A stretch of DNA of 24,871 bases from a virus. The notes under the pieces were generated by a model. It was not told the DNA's origin. It did no database searches and saw only the letters and a program-made list of their open reading frames with translations. Numbering within the stretch: position 1 is the stretch's first letter; each line of letters begins with the position of its first letter. The translations under genes were made by a program, and so were the position numbers. The stretch covers positions 1 through 24,871 of the IMG/VR virus record IMGVR_UViG_3300003702_000123. One strand, 5' to 3'. Below are positions 1 to 24,871 of this stretch, piece by piece.

Positions 1-2
1 GT

Positions 3-170
3 GCAATGGGAATGGGTGTAAAAGATTATAGTGGTGATCCAATGTTTGCTGGTATGTTGACTATGGAATTGAAAAGAAAAGGATATGATGGTGTTGTTAG
101 TGATGATGTAGCAATTGGTATTGTCATATTTGACGAGAAAAATATTAAAGAGGTCACGAAAGATGCGTAA
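3..170 (+). CDS. C-terminal end of a protein, possibly ADP-ribosyltransferase-like (partial)
   Basis: Only the last 55 residues are in the window; the 5' part lies upstream. The fragment ends in a pattern G-Y-D-G-V-V, then I-V-I-F-D-E-K-N-I-K-E-V. From memory this resembles the last strand of ADP-ribosyltransferase folds in phage polyvalent proteins, which read roughly 'G-Y-D-G-I-V ... Y-V-V-F-D-P-x-x-I-K-x-V'. The catalytic Arg, Ser and Glu positions are not visible, so activity cannot be judged. The stop overlaps the start of the next gene by 8 bases, which implies co-translation. T4 packages an ADP-ribosyltransferase (Alt) in its head. Given the putative head-protease sites downstream, an Alt-like role is possible but is inference. 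The family call is tentative. Confidence 0.5.
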   Translation, partial: AMGMGVKDYSGDPMFAGMLTMELKRKGYDGVVSDDVAIGIVIFDEKNIKEVTKDA

Positions 171-1572
171 ATTTAGAGATTTAGTTGAAGCCAAAGATAC
201 CATTGTATTTGCATTTGGTCGTTTTAATCCTCCAACAACTGGTCATGAAAAACTTATTAAAAAAGTTGCATCTGTTGCTGGAACAAATCCATTTCGTATT
301 TATCCTTCTTTTACACAAAACCCCAAGAGGGACCCACTTCTTCATACATTGAAAGTTGCGTATATGAGGAAGATGTTCAAGAAGTATGCAAGAAATATTA
401 TTGCCGATAAGAATGCAAAAACTGCACATCAGATTGCAGTTAAGTTATATGATGAGGGATTTAAGAATATTAAGATGGTAGTTGGGTCTGATCGTTTAAA
501 AGAATTTGATACTCTTCTTAAAACTTATAACGGAGTTACAGGAAAGCGTCATGGTTATTATAAATTTGATACCATTGATGTTATAAGTGCTGGAGAACGT
601 GATCCAGACTCAGAAGGTGTAGAAGGTATGTCTGCATCCAAAATGAGAACTGCTGCAGCTGCTGGTGATATGGATTCATTTTTACTAGGTGTACCTTCTG
701 GATTTAAAGATGGAAAGAAACTTTATAGAGATGTTCGTTTTTTTATGGGTATTCGTGAAGAGCGTGACATGGGAGATATGTCAGATTTTGAAACTGTTCG
801 GGATGCATATCTCACAGGGAAGATTTGGAATGTAGGTGATATTGTAGAAGCTAATGGTGTTGTTGGTGAGGTTGTTCGTAAGGGTACAAATTATCTTTCA
901 TTTATGACTGAAGATAACAAGATTCATAAAGCATGGTTGTATGAAATTGAACTTGATGAGGAAGGACTTCCACCTCATCTTGCAAAACTGTTTGATAAGA
1001 AAGGAAACTTCAAAGACCCTAAGAAACAAGCTGTTTATAAAAAAATGGTAAAGAAGGACTACCAAGGCACACCAGACCAGATTGCGCGCCGTTCGTCAAG
1101 GAATAAAGCTCGTAGGATTATGGGAGATAAGACAAAGATTGGAATGGATGTTGGCCATAAAGATAACAATCCATTAAACAATGACCCTAAGAATTTACGC
1201 AATGAAAACCCATCTAAGAATCGTAGAGAACCACGATTGCGTGAAAAACCAGAAATTGATGAAACATGGTACATTAATCTTTGGGATAAGATAAGTCAGA
1301 TGAGCCATCCCAAAGGTTGGGAGAAACTTGTAAAAACTTATGTTGATGGTATGAAAGAACCAGAACATAGAAAACGTCCATCTTCATGGGCAGCAGAAGT
1401 TACTAGACAACATACTAAAAATGTACCTGCTCGATCACTTATTAAATATATTAATACATTAGTTGCTAAAGGAAAATTACCTAAAGAATTAAAGGCAGAA
1501 AAAGAAGAATGGTCTTTTAAAGAATTTGTAGACCAAATTCAAGAAGGTAAACAGACAAAAAAACCTAAATAA
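163..1572 (+). CDS. Nucleotidyltransferase with KOW-like, HNH-like and C-terminal modules
   Basis: 469 residues. Residues 12-195 form a cytidylyltransferase-fold nucleotidyltransferase of the NMNAT/PPAT type. F-G-R-F-N-P-P-T-T-G-H (18-28) is the (T/H)xGH nucleotide-binding motif, and M-S-A-S-K-M-R (156-162) is the equivalent of the second signature, ISSTxxR. Such enzymes transfer AMP or CMP to a phosphorylated substrate; the substrate here is unknown. Residues 218-265 look like a small beta-barrel (KOW-like). A linker containing I-E-L-D-E follows (262-266). Residues 325-355 (V-G-H-K-D-N-N-P-L-N-N-D, then N-L) resemble a degenerate HNH nuclease core. The rest is a basic helical module. ATG 163 is chosen over TTG 115 because of AAAGAGGT at 147-154 and the 8-base overlap with the upstream gene. 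The same L-x-E linker occurs in the next two genes, which suggests a shared fate such as head packaging (inference). Confidence 0.75.
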   Translation: MRKFRDLVEAKDTIVFAFGRFNPPTTGHEKLIKKVASVAGTNPFRIYPSFTQNPKRDPLLHTLKVAYMRKMFKKYARNIIADKNAKTAHQIAVKLYDEGFKNIKMVVGSDRLKEFDTLLKTYNGVTGKRHGYYKFDTIDVISAGERDPDSEGVEGMSASKMRTAAAAGDMDSFLLGVPSGFKDGKKLYRDVRFFMGIREERDMGDMSDFETVRDAYLTGKIWNVGDIVEANGVVGEVVRKGTNYLSFMTEDNKIHKAWLYEIELDEEGLPPHLAKLFDKKGNFKDPKKQAVYKKMVKKDYQGTPDQIARRSSRNKARRIMGDKTKIGMDVGHKDNNPLNNDPKNLRNENPSKNRREPRLREKPEIDETWYINLWDKISQMSHPKGWEKLVKTYVDGMKEPEHRKRPSSWAAEVTRQHTKNVPARSLIKYINTLVAKGKLPKELKAEKEEWSFKEFVDQIQEGKQTKKPK

Positions 1573-1589
1573 TAAAAAGGGCTAAAAAT

Positions 1590-3215
1590 ATGACTAATTA
1601 TTTAAAAACAATGGCAGAATCACTTATGGAAGTGCGTAAAATTGAAGAAGCTACAATGAAAGCTTCTCAAATTGCTCAACTCAAAAAAGCATATGAGCCC
1701 ATGCGTGGTAAAAGGATTAGTACGGGCAATGCACAAAAATTATCAAAAATGATGGATGGGTTTGATGATAATAAGCAGTTGATGATTCAATTAGTAAAAG
1801 CAGATATTCCCTTTGTTAGTACACTTGCTATAACTCGACTTATTTCTAAACATAATATGAAAGGTGCTGAAATAAACAAATTAAAAAAGGAAGAGATGGA
1901 GTTCTGGGAAAGTTTAGAGGAGCATAAAGGTGATAAACCTCATGACCATCCACACGATGAAGATGAACTTGATGAGGTACAGAAGGTAGCGAGACAACTA
2001 AAAGACCCTAAAAAAGAAGTGATGCTTGTTAAGAAGAATAAAGTTATTGTTGTTGATAGAAAAGATGAAAAGAAATATCTATCAAAAGGTTGGCAGTTAG
2101 CCGAAGAAGATGAACTTGATGAAGATGACAAGCTTAGTATTGGAGATCGAGTTGCAGAACAACTTGCCAGGATTAAAGGTAGTACTTCTTTTGATGAAGC
2201 AGAAGTTGAACTTGATGAACGTCCTGCTCAATATCCACTATATCACAAAACCTTTTCCGCTGCAATGGATACAGCCTATCGCCACGCAAAAAAGGCATAT
2301 GGTATCACTGTTAAATCAAGTGAGATTGATGATAAGGTTGCAACAGGCCCAAGAAAACCATCAAAGGGTAAGACAAACAAATATCGTTTGGAAGGTGATA
2401 AGGGTGCTATTCAAGTTCAAGTATACAATACAGGACATAAGGATGGGACTTATGAACTGAATATGTACAAAGAAGAAGTTGAACTTGATGAGAGAGAACT
2501 TACAGATACAGAGAAGAAGAGGCGTGAAGAAATTGCTCAAGATATGAATGATGCTGATTTTAAAGATCAGTATGGTGATCGTTGGAAAGAAGTTAAGATG
2601 GCCGTTGCGACTAAGCAGGCTAAGAATGAAGAAGTTGAACTTGATGAAGGTAAAATGAAAGAACTTCATATGTATATTCAACAGGGTAAGTCTGCAAAAG
2701 AAATTGCAAAAATTATGAAGTTGGATGTAAAGACAATACAATCACTTATGGCAGGGTATAAAGAATCATATAAGTTTGGTACAGATGAGTATCGTGAGTA
2801 TCTTGAAAAGTTAACGCCAGGAGAAGGAACCCAAGAAGCTTCTGCTCGCGCAGATGCTGCGCGTCATATGCGTAGAGATAAAAAAGTGGACCCTGCTGAT
2901 GTTGATATAGATGCTTCGCCTGAAGATATAAAGGGTGCATCCAAGAATATTATTATGCAAATGCGTAAAGTTGTGTCTATGCGAGGAAATTTTCCTGTAG
3001 AATTTCTTGATAAGAAGAAAGTAAAACTTCCTGCTAAAATTGCTCAAAAAGTTCAAAACAAATACGATTCCTTTAAAAAACCAGCAGATAAAGCAAAGTT
3101 TCAAGTGAAGGTTGCGAAGTCATATAAGAGTATGTTAACCGCTTTAAAAGAAGAAGTTAAAGAAACAATTCTAGATAGGATTGATAGAAAACTCAAGGAG
3201 AGAAAAAATGGGTAA
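1590..3215 (+). CDS. Modular protein with repeated E-L-D-E linkers (putative head-packaged polyprotein)
   Basis: 541 residues, rich in Lys and Glu, with no signal peptide or membrane segment. Acidic linkers ending in L-D-E occur at residues 127-129, 176-178, 208-210, 299-301 and 351-353. They separate compact modules of about 49, 32, 91 and 52 residues. Module 1 (20-105) is helical. Module 4 (302-345) is a charged helical segment. The piece after 353 contains an HTH-like segment (K-S-A-K-E-I-A-K-I-M-K-L-D-V-K-T-I, 368-384). The C-terminal 450-525 is basic. I recall several of these modules being shuffled among marine T4-like phage proteins, with no known function. L-x-E is the established cleavage rule of the T4 prohead protease gp21, so the linkers may be processing sites in a packaged polyprotein; that is inference. 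AAAAAGG at 1574-1580 supports ATG 1590. The 3' end overlaps the next gene by 8 bases. Confidence 0.8.
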   Translation: MTNYLKTMAESLMEVRKIEEATMKASQIAQLKKAYEPMRGKRISTGNAQKLSKMMDGFDDNKQLMIQLVKADIPFVSTLAITRLISKHNMKGAEINKLKKEEMEFWESLEEHKGDKPHDHPHDEDELDEVQKVARQLKDPKKEVMLVKKNKVIVVDRKDEKKYLSKGWQLAEEDELDEDDKLSIGDRVAEQLARIKGSTSFDEAEVELDERPAQYPLYHKTFSAAMDTAYRHAKKAYGITVKSSEIDDKVATGPRKPSKGKTNKYRLEGDKGAIQVQVYNTGHKDGTYELNMYKEEVELDERELTDTEKKRREEIAQDMNDADFKDQYGDRWKEVKMAVATKQAKNEEVELDEGKMKELHMYIQQGKSAKEIAKIMKLDVKTIQSLMAGYKESYKFGTDEYREYLEKLTPGEGTQEASARADAARHMRRDKKVDPADVDIDASPEDIKGASKNIIMQMRKVVSMRGNFPVEFLDKKKVKLPAKIAQKVQNKYDSFKKPADKAKFQVKVAKSYKSMLTALKEEVKETILDRIDRKLKERKNG

Positions 3216-3368
3216 GAAATATTTGGAGACTAAGAAAGACAGTCTTGAGTCATCCATTCTGGGAGTGTGGCAGACTGCAATCGAAGAGGGTGAAGCAATT
3301 AGAGATGCTGCTCAGATGACTAAAGAAGTGCCTAAAGAAGTGACTAAAGAAGAAGTTGAACTTGATGA
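1965..3368 (+). repeat. Dispersed near-identical linker repeats encoding (E-E-V)-E-L-D-E
   Basis: The core GAACTTGATGA occurs at 1965-1975, 2112-2122, 2208-2218, 2481-2491, 2637-2647 and 3358-3368, with another copy at 949-959 in the preceding gene. A 20-base version, GAAGAAGTTGAACTTGATGA, is identical at 2472-2491, 2628-2647 and 3349-3368. All copies are in the coding frame and give E-L-D-E. Identity at the DNA level, despite synonymous freedom, points to recent duplication, gene conversion or cassette shuffling through the linker rather than protein-level selection alone. Confidence 0.85.
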
Positions 3369-4245
3369 ACAAGTAGACGCTTTTTTTGAGCATATAATTG
3401 CAATGTCGGATGATAATTTTGATAAACTTTTAGAAGATTATTCTGATGAGGAACTTATTACGCTTGAGGCATTTTTTGCTAAAACCATTGGTAAAATTGC
3501 TAAAGCTGCCGGTAAAGGTGTTGTTAAAGTAGCAAAACGGTTCGGCACCGACAAGGGGCGTACTGCTGGAATTCAGAAAAAAATAGATAAACTTAAAGGT
3601 AAGCAAACTGATCGAGCTGCACTCACAAAAGCAAAAGGTGACCTCGCCGGGTTGAAAAAGAAGAAAACACCCGACGCTGGCGCAGCTGTTGCTCCAAAAA
3701 CGAAGGGTAAAGAAACACCCGCCCCGGCCGCAGCTGCTCCTCCAAAAAAGAAGGTTGTTGCTCCAAAAAAGAAGGCTAAGAAGAAAACAGGTGGCAAAAC
3801 GCCGGCCGGACTGAGTTCGCCGAAACCAAGAAACGTCGGGAGCGAAAATTATACAGAAGCTTCTGGTGATAAAGAGGCATATAAGAAATTCTTTAATTCT
3901 GCTTTAAAGAAATTCAAAGTTTCTTCTCCTGCTGAACTAAAGGGAGATGATAAAAAGAAATTCTTTGATTACATTGATAAGAATTGGGAAGGCGATAATG
4001 AAAAAGCAGAAGCTGCTATGTCTCAAGTTAGAGAATTTAAAGTTCAATCCATGAAGGCTGCTCTTGCACAAGTTTGGGGTATCGCTGAAGGTGAATTACC
4101 TCCTGCTTTAAAAAAGGCAATTGATGCTAAGAAAAAAGATAAAGAGGAAAAGGATGAAGATAAAATTTTGAAAAATGGTGGTAAAACCTTAACAGGAAAA
4201 AAGGCTGCAGAAATTGATATTAATCCCGAAATAAAAGATAGATGA
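3208..4245 (+). CDS. Modular Lys/Ala/Pro-rich protein with one E-E-V-E-L-D-E linker
   Basis: 345 residues. N-terminal helical module 1-45, then E-E-V-E-L-D-E (48-54), the same linker as in the gene before. Residues 55-90 are acidic and helical, and 92-135 are basic. Residues 136-205 form a low-complexity stretch rich in Lys, Ala and Pro that resembles a linker-histone tail. Residues 218-262 form a compact helical module (K-F-F-N-S-A-L-K-K-F-K-V-S-S-P-A-E-L) that I recall from other marine phage proteins. The tail is Lys/Asp-rich. AAGGAG at 3195-3200 sets ATG 3208, and the start overlaps the previous gene. The basic tail would suit DNA binding inside the capsid (inference). The middle (about 3540-3840) is clearly richer in G+C than its flanks, so it may be a separately acquired insert. 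The function is not known. Confidence 0.75.
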   Translation: MGKKYLETKKDSLESSILGVWQTAIEEGEAIRDAAQMTKEVPKEVTKEEVELDEQVDAFFEHIIAMSDDNFDKLLEDYSDEELITLEAFFAKTIGKIAKAAGKGVVKVAKRFGTDKGRTAGIQKKIDKLKGKQTDRAALTKAKGDLAGLKKKKTPDAGAAVAPKTKGKETPAPAAAAPPKKKVVAPKKKAKKKTGGKTPAGLSSPKPRNVGSENYTEASGDKEAYKKFFNSALKKFKVSSPAELKGDDKKKFFDYIDKNWEGDNEKAEAAMSQVREFKVQSMKAALAQVWGIAEGELPPALKKAIDAKKKDKEEKDEDKILKNGGKTLTGKKAAEIDINPEIKDR

Positions 4246-4255
4246 TTAATGAATA

Positions 4256-4771
4256 ATGAAAGAATTAATAGAATTAACGAAGGCATCTATAGAGGATTTA
4301 CCTTCAATTTATTGCGACATGGATGAAGTCCTTGTTGATTTTCTGAAAGGAGCTGATGCTGCTGTAGGTGATTCTTTTATTAATATTGATAAAGCAACAA
4401 GATGGGATAAAATTCATCAAGTTAAAGGATTTTGGGAAAATTTAGATTGGAAGCTTGGTGCAAAACGATTGTATCAGTTTATTATAAAATATGATTCACA
4501 TATTTTATCTGCATATAACAAGCGTAATCCTATTTCCAGAACTGGTAAGATGAAATGGTTGGTTAAAAATACGAGTTTTAAAAAATCTAATATTAATTTG
4601 GTATTTCGATCACATAAACAAAAGTTTGCAACAACGGATGAAAAACCAAATATTTTAATAGATGATTATAATAAAAATATACGAGAATGGGAAGCTAAGG
4701 GTGGAATTGGTATACTTCATACAGATGTTGGTAAAACTATAAATGAATTGAAGCGTTTGGGGTTTAAATAA
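4256..4771 (+). CDS. HAD-superfamily 5'(3')-deoxyribonucleotidase-like phosphatase
   Basis: 171 residues. C-D-M-D-E-V-L-V-D-F (20-29) is HAD motif I, with nucleophile D21 and acid/base D23. A later I-L-S-A-Y segment fits motif II. The Lys in S-H-K-Q-K-F is a candidate for motif III, and I-L-I-D-D-Y-N-K-N supplies the motif IV aspartates. This layout and size match the NT5C family, which removes phosphate from (deoxy)nucleoside monophosphates, so a role in nucleotide salvage or pool control is likely. The first 15 residues precede the fold and resemble the short N-terminal extensions of neighbouring proteins. Spacing to the upstream gene is 10 bases, with no strong ribosome site (only AGATGA at 4240-4245). 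The family assignment is good; the substrate is inferred. Confidence 0.75.
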   Translation: MKELIELTKASIEDLPSIYCDMDEVLVDFLKGADAAVGDSFINIDKATRWDKIHQVKGFWENLDWKLGAKRLYQFIIKYDSHILSAYNKRNPISRTGKMKWLVKNTSFKKSNINLVFRSHKQKFATTDEKPNILIDDYNKNIREWEAKGGIGILHTDVGKTINELKRLGFK

Positions 4772-4779
4772 TATAAATA
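4772..4779 (+). promoter_or_regulatory. T4-type late promoter TATAAATA
   Basis: A perfect match to the T4 late promoter -10 element, 35 bases before the start of the structural gene at 4814 and beginning 1 base after the stop of the HAD gene. T4 late promoters need only this box plus the sliding-clamp-dependent late sigma factor. Confidence 0.75.
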
Positions 4780-4813
4780 GAAGAACACACTCTTAATGAA
4801 TAAGGAGAAAAAA

Positions 4814-6118
4814 ATGTCTTTATGGTCAATGAATGATGGGTCCGCTTTGTCAAATAATGTCACTACGAATGGTAGTACTACGCTAGCATCTGCTGGTACA
4901 TCATTTATCACAGATGGTATTAATTCTGGTGATATTATTGTAACTGCTGGTGGCGAGAGTCTGCGAGTTTTGAATGTTACTTCAAGCAGCTCAATTCTAT
5001 TAGCCGCTGCTGCATCTGGTTCTGAGTCAGGGGTTGCCGCTACGCTTCGCAAACCACCCACGCAAGGTATGGCTTCAGTGCCCGGCGGTAACGTCCTCAA
5101 TACTAATGTTTTCGGTGTATCAGAAGCAGAATCACTTGCTGGTGGTGACAACGTAACTTCTATTGGAGTAAGTGCTGCAACGCTAGGAACACAATCATAT
5201 ATTGGTGGAGCTACATATAATGGTAGTGCCCCAACTGTTACTGTTACAGCTCCAACAATTAGAACAATTGCAACTTCAATGGTTTCAACTTCTGCTGAAT
5301 CAATCACTCAAACTGCTCATGGTATGAGAACTGGTACGAAATTAACTTACCAAGATGGTAGTGGAACTGCTCTTGCTGGATTAGCTGATAATACTGCTTA
5401 CTATGTAATCTACCTCACCGCAGATACATTTAAACTTGCAACTTCACTTTCAAATGCAGCTGCTGGAACAACAATTAACTTAACTGGTACTGGTAATAAT
5501 GCACAAACTTTCCAAGGTGATACTGCAACCGCAACTGCAACTGTTACTACTGGTGCGGTTACAAGTGTTGCAGTAGCAACTGTTGGTTCTGATTATCAAT
5601 CAACACCGACAGTAACGGTTGCTGCTCCTACTGGTAGTGGTAGTTTGGACTTAACATCTTCATCTGTTCTTGTTGTTGCAGATGATGAGATTGTAGTTCC
5701 CTCTGCCATGTATGCAGCTATTACCACAGGTGAAGCGGTTACATATACGCAAGGTAGTTCTGGAGCACAAGCAAATTTAACTACTACAACTGTTTACTAT
5801 TTAATTAAATCTGGTACTTCAAATAAAATTTCTCTTGCAACAACTAATGCAAACGCAGTCGCTGGAACTAAGATTGATTTAACAGCTGTTGCTACTGGTG
5901 GAACTGCACATACACTTATTGGTGCAACTGCAACTATAACTGCAAATCGTGGTACTGGTGATACTGCTGTTGGAGTGGAGAAAGGTTTTCATGTTGGTTG
6001 GGTTAAGAGAACCGTAGGAACTGGCGGCCGCGCTGGTCGTGTTACTTACGAAACACTTGTTGCAGCTTCTTCAATTTCGGGCGATCATGAAGATATCGCA
6101 TTTGTTGAAGATGCTTAA
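4814..6118 (+). CDS. Virion structural protein with beta-rich repeats
   Basis: 434 residues, rich in Thr, Ala, Gly and Val. It starts M-S-L-W-S-M-N-D-G. The C-terminal portion has G-W-V-K-R-T-V-G-T-G-G-R-A-G-R-V-T-Y-E-T, a signature I recall from conserved structural proteins of marine T4-like phages. The middle holds two related beta domains with a pattern 'V/L-T-Y-...-G, T-x-Y-Y-x-I, A-G-T-x-I-x-L-T' (protein residues about 160-235 and 290-375), and two shorter 'P-T-V-T-V-x-A-P-T' units. AAGGAG at 4802-4807 and the late promoter at 4772 fix ATG 4814 rather than the in-frame ATG 4796. The late promoter and low-complexity composition fit an abundant capsid or tail component. The exact location in the particle is unknown. 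Confidence 0.7.
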   Translation: MSLWSMNDGSALSNNVTTNGSTTLASAGTSFITDGINSGDIIVTAGGESLRVLNVTSSSSILLAAAASGSESGVAATLRKPPTQGMASVPGGNVLNTNVFGVSEAESLAGGDNVTSIGVSAATLGTQSYIGGATYNGSAPTVTVTAPTIRTIATSMVSTSAESITQTAHGMRTGTKLTYQDGSGTALAGLADNTAYYVIYLTADTFKLATSLSNAAAGTTINLTGTGNNAQTFQGDTATATATVTTGAVTSVAVATVGSDYQSTPTVTVAAPTGSGSLDLTSSSVLVVADDEIVVPSAMYAAITTGEAVTYTQGSSGAQANLTTTTVYYLIKSGTSNKISLATTNANAVAGTKIDLTAVATGGTAHTLIGATATITANRGTGDTAVGVEKGFHVGWVKRTVGTGGRAGRVTYETLVAASSISGDHEDIAFVEDA

Positions 6119-6145
6119 TATTAACGTGCATAAATAAGATTGTTA

Positions 6146-6153
6146 TATAAATA
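6146..6153 (+). promoter_or_regulatory. T4-type late promoter TATAAATA
   Basis: A perfect TATAAATA, with a second, weaker match (CATAAATA) at 6129-6136. The perfect box lies only 13 bases before ATG 6167, so a message from it would have almost no leader. The upstream copy would leave room for the GAGGTGAG ribosome site. Confidence 0.6.
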
Positions 6154-6166
6154 AAGTGAGGTGAGA

Positions 6167-6448
6167 ATGATTACTAGAACTACTATTGAAGAAAGAAAGA
6201 AAGTTATTGAAGATGATATAACTACTGTCGCGCAGCGATTGACAGAAAATGAACAAAAGAAATTAGAAGATACCGCATTGATAAATGCACTTACTGGAGC
6301 TTTACAACAATGTAATTATTTTCTGAAAAAGATAGATAATGAGAAGCCAGAAAAGGTTGTAGTTGAGGGGAAAAAGAAACTCCCTATTATTGATAACCCT
6401 TATGGTAGTGATGATGGGAATGAGACAGTTGCTGTTGCAGCAGTTTAA
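6167..6448 (+). CDS. Small coiled-coil protein, unknown function
   Basis: 93 residues, predicted mostly helical. Residues 4-60 have regular Leu/Ile/Val spacing among Glu and Lys, typical of a coiled coil, and the last 30 residues are flexible. No enzyme motif is present. ATG 6167 is preferred over GTG 6161 because GAGGTGAG (6158-6165) acts as ribosome site, though spacing is short for either. Its place between two structural genes, with a late promoter just upstream, suggests a small virion or assembly factor (inference). Confidence 0.65.
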   Translation: MITRTTIEERKKVIEDDITTVAQRLTENEQKKLEDTALINALTGALQQCNYFLKKIDNEKPEKVVVEGKKKLPIIDNPYGSDDGNETVAVAAV

Positions 6449-6468
6449 TCAATACCATCAGTAGGATT

Positions 6469-6501
6469 CCCCTTGAAGGACAATTAAGTCTGGGGGTTTT
6501 T
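6469..6501 (+). terminator. Possible weak terminator (C4...G5-T5)
   Basis: CCCC at 6469-6472 can pair with GGGG in 6492-6496. GGAC at 6478-6481 pairs with GTCT at 6488-6491 as an inner stem, leaving a five-base bulge on one side. T5 follows at 6497-6501. This is weaker than the terminator at 6966 but in the right place between genes. Confidence 0.35.
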
Positions 6502-6518
6502 ATATAGGAGATGCCAAA

Positions 6519-6797
6519 ATGGCTGACAAGAAAATTACAGCCCTAACAGACCTTTCAACAGGTGTTGCGGGTGCTGATCTACTTCACGTTATTGACGACC
6601 CCACGGGTACGCCAATTAATAAGAAGGTTTCGGTTACTAACTTCGTTAATAACCTTCCTTCGTTCATCGGATTCTCGAATTCGTATGAGAATATCACAGA
6701 CGGCATTCAGGTACGACTCTTGCTGATGGCACCGTTATTGGTCAGATTAAGATCGTCGTTCATGACGTTGATGGTGGAAACTCCATTCTCGCCGTGA
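6519..6797 (+). CDS. Virion structural protein, N-terminal part, frameshifted
   Basis: Residues 1-66 begin [12 protein letters not shown] and continue to a P-I-N-K-K-V-S motif. From memory this is the usual N-terminus of a marine phage structural or fibre-attachment protein. After about base 6715 the frame gives an unrelated 27-residue tail. The correct continuation, V-R then [10 protein letters not shown], is in the -1 frame at 6716-6940. A single missing base near 6715 (for example CGAACT read as CGACT) would restore one protein of about 141 residues. AGGAG at 6506-6510 supports the start. The gene is richer in G+C and uses more C-ending codons than its neighbours, which fits high expression or recent acquisition. 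Confidence 0.65.
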
Positions 6798-6940
6798 CTG
6801 ATGCTCTTGGGTTTGCTGATCTCGACTTCGTTGATGATGGTGATACCGCCATGTTGATGTGGACAGGAACTACTGGTTGGGCTCTGTTGAGTCAGATTAC
6901 AGTTGCTGCTGATATCGGTTTGGTTGATCTTGCTAACTAA
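6716..6940 (+). pseudogene. C-terminal continuation of the 6519 gene in the -1 frame
   Basis: This frame is open from 6689, has no plausible start of its own, and ends at TAA 6938-6940. It encodes a small beta-type domain ([26 protein letters not shown]) of the kind seen at the end of phage fibre and decoration proteins. Composition matches the 6519 fragment, so the two are one gene broken by a one-base loss. No heptamer slippery site is visible at the junction, so programmed frameshifting is unlikely. A sequencing error is a real possibility. Confidence 0.6.
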
Positions 6941-6965
6941 TTAGTTAGTAATTAATTGTTTAATT

Positions 6966-6998
6966 GGGGGGAAGGGGAAATTCCTCTTCCCTCCTTTT
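6966..6998 (+). terminator. Strong rho-independent terminator
   Basis: GGGGGGAAGGGG (6966-6977) pairs along its full length with CCTCTTCCCTCC (6983-6994). The stem has twelve pairs, two of them G-T, a five-base AAATT loop, and T4 immediately after. It lies 25 bases past the end of the structural gene. Confidence 0.85.
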
Positions 6999-7011
6999 AT
7001 AGGAGATGAAA

Positions 7012-7167
7012 ATGTTGAAAATTCTTTCTGAAATAAATGTAGGAAATGAGATTATTGAACCGATTGTAAATATTTTTAAAAAAAAGAAAGAATCAAAGGT
7101 TTTAGAGGAACAAATTAGGGAAACACTCCCTTGTGATGTAGAATATGTAGAATCAAAGGAAGAATAA
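7012..7167 (+). CDS. Small hypothetical protein (51 aa)
   Basis: Starts M-L-K-I-L-S-E-I and ends K-E-E. A helical N-terminus is followed by a K-K-K-K patch (residues 23-26) and an acidic tail. AGGAG at 7001-7005 has ideal spacing to ATG 7012, and the stop is one base before the next start, which argues for a real translated gene. No family is recognised. No promoter is visible between the terminator at 6966-6998 and this start, so expression probably depends on read-through. Confidence 0.6.
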   Translation: MLKILSEINVGNEIIEPIVNIFKKKKESKVLEEQIRETLPCDVEYVESKEE

Positions 7168-7168
7168 G

Positions 7169-7594
7169 ATGAAAAGTTTTAAATTATTTCTTAAAGAACA
7201 TCCTAGTACTTCAGATCAAAATCTTGCTGTAGACAGAGATACAAATATGGCAGTTTTAAGCAATCCAGCAGTTGTAAAAAAACTTAATGCTTGGGTTGGA
7301 ACAATTGCTGGAAATTATGTATTGCCTGAAGATGCAGTCCACAATTTAAGAAGTTCATTATCAAGAATTGGACTTTCGTTTGATGAAGTTCCTATGATAG
7401 AAGGTGGAAGTGGTTCTTTTGACTTGCCTCTTACTTCGTTTGGTGGCCGATTTGGTAAAGGTTTAACTACCCCACATGATGAATTTGAAGTAGATGATGG
7501 TATTTCTCATCAAGTGGAAGGCGGACTTACTCTAGTTATTGGTTATGAAATGCAAGAGGACAATTCATGTAAGTTATCCGCCCATATTGAATAA
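7169..7594 (+). CDS. Conserved hypothetical protein (141 aa)
   Basis: Begins M-K-S-F-K-L-F-L-K-E, an N-terminal pattern I recall on many proteins of marine T4-like phages. Soluble, with a helical first half and a Gly-rich second half (G-G-S-G-S-F at 81-86, G-G-R-F-G-K-G at 93-99). No catalytic motif is seen. It is joined on both sides with almost no spacing, so it belongs to one unit with 7012 and 7595. Confidence 0.65.
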   Translation: MKSFKLFLKEHPSTSDQNLAVDRDTNMAVLSNPAVVKKLNAWVGTIAGNYVLPEDAVHNLRSSLSRIGLSFDEVPMIEGGSGSFDLPLTSFGGRFGKGLTTPHDEFEVDDGISHQVEGGLTLVIGYEMQEDNSCKLSAHIE

Positions 7595-7957
7595 ATGTAT
7601 GAAAAGATAACGAATGACAATATCATAATGTTTGCTATTAAACATTATGATAATCCTCAATGTGAAGGAGAGAGAGAATTTTATGATGATATGAAAAGAT
7701 TTAAGTATATTAAACGTCTTTTAAGAAAATATAAAGATACAGGAATTCTTAAAGAAAGACTTCTTCTTAATCATATTATCGTATTAAATAATTTGTTCGG
7801 TACTGAGGCTTGCGTGACCCTACTTCTTTTAAAAATACAAAAAGAATATTGGGAAACACTCAAGTCTTTTTTATTATTCCTAAATATAATTAGGAAAGAT
7901 GAATTACAACATGTGAAAGAGAACAACCAAGTTCTTGAAATTTTAGGGAAACTGTAA
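7595..7957 (+). CDS. Conserved marine-phage protein of unknown function (120 aa)
   Basis: Helical protein with the pattern H-Y-D-N-P-Q-C and K-Y-I-K-R-L-L-R-K-Y, then L-K-E-R-L-L-L-N-H-I-I-V-L-N-N-L-F-G. I recognise this as a family present in many cyanophages and pelagiphages, but no function is known. It starts directly after the previous stop, and its own stop shares a base with the next start (TAATG), so the three are translationally coupled. The length looks complete. Confidence 0.75.
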   Translation: MYEKITNDNIIMFAIKHYDNPQCEGEREFYDDMKRFKYIKRLLRKYKDTGILKERLLLNHIIVLNNLFGTEACVTLLLLKIQKEYWETLKSFLLFLNIIRKDELQHVKENNQVLEILGKL

Positions 7958-8583
7958 TGGGAAGAGCGATAGATTTATTTGTTACATACAGATTCATAAA
8001 GTTATTGGTTACGCCGTTTGAAAAAACGCCAGCGTACAAACTTGGTATTATTGATAAGGATGGTGCGCGGATTATACCTCCTACTAAAAAGGGTGGTGTC
8101 CGAATAACCACACCAGAACCTTTAAGAACTATTGAAGAAAAAAACGCATACACTATTCTTCATAAACTCGTATTCAATATCAAAAAAATATTTGCAAAAG
8201 TTCCTGGCCTAAGAACCAAATTAGGAACTTATGCTGCAGCGTTATTCTTGCTTAAAGATACTTTTAAGGAATCTGTAGATGACCCTGATATTTTTGAGAA
8301 GGAGTTTATGAAATATCTCAAGGAGGAAGGTTATGAGATTGATAACAGCATTTCAGAAGAAGTTATTGGATTTGGTGAAATTCTTCCGAAGGGTGAATAT
8401 ATTTTAATTAATGATATTTTAAATAAAGAGGAAGAAGAACTATCTGCAAAGAAAGGTGATAAGGTTGTTACGTTTGAAGATGAAGCTCCTATAGATACAA
8501 TTTTGGGCGTTGAAATTTTTCCTGTTATACACATGAAAACAAAAGAAAAAATTTATGTAAGTTTGGAGGATATAAAAGAATGA
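7957..8583 (+). CDS. Conserved marine T4-like phage protein (208 aa)
   Basis: Residues 1-105 carry a conserved-looking block: L-V-T-P-F-E-K-T-P-A-Y-K-L-G-I-I-D, E-K-N-A-Y-T-I-L-H-K-L-V-F-N, then L-G-T-Y-A-A-A-L-F-L-L-K. I recall this block in hypothetical proteins of marine T4-like phages near head and tail genes. The C-terminal 140-208 looks beta-rich, with an acidic E-E-E-E run. No enzyme motif is seen. It overlaps the previous gene by one base and the next by four (ATGA). A virion or assembly role is inferred from the neighbourhood only. Confidence 0.7.
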   Translation: MGRAIDLFVTYRFIKLLVTPFEKTPAYKLGIIDKDGARIIPPTKKGGVRITTPEPLRTIEEKNAYTILHKLVFNIKKIFAKVPGLRTKLGTYAAALFLLKDTFKESVDDPDIFEKEFMKYLKEEGYEIDNSISEEVIGFGEILPKGEYILINDILNKEEEELSAKKGDKVVTFEDEAPIDTILGVEIFPVIHMKTKEKIYVSLEDIKE

Positions 8584-8981
8584 AACTCTGGAAAGAAGTA
8601 TCGCCATACACAGGAATAGAAGTAGAAGAGGATGCCCCAGCAAATGCTGCTGGTCCAACAACTGGTGGAAATATTGCTGGTCTTGGAACAGGACCCCAAG
8701 GTGAGCCTGGTTTTGATCCTAAAAAGAAGAAAAGGAATCTTACTTTAATGGATCGCGATGGTAAAATTGATGGTCGGTTTAAAGCGTATAGAGAACATCG
8801 TAAGAAATTAGAAGCAGCAAGACAAAAACGACTTGAACGTAAAGAAGGTCGTGTGAGTAAATTTATTAATAATGTTAAGAAAAAAACAATTGAGATGGCA
8901 TATGGTCATGGTTTCGATACTGTAAAACCTACGGCAGATATGTCAAATATAAACGCTTCTAAAAAGAAGAAAAAGAAATAA
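8580..8981 (+). CDS. Conserved basic protein with Gly-rich N-terminus (133 aa)
   Basis: Residues 20-50 are Gly/Pro/Ala-rich (G-L-G-T-G-P-Q-G-E-P-G). Residues 60-100 form a strongly basic helix (D-G-R-F-K-A-Y-R-E-H-R-K-K-L-E), and the C-terminus is six Lys in a row. The pattern matches a conserved family I recall from marine T4-like phages, without known function. The basic helix suggests nucleic acid or acidic partner binding (inference). It starts inside the previous stop (ATGA overlap). Confidence 0.7.
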   Translation: MKLWKEVSPYTGIEVEEDAPANAAGPTTGGNIAGLGTGPQGEPGFDPKKKKRNLTLMDRDGKIDGRFKAYREHRKKLEAARQKRLERKEGRVSKFINNVKKKTIEMAYGHGFDTVKPTADMSNINASKKKKKK

Positions 8982-8996
8982 CTTGGTGGTTTGAAC

Positions 8997-10457
8997 GTGG
9001 ATAATGCAGCAATCAAAGATACTTTCTCCGACCTTTCTGAATTTTTTAGTACTTTAGCTAAAGAAGAAAGTGAGAATCGTAAGAAATTAGAAAATACAAT
9101 TGCAGTTCTGGAAAATGACAAAGCTCCAGAAGATACTCCTATTAATATATCTAAGGATACATTAGAACCACAAATTATTCGTTCAGATTTAGTTAACCTA
9201 TTTAAAAATTTAGAAAATGTTCTTTTAGAAACAAAAGAAGAACCTATTGTTTCAATTGAAATTGGCGATGAACCTGAACCTGAAAGTATTAGAGGATTAT
9301 CTTTTGATGAACAAACTAACTTAGATAAATTTTCTAAATTAATGACTTCTTTTAATTCTTTTACTCCATCTCCAATAAAAAGGGTTGAAATTATTGATAC
9401 CGTTGATACCGGAAATGAAGAAGATAAATTAGAATCATTTTCTAATTTAATGGATTCCTTAAACGAAATAAAAGAAACAAAAGAAGAGCCTGAAGAAGCG
9501 GAATCTATAATAGGATATGAAGATGAGACAGAAGAAGATGATTATGTACATTCAGTCTGGGCTCAAATAGAAAATCCAACTAAAAATAAAGTTATTAATA
9601 TAAAAGAAGCACCAGAAGTTGATTATATTAAAGATGCTGTAACTAAAATAGCAGTTGCAAAATCTAAGAATCCTAGACAAGTTGATGTACATGAAAAACC
9701 CATAACAAATTTTGAAAGTTTGCAAAAAGAATTTATAAATTTCAAACACAAAGTAATAGAACAATTAAGTAGTCTTGGTGGTGGTGGTTCTATAAGAATA
9801 AATGATATGGAAGACCTTGTTACTTCCGGCCGTGCAGATGGCGATTCAATTATATATAGTTCTTCTACAAATAAGTATACCCATTCCTCGGCGAGCGCTT
9901 CAGCAAACCTATCTTTAGAAGATTCTATTGATGGTAATTTGTTACTAAATGGTACAGATGCAGATAGTTCAAATGCTGGAGATGATTTTACTCAAGAATC
10001 TGGTGTAAATTCGGGTAGAGATTTAGATCAGAATTTATTACAAGAACTTACTTCAAATATTATACCACAATCAGGTGGAACATATGATTTAGGTTCAGAA
10101 ACAAAAAGATTTAAAAATTTATATCTTGAAAGTAATACTGTTGATATTGGTGGTGCAACGATATCTTCTGATGGTTCTGGAGTGATTACTATATCAGCTG
10201 ATGGTGTAACATTACCTACTGGTTCAAAAGATGCTGAAGGATATATATTGGCAAGAACAATTAGTGAAGCTTCTGGAGCAACATTTAAATATGTCAAATT
10301 ATATACACAAGCAAGTGGATTGTCAACCGCAGCTACATCATTTAAATTTAATGCAAGAAAATCAAACACAGCAGTATATACAGACGCCGGACATATATTT
10401 ACTCTAAGTAATGGTGATGCTCGTAGTGACTCGGCTGTAGACTTGTTTCAATTTTAG
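8997..10457 (+). CDS. Fibre-type virion structural protein
   Basis: 486 residues. Residues 1-190 are acidic with coiled-coil character (E-E-P-E-E-A-E). Residues 230-290 contain F-I-N-F-K-H-K-V-I-E-Q-L-S-S-L-G-G-G-G and D-G-D-S-I-I-Y. Residues 355-400 contain Y-D-L-G-S-E-T-K-R-F-K-N-L-Y-L and G-G-A-T-I-S-S-D-G-S-G. The 'Y-D-L-G-S...R-F-K-N-L-Y-L' unit is a well-known repeat of marine phage tail fibres. The C-terminus is a compact beta domain. GTG 8997 is preferred to TTG 8991 because GGTGG at 8985-8989 is correctly spaced for it; the choice is uncertain. It is followed 13 bases later by another fibre gene. Confidence 0.7.
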   Translation: MDNAAIKDTFSDLSEFFSTLAKEESENRKKLENTIAVLENDKAPEDTPINISKDTLEPQIIRSDLVNLFKNLENVLLETKEEPIVSIEIGDEPEPESIRGLSFDEQTNLDKFSKLMTSFNSFTPSPIKRVEIIDTVDTGNEEDKLESFSNLMDSLNEIKETKEEPEEAESIIGYEDETEEDDYVHSVWAQIENPTKNKVINIKEAPEVDYIKDAVTKIAVAKSKNPRQVDVHEKPITNFESLQKEFINFKHKVIEQLSSLGGGGSIRINDMEDLVTSGRADGDSIIYSSSTNKYTHSSASASANLSLEDSIDGNLLLNGTDADSSNAGDDFTQESGVNSGRDLDQNLLQELTSNIIPQSGGTYDLGSETKRFKNLYLESNTVDIGGATISSDGSGVITISADGVTLPTGSKDAEGYILARTISEASGATFKYVKLYTQASGLSTAATSFKFNARKSNTAVYTDAGHIFTLSNGDARSDSAVDLFQF

Positions 10458-10470
10458 ATAGGATTATAAG

Positions 10471-10542
10471 ATGGCAGCAAAAGTACCTATAAGAGCAGTT
10501 TTTGACGGATCAACTGCAACTGGACTTGCAGAATTGCATTAA
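10471..10542 (+). pseudogene. N-terminal fragment of the following fibre gene
   Basis: Opens M-A-A-K-V-P-I-R-A-V-F-D-G, a start I recall for fibre-type proteins in marine T4-like phages, and reaches G-L-A-E before a premature TAA at 10540-10542. The following fibre sequence is in the -1 frame from GCA 10536. One missing T in the GAATTGCA run (GAATTTGCA would read E-F-A) joins the two. ATAGGA at 10457-10462 serves as ribosome site. Confidence 0.6.
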
Positions 10543-11846
10543 CTTATGGTGGATTGGGTGCATCATTAAGCATAGGAAGTGCTGGACAAGTACTTAAAGT
10601 TAATTCTGGTGCAAGTGCATTAGAATTTGGTGCTGTTGAAGCAATTTTAAATATTGATGGAATGACAGATGGTTCTGGTATAACTATTGCTGATTCTGAT
10701 AAATTTGCAGCTTCAGATGGTGGGACTGAAAAATATATACTTGCTTCACAGATAAAAACTTATGTTCATGGAACTGGAGCAGTAGATATTACTGCTTTAG
10801 ATATTGATGGTGGTACAGATATAGGTGCTGCTATAGTTGCCGCGGACTTGTTTGTAGTAGATGATGGTGCTGGTGGTACTAATAGAAAAACTGCTGCCTC
10901 AAGAATTAAAACTTTTGTTGAAGCCTCCGCAATGGCTGTAACTGGAAATGTTACTGCTACAGGTACAGTGGAGCCTGCCGGAGATACTGCTTCTGGTGAT
11001 AATGCTGCTATAGGTTATACTAGTGCAGAAGGTTTGATTCTAACAGGTCAAGGTTCTACTAACGATATAACCATCAAAAATGATGCTGATGCTGTTGTTA
11101 TTTCAATTCCAACAGGTACAACAAATGTTACTGTTGCTGGTGATTTAACTATCTCAGGCGATGATCTAACAATGGGAACTAATACTAGTGGTGCTGCTTT
11201 AATTGCTGATGGTACTAATTTTAATCCAGTTGTAATTTCTGGTGATATTTCAATTAGTACTGCTGGAGTAGCTGCTATTGGTTCTGGAGTTATTGTGGCC
11301 GCAGATATTGCTTCTAGTGCAATAACAACTGCAAAAATAAATGCTGATGCAGTAACAAGTGCCAAGATAGCTGATGATGCTATAGACTCAGAACATTATG
11401 CTGCTGGTTCTATTGACACGGCGCATATAGCTGATGATCAAGTTACTTTAGCAAAGATGGCCGGTCTTGCAAGAGGAAAAATAATTTATGGAAATTCAAG
11501 TGGTAATCCTACAGCTTTAACAGTTGGTTCGTCAGATCAAATTTTAACTGCTGATGGAACTGATCTTTCTTGGTCGGACCCATCTTCTGGTGGTGGTTCT
11601 TATTTCTTGGGTGGCGCTTCAGGAGCATCTGGCGATACTACCAATGGACTTGAGGATATCTTTAGAATAAATAGTGCAACAGCAGATACCAGTTGTACAA
11701 TTGCAAGTGGAACTAACGCTAGTGCCGCGGGCCCATTAACTGTTAGTTCTGGAGTTACTATTACTGTTGGTGGTCTTTTAGCTGTACTCGACAGTATTAT
11801 TATCGTCGGCACCATTGATGTGTCCGGCGATTTAGTTGTACTTTAA
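10536..11846 (+). CDS. Tail-fibre-like virion protein (main part, frameshifted start)
   Basis: About 436 residues in this frame. Repetitive beta-structured composition rich in Ala, Gly, Thr and Asp. Two copies of an 'I-D-G-x-T-D-G/I-G ... D-x-F-x-x-x-D-G-G/A' unit with K-T-Y/F-V lie near 10650-10920. A helical-repeat ladder follows at about 11320-11460 (T-T-A-K-I-N-A-D-A-V, T-S-A-K-I-A-D-D-A-I, D-T-A-H-I-A-D-D-Q-V), a pattern frequent in phage fibres. The C-terminus ends in a hydrophobic beta-solenoid-like stretch. No start codon with a ribosome site exists in this frame; the real start is ATG 10471, and a one-base loss near 10533 separates them. With that repair the protein is about 458 residues. 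Host-binding function is inferred. Confidence 0.7.
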   Translation, partial: ALTYGGLGASLSIGSAGQVLKVNSGASALEFGAVEAILNIDGMTDGSGITIADSDKFAASDGGTEKYILASQIKTYVHGTGAVDITALDIDGGTDIGAAIVAADLFVVDDGAGGTNRKTAASRIKTFVEASAMAVTGNVTATGTVEPAGDTASGDNAAIGYTSAEGLILTGQGSTNDITIKNDADAVVISIPTGTTNVTVAGDLTISGDDLTMGTNTSGAALIADGTNFNPVVISGDISISTAGVAAIGSGVIVAADIASSAITTAKINADAVTSAKIADDAIDSEHYAAGSIDTAHIADDQVTLAKMAGLARGKIIYGNSSGNPTALTVGSSDQILTADGTDLSWSDPSSGGGSYFLGGASGASGDTTNGLEDIFRINSATADTSCTIASGTNASAAGPLTVSSGVTITVGGLLAVLDSIIIVGTIDVSGDLVVL

Positions 11847-11857
11847 AGGATGAAATT

Positions 11858-12253
11858 ATGCTAAAAATTTATATAATGATAGCTGTCATAGGTCTTATTG
11901 GCGGTGTATTATATGGTGGATATTACTACTATAAAGATACTCAAGCTCGTATTCAAATACTAACAGAAAACAATGCTAAGTTGGAAATGGCAACACAAGA
12001 ACAAGAACATACGATAAATACTCTTGTAGAAGATGCAGCTCAATTCAGAGAACTTAACAAAGAACTAAATACTAAATTAGAAGCTGCTCATGATTATAAA
12101 GATGAATTGATTTCTAAATTAAGAAAACATGACCTATCTCGTTTAAGTCAACAAAAGCCAGGTCTAGTAGAAAAGAGAATAAATAATGGTACAAAGAAAT
12201 TATTTGAGAGTTTTGAGTCTATTACTGATAATTCCCCTATTCCTACTGATTAG
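11858..12253 (+). CDS. Inner-membrane spanin subunit (Rz-like)
   Basis: 131 residues: one N-terminal membrane segment (about residues 4-25, ending Y-Y-Y-Y-K), then a long periplasmic coiled coil (28-95) and a short tail with R-I-N. This is the i-spanin plan. The o-spanin gene begins inside this one in another frame (12186), the classic Rz/Rz1 arrangement. i-spanins link to outer-membrane o-spanin lipoproteins and fuse the two membranes in the last step of lysis of Gram-negative hosts. AAAGGA at 11845-11850 is the ribosome site. Sequence identity to known spanins is not claimed; the call rests on architecture and gene overlap. Confidence 0.75.
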   Translation: MLKIYIMIAVIGLIGGVLYGGYYYYKDTQARIQILTENNAKLEMATQEQEHTINTLVEDAAQFRELNKELNTKLEAAHDYKDELISKLRKHDLSRLSQQKPGLVEKRINNGTKKLFESFESITDNSPIPTD

Positions 12254-12587
12254 TGCTTGTTCATCATGGCCTAAACTTAGAACAATTGAAATACAAACAG
12301 TAGAAGTTGAAAGGGTTATTCCTACGGTAAACAGACCTAGACAGATAAATATGAATGACATAAAATTTTATGTTGTTACTATTGATACTTTTGAAGATTT
12401 TAAAATTAGGTTTGAAAAAGATAATGGTCAATTTCTTTTTTATGCAATAAGTGTAAGAGATTATGAAACTCTTGCATTGAATATGGCAGAGATAAAAAGA
12501 TATATAGAACAACAGAAACAGATTATTATATATTATGAAAAGGCTGTTGCGCCTAAACCAAAAGAAGAAGAAAAGGATAAAAAGTGA
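12186..12587 (+). CDS. Outer-membrane spanin lipoprotein (Rz1-like)
   Basis: 133 residues with a lipoprotein signal: basic N-terminus, hydrophobic core 9-24, and lipobox L-I-S-A-C (21-25), so lipidation at C25 is expected. The mature part has a Pro-containing stretch (V-I-P-T-V-N-R-P-R) and then a helical region, ending in a Lys/Glu-rich tail. It overlaps the i-spanin gene by 68 bases in a different frame. It is longer than lambda Rz1 but within the range seen for separated o-spanins. Confidence 0.75.
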   Translation: MVQRNYLRVLSLLLIIPLFLLISACSSWPKLRTIEIQTVEVERVIPTVNRPRQINMNDIKFYVVTIDTFEDFKIRFEKDNGQFLFYAISVRDYETLALNMAEIKRYIEQQKQIIIYYEKAVAPKPKEEEKDKK

Positions 12588-12835
12588 TGATTATATTAGT
12601 AATTTTAGCGATGTTGGTAATTCCGATAGGAATACACATTGGACATCCCGAATATTATGGTGCAATGCAAAATGGGAAAAGTATGATTTCGTGGAAATAT
12701 GTGGAGGCTGATAATTGTCAATCTGGTCTTAACGAAGATGGGTCTTATACTATTACGGTACTTGACAAAGTTTATTTTAAACAAGTTAATAAAGACGGAA
12801 CAGTAAGTGAAATATTTTGTGATAAGAAATAAGAA
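12587..12835 (+). CDS. Small exported or membrane-anchored protein (about 81 aa)
   Basis: An N-terminal hydrophobic segment (residues 2-19, I-I-L-V-I-L-A-M-L-V-I-P) is followed by a short soluble domain with two Cys (in D-N-C-Q and I-F-C-D), which could form a disulfide in the periplasm. The coding sequence ends at the TAA at 12830-12832. ATG 12587 overlaps the o-spanin stop; GTG 12584 is an alternative. Placement after the spanins suggests a lysis-time or envelope role, but no family is recognised. Confidence 0.55.
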
Positions 12836-12866
12836 AAGAAGAATCCAAGAAGGAGAATGAATAATA

Positions 12867-13154
12867 ATGAATTTGATATGGTATAACTTATTTTTAGAAC
12901 ATCCTAAGTCTACTAATAATCCTCAAGGATATTGGACGCATGGAATCTTTAGTGTTGTTAGTTCAACTAAGGGATTAGTGTATATGATAGCAGGAATTGT
13001 TCATGGTGTATTTCCTTGTGTATTTCCTTTTGCAACATCTTCATGGATTATTAAAACCTTTGTTAAATTAGTAAAATCTGAACGTCATAAAAAAGAATTA
13101 GAAAAATATATTTCTTCTGATATACTTCTTGAAATTGAAAATCAAATCCATTAA
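12867..13154 (+). CDS. Membrane protein resembling DUF6356
   Basis: 95 residues. F-L-E-H-P-K-S (9-15), a central hydrophobic stretch (33-58) with I-V-H-G-V-F-P-C-V-F-P-F-A-T-S-S-W-I-I, then a charged helix. The 'E-H-P ... H-x-x-x-P ... T-S/G-S-x-x-I' layout is what I recall for the DUF6356 family, small membrane proteins of unknown function also found in marine phages. AAGGAG lies at 12850-12855. A holin function cannot be excluded. Confidence 0.6.
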   Translation: MNLIWYNLFLEHPKSTNNPQGYWTHGIFSVVSSTKGLVYMIAGIVHGVFPCVFPFATSSWIIKTFVKLVKSERHKKELEKYISSDILLEIENQIH

Positions 13155-13156
13155 AA

Positions 13157-13330
13157 ATGATATATTGTAGAAATTGTGGTCATGAATCTCATTGTGGTGT
13201 AGTTTTGAAGCATGATGAACCTTGGCCAACTAGTGGTGGATCAAGGCAGGAACTTTATTATAACGAAAAACTAAATGAAGTATGCAAATATTGTCGATGT
13301 GAAAAATGTATGCGCCCAGATTGGGGATAG
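13157..13330 (+). CDS. Small zinc-ribbon-like protein (57 aa)
   Basis: Eight-residue start M-I-Y-C-R-N-C-G, with a first Cys pair C4-x2-C7 and a third Cys at 13. Near the C-terminus is a cluster C43-x2-C46-x-C48-x2-C51. These spacings fit zinc binding. It begins two bases after the previous stop and is followed at once by a second Cys-rich gene. No family is recognised. Confidence 0.6.
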   Translation: MIYCRNCGHESHCGVVLKHDEPWPTSGGSRQELYYNEKLNEVCKYCRCEKCMRPDWG

Positions 13331-13339
13331 GAGGATAAA

Positions 13340-13444
13340 ATGGCATGTAATAATGAATATTGTCGTAGGCCAGAAGAGTGTGGTTGTGATCCTTGTGAAT
13401 GTACAGAAGGAACACATGATTGTTTATGTGAGTGTTGTGATTGA
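13340..13444 (+). CDS. Tiny cysteine-rich, metallothionein-like protein (34 aa)
   Basis: Ten of 34 residues are cysteine, at positions 3, 8, 14, 16, 19, 21, 28, 30, 32 and 33, with C-x-C, C-x2-C and C-C spacings typical of metal-thiolate clusters. A perfect ribosome site, GGAGG (13330-13334), sits five bases before ATG 13340, and the gene is packed between others. These points make it very likely to be translated. Metal binding is inferred from composition. Alternatives are a disulfide-rich peptide or a redox-active decoy. Confidence 0.6.
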   Translation: MACNNEYCRRPEECGCDPCECTEGTHDCLCECCD

Positions 13445-13497
13445 AGAATTTTAAGCAGACTAAATAAATTAGATTAATTAGAAAAGGAGAAAATAAC

Positions 13498-13743
13498 ATG
13501 ATAGATTTAACAAGCAAAGTAGGTGGTTGGGTCAAAGGAATCACAGCTATAAGTCTAACACTTGTAACATTAGGAATCGTGTGGCAAGTATTGTTTGGGA
13601 GCAATATTCCCTTCATCGGCGGTGGCGGTGGTAGTATTGTAGGTAATATTACTGAAATCGTTGCTGGTTTAGGTGCTGCTGGTCTTGTTGGTTTGATCAC
13701 TATAGGTATTGTGATTTGGCTGTTTAGACATAACAACGACTAA
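13498..13743 (+). CDS. Small two-segment membrane protein, holin candidate
   Basis: 81 residues with two hydrophobic segments, about 14-34 and 53-76, joined by a Gly-rich turn (G-G-G-G-G-S), and a short charged end R-H-N-N-D. AAAAGGAGA (13482-13490) is a strong ribosome site. Size and topology suit a class II holin, and the spanin genes are 1.3 kb upstream, but no family is recognised. A virion-associated or host-takeover membrane role is equally open. Confidence 0.6.
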   Translation: MIDLTSKVGGWVKGITAISLTLVTLGIVWQVLFGSNIPFIGGGGGSIVGNITEIVAGLGAAGLVGLITIGIVIWLFRHNND

Positions 13744-13755
13744 AAGGAGAAATAA

Positions 13756-13920
13756 ATGTTTGATTGGATTGTAGAAAGAGTTAAAGAGAGAACATCTTGG
13801 GACGGCGCTGCTTTAATTGCCGCGGGTGTTCTTTTTCTTGTTTTTGGTTCTTGGGCAGAGTATGTAGCATATGCTGCTATCGTTTGGGGAGCTTGGACAA
13901 TGTGGACTAAAGAACATTAA
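13756..13920 (+). CDS. Tiny membrane protein (54 aa)
   Basis: An amphipathic basic N-terminus (M-F-D-W-I-V-E-R-V-K-E-R-T-S-W-D-G) precedes one or two hydrophobic stretches (18-31 and 36-50). I recall similar proteins in marine phages, annotated only as hypothetical. AAAGGAGA at 13743-13750 is the ribosome site. The next gene starts six bases after the stop. It is a second holin or antiholin candidate by size and neighbours. Confidence 0.6.
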   Translation: MFDWIVERVKERTSWDGAALIAAGVLFLVFGSWAEYVAYAAIVWGAWTMWTKEH

Positions 13921-13925
13921 ATAAT

Positions 13926-14360
13926 ATGGCTGAGTTGGAAACAGAGGTTGAGCTTCTTAAAAAAGAGTTGCGTAATCAAAAGAAAATTCATGATCGTTTA
14001 GATATTGCGATTGAGAAGTTAACCGATGTTTCCAATTCCATTAATCGTATGCTTGCGGTTCATGAAGAGAAACTTACAAAACAAGAAGAAGCAATTGTCT
14101 ATGCAGAACAACAAATAGAAGTTCGTAGATCAGAATTATCTAAACAAGTAGATGAACTTCATTCACGAATTACAACCACTACTAAAGAAATTATGACTGC
14201 AGCTGCAAATTTTAATGCACAACAAAATAAAGAAATTCAAAGAATAAAAGAAGACCTTATTTCTAGAGTAGGTGTACTGGAAAAATGGAGACATGTTCTT
14301 ATCGGTGGTGCAATTGTCATTGGATTTATATTACACAGTTATATAAAGTTTATTACATAG
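13926..14360 (+). CDS. Coiled-coil protein with C-terminal membrane anchor (144 aa)
   Basis: Residues 1-118 form an almost uninterrupted helical coiled coil (E-L-E-T-E-V-E-L-L-K-K-E-L onward). A single hydrophobic segment follows at about 123-140 (V-L-I-G-G-A-I-V-I-G-F-I-L), so it is tail-anchored with the long domain in the cytoplasm. No ribosome site of note. It closes the membrane-protein block and is followed by the promoter at 14389. Function unknown. Confidence 0.65.
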   Translation: MAELETEVELLKKELRNQKKIHDRLDIAIEKLTDVSNSINRMLAVHEEKLTKQEEAIVYAEQQIEVRRSELSKQVDELHSRITTTTKEIMTAAANFNAQQNKEIQRIKEDLISRVGVLEKWRHVLIGGAIVIGFILHSYIKFIT

Positions 14361-14388
14361 GACTATAAATTTTAGTTCATTTTAGTTC

Positions 14389-14417
14389 TTGACATTTTAG
14401 TTGTTATAATGTATGAT
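14389..14417 (+). promoter_or_regulatory. Sigma70-type early promoter before primase
   Basis: TTGACA (14389-14394), 17-bp spacer, TATGAT (14412-14417). An overlapping TATAAT lies at 14417-14422. The start codon of the primase is at 14428, so the transcript would begin zero to four bases before ATG and leave no room for a ribosome site. Confidence 0.75.
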
Positions 14418-14427
14418 ATAATCTACT

Positions 14428-15459
14428 ATGTCATACATTGATTCAAAATATCTTAATATTCTTAGTCCTCAACTTTTGAAGTTTCAAAAGAAAGGGGATT
14501 TTTTATGGAATTTTCGTTGTCCTTATTGTGGAGATTCACAGAAATCTCGTTCTAAGGCAAGAGGATATGTTTATCGTAAGAAAAACGATTTATTTTATAA
14601 ATGTCATAATTGTGGTATGGGTACTACTCTTGGTAATTTAATAAAGTATATTGACTCTAAAATTCATAAAGACTATATAATGGAGAGATATAGAAGTGGG
14701 GTTAAAACCAATAACCCAGAGCCGGAGTTTAAATTTAAATTTGATGTTCCAATTTTTCGTAAAAAGGGTATTTTTGAAAATCTCAAATCTATATCAGATT
14801 TATCTAAAGACCATCCCGCCAGAAGAATTATTGGCGAGAGACTTATACCATCAAAGTCATTCTCCGATTTATATTTATGTGAGTCATTTTATAAATTCAC
14901 GAATTCATTAATACCAAATAAATTTCCTTCCTTGGATGGAGATCACCCAAGATTATTGATACCATTTAGGAATGAAGAAGGAGAAATATTTGCATATCAA
15001 GGAAGAGCTTTTGGAAAGGAGCAACCCAAATATTTAACTATCAAACTTAATCAGGATAAAGATAAAATTTATGGTCTTGATAAAATTGATATTAAAAAAC
15101 ATATCTATATTGTTGAAGGTCCACTTGACAGTTTATTTTTAGATAATTGTATTGCAGTAGGTGGAGCAGATTTTAGAAAACCTTTAATGATAAAAGAAAA
15201 ATGTATTCAGAATGAAGAATTTACAATAATTTTTGATAATGAACCTAGAAATAGAGAAATTGTTAAACACATTAAGAAAACTATAGATCAAGGTTGTAGA
15301 ATTGTATTATGGCCGGAATCAGTAAAAGAAAAAGATATTAATGATATGATTTTATCAGGAATGTCTAAAGAGAATATAAAAACAATAATTAAAGAAAATA
15401 CCTTTACTGGTATTGAAGCTAAATTAAAATTTATAGAATGGAAAAAAATAAATGCCTAA
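14428..15459 (+). CDS. DNA primase, T4 gp61-like
   Basis: 343 residues. An N-terminal zinc ribbon has C31-x2-C34 and C59-x2-C62 (C-P-Y-C-G-D, C-H-N-C-G). A TOPRIM domain follows with I-V-E-G-P-L-D-S, whose glutamate is E230, and F-D-N-E with D270. The order, size and motif wording match the primase of T4-like phages, which makes RNA primers for lagging-strand synthesis together with a gp41-type helicase (not in this window). It overlaps the reductase gene by eight bases. No ribosome site precedes ATG; see the promoter entry. Confidence 0.85.
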   Translation: MSYIDSKYLNILSPQLLKFQKKGDFLWNFRCPYCGDSQKSRSKARGYVYRKKNDLFYKCHNCGMGTTLGNLIKYIDSKIHKDYIMERYRSGVKTNNPEPEFKFKFDVPIFRKKGIFENLKSISDLSKDHPARRIIGERLIPSKSFSDLYLCESFYKFTNSLIPNKFPSLDGDHPRLLIPFRNEEGEIFAYQGRAFGKEQPKYLTIKLNQDKDKIYGLDKIDIKKHIYIVEGPLDSLFLDNCIAVGGADFRKPLMIKEKCIQNEEFTIIFDNEPRNREIVKHIKKTIDQGCRIVLWPESVKEKDINDMILSGMSKENIKTIIKENTFTGIEAKLKFIEWKKINA

Positions 15460-16954
15460 CAACTATTTACCCACATCATATCAAGAATTTATTTATCTGT
15501 CTAGATATTCACGATGGTTGCCAGAAAAAGAACGTAGAGAAACGTGGGACGAAACAATTGCAAGGTATTTTAATTTTTTTACTGAACATCTAAATGAAAC
15601 ACACAAATATAAATTGAGTAAATCTTTAAGGACTGAATTAGAAGAAGCAATATTATCACAAAAAGTTATGCCTTCTATGCGTTGTTTGATGACTGCTGGT
15701 GAAGCTCTTAAACGTGAAAATATTGCAGGGTATAATTGTTCTTATGTAGCAGTTGACAAACCAAGTGCTTTTGATGAAATTCTTTATGTTTTAATGAATG
15801 GTACTGGTGTAGGATTTAGTGTAGAAAGACAATTTGTTTCTCAACTTCCAACAATAGCAGATGAATTTCATCAAACAGATACAACAATTGTTGTTGCTGA
15901 CAGTAAACTTGGTTGGGCAAAAGCAATGAAAGAACTTGTGGGTATGTTGTATGTTGGACAGATTCCTCGTTGGGATTTATCTAAGGTTCGTCCTGCTGGG
16001 GCAATACTTAAAACTTTTGGTGGTAGAGCATCAGGTCCAGAACCTTTAGAGAGTCTATTTAATTTTTCAGTAACTATATTTCAAAATGCAGCTGGTCGTA
16101 AATTATCTTCTATAGAAACACATGACATTATATGTAAGATCGCAGAGATTGTAGTTGTCGGCGGTGTTCGTAGGTCTGCGTTGATTAGTTTATCAAATTT
16201 ATCTGATGATCGTATGAGGGCTGCTAAAAGTGGTCAATGGTGGAATGAACAAGGTCAACGTGCCCTTGCAAATAATTCTGCATGTTATCAAGAAAAACCA
16301 GAGATGGGAATTTTTATGGATGAGTGGAAATCTCTTTATGATTCTAAGTCTGGTGAAAGAGGAATATTTAATAGAATCTCCGCACAAAAGCAAGCTGAAA
16401 AAAATGGTAGAAGAGAATCAGAACATCTATTTGGGACCAATCCCTGTTCAGAAATTATATTACGAAATAGAGAATTCTGCAATTTATCAGAGGTTGTTAT
16501 AAGACCAACTGATACAAAGGAGTCTCTTTTGGAGAAAGTACGACTTGCAACGATTCTGGGCACATTTCAATCTACATTGGTAAACTTTAAATATGTATCT
16601 TCTTTGTGGAAAAAGAATTGTGAAGAAGAGCGTTTACTTGGTGTATCACTTACTGGCATTATGGATTGTAAATTGACAAACGGTAAAAGTGCTGGTCTTG
16701 AAAAGTTATTAGATGAGTTGCGTGAACAAGCTATTAAGACAAATGAAGAGTTTGCAAAAAAGATAGGTATTAATAAAAGTGTCGCTATAACGTGCGTGAA
16801 ACCGTCAGGAACGGTCAGTCAGTTAGTTAATGCTGCATCTGGTATTCATGCTCGTCATAATCCTTACTATGTAAGAACAATTCGTGGTGATAAGAAAGAC
16901 CCTCTTACAAGAATGATGATCCAAGTCATACATCTGTTTTTTCTTTTCCCATGA
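15452..16954 (+). CDS. Adenosylcobalamin-dependent (class II) ribonucleotide reductase, N-terminal part, frameshifted
   Basis: Residues 1-489 belong to the monomeric B12-dependent reductase family (RTPR type), which makes deoxyribonucleotides without oxygen-dependent cofactors. Seen: N-C-S-Y (C96, equivalent of C119 of the Lactobacillus enzyme), G-T-G-V-G-F-S-V-E (117-125), N-P-C-S-E (330-334; thiyl C332 and E334), C343 exactly 11 residues after C332 as in the family, and P-S-G-T-V-S-Q (451-457). After D-P-L-T-R-M-M the frame runs into a false 11-residue tail. The rest of the enzyme follows in the -1 frame at 16951-17331. Compared with relatives I remember, about a dozen residues also seem absent at the break, so it may be a short deletion rather than one missing base. 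It overlaps the primase end by eight bases. Confidence 0.85.
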   Translation: MPNNYLPTSYQEFIYLSRYSRWLPEKERRETWDETIARYFNFFTEHLNETHKYKLSKSLRTELEEAILSQKVMPSMRCLMTAGEALKRENIAGYNCSYVAVDKPSAFDEILYVLMNGTGVGFSVERQFVSQLPTIADEFHQTDTTIVVADSKLGWAKAMKELVGMLYVGQIPRWDLSKVRPAGAILKTFGGRASGPEPLESLFNFSVTIFQNAAGRKLSSIETHDIICKIAEIVVVGGVRRSALISLSNLSDDRMRAAKSGQWWNEQGQRALANNSACYQEKPEMGIFMDEWKSLYDSKSGERGIFNRISAQKQAEKNGRRESEHLFGTNPCSEIILRNREFCNLSEVVIRPTDTKESLLEKVRLATILGTFQSTLVNFKYVSSLWKKNCEEERLLGVSLTGIMDCKLTNGKSAGLEKLLDELREQAIKTNEEFAKKIGINKSVAITCVKPSGTVSQLVNAASGIHARHNPYYVRTIRGDKKDPLTRMMIQVIHLFFLFP

Positions 16955-17331
16955 AAGTAGATCAGGGAGCTGTTTTTCGTGCAGATATGACTGCACTTGA
17001 ACAATTGGAACTTTGGTTAATTTATCAGAAACATTGGTGTGAACATAAACCTTCTGTTACTATTTCTGTAAAAGAAGATGAATGGTTGGAAGTTGGTGCT
17101 TGGGTTTATAAACATTTTGATTATATGTGTGGTGTAAGTTTTCTACCATTTTCAGAACATACATATAAACAAGCGCCATATCAGGATTGCAAGAAGGAAG
17201 AGTATGAAATTCTCCTTAATAAAATGCCAAAGAATATAGAGTGGGATAAATTAATAAAATATGAGAAAACTGATATGACTATCGGTGTTCAAGAATTAGC
17301 TTGTGCTTCTGGATTCTGTGAGATACAATGA
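16917..17331 (+). CDS. Class II ribonucleotide reductase, C-terminal part
   Basis: In-frame coding sense begins at AAT 16917 (N-D-D-P-S-H-T-S-V-F-S-F-P-M), while the first ATG is at 16951. This portion holds F-S-F-P-M-K-V, the E-H-K-P-S-V-T-I-S-V strand, and the C-terminal redox pair in C-A-S-G-F-C with the five-residue spacing of the family. The pair re-reduces the active site. With the N-terminal part all catalytic cysteines are present, so only the junction is damaged. If translated separately from ATG 16951 this piece would lack a full fold. The stop overlaps the next start (ATGA). Confidence 0.75.
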
Positions 17332-17492
17332 AATTAATCGTATGTGGATCATGCGATGCAGAATTTTCTGTACGACATTTTATGGATGAAATATATTTTG
17401 AGATATTGTGTTGTCCTTTTTGTGGAGCAGGACTATCTAACAATTTAGAAGATTTAGAAGATGCGATAGAAGATTGGGATGAAAACGAGTAG
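17328..17492 (+). CDS. Small zinc-ribbon protein (54 aa)
   Basis: C6-x2-C9 (V-C-G-S-C-D) and C29-x2-C32 (C-P-F-C-G-A) form a classic two-knuckle zinc ribbon, followed by an acidic helix (E-D-L-E-D-A-I-E-D-W-D). It begins within the reductase stop (ATGA) and overlaps the nuclease gene by 14 bases, so it is co-translated with nucleotide and DNA metabolism genes. Function unknown. Confidence 0.65.
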   Translation: MKLIVCGSCDAEFSVRHFMDEIYFEILCCPFCGAGLSNNLEDLEDAIEDWDENE

Positions 17493-17817
17493 TGCAAAGG
17501 CTAAGGGTAGAAGATTACAACAATGGTTTCGTGATATCCTTATAGAAAAATTAGAAGTACATCCAGAAGATATAGAAAGTCGTTCTATGGGAGCGGGTGG
17601 TGAAGATTTGATCATGGCTCGTGCAGCTAGAAAAAAGTTTCCTTATTCTATAGAGTGCAAAAATCAAGAGAGTGTTAACGTCTGGAAAGCATACGAACAA
17701 GCAGAAGAAAATTCTGGTGATTATGAACCAATTGTGGTTCTGAAACGCAATAACGCAAAACCCCTTGTTTTGGTTGATGCAGAATATTTTGTGAAATTAC
17801 ATGATGATAAACTTTGA
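17479..17817 (+). CDS. PD-(D/E)XK-type nuclease, resolvase-like
   Basis: 112 residues. A basic helical start (K-A-K-G-R-R-L-Q-Q-W-F-R-D) is followed by R-S-M-G-A-G-G-E-D-L (D43), then I-E-C-K-N-Q (E59 and K61). The pattern G-E-D ... E-x-K is the metal-binding core of the PD-(D/E)XK superfamily, and the size fits small Holliday-junction or Vsr-like nucleases of marine phages. Role in recombination, replication-fork or host-DNA processing is inferred. It overlaps both neighbours (14 and 17 bases). Confidence 0.75.
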   Translation: MKTSSAKAKGRRLQQWFRDILIEKLEVHPEDIESRSMGAGGEDLIMARAARKKFPYSIECKNQESVNVWKAYEQAEENSGDYEPIVVLKRNNAKPLVLVDAEYFVKLHDDKL

Positions 17818-18469
17818 ATTTATAGATAGACAGAAACTTTATGATTCTTTAAAAATTAATGAAGACATTAAAGTTAAAAAAATAAATTATGGAGATTTTT
17901 CATACCTATGTGTTGAAAATTTTCTCAAGACTCCAGAAAAAGCTATAGAACTTTTATCAAAATATCCCGCTATAGATGGTGGAGTATATACGCCAGGAGC
18001 AAGACAAAATCTAACACCTATGGATTTAGTTCCTATTTTACAGGCATATAAAACAATAATGGCAACTGTTGGTGTAGAAATTGATCCAACACATTTTATA
18101 ACATCATCTAACATTGTATGGAAAGACGTTAAGGTATGGAAAAATTCTTGGATGCCACATACAGATTTTGATTTAGTTTGTAATTTGTGGTTATGTAATT
18201 ATGAAGGTGGAACTGCAATTTACAAATATAGAGGATTTCTTAATCAAAAAGATATAACACCCAAACCGCAAGGACACGATGAAAACAATCTTGTTCCTTG
18301 GCAAAATTTTGAAGGTGATGATGATTGGGAATTGTATTATATTATTCCTTCAGAATTTAATACAGTTGCAATATATGACGGAACAAATTTTCATGGCACA
18401 TATGCCAATTTTAATGAAGAATATCGTTATTCATTAATATCATTTTATCATTCAAACAGGAAATTTTAA
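17801..18469 (+). CDS. 2-oxoglutarate/Fe(II) oxygenase-like protein (DUF6445-like)
   Basis: 222 residues. P-H-T-D-F-D (H120, D122) and N-F-H-G-T-Y (H198) supply an H-x-D...H iron triad, with an Arg in E-Y-R-Y-S-L-I-S-F (R209) placed for 2-oxoglutarate. G-G-T-A-I-Y and the beta-rich body between them match the jelly-roll fold. I recall DUF6445 proteins with this layout in marine bacteria and phages; the substrate is unknown. ATG 17801 lies inside the nuclease gene; ATG 17804 is an equally good alternative. It is the last gene of the primase transcription unit. Confidence 0.65.
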   Translation: MMINFEFIDRQKLYDSLKINEDIKVKKINYGDFSYLCVENFLKTPEKAIELLSKYPAIDGGVYTPGARQNLTPMDLVPILQAYKTIMATVGVEIDPTHFITSSNIVWKDVKVWKNSWMPHTDFDLVCNLWLCNYEGGTAIYKYRGFLNQKDITPKPQGHDENNLVPWQNFEGDDDWELYYIIPSEFNTVAIYDGTNFHGTYANFNEEYRYSLISFYHSNRKF

Positions 18470-18515
18470 TGATAAATTGGATTAATGGTATTAAACTCCA
18501 CCGTAACTGATATAT

Positions 18516-18523
18516 TATAAATA
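18516..18523 (+). promoter_or_regulatory. T4-type late promoter TATAAATA
   Basis: A perfect late box in the 102-base gap after the oxygenase gene, 48 bases before ATG 18572. It drives the tandem membrane proteins. Confidence 0.75.
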
Positions 18524-18531
18524 GTTTTACT

Positions 18532-18555
18532 ATTCGAGATTATAAAATCCCGAAT
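18532..18555 (+). promoter_or_regulatory. 5'-leader hairpin before the ribosome site
   Basis: ATTCG (18532-18536) pairs with CGAAT (18551-18555) and GAT (18538-18540) with ATC (18547-18549), around one mismatch and a TATAAA loop. A competing stem, GAGATT (18536-18541) with AATCTC (18553-18558), is also possible. The hairpin would lie at the very 5' end of the late transcript and stop four to seven bases before the TTGGAG ribosome site (18560-18565), so it may stabilise the message or tune translation. Confidence 0.45.
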
Positions 18556-18571
18556 CTCTTTGGAGTTGCTG

Positions 18572-18850
18572 ATGGAAGCACTTAAATTAATTGCTGACCT
18601 AGGCTTTTCCATCGCAGCTGCTCTTGCTGGCGGATTCTTTATTGTTCTACTTTTAAAATATATTCTTGATTCAATTGTCAGTAAGACCGTGTATCTTAAC
18701 AATATGATTTCTTCTTTGGATAATAGAGTTAAAACTATTAATAATGAAATAGTGAGACTTGATGCTCTTGTATGTCATGCTTTAGAAATTAGACCTGATA
18801 CTCGTAGAATATCTGCTGCAGATGGAAAAGAAGATGCTAGAAAAGATTAA
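18572..18850 (+). CDS. Membrane protein with coiled coil, tandem copy 1 (92 aa)
   Basis: A hydrophobic segment (about residues 11-32, with A-A-A-L-A-G-G-F-F-I-V-L-L-L) is followed by a charged coiled coil containing L-D-N-R-V-K-T-I-N-N-E-I-V-R-L-D and an Ala/Asp/Lys-rich tail. ATG 18572 is chosen because TTGGAG (18560-18565) fits it and no site precedes TTG 18560. The next gene encodes a protein of the same plan, so the two are probably paralogs. Late expression is indicated by the promoter at 18516. A holin/antiholin-like pair or inner-membrane virion entry factors are options; none is shown. Confidence 0.65.
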   Translation: MEALKLIADLGFSIAAALAGGFFIVLLLKYILDSIVSKTVYLNNMISSLDNRVKTINNEIVRLDALVCHALEIRPDTRRISAADGKEDARKD

Positions 18851-18852
18851 TA

Positions 18853-19101
18853 ATGAGTAGCATTGTAGATATAGTTAATCAATATGGTGTACCCACAGTT
18901 GCTGCTATGGGTATGGCATATTTTATCTATTATATTTGGAAATTTGTTACAGTAAAAATACTTCCAAGTTTAAGTAAAGCCATTGGTACATTGATAAAAT
19001 TAATAGATAGGGTGAGAATGTTAGATAATGATATGATCAGACTAGATCAAAAAATTAATACTATAATAGAAATTCATGAAAAACAAAAACGAAAAAAATA
19101 A
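18853..19101 (+). CDS. Membrane protein with coiled coil, tandem copy 2 (82 aa)
   Basis: The same architecture as the preceding gene: a hydrophobic segment (about 12-34, A-A-M-G-M-A-Y-F-I-Y-Y-I-W), then a helix with L-I-D-R-V-R-M-L-D-N-D-M-I-R-L-D that aligns with the coiled coil of copy 1, and a basic end (K-Q-K-R-K-K). It starts two bases after the previous stop, with no separate ribosome site, so it is translationally coupled. Confidence 0.65.
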   Translation: MSSIVDIVNQYGVPTVAAMGMAYFIYYIWKFVTVKILPSLSKAIGTLIKLIDRVRMLDNDMIRLDQKINTIIEIHEKQKRKK

Positions 19102-19109
19102 TATAACAC

Positions 19110-19138
19110 TTGACAAACCCTTCTTTTTGTTGTATAGT
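19110..19138 (+). promoter_or_regulatory. Sigma70-type early promoter
   Basis: TTGACA (19110-19115), 17-bp spacer, TATAGT (19133-19138), followed by ATATAATATGA. An almost identical arrangement occurs exactly 300 bases downstream. The expected start of transcription is about 19145, next to an ATG at 19146 that opens an eight-codon reading frame. Confidence 0.8.
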
Positions 19139-19145
19139 ATATAAT

Positions 19146-19172
19146 ATGACAAACAACATGGATAAATATTAA
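19146..19172 (+). other. Possible eight-codon leader reading frame
   Basis: ATG 19146 encodes M-T-N-N-M-D-K-Y and stops one base before ATG 19174. It would begin at the 5' end of the transcript from the 19110 promoter, in the position where the downstream bS21 gene has its start. It could load ribosomes onto the next gene by coupling. Support is positional only. Confidence 0.3.
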
Positions 19173-19173
19173 T

Positions 19174-19413
19174 ATGGATATGATTTTACATACAACACTG
19201 GCGTTGGGATGCATCTTCGGTTCTTACTATCTTGGGAGAATTTTAGCTGCAAAAGAATGTATTGATCCTATTGCAACAAAACTTTTAGAAAAACTTGAAA
19301 ATGATGGATTTATTCACACCGTCACTGATAAGGATGGTGATAAAGAACTTATTCCTGTTTCTGAATTGATCGCTGAAGCGTTGCGAGAAACAAAATCTCA
19401 AAATATTACTTGA
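19174..19413 (+). CDS. Conserved membrane-anchored protein (79 aa)
   Basis: An N-terminal membrane segment (about 4-24, H-T-T-L-A-L-G-C-I-F-G-S-Y-Y-L-G-R) precedes a small acidic cytoplasmic domain (K-L-L-E-K-L-E-N-D-G-F, then V-S-E-L-I-A-E-A-L). I recall a family of this form (M-D-M-x-L-H-T start) in marine T4-like phages, function unknown. No ribosome site is seen; translation may depend on the short leader frame just upstream. The end overlaps the -35 box of the next promoter. Confidence 0.65.
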   Translation: MDMILHTTLALGCIFGSYYLGRILAAKECIDPIATKLLEKLENDGFIHTVTDKDGDKELIPVSELIAEALRETKSQNIT

Positions 19414-19438
19414 CAAAGTTTCTTCAGTCTGATATAAT
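19410..19438 (+). promoter_or_regulatory. Sigma70-type early promoter for bS21
   Basis: TTGACA (19410-19415), 17-bp spacer, TATAAT (19433-19438): consensus in both boxes and spacing. The expected start of transcription is at or within a base or two of ATG 19446, so the bS21 message should be leaderless. Confidence 0.85.
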
Positions 19439-19445
19439 ATATAAT

Positions 19446-19682
19446 ATGATGAAAAATGAAAATAACTTTTTTACTGGGTTGAAAGTCGAAGTCCGTAATA
19501 ATAATGTGGACCAAGCAATACGAATTCTCAAGAAAAAATTGCAACAAGATGGATTGTTCAATGAATTAAGAGAACGAGAACATTATGTATCAAAAGGCGA
19601 AAAACGCAGACACGCTAAAGCTGCAGCAATTCGTAGATATAAAAAAGAACAACAAAAACGTATGGAAGAATTGGATTTCTAA
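19446..19682 (+). CDS. rpsU: Ribosomal protein bS21, phage-encoded
   Basis: 78 residues. L-K-V-E-V-R-N-N-N-V-D-Q-A-I-R-I-L-K-K-K (residues 12-31) is the hallmark of bS21, followed by G-L-F-N-E-L-R-E-R-E, S-K-G-E-K-R-R and the basic end A-A-A-I-R-R-Y-K-K. bS21 sits on the 30S platform near the mRNA exit and the anti-Shine-Dalgarno helix and affects start-site choice. Phage copies are known from marine viruses, where they probably replace host bS21 and bias ribosomes to phage messages. ATG 19446 or 19449 may start; no ribosome site is visible upstream, which fits a leaderless message. The stop overlaps the next start by one base. Confidence 0.88.
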   Translation: MMKNENNFFTGLKVEVRNNNVDQAIRILKKKLQQDGLFNELREREHYVSKGEKRRHAKAAAIRRYKKEQQKRMEELDF

Positions 19683-20263
19683 TGGTAAAACGTAAAATTA
19701 TATCTGAAACTGATAATAGTAATTGGCAAGCACCTAAGAAACGCAAACCACGCAAACCTATGAGTGAGGAACAGCGTGCTGCAGCTGCAACACGTTTGGA
19801 AAAAGTGAGGGAAAAACGTAAAGCTAAAAATCCTGATTATGGTTTGAGTGGCGTTCATGAAAGTATTCGTGATTTGCCGGATGAACATCCAGTTGCTCCT
19901 AAAAAAGTTAAACAATGGATTAATACACAAAAAGAACTTGCGGCCTCTGAACGTAGTGCTGTAAGACAAAAGATAAAAGGTGCTCTTGCAAAACAATTAT
20001 ATCATGAAGGATATATAAAACATATGCAAACGTATCTTAGAACTGGTGATTGGATTGATATTTTTTATGGAGAACATCAACAAAATAAAATTCGTTGGAG
20101 TTGTTATTCTTTAGCATATGATGAGGATGGTGATCCAAAAAGAAATGTAGGAGTTTTTTATCCAGATATGGGCTGCGTATATACACAAGAAATGTTTAAT
20201 GAAAGTAAAGGTATTTTTAATGACCGACCAAGAAAACAAAGAACCAAGCGCAGAAATAATTGA
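19682..20263 (+). CDS. Conserved basic phage protein (193 aa)
   Basis: Residues 18-50 are strongly basic with K-P-R-K-P-M-S-E-E-Q-R-A-A-A-A, a motif I recall from a conserved family of marine T4-like phages. Residues 90-130 are helical. Residues 125-175 look like a compact domain (W-I-D-I-F-Y-G, W-S-C-Y-S-L-A-Y, V-G-V-F-Y-P-D-M-G-C). The end is Arg/Lys-rich. Nucleic-acid or ribosome binding would suit the charge and the bS21 neighbour, but is inference. It is transcribed with bS21 and overlaps the next gene by 44 bases. Confidence 0.65.
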   Translation: MVKRKIISETDNSNWQAPKKRKPRKPMSEEQRAAAATRLEKVREKRKAKNPDYGLSGVHESIRDLPDEHPVAPKKVKQWINTQKELAASERSAVRQKIKGALAKQLYHEGYIKHMQTYLRTGDWIDIFYGEHQQNKIRWSCYSLAYDEDGDPKRNVGVFYPDMGCVYTQEMFNESKGIFNDRPRKQRTKRRNN

Positions 20264-20630
20264 GGGTCCGTGGTCAAAAACAAAAAGAAAAGTTCAACTT
20301 CCTGACCCAGATGCACTTGAACTTCAAGAAAATATAGCCTTTGCTGAAGAATTGACGCGAACTGTTATTGTTCAAATGATTCATACTCTAGGTGAAAATA
20401 AACTTGATGTTGGTGAAAAAGATTTTATTCGTGATGTAGGACTTTTAATTGAATTTGTAAAAGGAACTATATATAGAAGTATGGGACTTCCTCATCTAAC
20501 GCAAAAAATATTTGAAAGTTTTGTAGAAGTTACAGTTGATCCTGACAATAATATTCATAGTGAAGTTGATTTAGAGTTATTAATGAAATTTTTTAAATTA
20601 TGCAAAGAAAATAATAATGACGGAGGATGA
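20220..20630 (+). CDS. Conserved marine-phage protein of unknown function (136 aa)
   Basis: Starts M-T-D-Q-E-N. E-I-I-E-G-P-W-S-K and K-R-K-V-Q-L-P-D-P-D-A lead into a helical body with I-V-Q-M-I-H-T-L-G-E-N-K-L-D-V and F-I-R-D-V-G-L-L-I-E-F-V-K-G-T-I-Y-R. I recall this family as conserved and uncharacterised in cyanophages and pelagiphages. ATG 20220 is preferred to ATG 20199 because AAAGG precedes it (20206-20210) and the N-terminus then matches the remembered family. It overlaps the next start by 14 bases. Confidence 0.7.
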   Translation: MTDQENKEPSAEIIEGPWSKTKRKVQLPDPDALELQENIAFAEELTRTVIVQMIHTLGENKLDVGEKDFIRDVGLLIEFVKGTIYRSMGLPHLTQKIFESFVEVTVDPDNNIHSEVDLELLMKFFKLCKENNNDGG

Positions 20631-21372
20631 TAAAAAATTACCGATAGACTCTAGGTTTATTTCTGGCGACTCTGGTGATATATATAATGGCCGTCAATTT
20701 TTTATGCCATTTAGTCCTATAATTATGCAATCAACAGTTTCCAAAAAATTTATAGACATTATCAATAGAGTTGGTGATGATGTATTAAATGATGATAAAA
20801 AGAGCGAACAATGGGATTGGTCAAACAATCTTGTTGGTAAGGTTCATAAAGAAATTCAAATTCCAATATCAAATAAAGAAGAAAAAAAATATTTAGCAAA
20901 TATTATGAAACAGGCTTGTTTGGATTTTCTTAATTATAGTATAAAAAAACACCGAGCATATGCTTGGAATAAATTGGTTGCTGGTCAAGAAATGATTGAT
21001 GGCAAAAAAATTGAAAAACCAACACTAAAAAATATACACTTAACTCAAAGTTGGATGGTTAGTCAATATGCAGGGGATTATAATCCTTGGCACAAACATA
21101 GTGGAAATTTCTCAGGAGTTGTATATCTTAAACTTCCTAAAGATATGGATAAAGAAATTATGGAAGATTATCAAGATCATTATCCTTCAAATGGTTTAAT
21201 TGAATTTATGTATGGAGAGTCTTGTGATTTCAGAAGTGATTCTCTTAAATTTAATCCAAAAGTTGGTAAATTTTTCTTATTTCCATCATATCTAAAACAC
21301 TTTGTATATCCTTTTCATGTTAAAGGTGAAAGAAGGAGTATGAGTTTTAATGCTCATATGGTGGTTGAATAA
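20617..21372 (+). CDS. 2-oxoglutarate/Fe(II) oxygenase (TIGR02466-like)
   Basis: 251 residues. The C-terminal half (140-250) is a double-stranded beta-helix. W-H-K-H-S-G-N-F-S-G-V-V-Y-L (H159, H161) corresponds to the H-x-H-P...S-G-V-Y-Y motif of TIGR02466 proteins. F-P-S-Y-L-K-H (H228) gives the distal histidine, and G-E-R-R-S-M-S-F-N (R239/R240) the 2-oxoglutarate arginine. H-x-H in place of H-x-D is normal for this subgroup as I recall it. The substrate is unknown; modification of protein or nucleotide is possible. The N-terminal 30-120 is specific to it. The last base is shared with the RNase H start. Confidence 0.75.
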   Translation: MTEDDKKLPIDSRFISGDSGDIYNGRQFFMPFSPIIMQSTVSKKFIDIINRVGDDVLNDDKKSEQWDWSNNLVGKVHKEIQIPISNKEEKKYLANIMKQACLDFLNYSIKKHRAYAWNKLVAGQEMIDGKKIEKPTLKNIHLTQSWMVSQYAGDYNPWHKHSGNFSGVVYLKLPKDMDKEIMEDYQDHYPSNGLIEFMYGESCDFRSDSLKFNPKVGKFFLFPSYLKHFVYPFHVKGERRSMSFNAHMVVE

Positions 21373-22232
21373 TGATTTTAGTTGATATGAATCAGATTGC
21401 TATGGCAAGCATAATGATGCATTTGCATATGAATAAGTCAGACTCTACAGTTGCCGTAGAAATTGATGAGAAGATGGTGAGACATATGATTCTCAATTCT
21501 CTTCGTATGTATCGTACACGATTTTCATCAGAGTTTGGTGAATTAGTTTTATGTTATGACTCCAAACATTATTGGAGGCGTGATTATTTTCCACAATATA
21601 AATTTGGAAGAAAAAAGAGTAGAGAAAAATCTGACCATGATTGGACGGCAATTTTTTCTTGTCTTAACCAAATAAAAGATGAATTTAAAGAAAATATGCC
21701 TTATAAGTTTTTAGAGGTATATGGTGCCGAGGCTGATGATATTATAGGAACACTTTGTTCAGAATATTCAGATGAGATAATGATACTTTCTGGAGATAAA
21801 GATTTTATTCAACTTCAAAAATATCCTAATGTAAATCAATATAGTCCAATTACTAAAAATATGATAAATGGTAAAAGTCCTGATAATTTTCTTAAAGAAC
21901 ATATTTTCAGAGGTGATACCAGTGATGGAATTCCTAATGTATTATCTCCCGACAATACATTCACAGAGGGATTACGACAAAAACCTTTAGGTAAAAAGAA
22001 AATTTCATCATGGATAGAACATCATTTTGAAGATGTTGCTCCAAATGATGAAGTAAAAAGAAACTATCAAAGAAATCGTAAATTGATTGATTTGACATAT
22101 ACACCTAAAGAACTTTCTATGGAGATAATAAATACATATAAAGAAGCTCCATGTAATGATCGTAGCAAACTACTAAACTATTTTATACAAAAGAGATTAA
22201 AGAATCTCACTGAATCTATAGGAGAATTTTAA
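21372..22232 (+). CDS. rnh: RNase H / 5'-3' exonuclease, T4 Rnh-like
   Basis: 286 residues. Metal-binding acidic motifs in order: V-D-M-N (D5), the later A-E-A-D-D-I-I, S-G-D-K-D-F-I-Q-L-Q, and G-D-T-S-D-G-I-P-N-V. This is the FLAP/5'-nuclease fold of T4 RNase H, which removes RNA primers and adjacent DNA from Okazaki fragments. R-R-D-Y-F-P-Q-Y-K-F-G-R-K is the expected basic arch region. The length is near that of the T4 protein (about 305). Its partner primase is 7 kb upstream in this window. Confidence 0.88.
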   Translation: MILVDMNQIAMASIMMHLHMNKSDSTVAVEIDEKMVRHMILNSLRMYRTRFSSEFGELVLCYDSKHYWRRDYFPQYKFGRKKSREKSDHDWTAIFSCLNQIKDEFKENMPYKFLEVYGAEADDIIGTLCSEYSDEIMILSGDKDFIQLQKYPNVNQYSPITKNMINGKSPDNFLKEHIFRGDTSDGIPNVLSPDNTFTEGLRQKPLGKKKISSWIEHHFEDVAPNDEVKRNYQRNRKLIDLTYTPKELSMEIINTYKEAPCNDRSKLLNYFIQKRLKNLTESIGEF

Positions 22233-22233
22233 A

Positions 22234-22728
22234 ATGGATTTACTAATATCAGAAATCTTGGAAAAGGTTTCAAAAGTCAAGACTAAGCAGGAGAAGGTTG
22301 AACTTCTACGAAAATATGATCACGATGCATTGCGAATGGTGATTAAATCTTCTTTTGATCCGAAAATTGAATGGGCTCTACCTAAAGGAGAGGTTCCATA
22401 TGTTCGTAATGATGCACCAGAAGGAACAGAACATACTTCTCTTTCATATGAATCTCGTAAGTTGTATCATTTTATTCGTGGTGGTGATAATCTGATCAAT
22501 CAGAACAAACGAGAAACAATGTTTGTTCAGTTGTTGGAAGGTTTACATGAGAGTGAAGCAGCGATTCTTGTCTCTGCAAAAGACAAGAAATTGCATCAGT
22601 TGTACAAAGGACTCTCTGCCCCAGTGGTTAAGGAGGCCTTCAACTGGAATGACGAATTTATGATTATTGATGATGATCATCATGTTTATCCTCAATCTAG
22701 TCGGTCAGCCTCAGGTATCGCTGGATAA
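22234..22728 (+). CDS. DUF6433-like T4-type phage protein (164 aa)
   Basis: Contains K-Q-E-K-V-E-L-L-R-K-Y-D-H-D-A-L-R-M-V, S-S-F-D-P-K-I-E-W-A-L-P-K-G-E-V-P-Y and R-E-T-M-F-V-Q-L-L-E-G-L-H-E-S-E-A. This is the pattern I remember for DUF6433, a family of T4-like marine phages with no assigned function. It starts one base after the rnh stop, so the two are coupled. The C-terminal 30 residues are polar and probably flexible. Confidence 0.75.
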   Translation: MDLLISEILEKVSKVKTKQEKVELLRKYDHDALRMVIKSSFDPKIEWALPKGEVPYVRNDAPEGTEHTSLSYESRKLYHFIRGGDNLINQNKRETMFVQLLEGLHESEAAILVSAKDKKLHQLYKGLSAPVVKEAFNWNDEFMIIDDDHHVYPQSSRSASGIAG

Positions 22729-22753
22729 GTTATTGATATTATTGACTTTTTTG

Positions 22754-22828
22754 AAAATCGTTTAGAATCAATGACTTAGAAGATTTTTGAACTTTTTTTT
22801 CAAAATCGTTTAGAATCAATGACTTAGA
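22754..22828 (+). repeat. 27-bp perfect direct repeat with hairpin between copies
   Basis: A 27-base unit starting AAAATCGTTTAGAATC and ending GACTTAGA is present at 22754-22780 and 22802-22828, 48 bases apart. Between and partly within the copies, GATTTTTGAA (22782-22791) can pair with TTCAAAATC (22799-22807) around a C-T6 loop. The repeats end 14 bases before the -35 box at 22843, a place suited to an operator or activator site. No gene is seen in 22729-22896. Confidence 0.75.
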
Positions 22829-22842
22829 CATTAAGAAAGTTG

Positions 22843-22871
22843 TTGACAAAACCTGTTCCATATGTTAGAAT
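22843..22871 (+). promoter_or_regulatory. Sigma70-type early promoter
   Basis: TTGACA (22843-22848), 17-bp spacer, TAGAAT (22866-22871). Unlike the other early promoters here it leaves a normal leader of about 19 bases with an AAAAGGAAAG ribosome site (22885-22894). Confidence 0.8.
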
Positions 22872-22896
22872 AAGACATAATCGGAAAAGGAAAGAA

Positions 22897-23241
22897 ATGA
22901 CTGTTTATGTAACTAAGACTGCGAATACTATTGCTGGTGGTATTGCTCATATGATTGAGGGTGCCAATGAGGACTACAATTCATGGTGTCCCAATGAGGG
23001 TATGGTCACAAAATTTGTCGATGAGTGGGTTGTCAAGCCTGGTTCCAAGTACATCAAGATTATGTCGAATAATGGTGGTTCTGCTTGGGGATTTATTGTC
23101 AAAACTGATACTGACAAGAAGTTCAAGAAGGGCGACATTTTGAAGTGTGCTGGTTGGTCTGCTCCTGCTCGGAATAAGGCTCGGGGCAATGTTCTTGACG
23201 GTGGTTATCCTATTAATTGGACGGGGCCGTTGTATCTTTAA
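22897..23241 (+). CDS. Conserved marine-phage protein (114 aa)
   Basis: Starts M-T-V-Y-V-T-K. S-K-Y-I-K-I-M-S-N-N-G-G-S-A-W-G-F-I-V, F-K-K-G-D-I-L-K and W-S-A-P-A-R-N-K-A-R-G-N-V, with W-T-G-P-L-Y-L at the end, are features I recall from a common hypothetical family of T4-like marine phages. Beta-rich and soluble. ATG 22897 follows AAAAGG. Codon use (many AAG, GGC, TTC, GAC) differs from the AT-rich neighbours, which fits strong early expression. Confidence 0.7.
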   Translation: MTVYVTKTANTIAGGIAHMIEGANEDYNSWCPNEGMVTKFVDEWVVKPGSKYIKIMSNNGGSAWGFIVKTDTDKKFKKGDILKCAGWSAPARNKARGNVLDGGYPINWTGPLYL

Positions 23242-23720
23242 TGCTTATACACGTTAAAGGTTCCAACAAACTGAATCGTAAGATAATAAAACTCGCAGCG
23301 AGGTGGTATGCTGAGAAGTTGATGGGGAAGAGACTCATCGCTGGTTTGGAAATTGAGATTAACTTCAGTAAAACTCTGCTTAATAAAGATGGTAACGAAG
23401 GAACTGCAATTTGGGAAGACGACAAACGCCGACCCAAAGAATTTACTATCACTTTAGATGCGACCTGTACTATTCGTAATATTCTTATCACTCTCGCACA
23501 TGAGATGGTTCATATCAAACAATGGGCGAAGGGTGAAATGTACGAGTATACGGTGCCGGATATGATTCGTTTTAATAAGACCAAGTTTAATATGGCTGAT
23601 ATCAACTATTGGGACTATCCTTGGGAAATAGAAGCTTTTGGTCGTCAACTAGGTTTGTTTGTTCGGTTTTGTGAAGCTCAGGGCATATCAGATCATAAAG
23701 ATATGTACGAGCCTGCATGA
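23241..23720 (+). CDS. SprT-like zinc metalloprotease
   Basis: 159 residues. L-A-H-E-M-V-H-I-K-Q-W holds the H-E-x-x-H zinc motif (H87, E88, H91), and W-E-I-E-A-F-G at 128-134 supplies the downstream glutamate expected as third ligand. The size and 'H-E-x-x-H-x-x-Q' context resemble SprT-like minimal metalloproteases common in marine phages. The target is unknown; cellular SprT/SPRTN proteins act on DNA-associated proteins, so host-protein or DNA-protein crosslink cleavage is a guess. ATG 23241 overlaps the previous stop by one base. It shares the G+C-richer codon style of the gene before it. Confidence 0.75.
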   Translation: MLIHVKGSNKLNRKIIKLAARWYAEKLMGKRLIAGLEIEINFSKTLLNKDGNEGTAIWEDDKRRPKEFTITLDATCTIRNILITLAHEMVHIKQWAKGEMYEYTVPDMIRFNKTKFNMADINYWDYPWEIEAFGRQLGLFVRFCEAQGISDHKDMYEPA

Positions 23721-23956
23721 TGACAGATAAAATGCAAGATTTAGAACAACATATTGTGGAATGTTGGCAGTTGGTAGATGAGGTTAAATTGTTGTATGAA
23801 CAAGTTATGGATAAGGATTTGCATAAAGATCAAGATAAATTAACAAATGCTTTGATTGGATTACACACAATATACGGAATGAAGTTTGAACGAGCGTTTA
23901 ATACTTATGAAGAAGTTCTAGCACAACACTATATGAAGATGCATAATGACATTTAA
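23717..23956 (+). CDS. Conserved small helical protein (79 aa)
   Basis: Acidic, all-helical: D-L-E-Q-H-I-V-E-C-W-Q-L-V-D-E-V, then L-I-G-L-H-T-I-Y-G-M-K-F-E-R-A-F. I recall a family with the same 'L-E-Q-x-I-x-E-C-W ... L-x-x-L-Y-x-x-K-F' layout in marine T4-like phages; function unknown. The start overlaps the protease stop (ATGA); ATG 23720 is an alternative. It overlaps the next gene by 11 bases. Confidence 0.65.
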   Translation: MMTDKMQDLEQHIVECWQLVDEVKLLYEQVMDKDLHKDQDKLTNALIGLHTIYGMKFERAFNTYEEVLAQHYMKMHNDI

Positions 23957-24161
23957 AATTAGACTAGGTGGAACAAGCGAATTTGTTTCTGATATTGACC
24001 CTACATGGGCCCGGGCATCCCCGCCGGGTAAGGTTGAGTTTGTTAAAGGATGGGATAATCCTTCCGCTTTGATTTTTGAAACTATGGAAGATGCCCAAGA
24101 GGCTAAACGGGAAATTTTGGATATTGAAGGGTTTCATACTTCAATTGAATCTGTGATGTAA
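23946..24161 (+). CDS. Small hypothetical protein (71 aa)
   Basis: A probable alpha/beta fold: I-R-L-G-G, V-E-F-V-K-G-W, S-A-L-I-F-E-T-M-E-D-A-Q-E-A-K-R-E-I. The last part resembles the 'F-x-T-x-E-E-A-x-x-A-K' helix of small phage proteins, but no named family is recognised. It starts within the previous gene, so it is probably coupled to it. A G+C-rich patch (GGGCCCGGGCATCCCCGCC at 24008-24026) is unusual in this AT-rich genome. Confidence 0.6.
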   Translation: MTFKIRLGGTSEFVSDIDPTWARASPPGKVEFVKGWDNPSALIFETMEDAQEAKREILDIEGFHTSIESVM

Positions 24162-24172
24162 GGAGTTAAATA

Positions 24173-24385
24173 ATGTGGGAATTAAAAACATATAAAATGA
24201 GAAAAGGAGATTATGCTTCAGTTTGGGAGAAAGAGTTGAGAATAAATCCAATGGCAATGAATGCTGTTAAGCAACGCATAGATTATATCTATACTTCCGG
24301 CCAGATGGAAGATAAGTTTGATTTGTCATTGAATAGAGATCGTCAATTGATCGGGTATAATTATTTAATATGGAAGAAGGCGTAA
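24173..24385 (+). CDS. Small hypothetical protein (70 aa)
   Basis: Starts M-W-E-L-K-T-Y. Charged helical protein with R-K-G-D-Y-A-S-V-W-E-K-E-L-R and L-N-R-D-R-Q-L-I-G-Y-N-Y-L. AAGGAG at 24160-24165 gives well-spaced initiation at ATG 24173. No family is recognised. Confidence 0.6.
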   Translation: MWELKTYKMRKGDYASVWEKELRINPMAMNAVKQRIDYIYTSGQMEDKFDLSLNRDRQLIGYNYLIWKKA

Positions 24386-24391
24386 AATATT

Positions 24392-24571
24392 ATGGGTAAA
24401 GTGAAAAACTGGATGATGGATATTGAGGAGTTCTGTGACGGACTCTTTTATGGTGGTGACTCTGAGTACACTGTCGAAGAAGCAGCTGATCTCGTAGAAT
24501 CAAAATTTCATTCCAAGATGGCTGGAGATCATGCCAAGGAATATATTGAAAAAACATTGGCTGAAATATGA
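24392..24571 (+). CDS. Conserved small protein (59 aa)
   Basis: M-G-K-V-K-N-W-M-M-D-I-E-E at the start is a pattern I recall from many small proteins of T4-like marine phages. The rest is acidic and helical (E-E-A-A-D-L-V-E-S-K-F). It begins six bases after the previous stop and its own stop overlaps the next start (ATGA). Function unknown. Confidence 0.65.
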   Translation: MGKVKNWMMDIEEFCDGLFYGGDSEYTVEEAADLVESKFHSKMAGDHAKEYIEKTLAEI

Positions 24572-24871
24572 GTTTTGATTTATTTCTTTCAATGGTAGTT
24601 GCAACATTTTTGGGTGCAACTCCTGTTAATACTGCTAATGCAGAAACGGTTACACCTATAGTTAAGCCAGATCGTTCAGCACAATGTCTTGCATACAATA
24701 TGTATCATGAAGCAAGAAGTCAAGGAACTGCTGGTATCTATGCTGTCTCAGCGGTGGTGTTAAACCGCGTCAATGATCGTAGATTTCCTAATACTGTTTG
24801 TGAGGTTGTTGAACAGGGCCCTACTAGAGAAAGTTGGAAAACAAAAAAGCATAAGGATTTAGACCCAGAAG
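24568..24871 (+). CDS. Secreted cell-wall hydrolase, SleB (Hydrolase_2) type, partial
   Basis: 101 residues are visible; the frame is open to the window end. Residues 1-25 look like a cleavable Sec signal or signal-arrest sequence (hydrophobic 4-17, then A-N-A-E). The mature part has C-L-A-Y-N-M-Y-H-E-A-R, V-S-A-V-V-L-N-R-V and R-F-P-N-T-V-C-E-V-V, matching the start of the SleB/Hydrolase_2 peptidoglycan hydrolase domain. The Glu in H-E-A-R is the presumed catalytic residue. It probably acts as the endolysin, exported by the host and then working with the spanins at 11858-12587. Overlaps the preceding gene by four bases. Confidence 0.75.
   Translation, partial: MSFDLFLSMVVATFLGATPVNTANAETVTPIVKPDRSAQCLAYNMYHEARSQGTAGIYAVSAVVLNRVNDRRFPNTVCEVVEQGPTRESWKTKKHKDLDPE

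Follow-up and report, generated by a model that had tools for sequence, protein, structure and literature searches.

The window (the whole stretch of viral DNA analysed, 24,871 nucleotides) carries three neighbouring open reading frames on the + strand, P1 (163-1572), P2 (1590-3215) and P3 (3208-4245), P1 and P3 starting with ATG. The original prediction of three consecutive genes of linker-joined modules at 163-4245 is confirmed in these frames, and the set reaches further than was proposed; all features described below lie on the + strand as well. Upstream are the last 55 residues of an ADP-ribosyltransferase-like protein (3-170), the 5' part of whose gene is beyond the contig end. This C-terminus is near-identical in the orthologues on L209 and L227, the Pfam match to ART-PolyVal (E 2-4e-4) is under the curated cut-off, and the full-length orthologues open with a capsid-targeting sequence, e.g. 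MKTFKQHLKE/A (slash, predicted cut). Downstream lie P4, a 5'-nucleotidase-like gene that is conserved as the next gene (4256-4771; phrog_2643, E 1e-24), and a protein of unknown function (7169-7594) with the targeting-like start MKSFKLFLKE/H, which is kept in homologues. Some homologues of P4 begin with a capsid-targeting sequence (MKTFKDYIIE/F), which in P4 of the window is not clear.

P1 (phrog_395, E 7e-68) combines an NMNAT/cytidyltransferase domain, an HNH-like/basic module and a 'WYIN' module, and has orthologues in Melnitz (Melnitz_18) and HTVC008M (107221-109011). Its capsid-targeting-like N-terminus, MRKFRDLVE/A (163-189), follows a pattern common to the NMNAT homologues of many phages and T4 IPI-III. 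The linker YEIELDE/E (940-960) marks the boundary between the NMNAT-like domain and the HNH-like module that follows it, a weak HNH_3 match under the Pfam cut-off; an IDE/T site (1255-1263) lies ahead of the WYIN module, the start of which is preceded by [LI]xE in 17 of 24 non-redundant homologues.

P2 is built of at least six modules, as judged from AlphaFold domains and from the recurrence of EPMRG, VQKV, B, LTDTE, HTH and A, each of which was found again in other proteins. Its targeting-like N-terminus, MTNYLKTMAE/SLME/V (1590-1631), is kept as MTRYxKTMxE/A in Melnitz_20 and HTVC008M. Module B (YxLYHK...ELNMYK; 2220-2471) is the most often reused, with 55 non-redundant upstream and about 50 downstream contexts, and module A (RRDKKVDPADVD...; 2853-3149) is N-terminal in Melnitz_20. 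The HTH-like module (GKMKEL...; 2649-2810) gives weak Pfam matches and fold matches with Z up to 7.4, residues 345-409 best matching homeodomain and LuxR-type DNA-binding domains. Among the PDB matches listed for P2, most concern this HTH region and all have Z below 8, while the viral matches are mostly whole-chain alignments with other modular phage proteins at very high rmsd; the search assigned no fold to modules A, B, EPMRG and LTDTE. In the AlphaFold model, for which the alignment was built from proteins with similar module order, the domains are parted by low-pLDDT gaps and each of the five LDE sites has a low-pLDDT stretch no more than 5 residues away (random placement would give this with a probability of about 0.002).

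P3 consists of a short N-terminal part, an EEVELDE linker, a basic Lys/Ala/Pro-rich stretch, module C, which recurs in many other phage contigs, and a C-terminal tail; tblastn with P3 gave no match among named phages. Disparate domains share one chain, NMNAT and HNH-like in P1 and six module types in P2, and no zincin-like metallopeptidase was matched by Pfam in P1-P3. The module descriptions given originally (nucleotidyltransferase, HNH-like, HTH-like, basic) hold broadly, with weak Pfam matches for HNH and HTH.

The seven ELDE linkers claimed for the three proteins are all present, one in P1, five in P2 and one in P3, whereas residue shuffles of P1-P3 contain 0.05 on average and never more than 2. 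Three of them share the 20-mer GAAGAAGTTGAACTTGATGA exactly, at 2472-2491, 2628-2647 and 3349-3368, as had been noted; these encode EEVELDE/R (2472-2492) and EEVELDE/G (2628-2648) in P2 and EEVELDE/Q (3349-3369) in P3. With up to 3 mismatches the 20-mer finds seven matches, one per linker, and none in 100 dinucleotide shuffles; the remaining ones are the P1 linker (3 mismatches) and, in P2, DEDELDE/V (1956-1976; pLDDT <50), EEDELDE/D (2103-2123) and AEVELDE/R (2199-2219). The modules are not joined by L-D-E alone, however: other [LIM]-x-E sites occur at or near module boundaries in P1 (LVE/A, IDE/T, IQE/G), P2 (MAE/S, LME/V, IEE/A, LAE/E, LKE/E) and P3 (IEE/G, IAE/G). The exact 20-mer has at least 189 unique contexts in the viral scan. 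That all of these occur in the linker frame was considered as evidence for a coding element and rejected, since 23 bacterial genome stretches carry the 20-mer, always in the EEVELD frame and in unrelated-looking proteins; another frame of the 20-mer contains stops, and the in-frame property is therefore uninformative.

Related marine phage contigs contain the same modules in other orders, as expected from the original prediction: thirteen modules are reordered, and 16 module pairs occur in both orders. The loss of L/I-x-E from the linkers of homologues had been named as an observation that would speak against processing; instead, [LI]xE stands at the module start in 191 of 308 non-redundant internal junctions (62%) and in only 30, 22 and 5 of the control windows (2-10%), a test somewhat favoured by the derivation of module starts from the query linkers. 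Neither [LI]xD nor [LI]xK is enriched at module starts, and the middle residue of [LI]-x-E is free. Even where a junction lacks any [LIMV]DE, [LIMV]xE is found in 124 of 188 cases, against 35, 21 and 12 in controls, and the P1' residue there is mainly A or G. In the present linkers P1' is often K, R or D, which counts against cleavage by gp21, and about a fifth of the junctions have no [LIMV]xE.

The linkers, of which the sample contains 408 instances followed by modules of 192 downstream clusters, are also conserved as DNA. Their Leu codon is CTT in 140 of 145 cases (97%) against a background of 30%, a statistic that leaves out the degenerate linker scan, which probably includes chance EEVELDE matches; S-SCSM1 encodes its EEVELDE with another Leu codon, TTA. 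DNA homology starts at linkers 322 times and ends there 339 times, where 61 and 59 were expected (about fivefold), and this concentration of breakpoints bears out the proposal that DNA-identical linkers permit module swaps.

In T4, the key residues of the capsid-targeting sequence are 4, 7, 8 and 10, targeting of IPIII rests mainly on residues 4 and 7, and gp21 cuts by the L/I-X-E rule (PMC9026906). IPII and IPIII start with MKTYQEFIAE/A, residues 4 and 7 of IPIII being the aromatic Y4 and F7. A pattern of an aromatic residue near position 4, L/I near 8 and Glu near 10 fits the N-termini of P1 (MRKFRDLVE/A) and P2 (MTNYLKTMAE/S), the site of P2 having Met at P3, i.e. three residues before the cut. 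The start of P3, MGKKYLETKKDSLESS, does not match the targeting regex, the first [LI]xE of this protein is at residue 27, and [LI]xE is missing altogether from the HTVC008M counterpart of P3. Targeting-like N-termini were found in 48 of 194 module proteins (2.6 expected) and in 134 of 1381 other ORFs of the same loci (18.3 expected), and in 0/40 and 0/49 of the controls T7 and HTVC019P. Over the parts of S-SCSM1 that were compared, the strict regex failed to part proteins detected by mass spectrometry (1/21) from undetected ones (4/72), and [LI]xE within residues 4-18 separated them weakly (9/21 detected, 11/72 undetected).

The protease gp21 was not seen within the window, a 24.9-kb fragment; every one of the 11 related records that reach 136 kb or more encodes it, as do Melnitz and HTVC008M. 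In published proteomes, homologues of the P1 NMNAT were detected by mass spectrometry in cyanophage virions, namely those of S-SCSM1, S-CREM2 and S-SZBM1 and, via a citation there, S-CBWM1 (PMC9602691, PMC10665884, PMC9146016), and in S-SCSM1 both the NMNAT and the following gene are annotated as virion proteins (PMC9602691). The NMNAT of S-SCSM1 starts with MKSFLQFLKE/A and that of S-CREM2, an NMNAT-like protein, with MKNFSSFLTE/A; the gene following the former carries EEVELDE. These studies searched with intact ORFs, and the authors allow for carry-over of the NMNAT (PMC9602691, PMC10665884).

Because a repeated linker fits the rule of the head protease, modules are reshuffled at the 21-base joint and homologues occur in particles, a swappable set of proteins is probably packed, cut and injected. 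We consider it quite probable that P1-P3 are head cargo of a marine T4-like phage: modular polyproteins that are packaged in the capsid, cut by gp21 and diversified through module swaps at a 21-bp joint. The interpretation originally put forward is, overall, supported by the related marine phage contigs, and the targeting N-termini, the presence of gp21 in all near-complete relatives and the published virion detection of homologues add evidence that the original prediction lacked. The N-terminal capsid-targeting sequence would take the P1 and P2 chains into the prohead core, where a gp21-type protease would cut after [L/I]-x-E, both at the end of the targeting peptide, which is thereby lost, and in the linkers (mostly ELDE/EEVELDE). 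Small folded modules, among them the NMNAT-like enzyme, the HNH-like and HTH-like modules, B and A, would be released, be retained inside the capsid and reach the host together with the DNA. From these patterns we infer the cutting at the linkers, the stay of the pieces in the head, their injection and their roles in the host. The linker would double as a 21-bp DNA joint for module exchange between phages, and we lean towards a family-wide combinatorial cargo of marine T4-like phages in which the 21-bp GAAGAAGTTGAACTTGATGAa (EEVELDE) is both protease site and recombination joint.

It is unlikely that the chains are packaged whole, with the N-terminal peptide alone removed, the linkers acting as flexible spacers or recombination joints and the chain being injected uncut. 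DNA-level conservation of the linkers and the breakpoints there do exceed the needs of protease specificity, and polyvalent proteins are known as multidomain, injected proteins (PMC5512222). Nevertheless, many junctions of very different DNA and protein keep [LIMV]xE right before the module with its middle residue free, EEVELDE persists in S-SCSM1 despite the TTA codon, and gp21 requires just a very short motif, so that exposed L-x-E sites in the prohead are expected to be cut (PMC9026906). Less probable still is that the acidic-hydrophobic linkers are repeated motifs for docking to the prohead core (scaffold gp22) without cleavage: the T4 targeting sequence does end in L/I-x-E and bind the core (PMC9026906), and EEVELDE looks like an extended recognition motif with residues fixed beyond P3-P1, yet linker residues other than P3 and P1 vary, and the linkers lack aromatic residues like Y4 and F7 of IPIII, on which targeting mainly depends (PMC9026906).

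We give very little weight to unpackaged, cytoplasmic multidomain proteins of metabolism or host takeover whose detection in virions is contamination. The carry-over allowed for after CsCl by the authors of the cyanophage proteomes (PMC9602691, PMC10665884) and the classification of cytidylyltransferase as an auxiliary metabolic gene would agree with it, but at least three independent virion proteomes detect NMNAT homologues plus neighbours from the same locus, and the N-termini resemble those of T4 IPs and end in L/I-x-E. Random low-complexity acidic segments, finally, are hardly credible as the origin of the linkers. Although the coding sequence is acidic and low in GC and the 20-mer also occurs in the 23 bacterial stretches, its absence from shuffles of the window, its 189 or more unique viral contexts and its tie to module boundaries speak against chance, which is refuted by the junction statistics, the CTT codon bias and the dinucleotide shuffles.

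The packaged and processed polyproteins favoured here have several known relatives. T4 IPI-III and Alt likewise have an aromatic targeting N-terminus ending in L/I-x-E and are packaged in the head, gp21 is present in relatives of the window, and the ADP-ribosyltransferase-like gene of the cluster adds to the likeness; each of the IPs, however, is one small protein that has a single propeptide at its N-terminus, whereas here multi-module chains with a repeated internal linker are reshuffled. T4 gp22 and gp67 also receive several gp21 cuts at L/I-x-E, but they belong to the scaffold and core, their fragments mostly exit the head, and they have no linker-parted enzyme or DNA-binding modules. Polyvalent proteins share the unrelated domains per chain, predicted injection and proteolysis, and ART domains; in contrast, their processing is credited to zincin-like metallopeptidases that they often, though not always, contain, and cyanobacteria are noted as having few of them (PMC5512222), whereas for the marine T4-like phages considered here we credit it to gp21 acting on a repeated linker, alongside targeting sequences of the T4 type. 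The head protease of phiKZ and SPN3US cuts after Glu in a short motif and the cargo is injected, but in SPN3US 13 of 14 mapped sites free N-terminal propeptides, the last matures the protease, and no modular polyprotein is described (PMC10052503). The NMNAT/cytidylyltransferase of cyanophage virions is homologous to the first module of P1 and similarly positioned, while the available parts of those papers report no targeting sequence, linker, processing or shuffling (PMC9602691, PMC10665884, PMC9146016). In the open-access literature we found no account of linker-joined, prohead-protease-cut polyproteins of marine phages, which leaves novelty unproven.

If this reading is true, many puzzling 'hypothetical' multidomain proteins of marine T4-like phages would be head cargo, with boundaries predictable to the residue, and the cyanophage virion NMNAT, hitherto seen as carried or contaminating, would be tied to a T4-type targeting sequence. 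Phages would gain injected functions by adding a cassette whose joint is also its cleavage site, a cargo system akin to exon shuffling in which the joint brings its own release site, and the modules would form a testable list of candidate effectors of early infection.

Among named phages, the viral record studied here (24,871 bases) is closest to Melnitz, a T4-like Methylophilales phage, and to Pelagibacter phage HTVC008M; both are assigned to the Kyanoviridae. Melnitz_18, _20, _21 and _22 (14914-19789) are counterparts, in the same order, of the adjacent plus-strand ORFs P1 (163-1572), P2 (1590-3215), P3 (3208-4245) and the 5'-nucleotidase-like P4 (4256-4771); the HTVC008M cluster lies at 103767-111718. 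Primase/helicase genes flank the Melnitz cluster on one side, and a DNA primase and ribonucleotide reductase pair on the other. The Melnitz reductase is one 1824-nt gene, whereas the B12-type reductase of the window (15452-17331) occupies two overlapping ORFs (15452-16954 and 16951-17331), either through an assembly frameshift or as a genuine split.

Seven ELDE linkers occur in P1 (one), P2 (five) and P3 (one), against 0.05 expected from residue shuffling. A DNA 20-mer is present in three exact copies, and each of the seven linkers matches it with 3 mismatches at most, whereas 100 shuffles gave no such match. Related loci were gathered from IMG/VR, using P2, P1, P3 and module A plus linker DNA as queries, and their modules were profiled by HMMs. 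The modules recur with changed partners and order: 75 ordered neighbour pairs were found, both orders exist for 16 pairs, and module A, C-terminal in P2, is N-terminal in Melnitz_20. Behind module B (ending in ELNMYK), an unchanged EEVELDE leads into any of more than 20 modules. In a set of 408 linker instances, a single upstream cluster was paired with at least 25 clusters downstream, and a single downstream cluster with at least 24 upstream ones.

The T4 prohead protease gp21 cleaves after L/I-X-E (PMC9026906). Of 308 non-redundant internal junctions, 191 have [LI]xE between positions -10 and +2 relative to the module start (30, 22 and 5 in control windows), although query module starts were placed at linkers and the sequences share kinship, a bias that filtering the 16 upstream residues at 55% identity reduces and does not abolish. 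With M and V added, [LIMV]xE was present in 244 (controls 47, 37 and 16), and with all [LIMV]DE junctions removed, in 124 of 188 (35, 21 and 12); [LI]xD, [LI]xK and similar control motifs were not enriched at the 308 junctions. Examples, with predicted cuts as slashes, are LQE/A, LKE/A, LNE/A, IEE/A, LLE/A, MQE/A, LVE/G and ISE/E. The motif residue P2 varies freely (D, E, N, K, T, Q, S, A), and P1' is chiefly A and G, next K and R. In their sequence, the module junctions follow the gp21 rule. The LTDTE module of P2 was also seen in the 440 kb Salicola jumbo phage SCTP-2 (L088, 4717-6354), followed by IAE/G, which suggests that module and rule extend past Kyanoviridae.

A gp21-type protease (PF03420) is encoded in all 11 related records that reach 136 kb or more, including Melnitz, HTVC008M and SCTP-2, with GELxHP and GVSSRG motifs conserved by eye. 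In the AlphaFold model of P2 (mean pLDDT 76, pTM 0.31) the domains are compact and separate, and each of the five LDE sites falls in a segment with pLDDT <50 or no more than 5 residues away from one (probability for random positions ~0.002).

The linker is also conserved as DNA. Protein-based searches gave 145 unique [VI]ELDE linkers, in which Leu is encoded by CTT in 96.6% (vs 29.9% at the remaining Leu positions of these ORFs) and Val by GTT in 91% (vs 50%). The stretch from -6 to +14 around VELDE has a high information content across 128 non-redundant junctions, also at wobble positions, and on either side of it the signal drops to background. DNA alignments between contigs start at the linker 322 times (61 expected) and end there 339 times (59 expected), the counts being non-independent. 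Given these alignment boundaries and the DNA-level conservation, the linker behaves as a recombination joint. The linker of S-SCSM1 ORF92 has TTA instead of the usual Leu codon, so the peptide is also preserved without the DNA sequence.

Several N-termini resemble T4 capsid-targeting sequences (IPII and IPIII MKTYQEFIAE/A; IPI MKTFKEF...ITE/A): P1 MRKFRDLVE/A, P2 MTNYLKTMAE/S and ORF 7169 MKSFKLFLKE/H. The pattern M..[FYL].{2,5}[LIMV].E begins 48 of 194 non-redundant module proteins (2.6 expected from shuffling) and 134 of 1381 other ORFs of the same loci (18.3 expected); it was found in 0 of 40 in T7 and 0 of 49 in podovirus HTVC019P. Neighbouring zeta-toxin/AAA-like kinases in Melnitz and HTVC008M have starts of this kind that end in L-x-E (MKTFAELQE/G, MIPFILKE/G). 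Targeting-like starts also mark neighbouring DUF6267 proteins and an ADP-ribosyltransferase-like gene, a close parallel with T4, since T4 packages the ADP-ribosyltransferase Alt in its head and gp21 cuts it (PMC9026906). This gene is truncated in the window, where its C-terminus lies at 3-170, upstream of P1; in most of its full-length orthologues (L209, L227, L243, L255) the N-terminus is a targeting sequence like those of the T4 IPs. ORF 7169 (7169-7594), a small conserved protein with homologues in L271, L289, L303, L308 and L315, is a candidate single-domain internal head protein. DUF6267 proteins adjoining NMNAT (L210:2919-4157, L005:13272-14528) have [LI]xE close to the N-terminus and a conserved KWDG resembling, by eye only, nucleotidyltransferase/ligase motif I; they are possibly a packaged ligase-like enzyme.

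Mass spectrometry has identified homologues of the P1 NMNAT/cytidylyltransferase in the virions of S-SCSM1, S-SZBM1 and S-CREM2, with S-CBWM1 cited as a further case (PMC9602691, PMC9146016, PMC10665884); the proteome authors considered that it may be carried or may be carry-over. The cited portions of these papers report neither targeting sequence nor linker. The NMNATs start with MKSFLQFLKE/A (S-SCSM1) and MKNFSSFLTE/A (S-CREM2). In S-SCSM1 the NMNAT lies at a genome position comparable to the Melnitz cluster, and the surrounding ORFs 89-93, 95 and 97 are annotated as virion proteins; ORF92, directly downstream, includes NKEEVELDE/RTRYAKE, and no similarity to P2 was detected beyond linker and position. 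S-CREM2 gp160 (L443:12343-13236), a member of the virion proteome, has modules that elsewhere adjoin EEVELDE linkers (..GALVKCRKKGASNWGNK..), preceded by ISE/G.

Modularity, the junction motif, N-termini of targeting type, the DNA joint, the co-occurrence of gp21 and the published presence of homologues in virions are most economically accounted for by a packaged polyprotein system with targeting sequences, gp21 processing and cassette exchange at the linker. In such a system gp21 would cut the internal linkers, and the pieces would be retained in the head and then injected, after which they may function in the host. It unites features of T4 internal proteins (PMC9026906) and polyvalent proteins (PMC5512222); in their cited portions, neither description has a linker that repeats a protease site, or an exchange of modules at such a linker.
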